Positions 1 through 48,874 of a DNA stretch of 48,874 bases are shown here, in pieces. Location: contig CAJXYP010000006.1 in assembly GCA_913063225.1 (NCBI GenBank), positions 69,607-118,480 on the forward strand. The letters run 5' to 3'. This DNA is from an uncultured Cellvibrionales bacterium. Its GTDB lineage: Bacteria > Pseudomonadota > Gammaproteobacteria > Pseudomonadales > GM7GCV1. Below the pieces are notes generated by a model. It saw only the letters and a program-made list of their open reading frames with translations, was not told the DNA's origin and did not search any database. How positions within the stretch are numbered: position 1 is the first letter of the stretch; each line of letters starts with the position of its first letter. Both the position numbers and the translations under genes were made by a program.

Positions 1-1
1 T

Positions 2-658
2 CAGGATCAAATAGTGGGCCTGCTAGGTGCAGCTAATCGCACCGATGAATTAGTGGCCTTTTTTGCAGAACAAAGATCCACACACCCTGAAACACGCGAA
101 CAGCTGCTTGTAATGCACACTCGTTACCTAACCTCGCTAGTGGATGACCCAACCCTCTTTGCGTTCTTGAACGAAGCGTTGGATCAATACCCGGACAACA
201 TAGATTTGCGGTACTCACGATCATTAGTCGCGGAAAAGATCGACCGTCTTGATATATCTGAACTGGATTTACGTGCGGTTATTGCGCTAGACGAAAACAA
301 CGCCAACGCTCTCAACGCTTTAGGATATTCACTAACCAATCGCACAGACCGCCACGCCGAAGCCTACGAGCTAATTGAACGAGCCCTGCGCCTTGACCCG
401 GAGAGCCCTGCAATTCAGGACAGCATGGGCTGGGTTTTATTTAAACTTGGCCAATATGAAGACGCTCTACTCTATCTTTCGGATGCTCAAGACTCTTTGT
501 TTGATCCCGAAGTAATTTCGCACCACGCCGAGGTGTTGTGGCGGCTAGACCGAGTGGACGAAGCGCTAGATTTGATTGGTATCGCTATGCTGCAATTTCC
601 GGGAAATGATCTTCTCAATGATATACGTCGTCGCATACTTGATGATTTAGACAACTGA
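2..658 (+). CDS. Tetratricopeptide repeat protein, 5' truncated
   Basis: The reading frame is open to the left edge, so the start lies outside the window; the GTG at 14 is only an internal candidate. The visible part contains TPR-type helix pairs, for example ANALNALGYSL followed by EAYELIERALRLDPESPAIQ, and then DSMGWVLFKLGQYEDALLYL. These match the TPR pattern of W/L-G-Y-A-P positions. No enzymatic domain is seen. The stop lies 13 bases before lolB. In Pseudomonas a TPR protein of unknown function sits in the same place directly upstream of lolB, so this is probably its orthologue. TPR proteins act as protein-protein adaptors, and an envelope role is plausible but inferred only from the neighbour. 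Confidence 0.85.
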   Translation, partial: QDQIVGLLGAANRTDELVAFFAEQRSTHPETREQLLVMHTRYLTSLVDDPTLFAFLNEALDQYPDNIDLRYSRSLVAEKIDRLDISELDLRAVIALDENNANALNALGYSLTNRTDRHAEAYELIERALRLDPESPAIQDSMGWVLFKLGQYEDALLYLSDAQDSLFDPEVISHHAEVLWRLDRVDEALDLIGIAMLQFPGNDLLNDIRRRILDDLDN

Positions 659-671
659 TAGCGCTGCCTAA

Positions 672-1211
672 ATGTTGAAGATCAGGCCATCCTTTCTAAT
701 TGCAGCTTTCGGGCTGATGTTGACGGCTTGCTCGATGACACCCATAAGCAACCCCACCCGGGCTCCTATAAGTTCTGACGCGCCAGAGCAATGGCACGTA
801 AACGGCCGCTTTACCTATCGAGCCAACTCCGATCGCAAATCTGGGCAATTTGATTGGCAGCAAAATGGGTCCAATTATCTAGTCCGCATATTCGGCCCCT
901 TTGGCATGGGAATGATAACAATTAGCGGAAATGAGAATCTAGTGGAAATTGAATCCGCGGATCAATCCTACCTTTCTGACCAGCCCGACATGCTTTTCTA
1001 TGAGCTAACCGGAATGCATATGCCCATTAGTCAACTTAGCAATTGGTTAACGGGCGATCAGGGATCAATCTCCAGCAGTGGATGGCAGGTCGCCTATGCC
1101 GATTTTGAATCCCTGGATTCATATCTTTTACCCACACGAATTGATCTAAAGAACGAGAATTCGTCTGTGCGAATTGCGGTATCCGATTGGAGCCTAGATC
1201 TTGCAGATTGA
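672..1211 (+). CDS. lolB: Outer-membrane lipoprotein receptor LolB
   Basis: LolB accepts lipoproteins from the periplasmic carrier LolA and inserts them into the outer membrane. The 179-residue product starts with a lipoprotein signal peptide (MLKIRPSFLIAAFGLMLTAC) whose lipobox LTAC places the acylated cysteine at residue 20. The body has the LolB features: WHVNGRFTYRANSDRKSGQFDWQQ near residues 41-65, then VRIFGPFGMGMITI, and NWLTG near residue 125. The length fits the family (about 190-205) on the short side. It overlaps the start of ispE by 11 bases, so the two are probably translationally coupled. The order lolB-ispE-prs is the classic gammaproteobacterial arrangement. Confidence 0.93.
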   Translation: MLKIRPSFLIAAFGLMLTACSMTPISNPTRAPISSDAPEQWHVNGRFTYRANSDRKSGQFDWQQNGSNYLVRIFGPFGMGMITISGNENLVEIESADQSYLSDQPDMLFYELTGMHMPISQLSNWLTGDQGSISSSGWQVAYADFESLDSYLLPTRIDLKNENSSVRIAVSDWSLDLAD

Positions 1212-2061
1212 ATTACTGTCTCCAGCCAAGCTCAACCTATTCCTCTTAATAAATCGTCGCCGTGCAGATGGATACCATGATCTGCAAACACTATTTCAAC
1301 TATTGAACTATGGCGACACCATGACATTCAGTATCTCTAGTCATGATGAAATTCGGCTATTAACTAATGTTGAAGGAGTACAGCCAAGCCAAAATTTAAT
1401 CCTTCGCGCTGCCAATCTGCTACGAGACAAGCTAGTCATCAAAGGCGTCGACACGCCGGGCATTGAAATTGAGATCGACAAGATACTCCCTATGGGTGGC
1501 GGCTTAGGTGGTGGAAGCAGCAACGCAGCCACTACGCTTTTGGCCCTAAACCAACTTTGGCGTGCAGATTTGAAGCTCAAGGAACTTGCCCAAATTGGAA
1601 TTCAGCTGGGCGCGGACGTGCCTGTTTTTGTCGCTGGGCAATGCGCTTTTGCCGAAGGATTGGGTGAAGAATTAACGCCTACACAGACACCTCAAGCTTG
1701 GTATCTCGTGCTCGATCCCCGGGTTAATGTTTCAACAGCGGAAATCTTCTTAAATCCCCAATTGACAAGGGACAGCAGTCCCATCAAAATACCGGCCCTC
1801 GCGGCGGACTGTATCCGCAACGACTGTCAGATTGTGGTTGAAAAAACGCACCCTGAGGTGGCCAGAGCACGTAGTTGGCTAGATCAATTTGGCGAAGCAA
1901 GACTAACCGGAACCGGAGCTTGCCTATTCGCTGAATTCACCACCGAAGCGGATGCACTGAATGTTTTTGATCGTATCCCCTCTGACTGGAATGGGTTTGT
2001 AGCCAAGGGTGTCAATGAGTCGCCGACCCATAAGCAGTTAAACTGCTTAAAAATTGACTAA
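1201..2061 (+). CDS. ispE: 4-diphosphocytidyl-2-C-methyl-D-erythritol kinase
   Basis: IspE phosphorylates CDP-methylerythritol with ATP in the non-mevalonate (MEP) isoprenoid pathway, in the cytoplasm. The 286-residue protein is a GHMP kinase: the N-terminal SPAKLNLFLLINRRRADGYHDLQT is the substrate-side signature, and MGGGLGGGSSNAATTLLALN (about residues 98-117) is the glycine-rich ATP loop. The C-terminal GEARLTGTGACLFAEF is the GHMP C-terminal motif. The start is a TTG at 1201, supported by GGAG at 1189-1192 with 8 bases of spacing; no ATG lies before the conserved SPAKLN. The gene begins inside the lolB coding region, and a tRNA-Gln follows 4 bases after its stop. Confidence 0.96.
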   Translation: MQIELLSPAKLNLFLLINRRRADGYHDLQTLFQLLNYGDTMTFSISSHDEIRLLTNVEGVQPSQNLILRAANLLRDKLVIKGVDTPGIEIEIDKILPMGGGLGGGSSNAATTLLALNQLWRADLKLKELAQIGIQLGADVPVFVAGQCAFAEGLGEELTPTQTPQAWYLVLDPRVNVSTAEIFLNPQLTRDSSPIKIPALAADCIRNDCQIVVEKTHPEVARARSWLDQFGEARLTGTGACLFAEFTTEADALNVFDRIPSDWNGFVAKGVNESPTHKQLNCLKID

Positions 2062-2065
2062 CTAC

Positions 2066-2140
2066 TGGGGTGTAGCCAAGCGGTAAGGCAACGGGTTTTG
2101 ATCCCGTCATGCGGAGGTTCGATCCCTCCCACCCCAGCCA
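2066..2140 (+). tRNA. tRNA-Gln (anticodon TTG)
   Basis: The sequence folds as a cloverleaf. The acceptor arm TGGGGTG pairs with CACCCCA in the 3' part before GCCA. The anticodon arm is ACGGG with loop TTTTGAT, giving anticodon TTG. The T arm contains GGTTCGATCC. The CCA end is encoded (2138-2140). The U1-A72 closing pair is typical of glutamine tRNAs. It lies between ispE and prs, as in Pseudomonas relatives, and is probably co-transcribed with them. Confidence 0.97.
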
Positions 2141-2195
2141 TTTTATTAACAAAAGGGTGCACCTCTAACTAGTGCATCTAACCGCGGAGCCTAAT

Positions 2196-3140
2196 GTGGC
2201 AGATCTAATGGTATTTACCGGGAACTCAAACCCGGCGTTGGTTGAAGAAACCTGCAAATATCTGAGTGTACCTGTAGGTCGGGCTGAAGTTAAAAAGTTC
2301 TCTGACGGTGAGATAGCTGTTGAACTGCAAGAGAATGTGCGCGGCCGCGACGTATTTATTGTTCAGTCTACTAGCGCGCCCACCAACGATAACCTTATGG
2401 AAATGTTGGTTCTAGCAGACGCTTTGCGTCGTGCATCAGCCGCGCGAATCACAGCAGTGATCCCTTATTTTGGTTACGCCCGTCAAGATCGGCGCGTACG
2501 TTCAGCACGAGTACCCATCACGGCAAAAGTAGTAGCAGATATGATCGTTACGGTGCGGGTTGACCGCGTTTTAACCATCGATTTACACGCAGAGCAGATC
2601 CAAGGATTTTTTGATGTGCCTGTCGACAACATTTACGGCACACCTATTCTGCTCGACGATATGCTGAAGCAGACTTACGAGAACGTGCTAGTAGTATCGC
2701 CAGATATCGGTGGTGTGGTCAGAGCTAGAGCCTTTGCAAAACTTTTGGGATCAGACCTAGCCATCATTGATAAACGACGCCCCAAGGCAAACGTCGCCGA
2801 AGTAATGAATATTATTGGTGAAGTCGAAGGGCGCACCTGCATTTTGGTAGACGATATTATCGATACCGCTGGAACATTATGCTCTGCGGCGACCGCGCTA
2901 AAAGACGCCGGCGCACTAAAAGTGATTGCCTACTGCACGCACCCGGTTTTATCCGGCAGGGCTATCGAGAATCTCAACGGCTCTGTGCTTGATGAGTTGG
3001 TTGTAACTAATAGCATCCCGCTTTCAGAAGAAGCTCAAGCCTGTACACGCATTCGACAATTAAGCTTGTCAAAAATGTTGGCCGAGGCCATGCGCCGCGT
3101 CAGCAACGAGGAATCTATTTCAGCCATGTTCCCTAGCTAG
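2196..3140 (+). CDS. prs: Ribose-phosphate pyrophosphokinase
   Basis: Prs makes PRPP from ribose 5-phosphate and ATP, feeding purine, pyrimidine, histidine, tryptophan and NAD synthesis. Class I family motifs are all present: [25 protein letters not shown] near the N-terminus, the ATP-binding loop region [10 protein letters not shown], the signature [20 protein letters not shown], and the PRPP loop [11 protein letters not shown]. The C-terminus ends in ISAMFPS, close to the Pseudomonas ending. The reading frame is open from 2172 (GTG), but GTG at 2196 is preferred. It has GGAG at 2186-2189 with 6 bases of spacing and gives 314 residues starting [10 protein letters not shown], matching the family length. 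Confidence 0.95.
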
Positions 3141-3161
3141 GGGGGACGGGCCTATACCGAT

Positions 3162-3198
3162 TTGGCATAATGCCAATTTACGTGGCTCGTTTCGAGCC
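3162..3198 (+). promoter_or_regulatory. Two adjacent hairpins between prs and rplY
   Basis: Two perfect inverted repeats stand side by side: TTGGCAT-A-ATGCCAA (3162-3176) and GGCTCG-TTT-CGAGCC (3184-3198). Neither is followed by a T run, so they are not a standard intrinsic terminator. They lie 64 bases before the rplY start and may form a leader structure, an RNA-processing site or a weak transcription pause. Confidence 0.4.
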
Positions 3199-3261
3199 TA
3201 ACTAAACCCCCGTCTAGACTGGTCGCAAAGTTGGATGGGCTAACAGTCTGGAGAAAATATC

Positions 3262-3945
3262 ATGACTGATTTTGAACTGACCGCAAGCAGCCGGGAAGAC
3301 AAAGGGAAAGGTGCGAGCCGCCGCCTTCGTCGTCTAGCTGAACAAGTACCCGCCATTATTTATGGTGGCAAAAAGGAACCAGAATCGATTTCTATGTTTC
3401 ACAAAGACATCGCTCACTCCTTGGCAAATGAAGCTTTTTACTCGCATATTATTTCGGTAACCGTCGACGGCAAAAGCCAAGACGTTATTCTAAAAGATGT
3501 TCAGCGTCACCCTGCCAAGCCGGTAATCATGCACGTTGATTTCCAGCGCGTATCGAAGAACCAAAAACTCACCACGCGCGTTCCACTGCACTTTATCAAC
3601 GAAGATATCTGTGTCGGCGTGAAAACCTCTGGTGGCCTAATCTCTCACAACATAACCGATTTGGAAATCAGCTGTTTACCAGCAAACCTTCCTGCGTTCT
3701 TGGAAGTAGATATGGCTGAAGTAGAGCTAGATGCCACGTTACACATCAGTGATATCAAACTGCCAGAAGGCGTTGAAAGTGTTGCGTTGTCTCACGGCGA
3801 AGAACAGGATCAACCTATCGCATCTATTCACCTACCTAAAGTGGTTGTTGAAGAAGATCTGGACGCTGATGTTAGCGCTGATGGCGAAGATTCTGATGGC
3901 GAAGATTCTGATGGCGAAGATTCTGAAGAAAGCTCAGAGGACTGA
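3262..3945 (+). CDS. rplY: 50S ribosomal protein L25/CTC (long form)
   Basis: This is the bL25 protein, which binds 5S rRNA in the large ribosomal subunit. At 227 residues it is the long CTC/TL5 form, with an N-terminal L25 domain (MTDFELTASSREDKGKGASRR, then VPAIIYGG near residue 33) and a C-terminal TL5-type beta domain (about residues 95-185). The SD sequence GGAG at 3250-3253 is 8 bases before the ATG. The C-terminal tail is very acidic and repetitive (three SDGED units followed by SEESSED), encoded by a 15-base tandem repeat. pth follows 32 bases downstream, the usual order. Confidence 0.95.
   Translation: MTDFELTASSREDKGKGASRRLRRLAEQVPAIIYGGKKEPESISMFHKDIAHSLANEAFYSHIISVTVDGKSQDVILKDVQRHPAKPVIMHVDFQRVSKNQKLTTRVPLHFINEDICVGVKTSGGLISHNITDLEISCLPANLPAFLEVDMAEVELDATLHISDIKLPEGVESVALSHGEEQDQPIASIHLPKVVVEEDLDADVSADGEDSDGEDSDGEDSEESSED
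3880..3924 (+). repeat. 15-bp tandem repeat, three copies, in rplY 3' end
   Basis: The unit GATGGCGAAGATTCT occurs three times in direct succession (3880-3894, 3895-3909, 3910-3924) with no differences. It encodes DGEDS repeats in the acidic tail of L25. Its length is a multiple of three, so copy number can change without breaking the frame. Confidence 0.95.
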
Positions 3946-3977
3946 TCTACTGTTGACCTGATTTTAGGTAAAAAGCA

Positions 3978-4565
3978 GTGAACCATTCTATAGAACTCCT
4001 TGTTGGACTTGGTAATCCGGGTACTCGCTATGCGGGTACTCGGCACAATGCCGGCGAGGATTTTGTATCTCTATTCTGTCAACAGGAACGCATTGCGCTA
4101 GCTAGCGAAGCACGATTTTTCGGTCGTGTTGGCGAAGCGCAATATGGCGGCAAAAAACTCCGCATACTGATCCCCGATATTTTTATGAACCGCAGTGGCC
4201 AAAGTGTTGGCGCCCTGTCCGCTTTCTATAAGATTGATCCAAACAATATTCTGGTCGCCTATGATGAACTCGACCTTGATCCTGGCGTGGCTCGCTTCAA
4301 ATTCGACGGTGGTGCCGGTGGGCACAACGGCCTCAAAGATATTATCGCCAGCCTGGGCAATCAAAGAGATTTCTATAGGTTACGTATTGGCATAGGTCAC
4401 CCTGGCCAATCCAGCTTGGTTAGTAATTACGTGTTGTCCAAAGCAAGCCCCGATGAGCGGGAAAAAACCATGACTATAGTTGACCGCGCCCTACATAATA
4501 TGCCCCACGCCTTAGGAGGCAATTGGGAAAAGGCCATGTACCAACTGCATACAAAAGACACCTAA
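3978..4565 (+). CDS. pth: Peptidyl-tRNA hydrolase
   Basis: Pth releases peptides from peptidyl-tRNA that drops off stalled ribosomes. The 195-residue length is normal. Conserved elements are VGLGNPGTRYAGTRHNAGEDFV, with the active-site Asn in GNPG and the catalytic His in TRHNAG, PDIFMNRSG, AYDELDLDPGVARFKFDGG with the catalytic-site Asp, and GGHNGLKDI. The start is GTG at 3978, because the conserved VGLGNPG follows only eight residues later. It lies between rplY and ychF, the standard gammaproteobacterial order. Confidence 0.96.
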   Translation: MNHSIELLVGLGNPGTRYAGTRHNAGEDFVSLFCQQERIALASEARFFGRVGEAQYGGKKLRILIPDIFMNRSGQSVGALSAFYKIDPNNILVAYDELDLDPGVARFKFDGGAGGHNGLKDIIASLGNQRDFYRLRIGIGHPGQSSLVSNYVLSKASPDEREKTMTIVDRALHNMPHALGGNWEKAMYQLHTKDT

Positions 4566-4719
4566 ACAATTGCGACTCAGGTCGTATTCACAAAATTATA
4601 TTTTTATGCGGGCTCAAGGCGCCCTCGCGCGCAGAACCGCATTTTATATAGGATAAATGAGGATTCGTGCACGATGGTAACGCTGAAATCGTATAAAAAG
4701 ATATATTGTGGGGTGACCT

Positions 4720-5811
4720 GTGGGATTTAACTGTGGAATCGTTGGACTGCCTAATGTTGGTAAGTCGACACTCTTCAACGCGCTAACTAAAGCCGGTATC
4801 GATGCCGAGAATTTTCCTTTCTGCACCATTGAGCCAAATACTGGAATCGTTCCTGTACCTGATCCCCGCATGGATGCTCTAGCCGCAATCGTTAAGCCGC
4901 AAAAAACTATCGCCACTACCATGGAATTTGTAGATATCGCGGGCTTAGTTGCCGGCGCGTCTAAAGGCGAAGGGTTAGGCAATCAGTTTCTAGCCAATAT
5001 TGGAGAAACTGACGCCATTGCGCATGTTGTCCGCTGCTTCATAGACGAAAACGTAGTCCATGTAGAGGGAGAAATAAACCCCGCCAGTGATATAGAAACC
5101 ATTAACACCGAACTCGCGCTTGCGGATCTAGATCGCGTAGAGAAAGCAAAGTATCGCGCCGAGCGTGCCCTTAAAGGCCAAGACAAAAACGCTATCGCTT
5201 TTATGAAAGTAATTGGCCCGGTAGTAGAACAACTAAACCAAGGCAAACCATTGCGTGGCCTTGAGATGGATGAAGATACCCTCTCAGTACTTAAGCCTTT
5301 AAACCTGCTCACCATAAAACCCATGCTCTATATCGCCAATGTTGCGGAAGACGGCTTTGAGGGCAATCCACTGCTAGATGCAGTGAAAGCCATTGCAGAG
5401 CAGGAATCAGCTGGCCTAGTAGCTATTTGCAATAAACTCGAATCAGAAATAGCAGAGCTGGACGACGAAGACAAAATGGAATTCTTGACCGACTTAGGCA
5501 TGCAAGAACCCGGACTGAACCGGGTAATTCGCGCAGGCTATGAAATGCTGGCTTTACACACCTATTTCACAGCGGGTGTAAAAGAAGTGCGAGCCTGGAC
5601 TATTCCTATTGGCGCAACTGCACCTCAAGCGGCAGGCAAGATTCATACTGATTTTGAAAAAGGGTTTATCCGCGCCGAAATTGTCGGCTATGACGACTTC
5701 ATAGCGGGCAACGGAGAAGCTGGCGCAAAAGACGCCGGTAAATGGCGCTTAGAAGGCAAGGAATATATCGTCGCCGATGGCGATGTGGTGCACTTTAGGT
5801 TTAACGTCTAA
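4720..5811 (+). CDS. ychF: Redox-regulated ATPase YchF (Obg-like)
   Basis: YchF/OLA1 is a ribosome-associated P-loop NTPase that prefers ATP to GTP. The 363-residue product has the G1 loop [15 protein letters not shown] at residues 8-22, the G3 motif [20 protein letters not shown] near residue 72, and NKLE in place of the usual NKxD, the change associated with ATP preference. A coiled-coil region spans about residues 125-180. The TGS domain is at the C-terminus (ILTCUS-like region replaced by [16 protein letters not shown], ending [10 protein letters not shown]). The GTG start at 4720 is fixed by the conserved [11 protein letters not shown] beginning. Confidence 0.96.
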
Positions 5812-5835
5812 CCCTGCGCCCTCAATCGAAGCTCT

Positions 5836-6267
5836 TCAGTAGAGCAGCGGGTCTATTTTCTCTATAAATTGACTGATTTCATCCCTAACTCGACGATAGT
5901 GTCCCATGGCCTCTTCTTCGTTTTGTGCTGCTTTCGCCAATCGCGGCGGATCATCAAACCCTAGATGTATCACCTTTGCGTCACCGGGGAATATTGGGCA
6001 AGTCTCCCGGGCGTTATCGCAAACCGTGAAGACATAATCTAGGCCAGCATCAAGGTATATATCTATATGGTCGGAAGATTGTGCAGAGATATCGATACCG
6101 ACCTCGGACATAGCCCTAACCGCTAAGGGATTCATTCCGTGCGGCTCTACTCCAGCAGACAGAGACTGGTAGTCATCAGATCGCAAATGGCTTAGCCAGC
6201 CCTCAGCCATCTGGCTGCGACAGGAATTACCGGTGCACAGAAAAAGTATCTTCTTTTTGGGAGTCAT
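5836..6267 (-). CDS. arsC: Arsenate reductase, thioredoxin-linked type
   Basis: This is an ArsC of the low-molecular-weight phosphatase fold, which reduces arsenate to arsenite. The P-loop LCTGNSCRSQMAEG holds the nucleophilic Cys at about residue 11. The two resolving cysteines are spaced seven apart in VCDNARETCPIFPG, as in the Staphylococcus pI258 ArsC, so the enzyme should recycle through thioredoxin. HLGFDDPPR follows, also a family motif. The length (143) is normal. It lies 29 bases downstream of hemB in the same direction and may be co-transcribed. No arsR, arsB or acr3 is visible, so it is not part of a full ars operon here. Confidence 0.9.
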   Translation of the reverse strand: MTPKKKILFLCTGNSCRSQMAEGWLSHLRSDDYQSLSAGVEPHGMNPLAVRAMSEVGIDISAQSSDHIDIYLDAGLDYVFTVCDNARETCPIFPGDAKVIHLGFDDPPRLAKAAQNEEEAMGHYRRVRDEISQFIEKIDPLLY

Positions 6268-6296
6268 TGGACTGTCCGGATCAATCCGAGATCACT

Positions 6297-7430
<1,134 letters not shown>

Positions 7431-7474
7431 CTAATGCGGCGTTTTTAGCAGGAGTGGGAATTTTTTAATTCCGT

Positions 7475-7551
7475 GGCTATGTAGCTCAGCTGGTTAGAGC
7501 GCAGCATTCATAATGCTGAGGTCGGTGGTTCAAGTCCACCCGTAGCTACCA
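7475..7551 (+). tRNA. tRNA-Met (anticodon CAT, elongator-like)
   Basis: The cloverleaf is clear. The acceptor GGCTATG pairs with CGTAGCT (a G-U pair at 1-72), the D arm is GCTCAGCTGGTTAGAGC, the anticodon stem CAGCA encloses loop TTCATAA with anticodon CAT, the T arm is GGTGG/CCACC, and CCA is encoded. It lacks the three G-C pairs next to the anticodon that mark the initiator, and it resembles elongator tRNA-Met (metT type). A lysidine-modified tRNA-Ile2 also has CAT; the overall sequence favours Met but does not exclude Ile2. Confidence 0.9.
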
Positions 7552-7600
7552 ATTAAAAATTCAGCTCAACATCCCAATCAATAGGGTACTCTAACGGCAG

Positions 7601-8719
7601 TTAGTGACAGACGTTATTGCTCAATCCAAGAGTAAACGAGCCGCTGCCATTAATGGTTGCCGGCACGTATTCCAAGCTCTGCTTTTCCAAATTCACTACG
7701 GCCAACTGAGGGCTGTCGCTAAGCGCAACATAGGCAAGCTTGCCGTCCGCCGAGCCCGATGCACCTATCGGCACTCCAGAGAAATTCCCACTTTCAACAA
7801 CAGCTTTCTTGATATTGTCGTAAATATACCAATTGGTATTCTCGGAACTCATAAACAGATTTAGATGGTCAAAACGACCCACAGTAACCAGATCTATGCC
7901 TGCGCCAAAACTGGTATCAGCATATTCACTAAAGCCCTGCTGTTCGATGGTTACTAAGCGCCCATTTTCTTTATCCATCATGTAGAGGAAAACACCCTCT
8001 GGAGTGGTATAGGGCCTGGCCAGCGTTCCACCGACATCAAAGGTTTTGAAAATCGCACCGGAATAGGCGTTCATGCCGTAGACCTCACCCGTGGAAACAT
8101 TACCTACATATATATAGCGCCCATCTAAGCTGCGGCTCGGAGGCGTTAACTCTTGCCCCGGCTCGTACGTAACCTCCGTCTCATAGGTTTCTTGGGTGAG
8201 CATGCTCAGCACGCCAATGGAGCCGGTTTCCTGATTACTGTAATAAATATCTACATCGTTTGGGTCGAACAAAACATCTGCAGTTGCCGGAAAATCGTCT
8301 ATAGAGAATTCAATCTCAAAGCTGTAAATATTGACTAAAACAAAACCGCCATCCACATCATCACTAATGCCGATCCTAGCCCCGGTTGTATCCAAAACAA
8401 CATGTCGAGGAGTAACGCTGAGGTCATAGACCTTGCGCTCGACCTGGTCTTCTAAATCATAGAACACCAGTTTTTTAGCCTCGGTATCTGTATATATAAG
8501 AATTGGGGCAAAAGGCGTAACCACTATGTGATCTGGATGAATGCTGGTTTCTATCCTATGTACAAGCTCATTGCTGTTGACCGAAATAACATCGATAACT
8601 TTCTCAGTGCGGTCGCCGACAAAGATAAGCGAACGGGGATTACTAATAACCGCCGCCAGTGCACTTACCGCAAACAGCGAAACTAAAAATAATATGGCAA
8701 CTCTTAAGAACAAAGACAT
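7601..8719 (-). CDS. YncE-like exported beta-propeller protein
   Basis: The 372-residue product starts with a signal peptide (MSLFLRVAILFLVSLFAVSALA). It then shows repeated short blades of the YVTN/YncE type: RSLIFVGDRTEKVIDVISVNS, GARIGISDDVDGGFVLVNIYS, GRYIYVGNVSTGEVYGMNAYSG and KLAYVALSDSPQLAVVNLE. Such propellers act as periplasmic binding or scaffold proteins; no catalytic residues can be assigned. Its ATG follows the stop codon of the CcdA-like gene directly (TAG-ATG), so it is the third gene of the SCO/CcdA operon and probably shares its role in copper or thiol handling at the cell surface. A cysteine lies two residues from the end (NNVCH). Confidence 0.72.
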   Translation of the reverse strand: MSLFLRVAILFLVSLFAVSALAAVISNPRSLIFVGDRTEKVIDVISVNSNELVHRIETSIHPDHIVVTPFAPILIYTDTEAKKLVFYDLEDQVERKVYDLSVTPRHVVLDTTGARIGISDDVDGGFVLVNIYSFEIEFSIDDFPATADVLFDPNDVDIYYSNQETGSIGVLSMLTQETYETEVTYEPGQELTPPSRSLDGRYIYVGNVSTGEVYGMNAYSGAIFKTFDVGGTLARPYTTPEGVFLYMMDKENGRLVTIEQQGFSEYADTSFGAGIDLVTVGRFDHLNLFMSSENTNWYIYDNIKKAVVESGNFSGVPIGASGSADGKLAYVALSDSPQLAVVNLEKQSLEYVPATINGSGSFTLGLSNNVCH

Positions 8720-10108
8720 CTAGTTCAATCCTAAATAGGGGTAAATCATATCGCTCACCACATGGAAATTATCCGTCACAAGTATCAATCCGAAGATGAT
8801 GATCATGATCATGCTAATAATACTTATTGTCCGAGCCTTGCGCGCCAGCAGTTCCAAAATGCTGTCCATACGGGACATGTACCATGCGGAAAGTAGAAAG
8901 GGTATGGCAACGCCAATGGCAAAGGTGAACATAATTCCTGCACCAATAACCGCACTACCAATGGCACCGACATAAATAATAAGGGTCGCTACTATGGCAC
9001 CACCAAAACAGGCTGTGCAGCCCAGAGCGTACCCCATAGAAATCACTAATGAACCCACCATGTCTCGCCGGTTGCTGATTTTCATGGCGCTAGCATCAGG
9101 GATTTTGCAGACCATATTGCGTGTACCCCGTACACCGACCCATATACCCATCAAGATAATGAAGACGCCGGAAATAATAGCCACCATGCGGCTATTTTCA
9201 GCAAATATAAGCTGTGCAGAATGCCCAACGCTGCCAATCAAAGCACCCGCCAAGGTGTAAAGGAGCACGAAGCCCGTTACAAAGGCGATGGCGATTTGCA
9301 TGATTTTCCGTCGGATATGGGGAGTTACCTGACCAGAACTAATCTCTGATCCCAACCCCGATTCCCTAGAAGAACCGCTGGGTACGGTAGAAAATGAGCT
9401 GACAATAGATCCGAATATAACTACCAGCTGCAACAGACAAGGTGTGAGTACCGCAGAAAGCAAACCTGCTCCAAGAGCCAAAACGGCAATTGGCGTTATA
9501 TCGGCACGAGAAGTTAACTCCTCCGGTAAGCCGTAAGGAGCCGCCCATTCGCCAACGAAGGTCAGCTTTTGAGTGCTACCGAAATAGTAATTTGAAACAA
9601 AAAGCTTAACGGATTCGTAGTCATTCAAATTAATTATCTGACCATCTGGGCCACGCTTGGGAATACTGTACATAGCAATTCTATGATGCTCAGCATTTCG
9701 CGGACCAAGTGAAACGTCCGGCGTAAATTCAAGGTCACCCAAATGCAGAATCACTTCCGGTAGTTCGAAGGCGAGTTCACCATCGTGAATGCTCTCGCTA
9801 ACGAAAAATATAAAGTTTCGATCCGGCCGAATATCGCCAATGGTGCTGGCTTGATCCACGTATTGAAAAAACTCATCTGTAGCAAAGGTTGCCGTGAGTT
9901 CCAGCTCTGAGTGGTTTACTAGCTTTCTAGTTAGATATTGAGAGACACTGCCGGCCTTGGTCATGCGAGCGTTGTCACCGACTCCGCTCAAAAGATCTTT
10001 GCCCTGAATAAAATAAGGGAATACCAGCCAGGCCGAAGAAATAATTATGCTAACCAACATAACCAGACCGATGCGCGGGTAATTTAACTTCTTAACAATA
10101 GTGGCCAT
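8720..10108 (-). CDS. CcdA/DsbD-type thiol transporter with N-terminal periplasmic domain
   Basis: The 462-residue membrane protein has one N-terminal helix (about residues 13-33), a periplasmic domain (about 35-200) and then a six-helix bundle (about 203-455). Helix 1 of the bundle holds TPCLLQL (Cys 224), and a later helix holds GCTACFGG (Cys 364 and Cys 367). These are the paired intramembrane cysteines that carry electrons in CcdA/DsbD proteins. It therefore probably moves reducing power from cytoplasmic thioredoxin to periplasmic partners. The co-encoded SCO protein, with its CxxxC copper/thiol site, is the natural client. The N-terminal domain is not recognised as the DsbD-alpha domain and may be a substrate adaptor. 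Confidence 0.75.
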   Translation of the reverse strand: MATIVKKLNYPRIGLVMLVSIIISSAWLVFPYFIQGKDLLSGVGDNARMTKAGSVSQYLTRKLVNHSELELTATFATDEFFQYVDQASTIGDIRPDRNFIFFVSESIHDGELAFELPEVILHLGDLEFTPDVSLGPRNAEHHRIAMYSIPKRGPDGQIINLNDYESVKLFVSNYYFGSTQKLTFVGEWAAPYGLPEELTSRADITPIAVLALGAGLLSAVLTPCLLQLVVIFGSIVSSFSTVPSGSSRESGLGSEISSGQVTPHIRRKIMQIAIAFVTGFVLLYTLAGALIGSVGHSAQLIFAENSRMVAIISGVFIILMGIWVGVRGTRNMVCKIPDASAMKISNRRDMVGSLVISMGYALGCTACFGGAIVATLIIYVGAIGSAVIGAGIMFTFAIGVAIPFLLSAWYMSRMDSILELLARKARTISIISMIMIIIFGLILVTDNFHVVSDMIYPYLGLN

Positions 10109-10129
10109 TTAAAACCTTTAGCTTTTCAG

Positions 10130-10723
10130 CTATCTCATAGCCGCAGCAATTTCTTCCGGGGCAGTATTGATCGCAAATACATCTATTAGCTCACCCTCCG
10201 GAGAGATCAAAAAAATACCCGGTGAATGCTGAACCGTATAGATGTCTGGAGACTTGGTCACTACAAAGGTGGTATTGAAGTTTTTTGCTGCAACAGACAC
10301 TTGAGCGTGACTACCGCTAAGACCCGTAATCTTAGGGTGGAATCTGGTCGAGTAATTATTGGTTACTTCGGGCGTGTCACGCTCGGTATCAACACTGATA
10401 AATACGCCCACCGCATTGGTATCGGCAATTTTCAACGTATTAGCCATATTGGCCGCTATTAGCGGGCAGATATGAGTGCAGTAAGTAAAACCAAAGGCCA
10501 ACATCAGGTTTTTACCGACAAAGTCTTCTTGTGTAACTATCTGACCTTCAGAGCCGACTAACTCGAATTCAAGGCTCATCTCAGCGATTCCAGCACTAAC
10601 TGTAGGCATCGCCATATTATGCATGTCGTGATTCATCTCTTCGGCTTGCTGCGCGCTGACGCCGAAAGCCAGCCCAGAAACACAGAGTGCTACAAAAATA
10701 CCTGTAATCTTGTTCAAAACCAT
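10130..10723 (-). CDS. SCO1/SenC family copper chaperone
   Basis: SCO proteins deliver copper to, or reduce, the CuA site of cytochrome oxidase and similar enzymes. The 197-residue product has a signal peptide (cleavage near SAQQ), a His/Met-rich stretch EEMNHDMHNMAMP that may bind copper, and a thioredoxin-like domain. In that domain, FTYCTHICP supplies the CxxxC pair and VQHSPGIFLISPEG supplies the distal copper-binding histidine. ISVDTERDTPE is a further family motif. It is the first gene of a three-gene operon with the CcdA-like transporter and the propeller, so a complete metal-site maturation unit is likely. No oxidase gene is visible nearby. Confidence 0.9.
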   Translation of the reverse strand: MVLNKITGIFVALCVSGLAFGVSAQQAEEMNHDMHNMAMPTVSAGIAEMSLEFELVGSEGQIVTQEDFVGKNLMLAFGFTYCTHICPLIAANMANTLKIADTNAVGVFISVDTERDTPEVTNNYSTRFHPKITGLSGSHAQVSVAAKNFNTTFVVTKSPDIYTVQHSPGIFLISPEGELIDVFAINTAPEEIAAAMR

Positions 10724-10862
10724 AACCTCCGTATGAACCCTAGTTTAGCAGCATAGGTAAAGTATCGCTGAGTATTCAGAGTGGGTAGATTTATCAAGAA
10801 TTGTAAAATTGGCCAAGCGACGGAGTAAGAAGAAATCTAGTACTCACCGTTCTTAAAATGGG

Positions 10863-11609
10863 CTATATGTGAATATTTGCCAGCTCTTTGCTAATGGCAG
10901 CGGCAGAGGCTTTTACCAATGAGGACATGGGCCCAACCACAGTTTCTGTAATCCGGCTCGCTGGCCCGCGTAATACAAGAGCAGCTGCGGTATTGCCAAG
11001 CCCATCAAATATAGGGGCCGCAATTGCGGATGTATCTAGGGCAACTTCGCCTACATTATGAGCAAAACCGGTTTTCCGAGCCTCATCTAGTTGCTTTATA
11101 TAGAGCTCGCGATCCTCAACACTCTTGATGGTCAAGGGAGCCAAATTCGAATCTTGAAGGATTTTTTCTATTTGAGCGTCAGTTTTTTGCGCCATAAAAA
11201 CACGCCCGGAAGCGCCTGCATAAATTGGCAATTCCCTACCAACGGGCGCAACAATGCGAAGTTCACGGCCTGGTTCCATCACGTCAATACAAACACGCTG
11301 CCTACCGCGAGGCACAATTAGGCAAATTGTTTCTTGGGTACGATCCAACAATCCTTGAAGGTGCGGCCGACAAATCTTACGAATTTCACTGGGCCAAAAA
11401 TTGTATATGCCAGCCCCCTGAACATAACGCTTGGAATCTGCCTCGTGCCTCACCATATCTGCGTTTGCCAGAGTGTGAAGGAAACGCAGTGTGGTCGCCT
11501 TATCCAGCCCTGTGCCTTGACTGATTTCAGTCAGCCCTATGGGCCGATCACTTTGACATACATACATTAGAACAGATATTGCCCGTTCAACAGAGCGGTT
11601 GGTTTTCAT
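10863..11609 (-). CDS. IclR family transcriptional regulator
   Basis: The product has an N-terminal winged helix-turn-helix (SVERAISVLMYV, GLTEISQGTGLDKATTLRFLHTLANADMV, about residues 5-55) and a C-terminal IclR effector domain (CLIVPRGRQRVCIDVMEPGRELRI, GRELPIYAGASGRVFMA, and AIAAPIFDGLGNTAAALVLRGP). The start is placed at ATG 11609 because AAGGA lies 7 bases upstream; the frame extends to 11636. It diverges from the tctC-tctA operon, the usual position of a local regulator. A long inverted repeat lies in the 130-base divergent region. The effector is probably the compound imported by the Tct system, but it cannot be named. Confidence 0.93.
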   Translation of the reverse strand: MKTNRSVERAISVLMYVCQSDRPIGLTEISQGTGLDKATTLRFLHTLANADMVRHEADSKRYVQGAGIYNFWPSEIRKICRPHLQGLLDRTQETICLIVPRGRQRVCIDVMEPGRELRIVAPVGRELPIYAGASGRVFMAQKTDAQIEKILQDSNLAPLTIKSVEDRELYIKQLDEARKTGFAHNVGEVALDTSAIAAPIFDGLGNTAAALVLRGPASRITETVVGPMSSLVKASAAAISKELANIHI

Positions 11610-11654
11610 TGATAATCCTTCTGATTCAGGAATCAACCATACAAATATTGTTTC

Positions 11655-11682
11655 AACAAGTAAACCATTAGTTTTACTCGTT
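11655..11682. promoter_or_regulatory. Candidate IclR operator (28-bp inverted repeat)
   Basis: The left arm AACAAGTAAACC (11655-11666) and right arm GTTTTACTCGTT (11671-11682) are inverted copies matching at 10 of 12 positions, with ATTA between. The right end overlaps the -35 box of the tctC promoter. The 15-mer TTCAACAAGTAAACC (11652-11666) recurs exactly at the TBDT1 promoter. Confidence 0.7.
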
Positions 11683-11709
11683 GCAATAAATAGTAACGAA
11701 TGATATAAA
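11681..11709 (+). promoter_or_regulatory. Promoter of the tctC operon
   Basis: -35 TTGCAA (11681-11686) and -10 TATAAA (11704-11709) are separated by 17 bases. The start would be near 11716, about 25 bases before the tctC ATG. The -35 is fused to the right arm of the inverted repeat, so the bound regulator would touch RNA polymerase. Confidence 0.65.
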
Positions 11710-11739
11710 CTTAGCTGGACAAATTAAGAGATAAATACC

Positions 11740-12864
11740 ATGTTTAACCCGCGTATATTCACACTTGCTACTCGAATTTTCTTAGTACTTATTACTGCGA
11801 TAGTTCTGTCTGCTTGTGAGAACGGCGAGAACGCCTCCTCTGCTGAGGAACCCCATTCATACGCCGGTGAAACCATCTCCGTTATCATCGGTCTGGATGC
11901 ATCCGCTGGCGGCACAATCGTAGGCAGGCTTTTAGCTAAGCACCTCGAGGAAAACCTGGAAGGAAACCCAACCGTAATAGTCAACAACTTGCCAGGGGCT
12001 TCGGGGCTGAGCGCTCAACTTCAGGTATTGCTGAAAGCACCGGAAGACGGAACAACCGTTTACTATGGTCCTCGTTCTTCCTTAGGCGAACTCTTGCAGT
12101 TCCCCGGTTATTCATTTAAATATACCGACTTTACCCCGCTAGGCGGAGTACAAATTAGCGGCTTGGTAGTTTACGCCCGAACAGATTCCATAGAGGGTGG
12201 GGTCAGTACCCCGGAAGAACTCGTAACCGGTGGGCCATTGCTATTTGGTGGTATGCCTCCGGAACACGGCCGTATGATTATTAGCACCATGGCACTTGAT
12301 TTAATCGATGCGCCCTATCGCTACATAGCTGGTTACCCGAGTAGCGGCAGTATCCGCGCAGCAGTTATTAGTGGCGAAGTGAATACGGGAACCGATGCAG
12401 CCCACGCTTACTTAACCCAAGTGGTGCCTGTGCTTGTCGAGCCGGGCGATGCACTGCCCTTTTTCAGCATACCCATGCTTAACAACGAAGGTGAGCTAAT
12501 ACAAAATCCTTTAGTTGAAGACATCCCTTCGATACAAGCGCTCTACCAAAGCATCAAGGGCACTGAGCCTGTTGGAGTTGAATGGGATGCTATTCAAGCT
12601 ATGGTTGAACTAGACCAAACTATGCAGCACGTTTTCCTCGGACCTCCTGACATGGACCCAGCCGCAGCCGAAACTTTCCGTATCGGCCTGGAGCTAGCGA
12701 TGAACAGCGCTGCGTTTGCAGAAGAAGGGGAGCAGCAACTCAGTTACGTACCAGGGTTTGTTCCCTATGATCGCCAAACTGAAATTTTGGGTGCCACTTC
12801 CAATGTCTCTCCCGAGATCCTTGAGTACATCCAAGCAATTATCGCGAAAAACAGCGGTTACTAA
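11740..12864 (+). CDS. Tripartite tricarboxylate transporter substrate-binding lipoprotein (TctC/Bug family)
   Basis: This is the extracytoplasmic solute receptor of a TTT transporter, which binds a carboxylate and hands it to TctA/TctB. The 374-residue product has a signal with lipobox LSAC (Cys about residue 26), so it is membrane-anchored, while many TctC proteins are soluble. The Bug-family signature is present: ISVIIGLDASAGGTIVGRLLAKHL, then VNNLPGASGLSAQLQVL in place of the usual NKPGAGG. The C-terminal part is less typical (LDQTMQHVFLGPPDMDPAAAETFRIGLE). It is transcribed with the TctA-TctB fusion 57 bases downstream and diverges from IclR. Confidence 0.85.
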   Translation: MFNPRIFTLATRIFLVLITAIVLSACENGENASSAEEPHSYAGETISVIIGLDASAGGTIVGRLLAKHLEENLEGNPTVIVNNLPGASGLSAQLQVLLKAPEDGTTVYYGPRSSLGELLQFPGYSFKYTDFTPLGGVQISGLVVYARTDSIEGGVSTPEELVTGGPLLFGGMPPEHGRMIISTMALDLIDAPYRYIAGYPSSGSIRAAVISGEVNTGTDAAHAYLTQVVPVLVEPGDALPFFSIPMLNNEGELIQNPLVEDIPSIQALYQSIKGTEPVGVEWDAIQAMVELDQTMQHVFLGPPDMDPAAAETFRIGLELAMNSAAFAEEGEQQLSYVPGFVPYDRQTEILGATSNVSPEILEYIQAIIAKNSGY

Positions 12865-12921
12865 TTCGCCGCTGTTTTGCAAACTAATTTTTACCAAATA
12901 ACTCCACAGGAGTATTAAAAG

Positions 12922-14949
12922 ATGGTGTTTGACGCCTTAGTCGATAGCTTGGCCCTCATTTTTCAATGGGAGGTAATGTTTTATTTTGCTCTCGGCTGTG
13001 TAATCGGTATTTTACTCGGCGCTGTGCCCGGCATGGGGGGCGCAATAGGCCTGGTCCTTCTGCTGCCCTTTACATTTTCCATGGAGCCCGTCGCCGCCTT
13101 TGCGCTTCTATTAGCCTCTTGGGCATCAACCTCTACTAGTGGAGCCATAACCTCTGTATTGCTCGGTGTGCCGGCAACTGCTGCGTCACAGGCCACGGTG
13201 CTAGATGGCTACCCCATGGCAAAACGCGGTGAAGCCGCGCGAGCTTTAGGCGCGTCCTTCACCGCATCTGCGATTGGCGGATTCTGCGGAGCTCTAACTC
13301 TCGGTCTCGCGCTACCTCTGATCCTTCCCATTATTCTGGCCTTTGAATCTCCCGAACAATTCATGCTCGGCATGCTTGGACTCGCCATGGTGGGGTCCCT
13401 TGCCGGACAGTCTGTTACCAAAGGTATCGTAGCCGCTGCGTTTGGTTTGCTGCTGGCCATGATTGGTCTCCCGGAATCTGCCGGAATCCCACGCTATACC
13501 TTCGATACGCTTTATATGCTGGATAGCCTACCCCTTATTCCGGTATTGCTTGGTTTGTTTGCTCTACCTGAAGTTATGGAACTGGCGATTAAGAACGTAT
13601 CCATTGCACGCTCTGGAAAAGACGAAGATACCAAAAAGGGTCAGATGCAGGGCGTAAGAGATGCCTTTGATAACATCTGGCTGGTAATCCGCTGCAGCGT
13701 TATCGGCACCTATATCGGCATGCTTCCCGGCCTGGGCGCCTCAATCGTTGGCTGGGTAACCTATGCACACGCCAAACAAAGCGTTAAGGACGATTCACAA
13801 TTTGGACAAGGCGATGTTCGCGGGCTACTAGCTCCCGAAGCAGCCAACAATGCATTGCGCGGCGGAGCACTTATTCCAACGCTAACGCTTGGCATACCCG
13901 GAAGCGTGGGAACTGCGATCCTGATGAGCGCACTTATTATGCATGGCCTGCGCCCCGGCCCGAGCATGCTTACTGACAACCTGCCTATCACTTTCAGTTT
14001 TGTTTGGATGATTGCTATGGCTAGCATCCTCGCCACGCTGATCTTACTGAAAACCGTAAAATGGGTAGCCAAGGTTGCCCTATTACCCGGGCACTTAGTG
14101 GTTCCGGGCGTACTATTATTTGTATTCATGGGCGCATGGCTCGGCAATGCCGATCTGGGATCATGGATTACCTGCGTGGCATTTGGCCTTCTCGGGTTCT
14201 TTATGAAGCGCGGTGGCTGGCCACGGCCTCCCGTGATTCTCGCTCTGGTTTTGGGCCCCATTCTCGAACGTACTTTCCAGATCAGTACCAATATTTACGG
14301 TGGGCTGGGCTGGTTAAGTCGACCCATTGTTCTAGTGCTTATTCTGATTATTGTGGTCAGCGTTATTCTGGCTGCCCGCAGCATTGCAAAGAAAAAGAAA
14401 TCTGGAGCACAAGACGCAGGCGAAGGCTCTGAAAAAAGTCCAGCCATATCTCTCCCTCTTTCCCTGCTGCTGCTAATAGCCTTTGTATGGGCTGGATACA
14501 CTGCAACCGCATGGCCTCCCATTGTTAAGCAATTCCCACTGCTTATTTGTATCCCGGGCGCGATACTTGGCGCCTGGGTCGTATTCCAAGACTCTAGACA
14601 TTTACTACAGCTCAAGGCCAGCACGGGGAGCTGGGGGGAGACTTTATCCAAAGCCCGCAAAGACGCCTGGCTGGCCGAAGCCGTGCCTTTCTTCGCCTAT
14701 CTGGCAGCTATGATTGTTCTCTGCTTAATTATCGGACAAAAGCTTGCCATGCCGATATTTATCGGCATCTATTTAGTTCGCTGGGGCGGATATAGCAAAC
14801 GCATAGCTATCGCTTATGCGCTTACCGCCTGGGCAATACTGGTATTTTTCTACGGCCAAATTATGCGCCTTATATTCCACCCTTCACTGGTAGAGCAATG
14901 GACACAATCCTGGTTCCCACGACAATTCCCAGATTGGCTGCTGTTTTAA
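12922..14949 (+). CDS. Tripartite tricarboxylate transporter permease, TctA-TctB fusion
   Basis: The 675-residue protein carries both membrane parts of a TTT transporter. Residues 1 to about 485 are TctA: the two related motifs GAVPGMGGAIGLVLLLPFTF (near 33) and GMLPGLGASIVGWVTYAHAKQ (near 270) form the substrate core, and about ten further helices follow. A charged linker (AKKKKSGAQDAGEGSEKSP, about 487-508) leads to four more helices (LPLSLLLLIAFVWAGYTATAW onward) with the size and topology of TctB. TctA alone is about 500 residues. No separate tctB exists in the operon, which supports the fusion. Substrate unknown; probably an organic acid related to the downstream enzymes. Confidence 0.88.
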   Translation: MVFDALVDSLALIFQWEVMFYFALGCVIGILLGAVPGMGGAIGLVLLLPFTFSMEPVAAFALLLASWASTSTSGAITSVLLGVPATAASQATVLDGYPMAKRGEAARALGASFTASAIGGFCGALTLGLALPLILPIILAFESPEQFMLGMLGLAMVGSLAGQSVTKGIVAAAFGLLLAMIGLPESAGIPRYTFDTLYMLDSLPLIPVLLGLFALPEVMELAIKNVSIARSGKDEDTKKGQMQGVRDAFDNIWLVIRCSVIGTYIGMLPGLGASIVGWVTYAHAKQSVKDDSQFGQGDVRGLLAPEAANNALRGGALIPTLTLGIPGSVGTAILMSALIMHGLRPGPSMLTDNLPITFSFVWMIAMASILATLILLKTVKWVAKVALLPGHLVVPGVLLFVFMGAWLGNADLGSWITCVAFGLLGFFMKRGGWPRPPVILALVLGPILERTFQISTNIYGGLGWLSRPIVLVLILIIVVSVILAARSIAKKKKSGAQDAGEGSEKSPAISLPLSLLLLIAFVWAGYTATAWPPIVKQFPLLICIPGAILGAWVVFQDSRHLLQLKASTGSWGETLSKARKDAWLAEAVPFFAYLAAMIVLCLIIGQKLAMPIFIGIYLVRWGGYSKRIAIAYALTAWAILVFFYGQIMRLIFHPSLVEQWTQSWFPRQFPDWLLF

Positions 14950-14995
14950 ACCTATACCCGCTGATACAACCCATTTATTTTGTTGGAGCAATTTG

Positions 14996-15640
14996 ATGAC
15001 TGATCCGCGCGCTGAGGCGCAACAAGAAATTCGCGATGTTCGCAGCCGCATTACTAAATTGAGTGATGACGGTATCGATCTAATATTAACCGGTGCTCGA
15101 TCGCACTACGGCTGGCGAGACAAGCCAGTTCATCAGGACGATTTGGAGCGAATATTCCACATCATGTCGGCAGGCCCCACATCCAATAATGGGCACCCTA
15201 CTCACATCATCTGGGTGCGCAGTGATGAAGCTAAGCAACGTTTAGTACCTGCGCTTAAGGGCAATAATGTCGAAAAGGTTTTGACCTCTCCGGTGTGTGC
15301 TCTACTTTCCTACGATATGGAATTCTATAAAAGAATGCCTGAACTGTTTCCACATGATCCCGGCAAGATGCAGATGTTTATCGACAATCAGCGTCGCTGT
15401 GCAGACGATGCTTTCAGAAACGGCTCACTTCAAGGCGCATATTTTATGATAGCCGCTCGCGCACTGGGCTTTGACGTTGGCCCGATATCGGGCTTCGACA
15501 ACGATACCGTTGACGCTGAATTCTTTGAGGGCACGAGCCATAGGTCTAATTTTCTATGCAATGTTGGATACGGCGACGAAGCTTCAGTTTGGCAAAAACT
15601 GCCACGGCCATCCTTCGAATCCAGCTGTACCGTCATATAA
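14996..15640 (+). CDS. Nitroreductase family protein, RutE/malonic semialdehyde reductase-like
   Basis: This is an FMN-dependent nitroreductase-fold protein closely resembling RutE, which reduces malonic semialdehyde to 3-hydroxypropionate. Matching segments are ARSHYGWRDKPV, IMSAGPTSNNGHPTHIIWVRS, LLSYDMEFYKRMPELFPHDPGK, AFRNGSLQGAYFMIAARALGFDVGPISGFD and NFLCNVGYGD. The length (215 from ATG 14996, preceded by TGGAG) is close to RutE (196). No other rut genes are present, so pyrimidine breakdown is not implied. In this operon it may reduce a semialdehyde, quinone or enone made from the imported carboxylate. That role is inference. Confidence 0.82.
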   Translation: MTDPRAEAQQEIRDVRSRITKLSDDGIDLILTGARSHYGWRDKPVHQDDLERIFHIMSAGPTSNNGHPTHIIWVRSDEAKQRLVPALKGNNVEKVLTSPVCALLSYDMEFYKRMPELFPHDPGKMQMFIDNQRRCADDAFRNGSLQGAYFMIAARALGFDVGPISGFDNDTVDAEFFEGTSHRSNFLCNVGYGDEASVWQKLPRPSFESSCTVI

Positions 15641-15663
15641 GCGCGAAAAGGGAAAGTTAGAAA

Positions 15664-16749
15664 ATGACCAATACCAATACCGGCCTAATACAGGCCGACC
15701 GTGAACGCGCCACACCCGGATATAGAATGTTTTCCCCTTTGGGGCTCAAAAAAACTCTGATCATCAATATGCATGGCGATGTTGTGCACTCTTGGGATCT
15801 TCCCTACGAGCCAGGTAATTTTAGCTGCCTTTTACCCAGTGGCAATATGCTTTCTGCTGTGCGCACCCCTGACGGCCCGAAAGGCCTGCCTGCAAAAGGC
15901 GGATTAATGCAGGAATGGGACTGGGACGGTAATCTGCTCTGGGAGCATCACGACGATCTACAACACCATGACATTCTGCGCTGCAAGAACGGCAATACCA
16001 TGTACTTGCGCTGGGATTTAATGCGCGAAGAAAACCAAAGACGTGTACTAGGCGGCAGTGAAGGCTCGGAACACGCGGATGGAATATGGGGCGACGTTGT
16101 TCGAGAAATCGAAGCCGACGGAACGGTTGTTTGGGAATGGCGAGCCGAAGATTGCGAAGAGATGTACAACTTCCCTATTAATCCAATGTGCCCGCGCCAT
16201 GAATGGTGTCACGCAAATTGCATTACTCAGTTAGATAACGGCGACGTACTTATCAATTTTCGCTACAACCACTTGATGGCGATTATCGATTACAAAACCA
16301 AAAAATTCAGATGGACATTGTGTGACTACTCCTACGGTCAGCAGCACAGCGTTTACCAGCTTGAAAATGGCAATATTATGTTTTTTGCCAACGGCGCAAA
16401 CGTACTAGGCGCAGGCCCTGAAGGTGGCTCCCGGGTTATCGAGCTGGATCCTACTACCAATACGCCCGTATGGCAGTACGCCGGTTCTCCAAGATTTTCC
16501 TTTTTTAGCTGGTTTATAAGCAATGCCTATCGATTGCAGAGTGGCAATACCTCAATTCTTGAAGGTATTAAGGGCAAGATATTTGAAGTAACCATGGACG
16601 GCGACATCGTTTGGGAATTTGTTAGCCCTTTCTTTGTTACCGAACCACACCCAATGTATACCGGCGGCAATGCGATTTTTCGTCATTATTTTTACGAGCC
16701 GGACTCAATACAAATAGCGGGTCGCCTTCCGGCTGACCCTTGGCAATAG
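15664..16749 (+). CDS. Arylsulfotransferase-like beta-propeller protein (cytoplasmic form)
   Basis: The 361-residue protein belongs to the Arylsulfotrans/ASST-like six-bladed propeller family. Successive blades carry His plus NGN patterns: LQHHDILRCKNGNTMYL, WCHANCITQLDNGDVLINF and QQHSVYQLENGNIMFFANG. In ASST enzymes histidines at such positions transfer sulfate between phenols without PAPS. No signal peptide is seen (MTNTNTGLIQADRERATPGYRMFS), unlike classic periplasmic ASST, so it probably works in the cytoplasm. It lies 23 bases after the RutE-like gene and 30 bases before the GST gene. Whether it is a true sulfotransferase or only shares the fold cannot be decided here. Confidence 0.75.
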   Translation: MTNTNTGLIQADRERATPGYRMFSPLGLKKTLIINMHGDVVHSWDLPYEPGNFSCLLPSGNMLSAVRTPDGPKGLPAKGGLMQEWDWDGNLLWEHHDDLQHHDILRCKNGNTMYLRWDLMREENQRRVLGGSEGSEHADGIWGDVVREIEADGTVVWEWRAEDCEEMYNFPINPMCPRHEWCHANCITQLDNGDVLINFRYNHLMAIIDYKTKKFRWTLCDYSYGQQHSVYQLENGNIMFFANGANVLGAGPEGGSRVIELDPTTNTPVWQYAGSPRFSFFSWFISNAYRLQSGNTSILEGIKGKIFEVTMDGDIVWEFVSPFFVTEPHPMYTGGNAIFRHYFYEPDSIQIAGRLPADPWQ

Positions 16750-16779
16750 CAACAAAAATTAAATTCTAGGAGACCACGA

Positions 16780-17532
16780 ATGTCTTTAACTTTATATCAC
16801 TGGTGGGGATCTACCTGCTCACGAAAAGCTCGATCTGCACTTGCCGAAAAAGGCGTAACGGATTGGGAAAGCGTACATATCGACCTGCACCAGTTCGAAA
16901 ACTGGGCGCCTTGGTATGTAGAGATTCACCCAAACGGCGTGGTTCCTGCGCTTGTGCATAACGGTCGCACCGTTATCGAATCCAGCGTCATCATGGAATA
17001 TATCGACGATACCTTTGAAGGTCCGTCATTGAAGCCCGAAGATACCTGGGAACGTGCAAATATGCGCGTATGGCTGGATAAATCCGAGCACATTCTGCAC
17101 AAGAATATGCACCTGATTTCTCACAACAAAAAACACGCTCATCGCTGGAGCGAATATATTGAACAACACAGCCGTGAAGTATTAATGGAAATGGTACGCA
17201 ACCAACCTGACAAACAGCGCCGGGCAGACGAAATCCAAAACGCTGACGGGATTCCTGATGATGTAGTCAACTTCGCTGCTGAACGTGTTATCGACGAATT
17301 GGACTGTATGGAAAAGGATCTGCAGCGCGGCACTTGGCTTTGTGGAGATACCTTTTCACTAGCGGATATTGCCGTACTACCCTTTGTAGAACGTTTTGAA
17401 GCCAATGGCTACGGCGAAGAGTTGAGTGCGGCCAAGCGCCCAAGACTAGCTGAGTGGTTTGCGCAAATTAATCAGCGTCCTGGCGTTATAGAAGCCTACT
17501 CCTTTGTGGATCCAGATTTAGAAGCTTGCTAA
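16780..17532 (+). CDS. Glutathione S-transferase family protein
   Basis: The product has an N-terminal thioredoxin-like GSH domain (LTLYHWWGSTCSRKARSALAEKG, then HPNGVVPALVHNGRTVIESSVIMEYIDDTF), with the conserved cis-Pro in VVPAL and the ES pair that binds glutathione. A helical C-terminal domain (about residues 90-245) includes LCGDTFSLADIAVLPFVERFE. SCS in the active-site region may supply a catalytic Ser or Cys. The spacing and the STVI-EY-like segment recall the beta-etherase/dehalogenase GSTs of aromatic catabolism, which is only suggestive. The ATG has GGAG 9 bases upstream. The stop overlaps the TTG start of the next gene. Confidence 0.87.
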   Translation: MSLTLYHWWGSTCSRKARSALAEKGVTDWESVHIDLHQFENWAPWYVEIHPNGVVPALVHNGRTVIESSVIMEYIDDTFEGPSLKPEDTWERANMRVWLDKSEHILHKNMHLISHNKKHAHRWSEYIEQHSREVLMEMVRNQPDKQRRADEIQNADGIPDDVVNFAAERVIDELDCMEKDLQRGTWLCGDTFSLADIAVLPFVERFEANGYGEELSAAKRPRLAEWFAQINQRPGVIEAYSFVDPDLEAC

Positions 17533-18590
17533 ATACTAGGCAAACAGCGATATCGGCAGCGGTTTCGAAGCAAACAAACCGCTTGCTGGTTATTGCGATC
17601 CCCATTGTATTCTGTGCCGCGTCTCCACCGTCCATTGCCCACCATTCTCACGCAGAATTCTCCGAAGAAATTATTCAAGTTGATGGCGAATTGACCCGGA
17701 TAGTCTGGAGCAACCCACATCCGGCGATGACACTCAAAACCCTAGATGCGAACGGCGAAGAACAGATCGTGCGTCTGCAAATTTTAGGTAACGTCAATGG
17801 TATGAATCGAGATGGAGTTACGAGCGAGCTTTTCCATCAGGGGCAGCAAGTCAAAATTACCGGGCAATTGTCCCTGCGCCGTGAAGGCTTAATGCTAGCA
17901 AATTTTGCTGAATTTGAAGACGGCAGTCGAGCGGCTCTTGGCCCATACACATCTGCTCAGGGCGCAATTTACGGAAACAGTAATAGCGGTGACACCGCGA
18001 TACCTGAGGATAGCGCACCAAGCTTATTCCACGTATGGACCGTAGAGTCCAGAACACGAAACTACGAACCGCCTCTAAGAGCAAACAGTCAAGCAATTAA
18101 GGATTCTTGGGACCCTATTCAGGACGATGTTCAAGCCAACTGCTCTCCACTTGGTATGCCTGGTGCCATGATGAGCCCCCACCCTATCGAGTTTGTGGAT
18201 CAGGGCGACAGCATCTTATTGCGGCTCGAAGAATGGGACGCGTCGCGCAGAATTTATATGAATGACAACCAGCCTGAATCACTTGAGACTTCTCGAATGG
18301 GAATTTCTTATGGGCAATGGGACGGATCAAGTTTATTAGTGCGCACCACTGACACCAACTACCCCTTCCTTGACGAATACGGCACACCTCAGAGCTCCTC
18401 AGTGGAGTTTCTTGAGCTATTTACCCTTAGTAATGACGCAGGGTGGTATCTCGATTGGAGCGTGCGTGTAACCGACCTTGAAACCTTTAGTGCGCCATTT
18501 GAGCTATCAACCACCCGCTGGCAGTGGCTACCTGGAGAAACGCTTCAACCCTATGAGTGCCAGGATCTAGAATCCTTGTTTAACGGCTAA
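17526..18590 (+). CDS. DUF6152 family exported protein
   Basis: The N-terminal half matches the DUF6152 pattern: AHHSHAEFSEEIIQVDGELTRIVWSNPHPAMTLKT, followed by RLQILGNVNGMNRDGVTSELFHQGQQVKITGQ. A hydrophobic segment LLVIAIPIVFCAASPPSIA precedes HHSH, consistent with export and cleavage just before the histidines. Function is unknown. The family is common beside TonB receptors and catabolic genes in marine and sphingomonad genomes (from memory). The start is taken as TTG 17526, overlapping the GST stop by 7 bases; another TTG just before LLVIAIP is possible. It is the last gene of the tctC operon and is followed by a strong terminator. Confidence 0.78.
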   Translation: MLNTRQTAISAAVSKQTNRLLVIAIPIVFCAASPPSIAHHSHAEFSEEIIQVDGELTRIVWSNPHPAMTLKTLDANGEEQIVRLQILGNVNGMNRDGVTSELFHQGQQVKITGQLSLRREGLMLANFAEFEDGSRAALGPYTSAQGAIYGNSNSGDTAIPEDSAPSLFHVWTVESRTRNYEPPLRANSQAIKDSWDPIQDDVQANCSPLGMPGAMMSPHPIEFVDQGDSILLRLEEWDASRRIYMNDNQPESLETSRMGISYGQWDGSSLLVRTTDTNYPFLDEYGTPQSSSVEFLELFTLSNDAGWYLDWSVRVTDLETFSAPFELSTTRWQWLPGETLQPYECQDLESLFNG

Positions 18591-18621
18591 TTCCCTACCG
18601 CTAAAACTATGTTCCAGACAC

Positions 18622-18660
18622 AAAAAACCCGGAACAGTAACTGTTCCGGGTTTTCTATTT
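18622..18660. terminator. Bidirectional intrinsic terminator
   Basis: A perfect 14-bp stem, AAAACCCGGAACAG (18624-18637) with CTGTTCCGGGTTTT (18641-18654), encloses loop TAA. It has an A run on the left and a T-rich run (TTTTCTATTT) on the right. It ends the + strand operon and the - strand arylsulfotransferase gene, which converge here. Confidence 0.95.
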
Positions 18661-18673
18661 TTCTTTGCAACTA

Positions 18674-20344
18674 TTAGTTATTTGGGTAGATATTCGGCAA
18701 ACGATCAACTCGATATACCGACCAGCCCAAACCGTCGTCTTTAAACTGCATTTCCCATACCTTTTCTCTAGCGTCATCACTAGTTACTTCAAACCAGCTC
18801 GCCCATCTTTGAGCTTGACCAGGAGGTACATTGGTATTAGTACCAGGAGCGGTTTCGCGCGCACCGGAATTAATCAAGATATTGCCAGTAATTGGCTGCC
18901 AATCTATGTCACCAAGATACCGATTGTAAAAATGCTCTTGTTCAATGCCATATACCCAAGGCTGAGAAACCTCCATAGTTTCCTCGTTGACCGCATATTC
19001 AACCCCACGTGAGTAGCTTTCAACTAAAGGCATGCTGCCGTCATAAGGCATACTGCGATCTACTCCGTTATCAAATAGCAACAGAGTGCCGCGACCGCTA
19101 TGCGAAATAGCGTGGTGCTTGTAGGACCATTCAACATCGCCAACAGGCGTCAGCAATTTGTCAGCGAACTCTTCGCTCCAACCTTCGTGAGTACCCAAAA
19201 TCCAAACCAACTCATCGCTAGTCATAGATATCTTGAGTACGGCATTTTGATAAGGCATTGACATGATGAAGGAGTTATCAGACTCATCATAAATAATGGC
19301 GTTACCGTGGGTATAGTCGTAAACAATACCCTCATGAATGCCATCATAATGATTGGCCCAATAATCTTCGCGCAAGGAACCATGAGTAATACGGTAAGGA
19401 TCAATTAGATCCAGAAGCTTCCACTCGTTAACGACTTCACCAGCCGTCGTAATCTCTATAATGACATCGCCAACCAACTGCGCGCCATCTTGACGTGGCG
19501 CGTTAGCGTCACGCGTACTGGTATGCCAGTTATCATAGGACCGTACTTCAGTGCTCATTACCAACATATTGCCGTTGGGGATCTCGATCATATCGTGGTG
19601 TATTGAATCGCTGTCGACGGGAATACTGCCTGGAGCAGGATCTTTTGCCGTGCCCGTGAAATGCCAACGATTTACGATATTACCAAGCAAATCGATCTCT
19701 ACCATACCACCGGTTCCAGGCCAGATTTCATAGAGGAAGTTACCATTACTAATTCTTTTAACATCGTGCAGCATGTGACCGTCGGGTTCGTAGTACCAGA
19801 TGGTTTCACCTTCGTTGTCGACAATTACCGCTGGTAATGTATCTGACCACTTTTCTGGCCATCGTCCATTTACGTTAAATAGGTTTACGCCAGGTTCCAT
19901 GCGATCTGGCTGGCTGACGACCACATGTGGCCGTGGATAGAATTCAGGCAATTCTGGTACGTCAAAGTCACCCGCGGCAATATCCGTAGTATTACCGGCC
20001 TCATCAGTGAGCACTGCGGTAATTGAATGGGTCACACCCGCTCTCATGCCAACAACCGGAACTTCATGGCTGGTTACGTAATCTGAGCTAGGGGTGGCAG
20101 TCCAACTGCGGTCACCGTTGCTGAAACCTAGAGTGAGCATTGCTGGCTCATCCGTGGTTAAGCTCAATACCGCCGCCATAGGAACTGTAGGATTAGGGTT
20201 TTGAACTAAACTAATACCACTGGCTACTGGCCCCGTAGTATCCGCCATATCGGAATGGCTGTCGGTGTCAGAATCGGCGCACCCATATAAAAGGACGGCG
20301 AAGCTGCACATTAGTGTGCTAAATAGCGCTTTATTGTGAAACAT
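18674..20344 (-). CDS. Arylsulfotransferase-like lipoprotein
   Basis: The product has a lipoprotein signal (lipobox LLYGC, Cys about residue 22), a beta-sandwich N-terminal domain typical of ASST (about 40-130, with SLTTDEPAMLTLGFSNGDRSW), and a propeller (about 135-550). Blades carry the family's His/NGN motifs: MLHDVKRISNGNFLYEI, IHHDMIEIPNGNMLVMS, YDGIHEGIVYDYTHGNAIIYD and YKHHAISHSGRGTLLLFDNG. ASST enzymes move sulfate between phenolic compounds. This one would act in the periplasm, tethered to the membrane. The ATG at 20344 follows AGGGGT. It is the exported partner of the cytoplasmic relative at 15664; the two genes converge on a shared terminator. Confidence 0.8.
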   Translation of the reverse strand: MFHNKALFSTLMCSFAVLLYGCADSDTDSHSDMADTTGPVASGISLVQNPNPTVPMAAVLSLTTDEPAMLTLGFSNGDRSWTATPSSDYVTSHEVPVVGMRAGVTHSITAVLTDEAGNTTDIAAGDFDVPELPEFYPRPHVVVSQPDRMEPGVNLFNVNGRWPEKWSDTLPAVIVDNEGETIWYYEPDGHMLHDVKRISNGNFLYEIWPGTGGMVEIDLLGNIVNRWHFTGTAKDPAPGSIPVDSDSIHHDMIEIPNGNMLVMSTEVRSYDNWHTSTRDANAPRQDGAQLVGDVIIEITTAGEVVNEWKLLDLIDPYRITHGSLREDYWANHYDGIHEGIVYDYTHGNAIIYDESDNSFIMSMPYQNAVLKISMTSDELVWILGTHEGWSEEFADKLLTPVGDVEWSYKHHAISHSGRGTLLLFDNGVDRSMPYDGSMPLVESYSRGVEYAVNEETMEVSQPWVYGIEQEHFYNRYLGDIDWQPITGNILINSGARETAPGTNTNVPPGQAQRWASWFEVTSDDAREKVWEMQFKDDGLGWSVYRVDRLPNIYPNN

Positions 20345-20509
20345 CAAATATTACCCCTAGTGAAATAAAGACGACTTCAAATCTTATCAGAGCATTTGGC
20401 AAGAAAGTGATTTCGTTTACATATATAAAGACCAGTTGGCGTTTTGCCTACCTAATCTCTCACTTACCCTCTCCTTTTATCCCAAATGGATCAAAGAGTG
20501 AAACTCTTG

Positions 20510-20986
20510 CTATAGCGGAAGAATTATCCATTCCATTTCTGGTTCAACGCCCGCGTCATCAAACAGCGCACTAACCGGGCAACGGTCTACTGCCATTGTT
20601 TTTAGCCGCTCAATTTTCTTTTCCGAGGCGTTGGTCTGAATACTAATAACCATTTTGACACCGACGAAACGGATTATACGAGCACCCTCTTCACGCCCGT
20701 CCCCACGGCCGGTATCCAAGGTTGCGTCGATTTTGATGTCTCCGAATTCAAGTCGCATCGCTTGAGCTACTTTGGCTACCTGAACGCTTTGACAGGAAGC
20801 TAGCGCCGCGGACAGGTGCAAGAGCGGCGAGGCACCCTCATCCTTACCACCGCGTTCTGGTGGTTCGCCAATAATGGTCGAGTGGCCTTCCATTTCAATA
20901 TCGCACCGCAGCCCACCGGCGGACATAACAGAATTGGCGGTTCTTGAATTCGGCTCTTCGATCTCTTTCAAGCGTAATTTCGCCAT
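20510..20986 (-). CDS. OsmC family thiol peroxidase/redox protein
   Basis: OsmC/Ohr proteins reduce organic hydroperoxides with a Cys pair. Both cysteines are visible: LSAALASCQSVQVAKVAQAM (about residue 65) and TMAVDRCPVSALFDDAG (about residue 138). The segment SPLLHLSAALASC is the usual OsmC helix. The 158-residue length is normal. AGAGGA lies upstream of the ATG. It stands between the TBDT1 terminator and the ASST lipoprotein gene. The 162-base gap to the latter suggests a separate promoter for that gene. Protection against peroxides or detoxification during breakdown of the imported compound is a reasonable guess. Confidence 0.88.
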   Translation of the reverse strand: MAKLRLKEIEEPNSRTANSVMSAGGLRCDIEMEGHSTIIGEPPERGGKDEGASPLLHLSAALASCQSVQVAKVAQAMRLEFGDIKIDATLDTGRGDGREEGARIIRFVGVKMVISIQTNASEKKIERLKTMAVDRCPVSALFDDAGVEPEMEWIILPL

Positions 20987-21008
20987 TTACATCCTCTCTT
21001 TTTAAGGT

Positions 21009-21045
21009 GAAAAAAAACGGTACCCTTGACAAGGGCACCGTTCTT
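21009..21045 (-). terminator. Intrinsic terminator of TBDT1
   Basis: A 12-bp stem with one mismatch (about 21016-21027 pairing with 21031-21042, loop GAC) is preceded on the + strand by eight A residues, which form the T run of the - strand transcript. It lies 33 bases past the TBDT1 stop. Confidence 0.9.
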
Positions 21046-21077
21046 AAGGGTATTTCTTGTAACTTATTATAAGTACA

Positions 21078-23654
21078 TTATCCGCCGAAATTCATGGTGA
21101 ATTCGAGACCGAAATTACGCGGTCGTTCAAGACGTGTGCGCCAAACACTGCGGTTTGTGTCGCAGGTCTCTAGAATGCGCTCGTCGGAAAGGTTTCCACC
21201 ATAAGCAGCTAAGTTCCAGTCACCATTTGCTGGCCGGTAAGTAACACGACCATTCCATTTGGTATAAGCATCTTGAGTACAGCTAGTAGGTGAATCATCC
21301 CCGACAGGTATACCCAGGTTATTAAGTCCGTAGGAATACACAGACTGCCAGTAGGCTGAAACACGCGGAGTTAAAGTAGCGCCGCCATCCATTTGAAATT
21401 CATGATCTACTGCCAAATTGAAGGTGTATTCCGGCGTTTGATCCTGAATTCGATTTTGCGTGTTATCAATAATTACACCCGGATTAGAAGGATCTGGATA
21501 ACTATAATTGTCATACTCGTTAACTAGATGACTCCAATCAGCTGAAAGAAAACCGCCTTCCCACAGAGATGCACGTAACTCAAACTCTACCCCTGAAATA
21601 GTGGCTGCTGCCGCATTTTGAATAAGGGATACATCGGCATCCGCACCAAATACGCCACTGTCATTAGGAATAACCACCTGTCGCTGTAGGTTGGTGTAAT
21701 CCATTAGAAAGATATCGGCCATAACATTTACCTTGCCGTCTAAGAACTGGCCTTTAAAGCCCAGCTCGTAGTTCTTCACTTCTTCAGGATCATAAGTCAG
21801 GAAGTCGCCCACACCGGCAAGGTTTGAATTTACCTCTGTGTTGAAACCACCCGTAAGAAAGCCCTCTGAATAAAGTGCATAAAACATGCCACTGGTTAGA
21901 TAATCGTTGCCGCTTGGCTCAAGGTTGTAGGTCAAACTCGCCATGGGCGTAAATGCAGTAAAGGTATCTTCTGCTTCGTTAAAGAACCCATCCTGCACAA
22001 GTGCCTGATTCATAAGAACCGTGATATTACCTCCACACAATGGGTCGCTTGGGGCAAGAGGAAGATCACAGCCACTAATGGCAACTTCCAAGTTGGAGAA
22101 TGACCTATCGTCTGAGGTGTAACGGCCACCAATATCAAGGGTAAATCGGTCGTTTATGTCATAGGTTACATGCGCGAAAACACCGTGAGATTTGTTGTAA
22201 ACAGACACTTCACCAAAGAAAGGTCCTGGGCCATTTGGATTTAGTCGGGGACCATTTGGCCATTGACCTAAGCCCGTGGGATTATCAGGAACTAACTCAA
22301 AAGCCAAACCGCCATTAGAGGAACAATTAAATTGCACGGTAGGATCGGTATAACCGCCACTGGCGGTAAATTCGCGATTACAAGTATCGCTCCCATTCAG
22401 AGCATCTTCTGCGAAGTAGTTGTAACCAACGGTGAAGCGAATATTCTCGCTCACTTCACCTTCAAATAATGCTTCAAATCCTCGAGTTTCGTTATTTTGC
22501 CCCTCAGAACTTGTAGTACCAATATGATCGATCGGCAGTGAGGTGTAATCACGATCGGCAAGATAGGTATATTCCATATTTCGATATGAAGCTTTGAGCT
22601 TGATGGTCGCATTTTCTAGTGAACCGAATTGTCCGGCGGAATCCCATTCCATGCCGAAGGCCGCACCAACTTCATCTACGTTTGCAAAAGTTACTCTGTC
22701 AGAAGAATGCACGAAGTCTCCAGCCGCCATATCGTCGTCGCATATATCAAATAGCGCCTGAGTAGCTCCGGCAAAAAGCCTTCTTTCCAAGTTGCCCGTT
22801 CCGCCACCCCACTGAGGGGCATCACCGAGTGCGCCTTGACCGATACATTGACCACCTAAGTTGTCATCTCTTTTCTTCACAGAAGTGAAGGCAGCATCAA
22901 ACATTAATTGATCACTAGCCTCATAACGAAACGCTGCTCGTATAGCTTTGGTATCAGTAAAACCTGAATCTATATCCAAGTTCTGATTATAGTAGTAGCC
23001 GTCAAACTCTTCAGAAGAAGCACTAATACGTGCATAGAGTTGATCGGTAATGGGTATATTTACCATGCCGCGAACGTTCTGCTCGCCATCTTCACCCGCA
23101 CGAAGTCTGATATTAGCGTCAAACTCTTCACTAGGCTTAGCGGAAATAATATTTACCGCACCACCCATAACATTCTTACCAAAGAGTGTCCCCTGCGGGC
23201 CACGCAACACTTCAACACGCTCAATATCTAGCGTACTGCTATATCCACCCAAGGATGAAGGAATGTAGTGCCCATCAACATACATACCAGAACCGAATAC
23301 AAAGACCGGATCCGGATGTCCGCCACCAATACCACGGATAACAACCCGATTTTGGTTTGCACGGTTAGAAGACGTCATAGTCAGATTAGGTACATAGTCG
23401 CTCATGTCATCGACACTGAGTATTCCCTGAACCTGCATCTGCTCGCCAGTCATGGCAGCAATCGACATTGGCTGATCAAGCAGCCGTTCTTCACGGCGTC
23501 TGGACGTAACCAGAATCTCTTCAAGCAGCAGTGAAGCTGATGAGGCTTGCTGAGCCATAGCCGAATTAGTTGATAGTAGTAGTGTTGCTCCGAGCACACA
23601 GCTTAGTGCTGAAACAGATACCTGAACCCCTCGAAAAACAGAATTGTTTTCCAT
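21078..23654 (-). CDS. TonB-dependent outer-membrane receptor (TBDT1)
   Basis: This is an outer-membrane active transporter driven by TonB. The frame opens at 23717, but ATG 23654 is chosen: it has the strong SD GGGGGAG and gives an ordinary signal peptide (SALSCVLGATLLLSTNSAMAQQ). The N-terminal plug has LEEILVTSRRREERLLDQPMSIAAMTGEQM and then RVVIRGIGGGHPDPVFVFGSGMYVDG. LDIERVEVLRGPQGTLFGKNVMGGAVNIISAKP follows, and the rest is a large beta-barrel ending RPRNFGLEFTMNFGG. This subfamily usually carries non-siderophore organic molecules in carbon-degrading gammaproteobacteria. Its promoter shares a 15-mer with the IclR/tctC region, which suggests it feeds the Tct pathway. Confidence 0.93.
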   Translation of the reverse strand: MENNSVFRGVQVSVSALSCVLGATLLLSTNSAMAQQASSASLLLEEILVTSRRREERLLDQPMSIAAMTGEQMQVQGILSVDDMSDYVPNLTMTSSNRANQNRVVIRGIGGGHPDPVFVFGSGMYVDGHYIPSSLGGYSSTLDIERVEVLRGPQGTLFGKNVMGGAVNIISAKPSEEFDANIRLRAGEDGEQNVRGMVNIPITDQLYARISASSEEFDGYYYNQNLDIDSGFTDTKAIRAAFRYEASDQLMFDAAFTSVKKRDDNLGGQCIGQGALGDAPQWGGGTGNLERRLFAGATQALFDICDDDMAAGDFVHSSDRVTFANVDEVGAAFGMEWDSAGQFGSLENATIKLKASYRNMEYTYLADRDYTSLPIDHIGTTSSEGQNNETRGFEALFEGEVSENIRFTVGYNYFAEDALNGSDTCNREFTASGGYTDPTVQFNCSSNGGLAFELVPDNPTGLGQWPNGPRLNPNGPGPFFGEVSVYNKSHGVFAHVTYDINDRFTLDIGGRYTSDDRSFSNLEVAISGCDLPLAPSDPLCGGNITVLMNQALVQDGFFNEAEDTFTAFTPMASLTYNLEPSGNDYLTSGMFYALYSEGFLTGGFNTEVNSNLAGVGDFLTYDPEEVKNYELGFKGQFLDGKVNVMADIFLMDYTNLQRQVVIPNDSGVFGADADVSLIQNAAAATISGVEFELRASLWEGGFLSADWSHLVNEYDNYSYPDPSNPGVIIDNTQNRIQDQTPEYTFNLAVDHEFQMDGGATLTPRVSAYWQSVYSYGLNNLGIPVGDDSPTSCTQDAYTKWNGRVTYRPANGDWNLAAYGGNLSDERILETCDTNRSVWRTRLERPRNFGLEFTMNFGG

Positions 23655-23685
23655 AATCTCCCCCACATTAAATTTTTGTGATGTT

Positions 23686-23714
23686 TTTATAGCACTCGGC
23701 TTACTAGTGTTCAA
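23686..23714 (-). promoter_or_regulatory. Promoter of TBDT1
   Basis: On the - strand, -35 TTGAAC (23714-23709) and -10 TATAAA (23691-23686) are 17 bases apart. The start would be near 23679, about 25 bases before the ATG at 23654. The -35 overlaps the candidate IclR operator, the same geometry as at tctC. Confidence 0.7.
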
Positions 23715-23737
23715 CAAGTAAACCGAATTGTTTCACC
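23710..23737. promoter_or_regulatory. Candidate IclR operator at TBDT1
   Basis: TTCAACAAGTAAACC (23710-23724) is identical to 11652-11666. It is followed by GAATT and GTTTCACC, so GTAAACC...GTTTCAC forms an imperfect inverted repeat. The site abuts the -35 box from the upstream side. Confidence 0.6.
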
Positions 23738-23814
23738 TAATGACATTAAAATATTGTAATGTTTTATTTGGTGAAAAAAAAAGCCCCTACCCCTCCTTAA
23801 TCGCCATATAAATG

Positions 23815-23848
23815 AAAAACCGCCAACCACTTAAAGCGGTTGACGGTT
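23815..23848 (-). terminator. Intrinsic terminator after doxX
   Basis: The stem AACCGCCAACC (23818-23828) pairs with GGTTGACGGTT (23838-23848) with one mismatch. The A run before it on the + strand (23815-23819) gives a short T run in the - strand transcript. It lies 57 bases past the DoxX stop and closes the cupin-to-DoxX gene set. Confidence 0.75.
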
Positions 23849-23904
23849 ATCCAATTGAACCAATTATTTGGCGCTTTACAAACTACTCGCCAAGGAACTT
23901 TATA

Positions 23905-24333
23905 CTATTCCAAAAGCCAGTTTTTAGATCCGGTATTTTTAACACGATGTCGACCCGGTCCAGTAAAGAAGAGCCCGGCACTGGTAAAAAAATAGAACAA
24001 TTGTTTCTCAATATTTGGCGCTCCGAACTGGTCCAAGCTGAGACCGGTTCTAATTTCTATATACATTATAAAAATCATGGTTCCAAATATAGTCACTTGA
24101 GAGAGCCGCGTGAACAATCCCGCAATTATTAAAAGAGGAGCAACCACCTCTGAAAGATAGGCGAAATACATAAGGAAACCAGGAATACCCCAAGACTCCA
24201 TGCGAGCCATTGGCATATCTATCCCATATCGAATTTTGTACCACCCGTGAAAAAGTATAAGAACTGCAAAAACCATGCGGATTATCAGCAGCCCGGTATC
24301 AGTATCGGTCCAAAAACCCCTATCCATTTTCAT
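23905..24333 (-). CDS. DoxX family membrane protein
   Basis: The 142-residue protein has four predicted helices: LLIIRMVFAVLILFHGWYKI, GFLMYFAYLSEVVAPLLIIAGLF, VTIFGTMIFIMYIEI and LFYFFTSAGLFFTGPGR. LSEVVAPLLIIAGLFTRL and the final GPGR are typical DoxX features. DoxX-like proteins are small membrane components, some linked to quinone or thiosulfate oxidation and others to oxidative stress; the substrate is unknown. GGGGA stands 7 bases before the ATG. It is the last gene before a terminator and lies 138 bases after the SnoaL-like gene, so it may have its own promoter. Confidence 0.82.
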   Translation of the reverse strand: MKMDRGFWTDTDTGLLIIRMVFAVLILFHGWYKIRYGIDMPMARMESWGIPGFLMYFAYLSEVVAPLLIIAGLFTRLSQVTIFGTMIFIMYIEIRTGLSLDQFGAPNIEKQLFYFFTSAGLFFTGPGRHRVKNTGSKNWLLE

Positions 24334-24471
24334 ATGTATTCCCCAGTTGAGTAATTGATCAAGCCGAGATTTATACCACCGCTACTGGGTCAGTACCAAC
24401 CTGCGAAATTACCATTTTAGCTGGTGAAACAACTTTATATCTATAGTGACAATATGGCGCCAGCTACAAAT

Positions 24472-25473
24472 CTATCCTGCGACGATTTGCTTGGCACGCT
24501 CAATCACGTCCAGCCCTTGCTGTTTTAACCACCAGGGAAGGTCGATAATTACCCAGTTTTCAGCAAGCTTGTCGCCCTGTCGCCGATAGACATCGACGAC
24601 ACGCATATCCGCCCTTACATTACTGGCGGGCATTCCCAAAAACCCTCCAGAGGACGTATTGGTAAGATTCGGCCAGCCAAAGAAACAGGCGTAGTCGCCC
24701 TCGGCATAACGGCATATATGGCCGTTAAATACTTTGTCTTTTAATCCCTGCCTAAAGGGGTAGGAATGTTGCTGCTGATAACGTCGAATAGTGTAGGTAG
24801 ACCCTATGCCTGCCGGACCATGCCAAATCATATCGTCGTGCCAGGATCTCTCCAAGACCTCCGGCGGATAGTTGTCGTTTGCGCTTTTATTTAGCTCAGT
24901 TAAATCGGCAATCATGCTATTGAGCAAAGTCATAGTTGTTTTAGCTTCTGCTGGATCCTGGACGTCCAACATAATCCCATCATGCGTTCGCGGCCCCGGG
25001 CAGATTATGGAAGCGCCGGTTTGCACCGGTAGGGGATTTATACCCGCTTGATGCATAACACCAATAATGTCGCAGAAGAAAGCGCTCCTAACAATCTTGC
25101 CATCATTAACGCAATTAAAATCCGCATAGCGCAGGAATACCATCTTCCCTGTGGAAGGAATTCCCATCCAAGACTCGTCTAGCAAGCCCACAAAATACCC
25201 CATGCTGGTGACCCATTGACCGCCATCAGTTTCACTACCGCCCGCCATAAAAACATCTTGGCGACGTTGCACTGGAGACCATGCTTTTAGAAAGGGTTTC
25301 CAGAAGGCTTCGGCTATTGCCTCAGCCCCATCTTGCTCGCCAAAAGGATATACACCACACCAGTGCATATCTTTGCTGGCGTAGTTGCCAATAATATTGG
25401 CGACATTCTCCGGAGCAGCATCTTCTAACTCCCGGTAGTATTCCTGAATAAGGGCTTTGGCGTCTTGGAACAT
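24472..25473 (-). CDS. Tandem SnoaL/NTF2-like protein (copy A)
   Basis: The 333-residue protein looks like two cone-fold SnoaL-like domains in a row. Domain 1 (about 1-150) has ALIQEYYRELEDA, MHWCGVYPFGEQDGAEAIAEAFWKPF and STGKMVFLRYADFNCVNDGKIVRSAFFCDIIGVMHQAG. Domain 2 (about 180-333) has SWHDDMIWHGPAGIGSTYTIRRYQQQH and RADMRVVDVYRRQGDKLAENWVIIDLPWWLKQQGLDV. Single SnoaL domains are cyclases, isomerases or hydrolases of polyketides and steroids; the role of this double form is not known to me. It has no signal peptide. It is a clear paralogue of the protein at 39113. It lies 16 bases after the sodium:solute symporter gene in one operon. Confidence 0.75.
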   Translation of the reverse strand: MFQDAKALIQEYYRELEDAAPENVANIIGNYASKDMHWCGVYPFGEQDGAEAIAEAFWKPFLKAWSPVQRRQDVFMAGGSETDGGQWVTSMGYFVGLLDESWMGIPSTGKMVFLRYADFNCVNDGKIVRSAFFCDIIGVMHQAGINPLPVQTGASIICPGPRTHDGIMLDVQDPAEAKTTMTLLNSMIADLTELNKSANDNYPPEVLERSWHDDMIWHGPAGIGSTYTIRRYQQQHSYPFRQGLKDKVFNGHICRYAEGDYACFFGWPNLTNTSSGGFLGMPASNVRADMRVVDVYRRQGDKLAENWVIIDLPWWLKQQGLDVIERAKQIVAG

Positions 25474-25489
25474 ATTTGCTAAATCAATC

Positions 25490-27100
25490 CTATTTAATAA
25501 GTGCGTTAAAAGCGTACAAGAAAATTACGGTGCCAATAAAGAAGTAGATTAGATACCAGCTGACTGAATCGACTTTGCCGGGAATAAGATACCACCCACA
25601 CTCTTTCTCTGCTTTGCCCAGTGCCTTAAACTCGGCTTTTTGCCCCTGAACGGTGTAGGCAGAATATTCTTCCTGAGGCCCATCGATGATACGACTAGCT
25701 ACCAGAGAGACAACAACATTTACCAATCCACCAATGGCGCAGAACCAAGGCCAAGCAATATCGGTTTGAGTCGCCACATACCAGACCATAACAAAGCCTA
25801 CTGCCACACCAACCAACAAACCCTTCTCCGTTGTCTGCTTGGTAAAAAAGCCCAACCCAAACATGCTGAGCTTGGCGCCAACAAAATAGGAACCAACTTT
25901 ACTCAGGGTTTCCAAAATTGAACCGGACGTCTCCGCGAACATCAAAGCTGGAATAACAATTAGTATTGCCCAGAACACCGTGAAGCCGCGAGAAGCTTTC
26001 AAGTAATGCTGATCGGACTCATCTTTGCGAAAGTAGCGTTTGTAAAAGTCGATGGTCGATACGGTAGCCATAGAATTAAAAGCGGAATCCAGACTCGACA
26101 TGCTGGCTGCCAAAACGGCGGCGGCAAGTATTCCCATCAATCCAGGCAATCCATAGTCATTGGCAAACTCCAAGATGATGGTATTGCCGTTTTCAAATTC
26201 TCGCCCGCCAAAATAGGCATAGAACAATACGCCAAGAAGAATAAACAGGAAGTAGATGAAAAAGGCGACAAAGCCCATTAGTAAAAATGACTTTTTGGCA
26301 TCGCCGATATTTTTGGCAGCAAGGGTTCGCTGCACCATCATCTGGTTAGCCCCATAAACGGTGACATGGAACAAAGTCATAGCAATAACGCCGGACCAAA
26401 CCGTGGTTACCTTGGTGAAGTCAAAATCAAAATCCAAAGCATTGGTCATGCCCTTACTTTTCAGGTCAGACAATACTTCAGAAATAGGCATGGGCATTTG
26501 AGTAATGAGCGCATACAAAATAATGAAGGCGCCAATAAACAAGATCCCCGCCTGAATCACATCTGTCCAGATTACCGCCGCTAAACCACCCATCATGGTG
26601 TAGACCAAAGCAACCGCCGTAACTATCAGGATGCAATAAGGCACCGGCATGCCAGTAATAAATTCTAATACCAAAGAAGTGGCATAAAGCACTGCCGCTG
26701 AGGTCAACGTTTGGGATGTTAAAAATATCAACGACATCACGCTACGGGACGTTGGACCAAATCGGCGTTCCTGATAATCGTATATAGAGGCAACGCCACT
26801 ATTAAAGAAGAAGGGAAGGAAAAACGTAATAACGAAGAAAATAACTATGGGGTAATTAAGATGGATGGCTATTACGGATAAACCATCTGTGTATGCCCAT
26901 GCGGGTCCACCTAAGAATGACAAGGCGCTAAGATAGGTCGATATAACGGATACGCCGATAGCCCACCAGGGAATGCTTTTGTCCCCAAGAAAGAAGTCAC
27001 TCGACGAAGTTACTTTGCGACCCAGAAACATACCCAAGAGCAAATTTACTACTAGGTAACAGCCGAGTATCGTCCAATTTAGAATTCCAAAATCATTCAT
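25490..27100 (-). CDS. Sodium:solute symporter, SSS family (copy 1)
   Basis: The 536-residue protein has the SSS fold with about 13-14 helices. The N-terminal segment SSDFFLGDKSIPWWAIGVSVISTYLSALSFLGGPAWAYTDG is the family signature around the first sodium and substrate helices. ANQMMVQRTLAAKNIGDAKKS and AAVLAASMSSLDSAFNSMATVSTIDFYKRYFRK are typical later elements, the second including the SS of the Na2 site. It should import an organic solute with sodium across the inner membrane. It is paralogous to the symporter at 40179. Both sit next to tandem SnoaL genes, so the transporter and SnoaL proteins probably act on the same class of compound. Confidence 0.93.
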   Translation of the reverse strand: MNDFGILNWTILGCYLVVNLLLGMFLGRKVTSSSDFFLGDKSIPWWAIGVSVISTYLSALSFLGGPAWAYTDGLSVIAIHLNYPIVIFFVITFFLPFFFNSGVASIYDYQERRFGPTSRSVMSLIFLTSQTLTSAAVLYATSLVLEFITGMPVPYCILIVTAVALVYTMMGGLAAVIWTDVIQAGILFIGAFIILYALITQMPMPISEVLSDLKSKGMTNALDFDFDFTKVTTVWSGVIAMTLFHVTVYGANQMMVQRTLAAKNIGDAKKSFLLMGFVAFFIYFLFILLGVLFYAYFGGREFENGNTIILEFANDYGLPGLMGILAAAVLAASMSSLDSAFNSMATVSTIDFYKRYFRKDESDQHYLKASRGFTVFWAILIVIPALMFAETSGSILETLSKVGSYFVGAKLSMFGLGFFTKQTTEKGLLVGVAVGFVMVWYVATQTDIAWPWFCAIGGLVNVVVSLVASRIIDGPQEEYSAYTVQGQKAEFKALGKAEKECGWYLIPGKVDSVSWYLIYFFIGTVIFLYAFNALIK

Positions 27101-27135
27101 ATTCTTTCCCCTAAACCCCCAAAATTATTTAGTGC

Positions 27136-28170
27136 TCAAGCAGCGCGTTGTAATTTTTCCATCTCGGTAAATACATCTAGTCCCATCTGCATAAGCATGT
27201 CGATAATATCTATGCCTACCCAGTTTTCTTTTAACAGGTCTCCTTCCCTTCGCCATATATCCATAACACGGAGGCTTAGCTCTTTTCCGCCAGGCGCCAA
27301 ACCGAGCCAATCAGCTCCAGTATGCGTCGCAGACATATGCGGCCAACCACCAGTAGCCACATAGTTACCGCTGGCTATAATATTGACCTTGGTATCAACG
27401 CTGCGATCCGGAAAGCCTTTCAAAAAAGGACCTTGATGATGATTACGAAACCCATCTATTCCCCGAGTAGTACCAATACCTCCTGGCCCATACCAAACAA
27501 AATCCGGATGCCAATAGTTTTCAAGGTCCATACTTAACAAATCTGTTCCGTCGTAGCGGCCAAGACAATCGAGCATATCTAAAACCAACTTAGCACTCTT
27601 ATTGCTCTCAACAAGACTAGTACTTTTCGGCTGTAATCCATCCAGAGTTGTGGGAGGCATTATTAGACCGGGGTGACCAAGACTTTCTCTTATAGGGTTC
27701 ACACCGGCTTGAGACATTGCATCTAGAAAATCCAAAATCAAATAACACTCAACTACCTTTTGATTTTCAATTTTCACCATTTCTGTATAACGCAGATATA
27801 GCGTTCGACCAGTTGGTGGAATGCCAAAAAGAGCGTTTGCGAAGGTACCAACAAAGTAGCCTGTGCCATCTATCCAATAGCTTGGCTCAAAACCTTCATC
27901 CATTTGCTCCATCCAAACTCCCGATCCGGGATAGTCGGAAACAGCCACAAAGGGTTTGCGCTCCATATCAGGCAGTGCAACCATAATGGGCTTCAAGAAT
28001 TCTTCAACAACCTGATCTGGCCCCTGCAAATTATTAATGGGGTGGGCTGCCGACCAGCGAACATCCTTATGCAAAAAATCCTGAGCCGTCTGCTCGATAC
28101 TCCGCTTCCCTGATGAAGAGGGGGCTTTCAAGGCAGCGTAGAAGCTTTCGATTAGATTTAGCGATTGCAT
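27136..28170 (-). CDS. Tandem SnoaL/NTF2-like protein (copy B)
   Basis: The product of about 344 residues (from ATG 28170) shows the same two-domain plan as copy A. Domain 1 has LIESFYAALK, VRWSAAHPINNLQGPDQVVEEFLKPI and PTGRTLYLRYTEMVKIENQKVVECYLILDFLDAMSQAGVNP. Domain 2 has NYWHPDFVWYGPGGIGTTRGIDGFRNHHQGPFLKGF and LSLRVMDIWRREGDLLKENWVGIDIIDMLMQMGLDVF. The frame is open further upstream to 28374, but that part runs through the end of the cupin gene on the same strand in another frame, so it is not used. Start choice is weak because no clear SD is present. It lies 31 bases after the cupin gene. Confidence 0.72.
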   Translation of the reverse strand: MQSLNLIESFYAALKAPSSSGKRSIEQTAQDFLHKDVRWSAAHPINNLQGPDQVVEEFLKPIMVALPDMERKPFVAVSDYPGSGVWMEQMDEGFEPSYWIDGTGYFVGTFANALFGIPPTGRTLYLRYTEMVKIENQKVVECYLILDFLDAMSQAGVNPIRESLGHPGLIMPPTTLDGLQPKSTSLVESNKSAKLVLDMLDCLGRYDGTDLLSMDLENYWHPDFVWYGPGGIGTTRGIDGFRNHHQGPFLKGFPDRSVDTKVNIIASGNYVATGGWPHMSATHTGADWLGLAPGGKELSLRVMDIWRREGDLLKENWVGIDIIDMLMQMGLDVFTEMEKLQRAA

Positions 28171-28201
28171 GAATAAAGTGAACCGAATTGTTAGCGCTTT
28201 T

Positions 28202-29245
28202 CTAGGCTGCGAAAGCGCCCTTCTGTATGCCAGCACCGCTAGGTTGATCGCCACCGCGCACAACATAAGCAATGGATGCCTTGTCGCCATTATTTTTGAA
28301 TTGGCGAGGCAAGCCTTTGGGCACTGTAAGAGTATCGCCAGGTTCCAATAGAAGCTCACCGCTTTGCCATACAAAGCTAAGCTCGCCCTCGTGCATATAC
28401 AGTACTTCTTCTTCCTGACGGGAGTTCATCGCTAGTTCAGCGTTAGACTCGAAATCTAAACGACGGACATTGAATCCGTGATCCCATGTCATTTTGCCTG
28501 GGCCAATTCCTTCCGCTTCATTGGCGGTACCAATAATCGGGCTTTCAGTGACGCCTTGGGATGAGCGACTTAGACCTGAACCGGCAATAGCGTTTTGTTC
28601 TGCGGCGCGACTCACACAGGCGGCCACTTCTTCGCCACTCATCAATCGATGTTGCGCAACCTGATCAGGGGACGTCGGCAACATAGGTTGCTCGTCTTCG
28701 GGAATAACTTCGCCATTTCTTGTATCAACCAAGCGACCACTTTCCAGCAGAACTAAACCGTAGTCCTTAGCTTTATCAAAGACATCTGGAGCCCAAGTCA
28801 CATGACCGGGATCATCGCTACCTAAAACTGCAAATAGGTACCCTTCGTTTTCGCCGACGTTTTCGAAACCACGAAAAACATTTACGGGAATGGTTATGCA
28901 GTCGCCTTTCTCCAAAACGATCGAACCGTCTTCGCCCTTTTCACCTAGATTAAAAGACCAGCTGCCGCTATGAACAATAAATACTTCTTCAGTCTCGTGA
29001 CTATGCTGTGAATTTAAACAACCGGGAGGCTGACGAGCACCACCAATATTGAAGCCATGAGCCTCGGCAATATGCACATATTGATCGGGATGCTCAGCAA
29101 CGCCGGGACCAATAATAGTAAAGTTCTCTTTCTTATCGCTGCCCGGGGTATAGGTATCAACAAAAGCGTTCAGGCAGGGCTTTAGATCGCGATAGCGAAC
29201 TAATCGACGGGTTTCCATCATTTCTGAAGTCCAATTTTTAGGCAT
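28202..29245 (-). CDS. Bicupin protein (dioxygenase/isomerase-like)
   Basis: Two cupin domains are visible. The first (about 60-150) has a full metal motif, PPGCLNSQHSHETEEVFIVHSGSW, with His-x-His and Glu, followed by KGDCITIPVNVFRGFENVG. The second (about 260-340) has RQEEEVLYMHEGELSFVW and LEPGDTLTVPKGLPRQFKNNG; its metal-binding histidines are missing, so only domain 1 should hold a metal. The pattern is like gentisate-dioxygenase or sugar-epimerase relatives, but no precise activity can be assigned. It is the first gene of the cupin-SnoaL-symporter-SnoaL set, and its promoter carries a LacI-type operator. AGGA precedes the ATG at 29245. Confidence 0.75.
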   Translation of the reverse strand: MPKNWTSEMMETRRLVRYRDLKPCLNAFVDTYTPGSDKKENFTIIGPGVAEHPDQYVHIAEAHGFNIGGARQPPGCLNSQHSHETEEVFIVHSGSWSFNLGEKGEDGSIVLEKGDCITIPVNVFRGFENVGENEGYLFAVLGSDDPGHVTWAPDVFDKAKDYGLVLLESGRLVDTRNGEVIPEDEQPMLPTSPDQVAQHRLMSGEEVAACVSRAAEQNAIAGSGLSRSSQGVTESPIIGTANEAEGIGPGKMTWDHGFNVRRLDFESNAELAMNSRQEEEVLYMHEGELSFVWQSGELLLEPGDTLTVPKGLPRQFKNNGDKASIAYVVRGGDQPSGAGIQKGAFAA

Positions 29246-29330
29246 CAGCCGCTGTCCTTTGCACTATCGATAGTGGCATTGCTCTCAATTAGGTGGTCTC
29301 CGACTATAATTACATGGGATTTAATGACAA

Positions 29331-29359
29331 AATGTACTTCGAATGCAAAAATTAATCAA
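29331..29359 (-). promoter_or_regulatory. Cupin-operon promoter with LacI-type operator in the spacer
   Basis: On the - strand, -35 TTGATT (29359-29354) and -10 TACATT (29336-29331) are 17 bases apart. The spacer contains TTTTTGCATTCGAAG. The operator reads TTGCATTCGAAGTACA and is centred between 29340 and 29341. The 19-mer TGTACTTCGAATGCAAAAA is identical at the TBDT2 promoter. The predicted leader is about 80 bases. Confidence 0.75.
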
Positions 29360-29411
29360 GCCTTCTTTTTGGGTTTCCTGCATAGTTATTTGTAAAAGCA
29401 TTAGTTAAGGC

Positions 29412-29445
29412 GGTAATTTATTGAATTCGAATTCAATAAATTACC
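29412..29445. promoter_or_regulatory. Perfect 34-bp palindrome, LacI-type operator
   Basis: The 17-base arms are exact reverse complements, from GGTAATTTATTG to CAATAAATTACC, around the core TTGAATTCGAATTCAA. It lies 24 bases before the amidohydrolase start and 88 bp (centre to centre) from the operator in the cupin promoter. It has no T run and sits upstream of genes on both sides, so an operator fits better than a terminator. Confidence 0.85.
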
Positions 29446-29469
29446 TTAAGTAGACCGAGGTAAGAAAAA

Positions 29470-30363
29470 TTGAGCACCGTTCCATTAAGATTTATTGACG
29501 CCCATCACCATCTTTGGGACCTGAATGCCTGCAACTACCCTTGGCTAATGGCTAAGGGAGAGAAACGTTTTTTTGGCGACCCCGCCCCTATTCAAAAAGA
29601 CTACCTTGTGGAAGATTACTCCAAGGAGTCACAGCTCTACCTCCCAGAGAAATCCGTGCATATCCAGGTTGGGGTAGCTCAAACAGATGCTCTTAAAGAG
29701 AGCCAGTGGCTTCAAAATCAGATAGATTTCCCACAGGCCATAGTGGCATTTTGCGATTTATCCTCTAAAGAGTTGCAAGCGGATTTGGAGGCTCAAATGC
29801 AGTTTTCAAAGCTACGAGGAATTCGGCAGATTCTTGGAAGGCATGAAGCTGAAGATGGAAAGCATGGCTCTAACAGTCTGCTGCAAAACCCCACTTGGCT
29901 GAAAGGCCTAAAACGTCTAGCCAAGCAGAATTTATCCTTTGACCTACAAATGATACCGCCGCAGATGCCTGGGGTTTTAGAAGCCTTGAAGCAGGTCCCA
30001 CACCTCAATGTAGCTCTTTGCCATTGTGGCTCGCCCTGGGATCAATCCGCTACCGGACTAGCAAGCTGGCGTGCCGGTATGGCTCAGCTCGCGGAACTAC
30101 CCAATGTAGTCTGTAAAATATCTGGGTTAGGCATGTTTAATCCTCAATGGAAAGTTGAAGATTTGCGGCCTATTATTCTAAGCAGCATAGATATATTTGG
30201 CCCAGACCGGATCATGTTCGGATCAAACTTTCCCGTCGACAAACTCTATCGTCCCTACGAAGAACTATGGAGCGCATATGAAGAGATTACAGCGGATTTG
30301 TCGGCACAAGAAAAACAGCAGACGTTTTACCAAACCGCCAATGATTTTTATCAGCTAGGTTAG
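29470..30363 (+). CDS. Amidohydrolase family protein (COG3618, lactonase-like)
   Basis: The 297-residue TIM-barrel protein begins with FIDAHHHLWDLNACNYPWL, the HxH metal motif and HLWD signature of the fuconolactonase/2-pyrone-4,6-dicarboxylate lactonase group. Further marks are VGVAQTDALKESQWLQ, LRGIRQILGRHE, NVALCHCGSPWD (metal or substrate His) and PDRIMFGSNFPVDKLY, where the Asp in FPVD is the catalytic acid. These enzymes hydrolyse lactones or cleave C-C/C-N bonds of acids. The start is TTG 29470, preceded by GAGG at 29456-29459. The gene is transcribed away from the cupin operon under the shared 34-bp palindrome. It converges with the aldolase gene with only 9 bases between stops. Confidence 0.87.
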   Translation: MSTVPLRFIDAHHHLWDLNACNYPWLMAKGEKRFFGDPAPIQKDYLVEDYSKESQLYLPEKSVHIQVGVAQTDALKESQWLQNQIDFPQAIVAFCDLSSKELQADLEAQMQFSKLRGIRQILGRHEAEDGKHGSNSLLQNPTWLKGLKRLAKQNLSFDLQMIPPQMPGVLEALKQVPHLNVALCHCGSPWDQSATGLASWRAGMAQLAELPNVVCKISGLGMFNPQWKVEDLRPIILSSIDIFGPDRIMFGSNFPVDKLYRPYEELWSAYEEITADLSAQEKQQTFYQTANDFYQLG

Positions 30364-30372
30364 AAACACCGC

Positions 30373-31128
30373 CTAAGACTTGGCTTGCTCGATCAAACCG
30401 TTGGCGCCTTGCTTTAAAAAGGCATGATCCGAAGCCAGCAAGAATAGGCTAACGCCCCGCTCCTGCCAAAATGGGATATCTGCAACATCAGAAACAAAAA
30501 TCCCCAATCGACGATCCCGGGCACGTGCCGCATCACATATTTGCTCCGCAACAACGATCACCTCTGCAGCTTTGGCGCTTTTCGCGCCAAGGGCCACGGT
30601 AAGGTCGATCATGCCAATAAATAGGCAGTCTATCCCATCAACCGAGGCTATCTGATCGATAACATCCAGTGCTTCTATATCCTCGATCTGCGCTATTACC
30701 GTAGTTTGATTGACGCTATCCGCAATATGATCAGCCATGGCTTTGCCGGCATATCCGGCGGCCCTCGTAGAACCAGCATATCCGCGGCCACCCGGGCCAA
30801 ACTGGGCTGCTGCCGCAATAGACTGCGCGCCTTCCAGAGTGCATACGTGAGGCACAACCACGCCGGTTGCCCCACAGTCCAAAGCATTCAACGTATGCTC
30901 CGGTGCTGAAGACTGAACCCTAACCAAAGCGGGCATCTCAGAAGCACCCAATGCGAACAGACATCGATCTAAATCACGACGATCAAAAGGAGAGTGTTCC
31001 GCATCCAAACATACGGCATCTAAGCTCGTATCCGCTAACACTTCGCAAAGCATCGAAGAAGGTGTTTTCACAAAGGTGCCTACAAGTAGCTCTTTGTTTA
31101 ATAATCTGGATTTAAAACCGGCGCTCAT
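30373..31128 (-). CDS. HpcH/HpaI-type class II aldolase
   Basis: HpcH/HpaI enzymes cleave 2-keto-4-hydroxy acids to pyruvate and an aldehyde with a divalent metal. The 251-residue product has the catalytic His in VCLDAEHSPFDRRDL (about residue 45), metal-binding Glu in VIAQIEDIEALDVI (about 149) and Asp in FIGMIDLTVALG (about 175). GATGVVVPHV and GPGGRGYAGSTRAAGY are further family motifs. All key residues are present. It is the last gene of the hisD-lacI-hydrolase-metE-like-aldolase set on the - strand and would perform the final carbon-carbon cleavage of the pathway. Confidence 0.92.
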   Translation of the reverse strand: MSAGFKSRLLNKELLVGTFVKTPSSMLCEVLADTSLDAVCLDAEHSPFDRRDLDRCLFALGASEMPALVRVQSSAPEHTLNALDCGATGVVVPHVCTLEGAQSIAAAAQFGPGGRGYAGSTRAAGYAGKAMADHIADSVNQTTVIAQIEDIEALDVIDQIASVDGIDCLFIGMIDLTVALGAKSAKAAEVIVVAEQICDAARARDRRLGIFVSDVADIPFWQERGVSLFLLASDHAFLKQGANGLIEQAKS

Positions 31129-31132
31129 TGAA

Positions 31133-32278
31133 TTAACCCCATAGTTTCTTTGAGGCTATAGCGGCCCCTTCTGCCATAGCCTGCAGCTTGGCATAGACGA
31201 TGCCTTCATCGACAGCTCCAAATCCTGCAAAGGTTGAAAAACCACAATCCGTGCCAGCGATTACTCGCTCGCGACCGACAATATCGGCAAATTTTTCAAT
31301 CCGCTGAGCCACTAATTTAGGATGCTCAACAAAGTTAGTAGTCGAATCGATTACGCCGGGAACCAAAATTTTGTCTTCGGGAATATCAACATTCGCGAAC
31401 ACTTCCCACTCATGAGCGTGGCGAGGATTAGAAGATTCAAACAACAGTGCCTGTGGCTTGGCTCGCATAGCGATAGGAAGCACTAACTCCATAGGTGCAT
31501 CGTGGTGATGAGGCCCTTCATAATTTCCCCAACATACATGTAGTCGAACTTTGTCCGCCGGCACATTGCGCAAAGCTTCATTCAGCATATCCACATGTAG
31601 ATTCGCCAACTGTTGATAATCCTCATCGGGCCGATCCTTAAATAGCATATGACGACCTAATCCCAGATCCGGTGAATCCAACTGCAAGATAAATCCCGCC
31701 TCTACTATGGCTTCGTACTCGGCTCGCATAGCTTCAGCTAGCGCTTGCAGATAGTCTCCATGATTCCGGTAATGATGGTTCGGCTGGAATAGCGCTATCA
31801 CGCCAGGGGACGCTGCATTCATAAAACTCTCAACCGGGCTATGCGCTTTTGCTGCAGCAGATAAATTGCTCAGATCTTCTTCAAGAGGCTGCATATCCTT
31901 TACGGTAATTTCCGCAACGCAACAGGGCCGTTTGTAGGAAGGAGTACCGCCAGAGCTTGCCTGACGTTTTAGAAACTCGGGGAACTCTTCAAGGTCTGAA
32001 GGCGGGTTTCGATCGCTGTCACCCTCAAAACCGGTAATCCGGTCTTTAATATAGGTAGCGTAGCTAATCTTGCTCATTTCGCCATCACTAACAATATCGA
32101 CGCCCACTTCAACTTGCTTGGCAACTACCTCCATCACCGCATAGGCAATGGTTTGCGATAACTCAGCAGCATCATGCGGCTGCTCATTCTCTTTCGCGAA
32201 AACGCCATCTGTAACGGCCTTTGATCGCGGCAAACTGCCAACATGAGTTGTAAGAATTCTGTCAGTGCTTGTTTTCAT
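31133..32278 (-). CDS. MetE C-terminal-domain protein, zinc-dependent
   Basis: The product (about 381 residues from ATG 32278) covers only the catalytic half of cobalamin-independent methionine synthase (full MetE is about 750). It starts TTHVGSLPRSKAV, and all four zinc ligands are in place: His and Cys in RLHVCWGNY (247 and 249), Glu in LLFESSNPR (281) and Cys in AGTDCGFSTF (345). Such short proteins include epoxyalkane:coenzyme M transferases and uncharacterised relatives in degradation operons. They activate a thiol or related nucleophile on zinc. The upstream hydrolase stop overlaps its start (ATGA), indicating translational coupling. A catabolic role is more likely than methionine synthesis. 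Confidence 0.85.
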   Translation of the reverse strand: MKTSTDRILTTHVGSLPRSKAVTDGVFAKENEQPHDAAELSQTIAYAVMEVVAKQVEVGVDIVSDGEMSKISYATYIKDRITGFEGDSDRNPPSDLEEFPEFLKRQASSGGTPSYKRPCCVAEITVKDMQPLEEDLSNLSAAAKAHSPVESFMNAASPGVIALFQPNHHYRNHGDYLQALAEAMRAEYEAIVEAGFILQLDSPDLGLGRHMLFKDRPDEDYQQLANLHVDMLNEALRNVPADKVRLHVCWGNYEGPHHHDAPMELVLPIAMRAKPQALLFESSNPRHAHEWEVFANVDIPEDKILVPGVIDSTTNFVEHPKLVAQRIEKFADIVGRERVIAGTDCGFSTFAGFGAVDEGIVYAKLQAMAEGAAIASKKLWG

Positions 32279-32997
32279 TTTTGTAACCAACCTAAAAGTA
32301 TTTTGTTAACAGCCTCTGGCTGCTCCATCGTGGATAGATGCCCACAATCATCAATAAGGTACAACTCGGAATCCGGAATCGCCGCGGCCAACTCTTGATG
32401 CAAAGAAGGAGGGCAAAGCTGATCCTCCTTACCGCAAATAATGACCACCGGACGGTTAATACTCCCTAGCGTCGAGCGACTATCAGGTCGATCTCGCAAC
32501 GCGATAGACTGATCGAGGAATACTTCCTTACCCAACCTCAGCCCCATATCCAAAACCTCTTGCAACAATTCAGTATTGTTGCAATGAATCTCCGCCAAAT
32601 AGTTGGGCTTTAATTCATTTCTTAGTACCTCCGCCAACGCGCCGGAAAATACTTCTTTAATCTGTCGATTCCTTACTGCCTTTTTCTCTTCTGTATCGGC
32701 TCGAAAATTTGTATCGAGCAAAGCCATCCGCTCTACCCTTTCTGGTGCTTGTCGCCAAATTTCGAATGCGACTATGGCTCCCATGGATAATCCTGCCAAA
32801 GCGAAGGTCGCCGGTGCCTTTTCCAAAATGCTTTCGGCAATCTCTTGAATTGATTTGAAACCAATCATTGCACAAGGATGAATCTGGCATTGCCCAGATA
32901 GCGCTTCCTTCTGATGCGCCCACTGCATCTCGTCGCACATCATTCCGGGAATAAGCAGCAAATCTGTACTTCGAATGCATTTTGACATAAAAACCAT
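32275..32997 (-). CDS. Alpha/beta hydrolase
   Basis: The 240-residue protein has the alpha/beta-hydrolase fold. LLLIPGMMCDEMQW supplies the oxyanion region, FALAGLSMGAIVAFE the nucleophile elbow (GLSMG), IICGKEDQLCPP the acid, and LIDDCGHLSTMEQP the His. The set is complete. It resembles small cytoplasmic esterases or C-C hydrolases. The start is ATG 32997 or 32988; a TTG lies at 33000. Bases 32965-32979, codons 7-11 from the first ATG, contain a full copy of the island's LacI-type operator. It follows lacI by 37 bases and overlaps the MetE-like gene by 4. Confidence 0.88.
   Translation of the reverse strand: MVFMSKCIRSTDLLLIPGMMCDEMQWAHQKEALSGQCQIHPCAMIGFKSIQEIAESILEKAPATFALAGLSMGAIVAFEIWRQAPERVERMALLDTNFRADTEEKKAVRNRQIKEVFSGALAEVLRNELKPNYLAEIHCNNTELLQEVLDMGLRLGKEVFLDQSIALRDRPDSRSTLGSINRPVVIICGKEDQLCPPSLHQELAAAIPDSELYLIDDCGHLSTMEQPEAVNKILLGWLQK
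32965..32979. promoter_or_regulatory. LacI-type operator copy inside a coding region
   Basis: TGTACTTCGAATGCA here is identical to 15 bases of the operators at 29334-29348 and 46332-46346. It lies just inside the start of the alpha/beta hydrolase gene, downstream of lacI. It could act as a roadblock operator or mark an internal promoter, although no good -35 is seen. Confidence 0.5.
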
Positions 32998-33034
32998 CAA
33001 CCTTTGTATTGCCTAAGCTAAAGGCAGAGGTTTT

Positions 33035-34102
33035 TTAATCTCTTACGGAGTTGCCTTTGCGCAAAACGCCGGAAAAACTGCGTTTTTCAGGTGGGATAAA
33101 TTCGTTTTCTACGCGTTCGAGTAACATGGATACAGCGGCTTCGGCCATGCTTTCAACCGGCTGTTGAATAGTAGTCAAATCAAAGCTTGCCCAACTAGAT
33201 GAACGAACTCCGTCGAATCCAACTACGGAAATATCACCGGGCACATCCAGATCCAGCCGATAACGCGCTTCATCCATGCAGCCGATGGCCATAATATCGT
33301 TTGCGCAAATTAGGGCATCGGGAACCGAGCCGCGCTTTTGAATTACTTTTTGCAGAGCCGCTCCGCCAGAGGCATAGGTGTAGTCCCCAGCCTCTTCGAC
33401 TATATCGGTTATGCCTAATTCGTTCAGTCGACTAATAGCCCCTTGAGTTCGCTGCATACTTACAACGGAATCCTTGGGACCGCCGATAATGGCAAAAGAC
33501 TTGTGTCCGCTTTCCACTAAAAGATTCACCAGCTGACGCTCGCCTTCAACTTGGTCACAGCAAACTGAACTAACGGGAATGTCCTGATATGCGCGGTTAT
33601 AAAATACCACCGGGACGTGGCGACTATCGAACAGAGAAATTTGGTCAGGCGTAAGGTGAGCCGCAGCAACCACGCCATCAACTTGATACTGCCAAAGCTG
33701 ATCAATAATTCGACTTACATCGCTTTCATGATCGATGCTGAACAGGAGTACATGTACTCCCCTTTCGGTAAATCGGGAAGATAGCTCTGAAAGAACTTCG
33801 GGGTAGAAATTAAGATTCGAAACAATCACTCCCACCATATTTGAACGGCGGGTAATTAAGCCCCTGGCAATTGCATTGGGTTGATAGCCAAGTTCCTTGA
33901 CGGACTTCATTACCCGGTCGCGCATTTTCTTGGACACACTAGCGCCGTCTTTAAAACAGCGAGAAACCGCTGACTGAGATACGCCAGCATGACGGGCAAC
34001 ATCATAAGAAGTCATCTGTCGACGACTTGTCATTTGATTTCTGCCTTCGGTTTCTGTCTTAGCTTCTTGCTTATTATTCTTATTGCTAGCCTTTACCGCC
34101 AT
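33035..34102 (-). CDS. LacI family transcriptional regulator
   Basis: The 355-residue protein has a LacI-type helix-turn-helix and hinge ([52 protein letters not shown], about residues 31-82). A periplasmic-binding-protein-like effector domain follows ([71 protein letters not shown]). An N-terminal basic extension of about 24 residues precedes the usual start; ATG 34102 has GAGG 4 bases upstream. It overlaps the hisD-like gene by 17 bases. LacI proteins bind palindromes with a central CG, which matches the seven TTCGAA-centred sites in this window. It is therefore the best candidate for their regulator. Confidence 0.95.
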
Positions 34103-35366
34103 AACGCCTCACGCGAATATCTGCTTGTTCTTTGTGCCCAGCAAAGCCTTCAACCGCACACAATCGCGAACAATATTCGCCAACCATAGCCGATGCCTCT
34201 GGAGTTACCCTTTGGTAGGTAGAAGTCTTAAGAAACTTACCTACCCAAAGGCCGCCAGTGTAACGCGCTGCTTTCTTGGTTGGCAAAGTGTGATTTGTGC
34301 CAATCACTTTATCGCCGTAAGAAACATTGGTCTCAGGTCCCAAAAACAGGGCACCGTAGTTGCTCATATTCTGCAAAAAATACTCGGGGTCCTTAGTCAT
34401 AACCTGAACATGCTCTGAAGCTAAGTCATCGGCTACTTTTACCATCTCTTCGTAGCTATCGCAGAGTATTACCTGGCCATATTCCGCCCAGGCTGCACCC
34501 GCCACATCACCAGTAGAGAGCACTTTCAACTGGCGCTCAACTTCAGCCATAGTGTCTTTTGCCAGCTGCTCTGAATTGGTAAGTAATACTGCAGGAGAGT
34601 TTGGCCCATGCTCTGCTTGCCCAAGTAAATCTGTAGCGCAGAGTTCACCGTCAACGCTGTCATCGGCAATAACCAGTGTTTCTGTCGGTCCAGCAAAAAG
34701 ATCGATACCCACTCGACCAAACAGTTGTCGTTTAGCTTCTGCAACAAAGGCATTTCCCGGTCCAACAATCATATCTACAGGGGCGATGGTTTCAGTACCA
34801 AGGGCCATGGCCCCAACTGCCTGGACGCCGCCCATGCAATAAATCTCGTCGGCACCAGCCATATCCATAGCAACAACAATTGCCGGATGAGGCTCACCAT
34901 TGAAAGGGGGGGCACAAGCTATAACGCGCTTAACTCCTGCAACCTTCGCGGTTACTACGCTCATATGAGCGGAAGCTACCAAAGGATATTTTCCACCTGG
35001 TACATAACAACCAACGCTATTCATCGGGATGTGCTTATGACCAAGAACCACTCCGGGAAGGGTCTCTTCCTCCACGTCCAACATCGAGTTGCGCTGAATA
35101 CGAGCAAAGTTGCCCACCTGCTCTTGAGCAAACTTAATATCGTCAATTACCTGTTGATCAAGCTCCTTATAGCAACCGTCAATTTCTTCCTGGCTAAGGC
35201 GAAAAGAATCCGGCGACCATTTATCGAATTGTTCTGAGTACTCACGTACAGCTGAGTCACCGCTGGTTTCAATATTTTTTAGAATACCCTCAACAATTGC
35301 ACGTACCTTTTGATCTTGCGTTTCCGCAGCTTCAACTGAAATACCATCCTTCAGATAGATAGCCAT
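34086..35366 (-). CDS. Histidinol-dehydrogenase-family enzyme, HpsN-like
   Basis: The 426-residue protein has all catalytic parts of the HisD fold: zinc ligands Gln250 and His253 (LLGQAEHGP), Asp352 ([17 protein letters not shown]) and His411 ([13 protein letters not shown]), plus the catalytic pair Glu318-His319 (LASEHVQVM). By eye it is much closer to HpsN, the NAD-dependent dehydrogenase of (R)-2,3-dihydroxypropane-1-sulfonate (MAIYLKDG start, [38 protein letters not shown]), than to biosynthetic HisD. No his genes are nearby. It should oxidise a primary alcohol to a carboxylate in two NAD steps. No sulfolactate lyase is present, so the substrate may be a different polyol. It is the first gene of its operon. 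Confidence 0.88.
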
Positions 35367-35418
35367 GGGTGATTTTCTCCGGAGATTATTTTGCGTAGGT
35401 AGGTATGCTAATAATAAA

Positions 35419-35432
35419 TGACTTCGAATGCA
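35419..35432. promoter_or_regulatory. LacI-type operator upstream of the hisD-like gene
   Basis: On the - strand it reads TTGCATTCGAAGTCAT, sharing TTGCATTCGAAGT with the operators at the cupin and TBDT2 promoters. The centre lies between 35425 and 35426, about 60 bases before the hisD-like ATG. Promoter boxes here are less clear. Confidence 0.7.
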
Positions 35433-35575
35433 ATATATTAATTCTCGTCACTTTCTTATTCTGGACGTTCGAAAATATTCTTTATTTTCAGGGGTCAGCG
35501 CTCACAATGCGAAAGCTTAACTCAACGGCTTTCAACTCAATTCCGGGACGACAAAATCTCAAATACTTACAGCTT

Positions 35576-35597
35576 TTATTGACTTCGAAGTCAATAA
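35576..35597. promoter_or_regulatory. Perfect 22-bp palindrome, LacI-type operator
   Basis: TTATTGACTTC and its exact reverse complement GAAGTCAATAA meet at a central CG. The site ends 15 bases before the lipoprotein hydrolase ATG, just before its GGAG, and lies 161 bp (centre to centre) from the operator near the hisD-like gene. Confidence 0.85.
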
Positions 35598-35612
35598 GTG
35601 GAGAATTGGCGC

Positions 35613-37115
35613 ATGACAATATATAGGCCAACGCAGAGCGTCATTAATAAGCAGTCGAAACCCTTGGCTCTGCTGCTTCAAGCGCTCTGCATACTGGTGC
35701 TGATTTCTTGCGAAAACACGGTTACTAGTGATGCATGTATCGATGAAAGCCTCTGTATCGACTCTCTCGATAATCTAAGTATCGAGGCTCTACGCTCTCG
35801 AACCTACGACACTACCATTCTGGTTGCTCAACAACTTGGCAGCCCGAACCAACCAACCTCCTACTCAGATTATTTCAGTAGCGATGGAACTGCCCCCTAC
35901 CCGAGCTACATGATCAGTTACGATTCGGACGGCCTAAATAATTATGCGCGCATCGATATTCCGGTTAGCTCCGCGCCTGAGGCCGGCTTCCCTGTTTTGG
36001 TATTTGCTCACGGATGGGTTGGAATCGAAGGCGCACCCTATTACAACTTTGGTTACGAGCCAGAATCTTTCTATGGCGAATTGGTAGATACCTATGTCGA
36101 TGCTGGCTATTTGGTAATCACACCCGGCTACCGTGGCCATGGAACTATCGATAACCGTCCCGCGGGTGGAATCGAATATATGCAGGCTTGGGACAACGGC
36201 AGTTATTTAATGCCAACCTTCTATGCCATTGATCTGCTAAACCTGATCGAAGGTCTTGATCAAATCAGCGCCCTTGATTGGAAAGACCCACTTCAAAATC
36301 AGGTGCAGCTGAACCTCGGCTCTATTAATTTGCTTGCCCACTCCCAAGGCGGCGATGTCGCACTAACCGCACTAGCAATCTCCGGGAAAGGCAGCAGTAT
36401 CAAACACCCCTTCTCCGCCGCCTCTATCTGGTCCGGCAATATTCCCGATCGCTTTACCCAAGCCAATACCTTTGGTGCCATGGCCTCTAGCCTACAAGCA
36501 TTTATGTCTGGCGATGGCAGCTGGACCGGAAGCGCCCTAGGACAAGATGGAAGCCTTAATCCAGATTTTATATTTGCTTGGCCGGCGGACTGGATAGGCA
36601 CTCTTGATACCAGCTCTGAAGACTGGACTTGGCAAATCGAGCAATGGGACTCAGCAAGCGTTGAGGCAGCTACCGCGGGAAAATACCAAGAGATGTACAA
36701 CACATTAAACAGCCTTGTGAGAGATACAGATTCAGCGGCCTTTGAGATCGGTCGCACCGAGACCGGCAAGCTACAAATTACTCATTCCCAAGAAATAGTT
36801 AAAGCAATGAACGCCATTGGTGGTTTCGGCGCGGAGCGGTATCTAAGCGAACCACTAGCTCTACATTTTTCGGACCGTGATTATTACTCATTTCCCGCAT
36901 GGAATAAGGGGCTTTCCGAACGCGTGAATAATATTGGCGGTCAGAGCTATAGTTTCGAATATCCGGGTAATACTCATTCCTTGAAACGCAGCAGCCACCT
37001 ATGGTTTTCCCCAACCGGAACCGAAGATGGGTACAAACAAGCAATCCAACGGGACCTATTGCTATTTTCTGGACAAGACCCCAATTTAGAAGCTACTAAA
37101 TCCATATTGCCGTGA
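35613..37115 (+). CDS. Lipoprotein alpha/beta hydrolase (esterase/lipase-like)
   Basis: The product has a lipoprotein signal (ALLLQALCILVLISC, Cys about residue 33) and should be membrane-anchored and exported. The hydrolase core has VLVFAHGWVGIEG (oxyanion site), INLLAHSQGGDVALTAL (nucleophile Ser in HSQGG), LALHFSDRDYYSFPAW (likely Asp) and YPGNTHSLKRSS (likely His). At about 500 residues it is larger than simple esterases, with a middle insertion. The open frame begins with GTG 35598, but ATG 35613, with GGAG at 35600-35603, gives a cleaner signal. It is the first gene of the + strand set and is preceded by a LacI-type palindrome. It probably cleaves an ester in the envelope before uptake. 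Confidence 0.82.
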   Translation: MTIYRPTQSVINKQSKPLALLLQALCILVLISCENTVTSDACIDESLCIDSLDNLSIEALRSRTYDTTILVAQQLGSPNQPTSYSDYFSSDGTAPYPSYMISYDSDGLNNYARIDIPVSSAPEAGFPVLVFAHGWVGIEGAPYYNFGYEPESFYGELVDTYVDAGYLVITPGYRGHGTIDNRPAGGIEYMQAWDNGSYLMPTFYAIDLLNLIEGLDQISALDWKDPLQNQVQLNLGSINLLAHSQGGDVALTALAISGKGSSIKHPFSAASIWSGNIPDRFTQANTFGAMASSLQAFMSGDGSWTGSALGQDGSLNPDFIFAWPADWIGTLDTSSEDWTWQIEQWDSASVEAATAGKYQEMYNTLNSLVRDTDSAAFEIGRTETGKLQITHSQEIVKAMNAIGGFGAERYLSEPLALHFSDRDYYSFPAWNKGLSERVNNIGGQSYSFEYPGNTHSLKRSSHLWFSPTGTEDGYKQAIQRDLLLFSGQDPNLEATKSILP

Positions 37116-37127
37116 AAGGCCTTACCT

Positions 37128-37892
37128 ATGAATAATTACAAACCAACAAACAAGATACTGGATACCTTTTCCCTAACCGGGAAGGTGGCATTGGTTACCG
37201 GTGCCGGCAAAGGCATTGGCCGGGCCTGTGCGTACCTGCTAGCTGATGCCGGAGCCAAGGTTATAGCTGTCGCCCGCACTGAGTCAGATTTGCAGAGCCT
37301 TTCACAAAAGTACGGAACCCAGATCGAAACCTGGACTGAAGATACCACTAGTGATCAGTTTCTAGAGCGATTAGCCCAACTGGATAAGTTGGATGTATTG
37401 GTAAATAACGTTGGTACTAACAAGCCCGAGTTAATGGTCGATGTGGAAGCTGAAACCCTGGACCGAGTACTGTCTATTAATGTTCGTGCAGCTTTTATGG
37501 TAGCCCAGGGTGCAGCGCGAATAATGCTTAATCAAGGCAGCGGCTCCATTATTCATATGTCCTCTCAAATGGGACACATAGGTGCAAAAAACCGCACGGT
37601 GTATTGCATGACTAAGCACGCCATTGAAGGTTTGAGTAAAGCCATGGCTGTGGAGATGGCACCGGATGGTGTCCGGGTTAATTGCGTTGCTCCCACCTTT
37701 ATTGAGACCACTCTCACCAAGCCAATGTTTGAAGACGAGGAGTTCAAACGGCAGGCGTTGGGGCATATCCCGATGAACAAAATCGGCCAAGTAGAAGATG
37801 TCGCCGCGGCGGTTCTATACCTAGCTAGTGATGCCTCAAAAATGGTAACTGGCGATAGCCTAAAGGTAGATGGCGGCTGGACCGCCCACTAA
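37128..37892 (+). CDS. Short-chain dehydrogenase/reductase (SDR)
   Basis: The 254-residue classical SDR has the cofactor loop TGAGKGIG near residue 25, LVNNVG, the active-site Ser in IIHMSSQMG, YCMTK (Tyr and Lys) and the C-terminal VTGDSLKVDGGWTAH. It should oxidise or reduce a secondary alcohol/ketone with NAD(P). AVARTES after the second strand suggests NADP may be accepted, but this is uncertain. It starts 12 bases after the hydrolase stop and stands before two tandem SnoaL genes. Together with the HisD-like enzyme it gives the island two alcohol-oxidising steps. Confidence 0.94.
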   Translation: MNNYKPTNKILDTFSLTGKVALVTGAGKGIGRACAYLLADAGAKVIAVARTESDLQSLSQKYGTQIETWTEDTTSDQFLERLAQLDKLDVLVNNVGTNKPELMVDVEAETLDRVLSINVRAAFMVAQGAARIMLNQGSGSIIHMSSQMGHIGAKNRTVYCMTKHAIEGLSKAMAVEMAPDGVRVNCVAPTFIETTLTKPMFEDEEFKRQALGHIPMNKIGQVEDVAAAVLYLASDASKMVTGDSLKVDGGWTAH

Positions 37893-37922
37893 TTCGATTC
37901 CATAACCAGAGTATAAAAAACA

Positions 37923-39086
37923 GTGCCTACTAGAATGACTAATTCGAGAAATCATCATCCGGCGAATGCTTTGGATCGTGAGCATATGCCTAGTGATTAC
38001 AAGGTATCTCTTGATCAGTATTTCAGCCGAAACTCAGTCGGCAAAGGGTATCGGGAAGGCGAACTACGCATACCCGAGAACTTTGGCCCCAAGCAGTCTA
38101 TGCAAGCGTTTGAAGGCTGTTATAAAAATATTATTGATTACATTGTCCGCATTACTCATAAAATCTGGGAAGACAGAGATGTTGAATATATCGGCGATAC
38201 CTACTCGCCCAACTCCCTGGTGTTTGACGATTACGGGCTACAACTTGGCAATAAAAAAATCATCGCCGACACACATCACACCACCAGAGCCTTTTCAGAC
38301 ATTCAACTTATCGCCGATGAAGTTGTTTGGGCAGGCAATGACGAAATTGGATTCCACACTTCCCATCGCACCCTTATTCGCGGAACCAATGACGGCGACA
38401 GCAAATACGGCCCGGCAACTGGAAAGACTGTTGATGTATTAGTAATTGCCAACTGCGTGGCCAAGGACAACGATATTTTCTTAGAACATGTGCTCTATAA
38501 CAATTCGAGCCTAGTACACCAACTGGGCTTGGATTTAAATGACACTGTCCAGAAAATGCTTGCCGACAAACCTGCAGGATGGCCGCGGACTGATCAGATC
38601 TGGAATGAATTGAGGGCAGCCGGTAGTCCGGAACAACCCATTTCCATCTCTTCTCCAATAGCGGGGTTTGACCCAGACGAGTATGTTCGCAATCACAGCA
38701 ATGCCATTTGGAACCTTGCGGATGAAGAAACTCTGCGCAACAACTACAAGCCGGATTTTGCATTCCAAGGCCCTACGGGTCGAGCATTTAGCGGCATAGA
38801 CATATATCGTAAGTGGCGCGACTCAACCCGCGCGATCTTTCCGGATATCGAATTTCAAATGGACGAAGTCTATTGGATGGGTAATGACCAAGAAGGCTAC
38901 ATAACTTCTGAGCGCTGGAGCGCGATTGCGACCCACACCGGAGTTGGCCTCTATGGAGAACCCACGGGCGCTCTAGTTCAAATCTGGGGGATTACCCAAC
39001 GAAGCATCCTAAACGGCAAAATTCAAAATGAGTGGGCGCTCTTTAATGAGCTAGATTTGATGATGCAAATCGCTGCCGCTCGATAA
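37923..39086 (+). CDS. Tandem SnoaL/NTF2-like protein (copy C, divergent)
   Basis: This 387-residue protein also seems to hold two SnoaL-like domains, but of a different subtype from copies A, B and D. Domain 1 (about 55-200) has IIDYIVRITHKIWEDRDVEYIGDTYSPNSLVFDDYG and FSDIQLIADEVVWAGNDEIGFHTSHRTLIRG. Domain 2 (about 245-385) has IWNLADEETLRNNYKPDFAFQGPTGRAFSGIDIYRKWRDSTRAIFPDIEFQMDEVYWMGNDQEGYITSERWSA. The WxGND...GF/Y-TS pattern recurs in both halves, which supports internal duplication. The start is uncertain: GTG 37923, ATG 37935 or ATG 37986. It lies between the SDR gene and SnoaL copy D. Confidence 0.75.
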   Translation: MPTRMTNSRNHHPANALDREHMPSDYKVSLDQYFSRNSVGKGYREGELRIPENFGPKQSMQAFEGCYKNIIDYIVRITHKIWEDRDVEYIGDTYSPNSLVFDDYGLQLGNKKIIADTHHTTRAFSDIQLIADEVVWAGNDEIGFHTSHRTLIRGTNDGDSKYGPATGKTVDVLVIANCVAKDNDIFLEHVLYNNSSLVHQLGLDLNDTVQKMLADKPAGWPRTDQIWNELRAAGSPEQPISISSPIAGFDPDEYVRNHSNAIWNLADEETLRNNYKPDFAFQGPTGRAFSGIDIYRKWRDSTRAIFPDIEFQMDEVYWMGNDQEGYITSERWSAIATHTGVGLYGEPTGALVQIWGITQRSILNGKIQNEWALFNELDLMMQIAAAR

Positions 39087-39112
39087 CACCAATTTACACA
39101 GAGAAACAAATA

Positions 39113-40117
39113 ATGACGGACCTGCAAAGTAGCAAGGCACTAGTAGCTCAGTATTACAAAGAGCTAGATAGCAGCACTGGCGACTCTATCAATAAAGTCA
39201 TCGGTAATTTCACTTCCGACGACTATCTTTGGCGGGGAATGCATCCTTTCTACGAGCAACATAGCGCTAATGATGTCGCCGACGTTTTTTGGAAGCCTTT
39301 TCGAGAGAGCTTTGCCCCCATCCAACGCCGCCAAGATATCTTTATGGCGGGTAACAATCAGATCGACGACGGCCAAAGCCAATGGGTTTGCAGCATGGGC
39401 CATATGATGGGCTTGTTTGATACTGCATGGCTTGGTATTCCACCGACGGGCAAGATGGTTTTTTTGCGTTACTGCGAATTCCACCGAGTCGCCGGTGGCA
39501 AGATCCAAGAAACAGCTCTTTTCTGCGACATAATCAGCGTTATGAAACAGGCTGGATTGCAGCCCTTGCCCATGCAAACCGGCGCGGAGTTACTTACCCC
39601 CGGACCGCGCAGCCATAATGGACTAATGTTCGAGGAACAAGATCCAGCCGAGAGCGCAAAAACCCTAGCCCTTATGAACCATATGACGGACGACCTGGTT
39701 GGCTCTGGCATGCACTCAGATCCTGACGAACTTTCCGTTACCTGGCATGAAGATATGATTTGGTTTGGACCCTCTGGCATCGGCGCTACCTATACTCAAG
39801 AACGCTATGAAAAGCAGCATCAGGGTCCTTTTGGCGAGCACTTAGACGAAATTATATTTAACGGACATATAGCTCGGTTCGCTGAAGGTGAATTTGGCGG
39901 CTGGTTTGGCTGGGCCAACTTAAGCATGAAGTCCACCGGTGGATTTATGGGGCTAACGGGCAGCGACGTTAGGGCGGAAATGCGCGTAGTTGATATATAC
40001 CGTAGAGAAGACGACAAGCTTGCCGAAAATTGGATATTCATTGACCTACTGCACTTCTTATCTATGCAGGGGCTAGATGTACTAGGTCGGCTAAAAGGTA
40101 TCTCCCGAACAGATTAA
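39113..40117 (+). CDS. Tandem SnoaL/NTF2-like protein (copy D)
   Basis: The 334-residue protein aligns end to end with copy A at 24472. Shared segments are FWKPF, PIQRRQDIFMAG, LGIPPTGKMVFLRYCEFHRVAGGKI, ALFCDIISVMKQAGLQPLPMQTGAE, WHEDMIWFGPSGIGATYT, FNGHIARFAEGEF and RAEMRVVDIYRREDDKLAENWIFIDL. By eye about half the positions are identical. The fold assignment is two SnoaL-like domains, with no signal peptide. Conserved Trp, His and Asp in the WHEDMIW segment may line an active site. It is followed by symporter copy 2, mirroring the copy A/symporter 1 neighbourhood. Confidence 0.75.
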   Translation: MTDLQSSKALVAQYYKELDSSTGDSINKVIGNFTSDDYLWRGMHPFYEQHSANDVADVFWKPFRESFAPIQRRQDIFMAGNNQIDDGQSQWVCSMGHMMGLFDTAWLGIPPTGKMVFLRYCEFHRVAGGKIQETALFCDIISVMKQAGLQPLPMQTGAELLTPGPRSHNGLMFEEQDPAESAKTLALMNHMTDDLVGSGMHSDPDELSVTWHEDMIWFGPSGIGATYTQERYEKQHQGPFGEHLDEIIFNGHIARFAEGEFGGWFGWANLSMKSTGGFMGLTGSDVRAEMRVVDIYRREDDKLAENWIFIDLLHFLSMQGLDVLGRLKGISRTD

Positions 40118-40178
40118 GACGCTAGTCAAACTAGCCAATTTATTCAATCAAACAAAAACACTCATTAGGGGCGGAGCA

Positions 40179-41786
40179 ATGACTAATTTTGGAATTCTAG
40201 ACTGGTCCATCGTGGGCGGTTATATGGCCTTCGCCTTGATAATGGGCATTGTCCTTAGTCGACGAGTTAAAACTGCGGAGCACTATTACTTAGGAGAGAG
40301 AAATCTTCCTTGGTGGGCCGTAGGCTTTTCCGTAATTGCGACTTATGTTGGCGCCCTCGCTTTTTTAGGTGGCCCCGCCTGGTCCTATACCGATGGTTTT
40401 GCGGTTATCTTTATCCATATCAATTACCCCATCGCTGTTTTTGTAGTGGTTAGCGTATTTTTGCCCTTCTTCTACAACAGCGGCGTCGCCTCCATCTACG
40501 ACTATCTTGAAAACCGCTTTGGTGTGCGTTCGCGCACCCTAATGTCCGGCATATTTCTATTTGGCAATATCGCCTATTCCGGGATCATGCTCTACACCAC
40601 CGCCCTGATGCTGCAATTTATTACCGGAATCGATGTAGTAGCTGCCATCCTAATAATTGCGGCCGTAGCTTTGGCCTACACCACATTGGGCGGCATCACT
40701 GCGGTTATCTGGACCGACGTCGCACAGGTGCTTATTTTGCTGGTCGGCCTGTTTGTGATTCTGTATCAGCTAATAGGTCACTTACCAGATGGTCTTGCAG
40801 GATCTCTTTCTCAGCTCAAAGCAGAAGGCCTTACGGATCCCTTTAACTTCAGCATGGACCCCTCATTAGTGGCAACGGTCTGGACCGGCATAGTCGCGAT
40901 GTCGATATACCACGTAGTAGTCTATGGCGTGAACCAGATGATGATTCAGCGCACCCTAACTGCAGCCTCCATCGGCGACGCCAAAAAATCCTACATCATG
41001 ATGGGCTATTGCTCGGTTTTGATATTTATCCTGCTATTTCTAATTGGCATATTATTGAACAGCTACTTCCAAGGCCGCGAGTTTGAAAACGGCAATACCA
41101 TAATTCTTGAATTTATTGCGGTCGTGGGCGTACCCGGCCTGATGGGAATTATCACTGCGGCGGTTGTAGCGGCGGCCATGTCCAGTTTGGATTCGAGCCT
41201 AAATTCCATGGCAACCGTAACCACCTTAGATTTCTATCAGCAATTCTTTAAAAAGGACGGCAGCCCAGCTCACTACCTGAAAGCTACACGACTTTTCACA
41301 ATAGCCTGGGGCGTAATTATTGTTATCCCGGCAATTATTTTTATTAAAAGCGATGGCTCTGTCCTAGAGATTCTAAGCAAGATTGGCTCCTTTTTAGTTG
41401 GAGCCAAACTCAGCAGCTACGGACTCGGGTTCTTCTCAAAACACACCACTGAACGCGGACTATTGGTTGGGGTAGTAATCGGGTTTTTAAGCTTATGGGC
41501 GCTGGAAACCTATGCCGATGTAGCCTGGCCTTGGTACTGCGCAATTGGCGGCATTGTAAGCGTGGTCTTTGGTTGGGGCGCCAGCGTTGTTCTGGATGGC
41601 TGGCAAGAGGAATATCACCCCTATACTATTCGTGGACAGGCAAAACTATTTGCCGAGGAAAACCGCCCTACGATGGATAAGGGCTGGTACCTATTACCCG
41701 GTAAGGTAGATTCCAAATCCTGGTATTTACTCTGGTTCTTTGCCGGGTCTTTGCTTGTGCTTTATCTAATTCAAAAACTAATCTGA
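40179..41786 (+). CDS. Sodium:solute symporter, SSS family (copy 2)
   Basis: The 535-residue membrane protein is a close paralogue of the symporter at 25490. Both start FGIL, carry LPWWAVGFSVIATYVGALAFLGGPAWSYTDG-type signatures, NQMMIQRTL, GREFENGNTIILEF and AAAMSSLDSSLNSMATVTTLDFY, and end with a KVDS-SWYL-tail. About half or more of the residues match by eye. It should import a related solute with sodium. GGGGCGGAG lies just before the ATG at 40179. Its stop overlaps the stop of the convergent TPR-sulfotransferase gene by 9 bases. Confidence 0.93.
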   Translation: MTNFGILDWSIVGGYMAFALIMGIVLSRRVKTAEHYYLGERNLPWWAVGFSVIATYVGALAFLGGPAWSYTDGFAVIFIHINYPIAVFVVVSVFLPFFYNSGVASIYDYLENRFGVRSRTLMSGIFLFGNIAYSGIMLYTTALMLQFITGIDVVAAILIIAAVALAYTTLGGITAVIWTDVAQVLILLVGLFVILYQLIGHLPDGLAGSLSQLKAEGLTDPFNFSMDPSLVATVWTGIVAMSIYHVVVYGVNQMMIQRTLTAASIGDAKKSYIMMGYCSVLIFILLFLIGILLNSYFQGREFENGNTIILEFIAVVGVPGLMGIITAAVVAAAMSSLDSSLNSMATVTTLDFYQQFFKKDGSPAHYLKATRLFTIAWGVIIVIPAIIFIKSDGSVLEILSKIGSFLVGAKLSSYGLGFFSKHTTERGLLVGVVIGFLSLWALETYADVAWPWYCAIGGIVSVVFGWGASVVLDGWQEEYHPYTIRGQAKLFAEENRPTMDKGWYLLPGKVDSKSWYLLWFFAGSLLVLYLIQKLI

Positions 41787-43745
41787 GCCGAACAACCTAG
41801 CTAAGAAACTGGGTTTTTTTTTAGGTTCCTCCTGCAGCTTTGCGCCCACTTTGGTGACGGGCTCAGCTGCAACCTCTGCACCGGGTCTAAGCTCAGGGCT
41901 TAGGCTTTCAATAAGCGGGCCCAGATGCGCTTCGTATTTTTTCCAGGCCTGCACCGCGTCGCTATATATTGGTTCGCGCACCTGGCTGGCACTGGGCGTT
42001 CTAACCAAGCTTTTAGATTTATGGAACTCTAATACGGAATCTTCGTAGGGAAGATCTAAGAACTCAAACATCCTGCGGCTTTGCGCTTCTATATCGGCGA
42101 CAGTCTCTTCGTATTGCACATCCAATATTCGACCCGACAGCATCTTTTGCCATTGCTTCATCAGCTTCCAGTAATCGCTATATTTTGTTCCCAAGGCTTT
42201 TAGATCATGAGCAAAGCTTTGGGCACCAGCGAAGGGCAGCTTATATATGGAAAAACAGGTATCAACCGGATCGCGAACACAGTGGATGAATTTGGCATTT
42301 GGCAGCGCCATGCTCAACAGGCCAATGTGTGGGAAATTCAGTGGCGTATTGTCAATAACATAAACCTGATCTGACAGGGATTCTGGGTAGCGGCCGGTGT
42401 ACTCACGTCCCAGCTGACCGATCTCTTCGAGGCTGAGATTATCTATACCTTCGGGGTACTCCGTTCCAATTTTTTTCACAACACTAGCCGCCATATCGTA
42501 GGCAAAACTCACCTCTCCAAGGCTGGAAATGCTGCTATGGCTAGCCAATATCTGTCCGGTAAGCGTAGTTCCGGATCTTGGCATGCCAATAATAAATAGC
42601 GGTGCATTCAGTTGAGGCGCCGAACTCAGCTTTAATCTGGACACATTGTTAGATAGAGCCTCTGCTACGGCTTGATAATAGGTTCGAGTATCGAGTTCGT
42701 CATAGGGAAATCTTTTGGCTTCAATATTGTTAGCCTGCCGCCAGGCTTCAAATGCCCGGTCCGGCAGCCCTTCCTTATCGGATGCCACCGCCAATGCGAA
42801 GAATAGATAGCGCCGCTCTTCATCTTTGATATCTGATCTTTCCAACAAAGCTTGCACAGCTGCGACTTCTTCTTCGCTAGTTTTTCGACCCTTTAGCTGA
42901 GCCAATCGGTAGTGGGGTATGGCCTTATCTGGATTCGCCAAAATAGATTTTTGAAAACTCTCACCAGCCGCTGATCTATCACCAGATTGCTCCTGCAGAT
43001 AACCCAATGAATTGTGGGCTTCGGCATATTTTGGTTCCAATTCCAAAAGCTGTTGCAACACATCTTGTGCTGCTTCTGGTTGATCCGATTCGCGATAAGT
43101 ATTGGCCAAGTTGATCATAGCCTTAGGATTGCCGGGCGCTAGATTCAAGACGGTCTGAAACTCTTGTGCAGCCTCTTTAAAAAGCGCTTGCGCTCGATAA
43201 AGATCAGCAAGATTGGAATGTACCTGTGGGGCTTTTGGTGCTAATTCCAAGGCCTTTTCAGCCGCCACTAGGGCCGCATCAAACTGCTTCGTCTCCCTGA
43301 GGGTTGCCGATAAATTACACCAGCATTCTGTGTAGTCCGGCTGAAGTTCAAGTGCACGCTGGTATAAGGGAATAGCTTCTAAAGGAGCGCCCGAGTCAAA
43401 TAGCACACTGCCAAGCGCATTCATTGCAGCGATATTTTTCGGATTTAGAGAAAGGCTCTTCTGTAAAGCTTGTACCGCCTCTTTATAGCGGCCAAATTCT
43501 TTTAGCCCAAGAGCGAAATTGAAAAGCGCCTGCGGATCATCTGGCTTAATCTCTAGCGCTCGCCCAATTAATTCAACTGCCTCGCTTGGTCTCGCGGAGT
43601 TCACGCACAGCGCACCCAATAAATTAAGACCATGGATATGGTTTGGCTCCGACTCGAGAACCTGCCGGTAAAGACTTTCAGCCTCTTTTAGCTTACCCTG
43701 CTGCTGTAAATGCAGTGCCTGCTTTAGCCTTTGCATTGCTTCCAA
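41778..43745 (-). CDS. TPR-repeat sulfotransferase
   Basis: The 655-residue protein joins about nine to ten TPR units (residues 1 to about 330; for example AESLYRQVLESEPNHIHGLNLLG and AIPLYQRALELQPDYTECWCNL) to a PAPS-dependent sulfotransferase domain (about 375-610). PLFIIGMPRSGTTLTGQILASH is the 5'-phosphosulfate loop, and FIHCVRDPVDTCFSIYKLPF the 3'-phosphate site. A low-complexity tail (PVTKVGAKLQEEPKKKPSF) ends it. The TPRs may bind a protein or peptide acceptor. TTG 43745 is preferred as start, since AGGAG stands 7 bases before it; ATG 43736 is the alternative. This family is common in marine bacteria. It lies inside the LacI island but has no operator copy. Confidence 0.88.
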   Translation of the reverse strand: MEAMQRLKQALHLQQQGKLKEAESLYRQVLESEPNHIHGLNLLGALCVNSARPSEAVELIGRALEIKPDDPQALFNFALGLKEFGRYKEAVQALQKSLSLNPKNIAAMNALGSVLFDSGAPLEAIPLYQRALELQPDYTECWCNLSATLRETKQFDAALVAAEKALELAPKAPQVHSNLADLYRAQALFKEAAQEFQTVLNLAPGNPKAMINLANTYRESDQPEAAQDVLQQLLELEPKYAEAHNSLGYLQEQSGDRSAAGESFQKSILANPDKAIPHYRLAQLKGRKTSEEEVAAVQALLERSDIKDEERRYLFFALAVASDKEGLPDRAFEAWRQANNIEAKRFPYDELDTRTYYQAVAEALSNNVSRLKLSSAPQLNAPLFIIGMPRSGTTLTGQILASHSSISSLGEVSFAYDMAASVVKKIGTEYPEGIDNLSLEEIGQLGREYTGRYPESLSDQVYVIDNTPLNFPHIGLLSMALPNAKFIHCVRDPVDTCFSIYKLPFAGAQSFAHDLKALGTKYSDYWKLMKQWQKMLSGRILDVQYEETVADIEAQSRRMFEFLDLPYEDSVLEFHKSKSLVRTPSASQVREPIYSDAVQAWKKYEAHLGPLIESLSPELRPGAEVAAEPVTKVGAKLQEEPKKKPSFLARLFGSD

Positions 43746-43794
43746 ACAGAATCTCCTAAGCGTATTCGGTTATAAACTTTATCGAGCTTTAAGC

Positions 43795-43823
43795 TAAAAA
43801 AAAGCCTCGGAAATCCGAGGCTT
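43795..43823 (-). terminator. Intrinsic terminator of TBDT2
   Basis: AAGCCTCGG (43802-43810) pairs perfectly with CCGAGGCTT (43815-43823) across loop AAAT. The A run before it on the + strand is the T run of the - strand transcript. It lies 46 bases past the TBDT2 stop. Confidence 0.92.
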
Positions 43824-43868
43824 ATAAAGTAATCAAGCGGCATTATACCGCCCTTAGGGGAATGTATC

Positions 43869-46241
43869 TTAGAACTTATATGCGGCCCGAATACCCCATG
43901 TACGTGGATTGTTGTAGTCAACAACCGCTCGCGATCCACTAAAGGTATCTGAACCCGTAATAACATCTTCCTCAGAAGCGTTATTGATATAGGCCTGAAC
44001 TGTGAAGTCATCAGATGGTGAATACCAAGTAGCGCTGATATCCGTAGTGGTATAGGCATCTTGAGTCGACCAGAAATATGGAACCGAAGTGGTCTGGTAA
44101 GAATCAGAGTGGTAGAAGAATATACCTGGAACAACATGCCCCATATCTCCCAGATCTATCTGATAGGTGATTCCAAGATTAGCCGTCATATCGGGTGAGT
44201 ATGGCGTATCCATGCCCTCGAGAAGAAAGAACTCGGTAGTGCCAGCGATTATGGTCGGCAGCCCACCATTCTCAGTGTATTCATTTTTCTTGGTAAATTC
44301 AGTGAATTCCGAGAAGTCGAATGCTACGCCGGCTCTGATTTTTAACTCATCAGTTGCCTGCCAGTTCAGCTCTGCTTCCACACCTCGAGACTCCATCCCG
44401 CCACCTTGAACCGATCGAGATATAAAAACCCCGACATTGTTGGCCTCCAAAAATGAAGTAGATAAGCCCGTGTACTCAACTGAGTATGCCGTAGCGTTAA
44501 GCGTCATGGCACCATCCATCAAAGTACTTTTAACACCAATTTCAAGGGCATCAGTAGTCGATGGATCAAGTAGAGTGCCTGTTGTACCGTCCACTCCACC
44601 AGTAATAAAGCCAGTAGCTGATGAAGCAAATACCATCAGGTCTTCATTTATATGATATTGAGCAGCAATACGGTAGTCAGACTGAGAATCATCACCCTTC
44701 TCAGAGAAAGCTGATTGCCAATGGAAGTTAGGCGTGGTTTGGTAACCAGGTAGCGCGTCACCTTGAGTGGCCAGATCGACAAAGAGGCTTGTTGAGCTGC
44801 GCTCGTCTTCGCTATATCGCAATCCACCAGTTATAGTCAGCTGATCAGTAAGATCGTATTCCGCCTGACCATATACTGCCTGAGAATCTACGGAAGACTC
44901 ACTGCCGTGAAGCCAATGTGCCCAAACATCAATTTGGGTAGGATTTGCAAAGGAAGTATCACCCCAAACAAAGCCGTAGTTGGAATCTTCAGAGAAAGTG
45001 TAGTAACCCAGCGTCCAACGCAGAGCACCACCAGTTAGTGAAGTTAGTTGGATATCAGCCTGAGTCGATTCAGACCCATATTGCTCACCAGAAACCCTAC
45101 CAAGATCAGTCAAGGCTAGAGTACCGCCAGCAACAACCCCTTCGGCAGAACCTCGAATAGAGAAGTCACCATCAGACAAGCCAAAGCCTGTAAAATCGGA
45201 ATAGCCAATATTTGCTTTCAGCTCGGCAAAACCTAAATCCGCTGTGAATAGTCCGGAGAATGAATCTTCTGACAGTCCTCTGGTAGGAGTGAAATCAAAG
45301 GCCATTGTACGTAAATCGTCCGTAAGGTCGGCACTTGGATCCTGCCCAATGAAGCCGTTTAAGTCTTTACCGCCTTCCCAACCAGCTCGAAAGCCAGATC
45401 GCTGATCCAAGAAGCCATTAATGCCATCTGTGGTTTGGCTAGTCGCGTTAACCGGAATGCCAATTACTTTATGACCGAAATCAGCTGCACCATTGCCATT
45501 GTCGCGCCAGGTTGCGGCAGTAAGGTTCAAATTCATGCTATCGCTAATATCAAAGTTTAGCTGCGCACGAAGATATCTAGTATCAGCGTCCTTAAGACCA
45601 CCTTCACTATTGAATATATTTTCTACATAGGGGTCACGCTGGGTATCAGTACCAGAAATACGCAAAGCAACCGTGTCGCCAAGAGGTAGGTTTACGAAAC
45701 CTTCCACTTTTCGCATGCTGTATTCGCCAACGCTGATAGCAGCGCCGTAATCCAGACCGTCATTATCTGGCTTTTTAGTGATTACATTGACCAAGCCGCC
45801 AAGCGTGTTACGACCAAATAGTGTGCCCTGAGGACCGCGCAAAATCTCTACTCGCTCTACATCGATAAAGCTCGCCAGACCCTGAGAAGTTCTTGGGCGA
45901 TACAAGCCATCGTTATATACCGGAACAGCTACATCGCTAGTACCAGCTGAACCGGCACCACGAATGATAATACTGGGGTTACTACCTACGTAACGAATCT
46001 TGAGGCCTGGAACCGCTTTTTCTATATCTGGAAGAGATTCAATGCCCATGGCAGTCAAATCTGCACCGGTAACCGCGGTTACTGAAAGTGGAACATCCTG
46101 CAGACTTACATTGCGCTTAGTTGCCGTTACCAGAATTTCTTCTAGAACCGGACCGGACTGAGCCACTACACCACCGCTTGCAATAACTGCACTGATGGAT
46201 GACGCCAGAAGTGTTTTCTTAGCTAAAAACTTGGAACCCAT
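43869..46241 (-). CDS. TonB-dependent outer-membrane receptor (TBDT2)
   Basis: The 790-residue protein has a signal peptide (TLLASSISAVIASGGVVAQ), a plug domain (LEEILVTATKRNVSLQDVPLSVTAVTG, then PSIIIRGAGSAGTSDVAVPVYNDGLYRPRTSQGLASFIDVERVEILRGPQGTLFGRNTLGGLVNVITKKP) and a beta-barrel ending NPRTWGIRAAYKF with the terminal Phe. Length and motifs are typical of receptors for organic nutrients. Its promoter carries an exact 19-base copy of the cupin-promoter operator region, and a second operator lies 183 bp upstream. It is therefore probably the outer-membrane entry route for the substrate of the LacI island. It is transcribed alone, with its own terminator. Confidence 0.94.
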   Translation of the reverse strand: MGSKFLAKKTLLASSISAVIASGGVVAQSGPVLEEILVTATKRNVSLQDVPLSVTAVTGADLTAMGIESLPDIEKAVPGLKIRYVGSNPSIIIRGAGSAGTSDVAVPVYNDGLYRPRTSQGLASFIDVERVEILRGPQGTLFGRNTLGGLVNVITKKPDNDGLDYGAAISVGEYSMRKVEGFVNLPLGDTVALRISGTDTQRDPYVENIFNSEGGLKDADTRYLRAQLNFDISDSMNLNLTAATWRDNGNGAADFGHKVIGIPVNATSQTTDGINGFLDQRSGFRAGWEGGKDLNGFIGQDPSADLTDDLRTMAFDFTPTRGLSEDSFSGLFTADLGFAELKANIGYSDFTGFGLSDGDFSIRGSAEGVVAGGTLALTDLGRVSGEQYGSESTQADIQLTSLTGGALRWTLGYYTFSEDSNYGFVWGDTSFANPTQIDVWAHWLHGSESSVDSQAVYGQAEYDLTDQLTITGGLRYSEDERSSTSLFVDLATQGDALPGYQTTPNFHWQSAFSEKGDDSQSDYRIAAQYHINEDLMVFASSATGFITGGVDGTTGTLLDPSTTDALEIGVKSTLMDGAMTLNATAYSVEYTGLSTSFLEANNVGVFISRSVQGGGMESRGVEAELNWQATDELKIRAGVAFDFSEFTEFTKKNEYTENGGLPTIIAGTTEFFLLEGMDTPYSPDMTANLGITYQIDLGDMGHVVPGIFFYHSDSYQTTSVPYFWSTQDAYTTTDISATWYSPSDDFTVQAYINNASEEDVITGSDTFSGSRAVVDYNNPRTWGIRAAYKF

Positions 46242-46328
46242 ATTAACCCCTATATATCTCGTTACTGAGATGTTTTATCACTTAAAAAATAACTGGAATA
46301 GTTTTGTTACACCCTTAATGGAGAGTAT

Positions 46329-46356
46329 TTTGTACTTCGAATGCAAAAAAAGTCAA
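46329..46356 (-). promoter_or_regulatory. TBDT2 promoter with LacI-type operator in the spacer
   Basis: On the - strand, -35 TTGACT (46356-46351) and -10 TACAAA (46334-46329) are 16 bases apart. The operator TTGCATTCGAAGTACA fills most of the spacer, centred between 46338 and 46339. The layout copies that of the cupin promoter, including a leader of about 80 bases. Repressor binding should block RNA polymerase directly. Confidence 0.78.
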
Positions 46357-46513
46357 CAGTAATGGGGAATATTTCATGTTTTTAATGAGATTTTTTGAAC
46401 CTCCATTGAATAGGTCAACATTTCTTTTACAAAAAATAATATATATCTGATTTATATCAATTGCTTGCTGGATAAAAATTTGACTTCTTTGAAAATGACC
46501 ATCTTTGGACTTT

Positions 46514-46529
46514 TTGACTTCGAAGTTAA
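46514..46529. promoter_or_regulatory. Auxiliary LacI-type operator upstream of TBDT2
   Basis: TTGACTTCGAAGTTAA differs from a perfect palindrome by one base pair. It is 183 bp upstream of the promoter operator. No divergent gene starts here, so the site probably serves TBDT2 itself, possibly through a DNA loop. Confidence 0.75.
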
Positions 46530-46592
46530 TGAAATGTGGTTGAAACGGGGAAAATCCCTGTAAAAACGACAATAACAACCCAGCATTAAAAG

Positions 46593-47198
46593 CTAAGATC
46601 GAATTTTTGGAAGGGAAAGACCAAATTTTATCGCAATAATTCTTGCGCAAATGGACACCGCTGCAGCGCAAACAATCTGAAACTCGGTACTTATAGTCAA
46701 AGGCTGAATCAGCAGCATCACAACGCCGCCTAATATTGCCGCCGTAGCGTAAAAGTCTGCTCGCAAGATCATAGGTATCTCGCGAACCAATAAATCGCGA
46801 ATCAATCCACCGCCAGCCGCAGACATGGTGGCGATCATAATTACCCCCACCCAGCCCAAGCCGTAATCAATAGCCTTGCTAGCGCCTAACGCCGCAAATA
46901 TTCCAAGGCCAACGGCGTCGGCGATTTTTATCCATTCGAAATGATTCTGCACTTGCTTGGAAAAGAAGATAACTATTAACCCGGCAAACAGGCAGGCCAT
47001 CAAATAAATTTGATTGGTAAATACCGCTGGTGGAGTATCGCCCAAAAGTACGTCTCGCATAATGCCGCCCCCTACCCCCGTGGCCACCGCCAAGACAAAG
47101 ACACCCAACAGGTCCAACTTGTATTTGACTGCATCCATTCCTCCAGACAGGGCAAATACAAATACTCCGATAATATCTAGGGTAGTAATCCAGCTCAT
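46593..47198 (-). CDS. TRIC-family/UPF0126 membrane protein
   Basis: The 201-residue protein has about seven helices in two similar halves. The first half holds LSGGMDAVKYKLDLLGVFVLAVATGVGGGIMRDVLLGDTPP, and the second holds LGASKAIDYGLGWVGVIMIATMSAAGGGLIRDLLVREIPM. The repeated G-GGGI/L-RD motif is the hallmark of the TRIC (trimeric intracellular cation) channel family, formerly UPF0126 (YadS/YicG). Bacterial members conduct potassium or, in some genomes, are linked to glycine. It lies 67 bases after prpD on the same strand. No glycine riboswitch is visible in that gap. Confidence 0.92.
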   Translation of the reverse strand: MSWITTLDIIGVFVFALSGGMDAVKYKLDLLGVFVLAVATGVGGGIMRDVLLGDTPPAVFTNQIYLMACLFAGLIVIFFSKQVQNHFEWIKIADAVGLGIFAALGASKAIDYGLGWVGVIMIATMSAAGGGLIRDLLVREIPMILRADFYATAAILGGVVMLLIQPLTISTEFQIVCAAAVSICARIIAIKFGLSLPKIRS

Positions 47199-47265
47199 GG
47201 TAGCGCTCTATAAAAAGGAGATTATGAGGTCTCCCAATCGGGACCGGAATCCTTTTGTTAGTAAT

Positions 47266-48750
47266 TCAGGGAACGAACATTGATACAAACTCATGCACTG
47301 GCGTTTTATTAAGCCTGCCAGACTCTTTGCATAGACTAAATATCGCCTTGCATTGATCAGAAGGGAACCTTGTAGCTAGATTCCGTTTAAATTTTTCTTC
47401 TAAAATAGGAATGCCCTCTTGTCTTCGGCGGCGATGACCGATGGGATACTCCACTTCAATTTTGTCCGTTGAGCTGCCATCTTGAAAAAACACCTGCATG
47501 GCATTGGCAATCGAGCGTTTTTCAGGGTCGTGATAATCATCGCTGTATCTTTTATCTTCAACAATTTCCATCTTATCGCGCAGCTCGTCAATTAATGGGT
47601 TCGTAGCGTGGAAGCTGTCTTCGTAATGGCTGGCAGTAAGGTCACCAAAAATAAGTGGCACCGCGACCATGTATTGCAGGCAGTGGTCGCGATCGGCAGG
47701 GTTCGCCAATGGGCCAACTTTGGAAATAATTCGAATAGCCGATTTATGGGTGGTGATCACAATTTTTTCGATTTTATCAATGCGATATTTTACCTCTGGG
47801 TGAAGTATAACCGCGCATTCACAGGCCGTTTGGGAATGGAATTCAGCCGGAAAAGATATTTTGAAAAGCACGTTTTCCATAACATAGGAACCATAGTCAC
47901 GTTGAAACCGAAAAGACCTGTTCTCTTTAGACTTTAATTGCTGATCCGCGTTGGTCTTGTTAAACAATACATCGTAAAAACCCCATGTCGGTGCGCTAAG
48001 CGCTCCAGGAATCCCCATCTCTCCACGAAGCGCGATATCAGCCAAACGAACAGCTCGTGATGTTGCATCTCCTGCGGCCCAGGATTTCCGCGAACCAGTA
48101 TTTGGAGCATGCCGATAGGTACGAAGCGATTGCCCATCAGCTAGTGCATGAGATATCGCGGAAAGAAGCTGCTCCCTGTTAGCGCCCATCATATCGGCCA
48201 CAACAGCTGTTGATGCAAGCTTAACTAGTAACACATGATCGAGGCCAACTCGATTAAAGCTATTTTCTAGAGCGAGACAACCTTGAATCTCATGCGCCTT
48301 TATCATCGCTTCGAGAACCAGGTCCATGGTCAGTGGTTCTTCACCATTTGCCACTTGAACCTGAGACAGGTAGTCGGCAACCGCCAAAATAGCTCCAAGG
48401 TTATCTGACGGATGCCCCCACTCGGCAGCAAGCCAAGTATCGTTAAAATCGAGCCAGCGAATAGTGGCACCAATATCCCAAGCGGCTTTTACTGGGTCGA
48501 GAACGTAGCTTGTGCCAGGAACCCTTGCCCCGTTAGGAACCAAAGTGCCTTCAACAAGTGGACCCAAATGCTTGGTGCACTCGGGAAAATTGAGCGCCAA
48601 TAAACCGCAGCCTAGTGTATCCATTAGGCAATTACGTGCTATTTCCAGCGCTTCCTCTGATTGAATTTGATAGCTCCGCACGTAATCAGCAATATCCTGA
48701 ATTACCAGATCGTAGTCGGGCCGGCTATTTATTTCTGCGTTGTCATTCAT
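47266..48750 (-). CDS. prpD: 2-methylcitrate dehydratase
   Basis: PrpD dehydrates 2-methylcitrate in the methylcitrate cycle that turns propionyl-CoA into pyruvate and succinate. The 494-residue length fits (E. coli about 483). Nearly continuous identity with PrpD is seen: [115 protein letters not shown] and [24 protein letters not shown] precedes the ATG at 48750. The 13-codon remnant of a likely prpC lies upstream, which supports a prp operon cut by the contig end. Confidence 0.97.
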
Positions 48751-48775
48751 GTGCTTCTATTTTCCTAAGGTGGAC

Positions 48776-48817
48776 CTAACGCTGCTCGATCGGGAGCACA
48801 GGACGGCCTTCTGGCCC
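48776..48817 (-). CDS. prpC: C-terminal end of a probable 2-methylcitrate synthase, truncated by contig end
   Basis: The last genomic bases encode, on the - strand, GPEGRPVLPIEQR followed by TAG. This resembles the end of PrpC proteins (Y-x-GPE-R-x-x-x-P-x-x-x-R). The frame is cut by the adapter at 48818. Position just upstream of prpD in the same direction is where prpC stands in many prp operons. Only 13 codons are visible, so the call rests on context. Confidence 0.5.
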   Translation of the reverse strand, partial: GPEGRPVLPIEQR

Positions 48818-48874
48818 CTGTCTCTTATACACATCTCCGAGCCCACGAGACCGTACTAGATCTCGTATGCCGTC
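48818..48874. other. Sequencing adapter, not genomic (Nextera/Illumina read-2 side)
   Basis: CTGTCTCTTATACACATCT (48818-48836) is the Tn5 mosaic end used in Nextera libraries. It is followed by CCGAGCCCACGAGAC (48837-48851), the 8-base i7 index CGTACTAG (N702, 48852-48859) and ATCTCGTATGCCGTC (48860-48874), the start of the P7 sequence. The match is complete, in correct order and with no gaps. Confidence 0.99.

Follow-up and report, generated by a model that had tools for sequence, protein, structure and literature searches.

The window, by which we mean the whole stretch of 48,874 nucleotides analysed here, contains genes for a double-cupin protein, a LacI-family regulator with adjoining enzyme genes and a TonB-dependent outer-membrane receptor (TBDT2), together with a family of short palindromic sites. 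The original prediction concerned two of these sites, in front of the cupin gene and TBDT2. A search for TTCGAA-core sites with at most five mismatches to TTGACTTCGAAGTCAA returned seven in the window, the TTCGAA cores starting at 29338 and 46336 for the two sites of the original prediction and at 29426, 32970, 35423, 35584 and 46519 for five further ones. The features of the locus are as follows.

28202-29245, minus strand: double-cupin protein, whose gene is the first to follow the cupin promoter
29331-29336, minus strand: TACATT, the proposed cupin -10, whose TACA also belongs to the operator; the same hexamer stands at several relatives' sites
29333-29351, minus strand: operator at the cupin promoter, repeat copy 1, consisting of TTGCATTCGAAGTACA (29333-29348) plus flank
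29354-29359, minus strand: TTGATT, the proposed cupin -35, with a spacer of 17
29421-29436, no strand assigned: second cupin-side operator, the symmetric TTGAATTCGAATTCAA, 88 bp from the first
32275-33000, minus strand: alpha/beta hydrolase with intragenic operator, the gene after lacI, likely start ATG 32988
32965-32980, minus strand: operator ATGCATTCGAAGTACA inside the coding region of the alpha/beta hydrolase, among its first codons (CIRST)
33035-34102, minus strand: LacI-family regulator with the helix VSQSAVSR, proposed repressor for all seven operators
34086-35366, minus strand: histidinol-dehydrogenase-family enzyme (hisD), just before lacI on the same strand
35405-35410, minus strand: proposed -10 of hisD-lacI, TAGCAT, spacer 17
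35418-35433, minus strand: operator at the hisD-lacI promoter, TTGCATTCGAAGTCAT, 62 bases before hisD, which precedes lacI
35428-35433, minus strand: proposed -35 of hisD-lacI, TTGCAT, formed by the operator's left half
35579-35594, no strand assigned: perfect palindrome TTGACTTCGAAGTCAA, directly before ORF 35598-37115 (weak alpha/beta-hydrolase match)
43869-46241, minus strand: TBDT2, TonB-dependent outer-membrane receptor
46329-46334, minus strand: proposed -10 of TBDT2, TACAAA, read from the sequence
46331-46349, minus strand: operator at the TBDT2 promoter, repeat copy 2, with the 19-base identity
46351-46356, minus strand: proposed -35 of TBDT2, TTGACT, spacer 16
46514-46529, no strand assigned: TTGACTTCGAAGTTAA, outer TBDT2 operator, 183 bp upstream of the near one

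As predicted, a 19-base stretch is identical at the two loci: TGTACTTCGAATGCAAAAA occurs at 29333-29351 and 46331-46349 with 100% identity, and apart from one tandem repeat the window contains no other exact 19-base direct repeat. The tandem exception, at 3878-3926, consists of three copies of 19 bases spaced 15 bases apart and lies where ORF 3262-3945 encodes its acidic C-terminus. In dinucleotide shuffles of the window, any exact 19-base repeat, whether direct or inverted, arose in 3 of 60. Read on the minus strand, TTGCATTCGAAGTAC is exact at both promoters, and the cupin and TBDT2 sites are the only exact matches of the 18-base form TTTTGCATTCGAAGTACA in the genome, which comprises 2,255,492 bases (2.26 Mb) and is 96.8% complete. 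The predicted common architecture, with a TTGAYT -35, the operator in the spacer, a -10 beginning with TACA and leaders of about 80 bases, was likewise recovered at both promoters, the predicted starts lying at around 29324 (cupin) and 46322 (TBDT2) and the ATGs at 29245 and 46241. Compared with the sigma-70 consensus, both -10 hexamers fit at 4/6 positions and the -35 hexamers at 4/6 (cupin, TTGATT) and 5/6 (TBDT2, TTGACT), which gives summed fits of 8/12 and 9/12, respectively.

The operator family is an even palindrome with a central CG, of which the cupin and TBDT2 copies are themselves asymmetric. Near and outer operators were found upstream of cupin, hisD and TBDT2, separated by 88, 161 and 183 bp, respectively. 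TTGAATTCGAATTCAA is the core of a perfect 34-base palindrome at 29412-29445 (arms of 17, gap 0); this palindrome may also form a hairpin or cruciform. Across the 2.26 Mb genome, 3 places match TTGACTTCGAAGTCAA with no more than two mismatches, all of them within this locus, while at most three mismatches gave 14 places versus 13 for the reversed control, so that the weaker genome matches are mostly due to chance. When the upstream regions of TBDT homologues were checked, no LacI operator was found upstream of TBDT1 of the window. A 15-base repeat, TTCAACAAGTAAACC, lies at 11652-11666, just upstream of an IclR-type gene, and at 23710-23724, where the TBDT1 frame begins, and the two genes are on the minus strand; given that TBDT1 has no LacI operator, this repeat might be a second regulatory site.

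An operator stands before the unit that holds lacI, as in autoregulation. At this promoter the operator overlaps the proposed -35, and of 11 hisD loci inspected, all 10 with a site have TANNNT exactly 17 bases after the operator's TTGCAT. The intragenic site falls in the sequence encoding the hydrolase N-terminus, which reads MSKCIRST in the window, MVDCIRST in L020, MPECIRST in L116 and MAECIRST in L117; the other eight hydrolases inspected contain no CIRST. In these four genes TGCATTCGAAGTACA is the same at 15 of 15 bases, and this base-for-base identity points to selection on the intragenic operator as DNA. Candidate roles for it are those of a roadblock or an auxiliary site, either of which it may fulfil.

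The putative repressor at 33035-34102 contains a LacI-type helix-turn-helix (PF00356, 52.5 bits) and a periplasmic-binding-protein-like effector domain (PF13377, 90.7 bits), and is the only PF00356 match in the genome. In a sample of 390 genomes of the order, taken from a larger group, relatives of this LacI at E<=1e-70 were found in 13, which belong to 9 genera, and exact TTGCATTCGAAGTMMA was present in 12. The exact motif occurred in 11 of the 13 genomes with lacI versus 1 of the 377 others (Fisher 1.4e-18, the genomes being related and not independent samples), and 35 of its 36 sites fall in genomes with lacI. The two genomes with the gene and without the exact motif are G078, which has the close form TTGCATTCGAAGTACG before its cupin, and G104, whose LacI is 41% identical and which has TTGCATTCGTAGTACA near lacI; G327 has one copy of the motif without the gene. 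In four other genomes of the window's own family, neither the LacI nor the exact motif was found, meaning that the pathway is patchily distributed. No good site was found in the locus of L022, whose LacI is 76% identical over residues 39-354, and L021, L024 and L025 contain altered palindromes only and no exact motif. These four loci (LacI 54-76% identical) were left out of the target-gene counts, and we did not regard as operators the TTCGAA matches that L022 and L024 contain with 4 and 5 mismatches. L020 and contig C48 of G254 are apparently one record, having the same LacI match, and were counted once. The cluster of L020 also encodes a second LacI paralogue (13725-14639), 41% identical and with the same VSQSAVSR helix; the two repressors may share operators there.

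In the relatives, the operator lies before the same kinds of gene. In 9 of 12 genomes the cupin gene is preceded by the form TTGCATTCGAAGTAC(A/G), whose TTCGAA is 39-98 bases upstream of the start, and an operator lies upstream of hisD in 10 of 11 loci, the miss being G078; the loci behind these two counts were fetched around lacI, the G050 cupin excepted. Two of the remaining cupins (G050 and L023) stand behind a TBDT that has operators upstream, and in G261 no operator was found before the cupin. In L161 and L023 the TBDT and cupin genes are adjacent on one strand, with operators before the TBDT. For TBDT homologues, an operator of some form lies at most 420 bases upstream in 11 of 13 cases and an asymmetric operator at 75-144 bases in 9 of 13, counts that lean upward since ten loci were fetched because the motif was present; one G107 receptor among these cases has no operator upstream. 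The nearest counterparts of the window's TBDT2 in this set, L162 (61%), L157 (48%) and L158 (46%), each have TTGACT, 16 bases and TACA. The observation that the operator precedes cupin and TBDT homologues in relatives, and tracks one LacI gene over the 390 genomes, supports the predicted tie between the outer-membrane receptor and the intracellular pathway. Paired operators in the relatives are 81-215 bp apart, with 89-92 bp at hisD of five relatives compared with 161 bp at the window's hisD. Tandem operators precede the TBDT in L156 (6694 and 6715, 21 bp apart) and L163 (6394 and 6427, 33 bp apart). Looping at a fixed helical phase was considered and rejected: the window pairs at 88, 161 and 183 bp looked in phase, but relatives have pairs at 165, 200 and 215 bp.

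The SQSAVS helix was present in 11 of 80 LacI loci, some of them orthologues of the window's LacI. Allowing up to two mismatches anywhere in the locus, TTGCATNCGNATGCAA was detected in 8 of the 11 SQSAVS loci versus 6 of 68 loci with other helices, a comparison from which L024 was dropped because its DNA-binding domain is missing at a contig end; the reversed control at the same threshold matched in 1 of 11 SQSAVS loci and 2 of 69 others. The SQSAVS loci without TTGCATNCGNATGCAA are L022, L027 and L032, and among those less than 45% identical, L026, L028, L030 and L031 have a match and L027 and L032 have none. Relatives with the same helix thus tend to have the same half-site, which ties the operator to LacI beyond gene neighbourhood and suggests a recognition rule by which LacI proteins with the VSQSAVSR helix read TTGCATNCGNATGCAA. 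Such a rule would be useful for locating the regulons of VSQSAVSR LacI proteins elsewhere. In passages of a paper on the recognition code (PMC2978694), no information on the VSQSAVSR helix was found.

The site table holds 63 sites with distinct context, the lowest scorers of which are probably chance matches. A -35 matching at least 5 of 6 positions stands 16-18 bases before TACA in 13 of 29 distinct asymmetric sites, compared with 1.8% in single-base shuffles (binomial 8e-16, relatedness ignored), and in the other site orientations such a -35 is in register for 7 of 102. However, when 18 cupin and TBDT promoters were scanned, the register with the -10 at TACA was best or tied best in 9, and the cupins of G013, G384 and G045 have no match in this register and fit others. 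The claim that the operator's last bases form part of the -10 is therefore backed by the recurrent -35 at 16-18 bases, but the TACA register is not universal. A simple promoter scan showed no enrichment in two window regions (2 found versus 1.0 in shuffles and 3 versus 2.0); it did not list the cupin pair TTGATT/TACATT, and at TBDT2 it listed the -35 TTGACT with another -10, CAAAAT at 18 bases. Four intragenic sites also contain the GTACA half, with a best -35 of 3/6, so that the -10 cannot be the sole cause of the operator's asymmetry. If the hisD promoters are included, operator and promoter appear to overlap in two registers that recur, one with the -10 and one with the -35. The sites, their conservation, their tie to lacI and their register with the hexamers can be read directly from the DNA.

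It is highly likely, in our judgement, that the cupin and TBDT2 sites are operators of one LacI-family repressor, the protein at 33035-34102, which blocks both promoters until an inducer binds, and the receptor and the pathway are very probably co-repressed by it. As long as inducer is absent, TTGCATTCGAAGTACA within the promoter would be occupied by a repressor dimer lying over the spacer and the first bases of the -10, so that RNA polymerase would be blocked at the cupin operon as well as at TBDT2. The repressor would also keep its own unit, hisD-lacI, switched off, in that case through occupation of the -35. Binding of a pathway metabolite to the repressor would then bring all units on together, and such joint derepression would induce outer-membrane uptake and intracellular breakdown as one. 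The asymmetry of the operator, with a TGCA half and a GTACA half, perhaps exists because the right half doubles as the -10 (TACAWW). From the arrangement of the sites we infer binding by the protein, repression rather than activation, the inducer and the transcription starts.

In the E. coli lac system, the LacI operator lies at the promoter and is accompanied by auxiliary operators, one of them inside the first structural gene. The present locus likewise has a LacI-type operator at the promoter and auxiliary operators, one of which is intragenic, but unlike in E. coli lac the auxiliary spacing varies and it is the gene following lacI that contains the intragenic site. A further difference concerns the C-terminal tetramer helix of E. 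coli LacI, taken in its generally known extent: the window's protein ends 20 residues past the stretch aligned to E. coli LacI 3-312, leaving no room for this helix. A survey of more than 1300 LacI-family regulators and their local regulons, which also names the lacZ internal site, describes sites mostly 30-140 bp before the start codon, spacing peaks for tandem sites at 22 and 32 bp, and less than 1% of sites inside coding regions (PMC4052901). As far as that description goes, the local regulons share with the present one the even palindrome with central CG, the site position, autoregulation and tandem sites, the latter being 21 and 33 bp apart in two relatives and thus near the two peaks; unlike in the survey, the target pathway here was not recognised as a sugar pathway and one site is intragenic. 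By its description, the NagR regulon of gammaproteobacteria is also similar, with predicted LacI-family control of TonB-dependent receptors and a catabolic gene, but it serves the N-acetylglucosamine pathway, unlike the regulon here (PMC5343134). Hence what we describe is a new LacI-family regulon with features of a kind already well described, and the proposed repressor switch is a well supported yet ordinary kind of gene control.

Several other explanations deserve consideration. Transcription could start elsewhere although the sites are operators of a LacI regulon, with the cupin gene being read from TTGTCA-16-TATAGT and the repressor, bound just upstream, acting by roadblock, by looping with the second palindrome or by activation. 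This pair, at 29330-29303 just downstream of the cupin operator, matches the consensus at 10/12 positions and thus better than TTGATT/TACATT, TBDT2 also fits TTGACT-18-CAAAAT, and three promoters have a second operator further upstream, at 88, 161 and 183 bp. We nevertheless regard such an arrangement as unlikely: in the other eight cupin promoters TTGTCA/TATAGT is not among the best four matches of each, what does recur is a -35 located 16-18 bases upstream of TACA, the distance between paired operators varies by locus (81-215 bp) with tandem pairs at 21 and 33 bp, and the LacI protein is too short for a C-terminal tetramer helix.

That a different regulator reads the repeat, such as the IclR-type protein at 10863-11636 or a regulator encoded outside the window, appears very improbable; another regulator does exist in the window and the motif is not in every LacI relative, but an even palindrome with central CG is described as typical of the LacI family (PMC4052901), the LacI gene is the sole one in the genome and co-occurs with the motif, and the link between helix and motif extends to distant relatives. 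Least credible of all, and already contradicted by conservation, is a 19-base identity arising by chance or recent duplication without regulatory meaning, since other genera have the same sites, with differing flanks, at corresponding types of gene; the 3 of 60 shuffles with some exact 19-base repeat are what speaks for it. Repression of both promoters by the one LacI-type protein is thus the reading we prefer, and it connects specific outer-membrane receptors, through a co-regulation that is clean and testable, with a catabolic pathway yet to be characterised, which gives a handle on which receptor imports the substrate.

The proteins of this pathway are the double cupin, a dehydrogenase resembling sulfopropanediol 3-dehydrogenase, an SDR, a MetE-like protein, an HpcH-type aldolase, a lactonase-like amidohydrolase and many SnoaL-like proteins. 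The nearest solved relatives of the HisD-type enzyme are sulfopropanediol 3-dehydrogenases, a likeness that may serve as a substrate clue and is a lead only. At E<=0.001, the MetE-like protein has one solved relative and the cupin none. Literature searches by gene content found no paper naming the pathway, and six literal motif strings were absent from the papers covered. We tentatively raise the possibility, one that we would not yet bet on, that the regulon marks an undescribed TonB-receptor-fed catabolic pathway in which the operator is used in three ways, as a repressor site with the -10, as a repressor site with the -35 and as five codons (CIRST) that start the hydrolase gene. In three relatives, one type of protein is encoded beside an operator of this family (L163 9416-10819, L164 7431-8831 and L165 6136-7536). 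By its sequence this protein resembles L-serine dehydratase, and its neighbours in L163 resemble glycine-cleavage proteins, which is a hint towards the products of the pathway.
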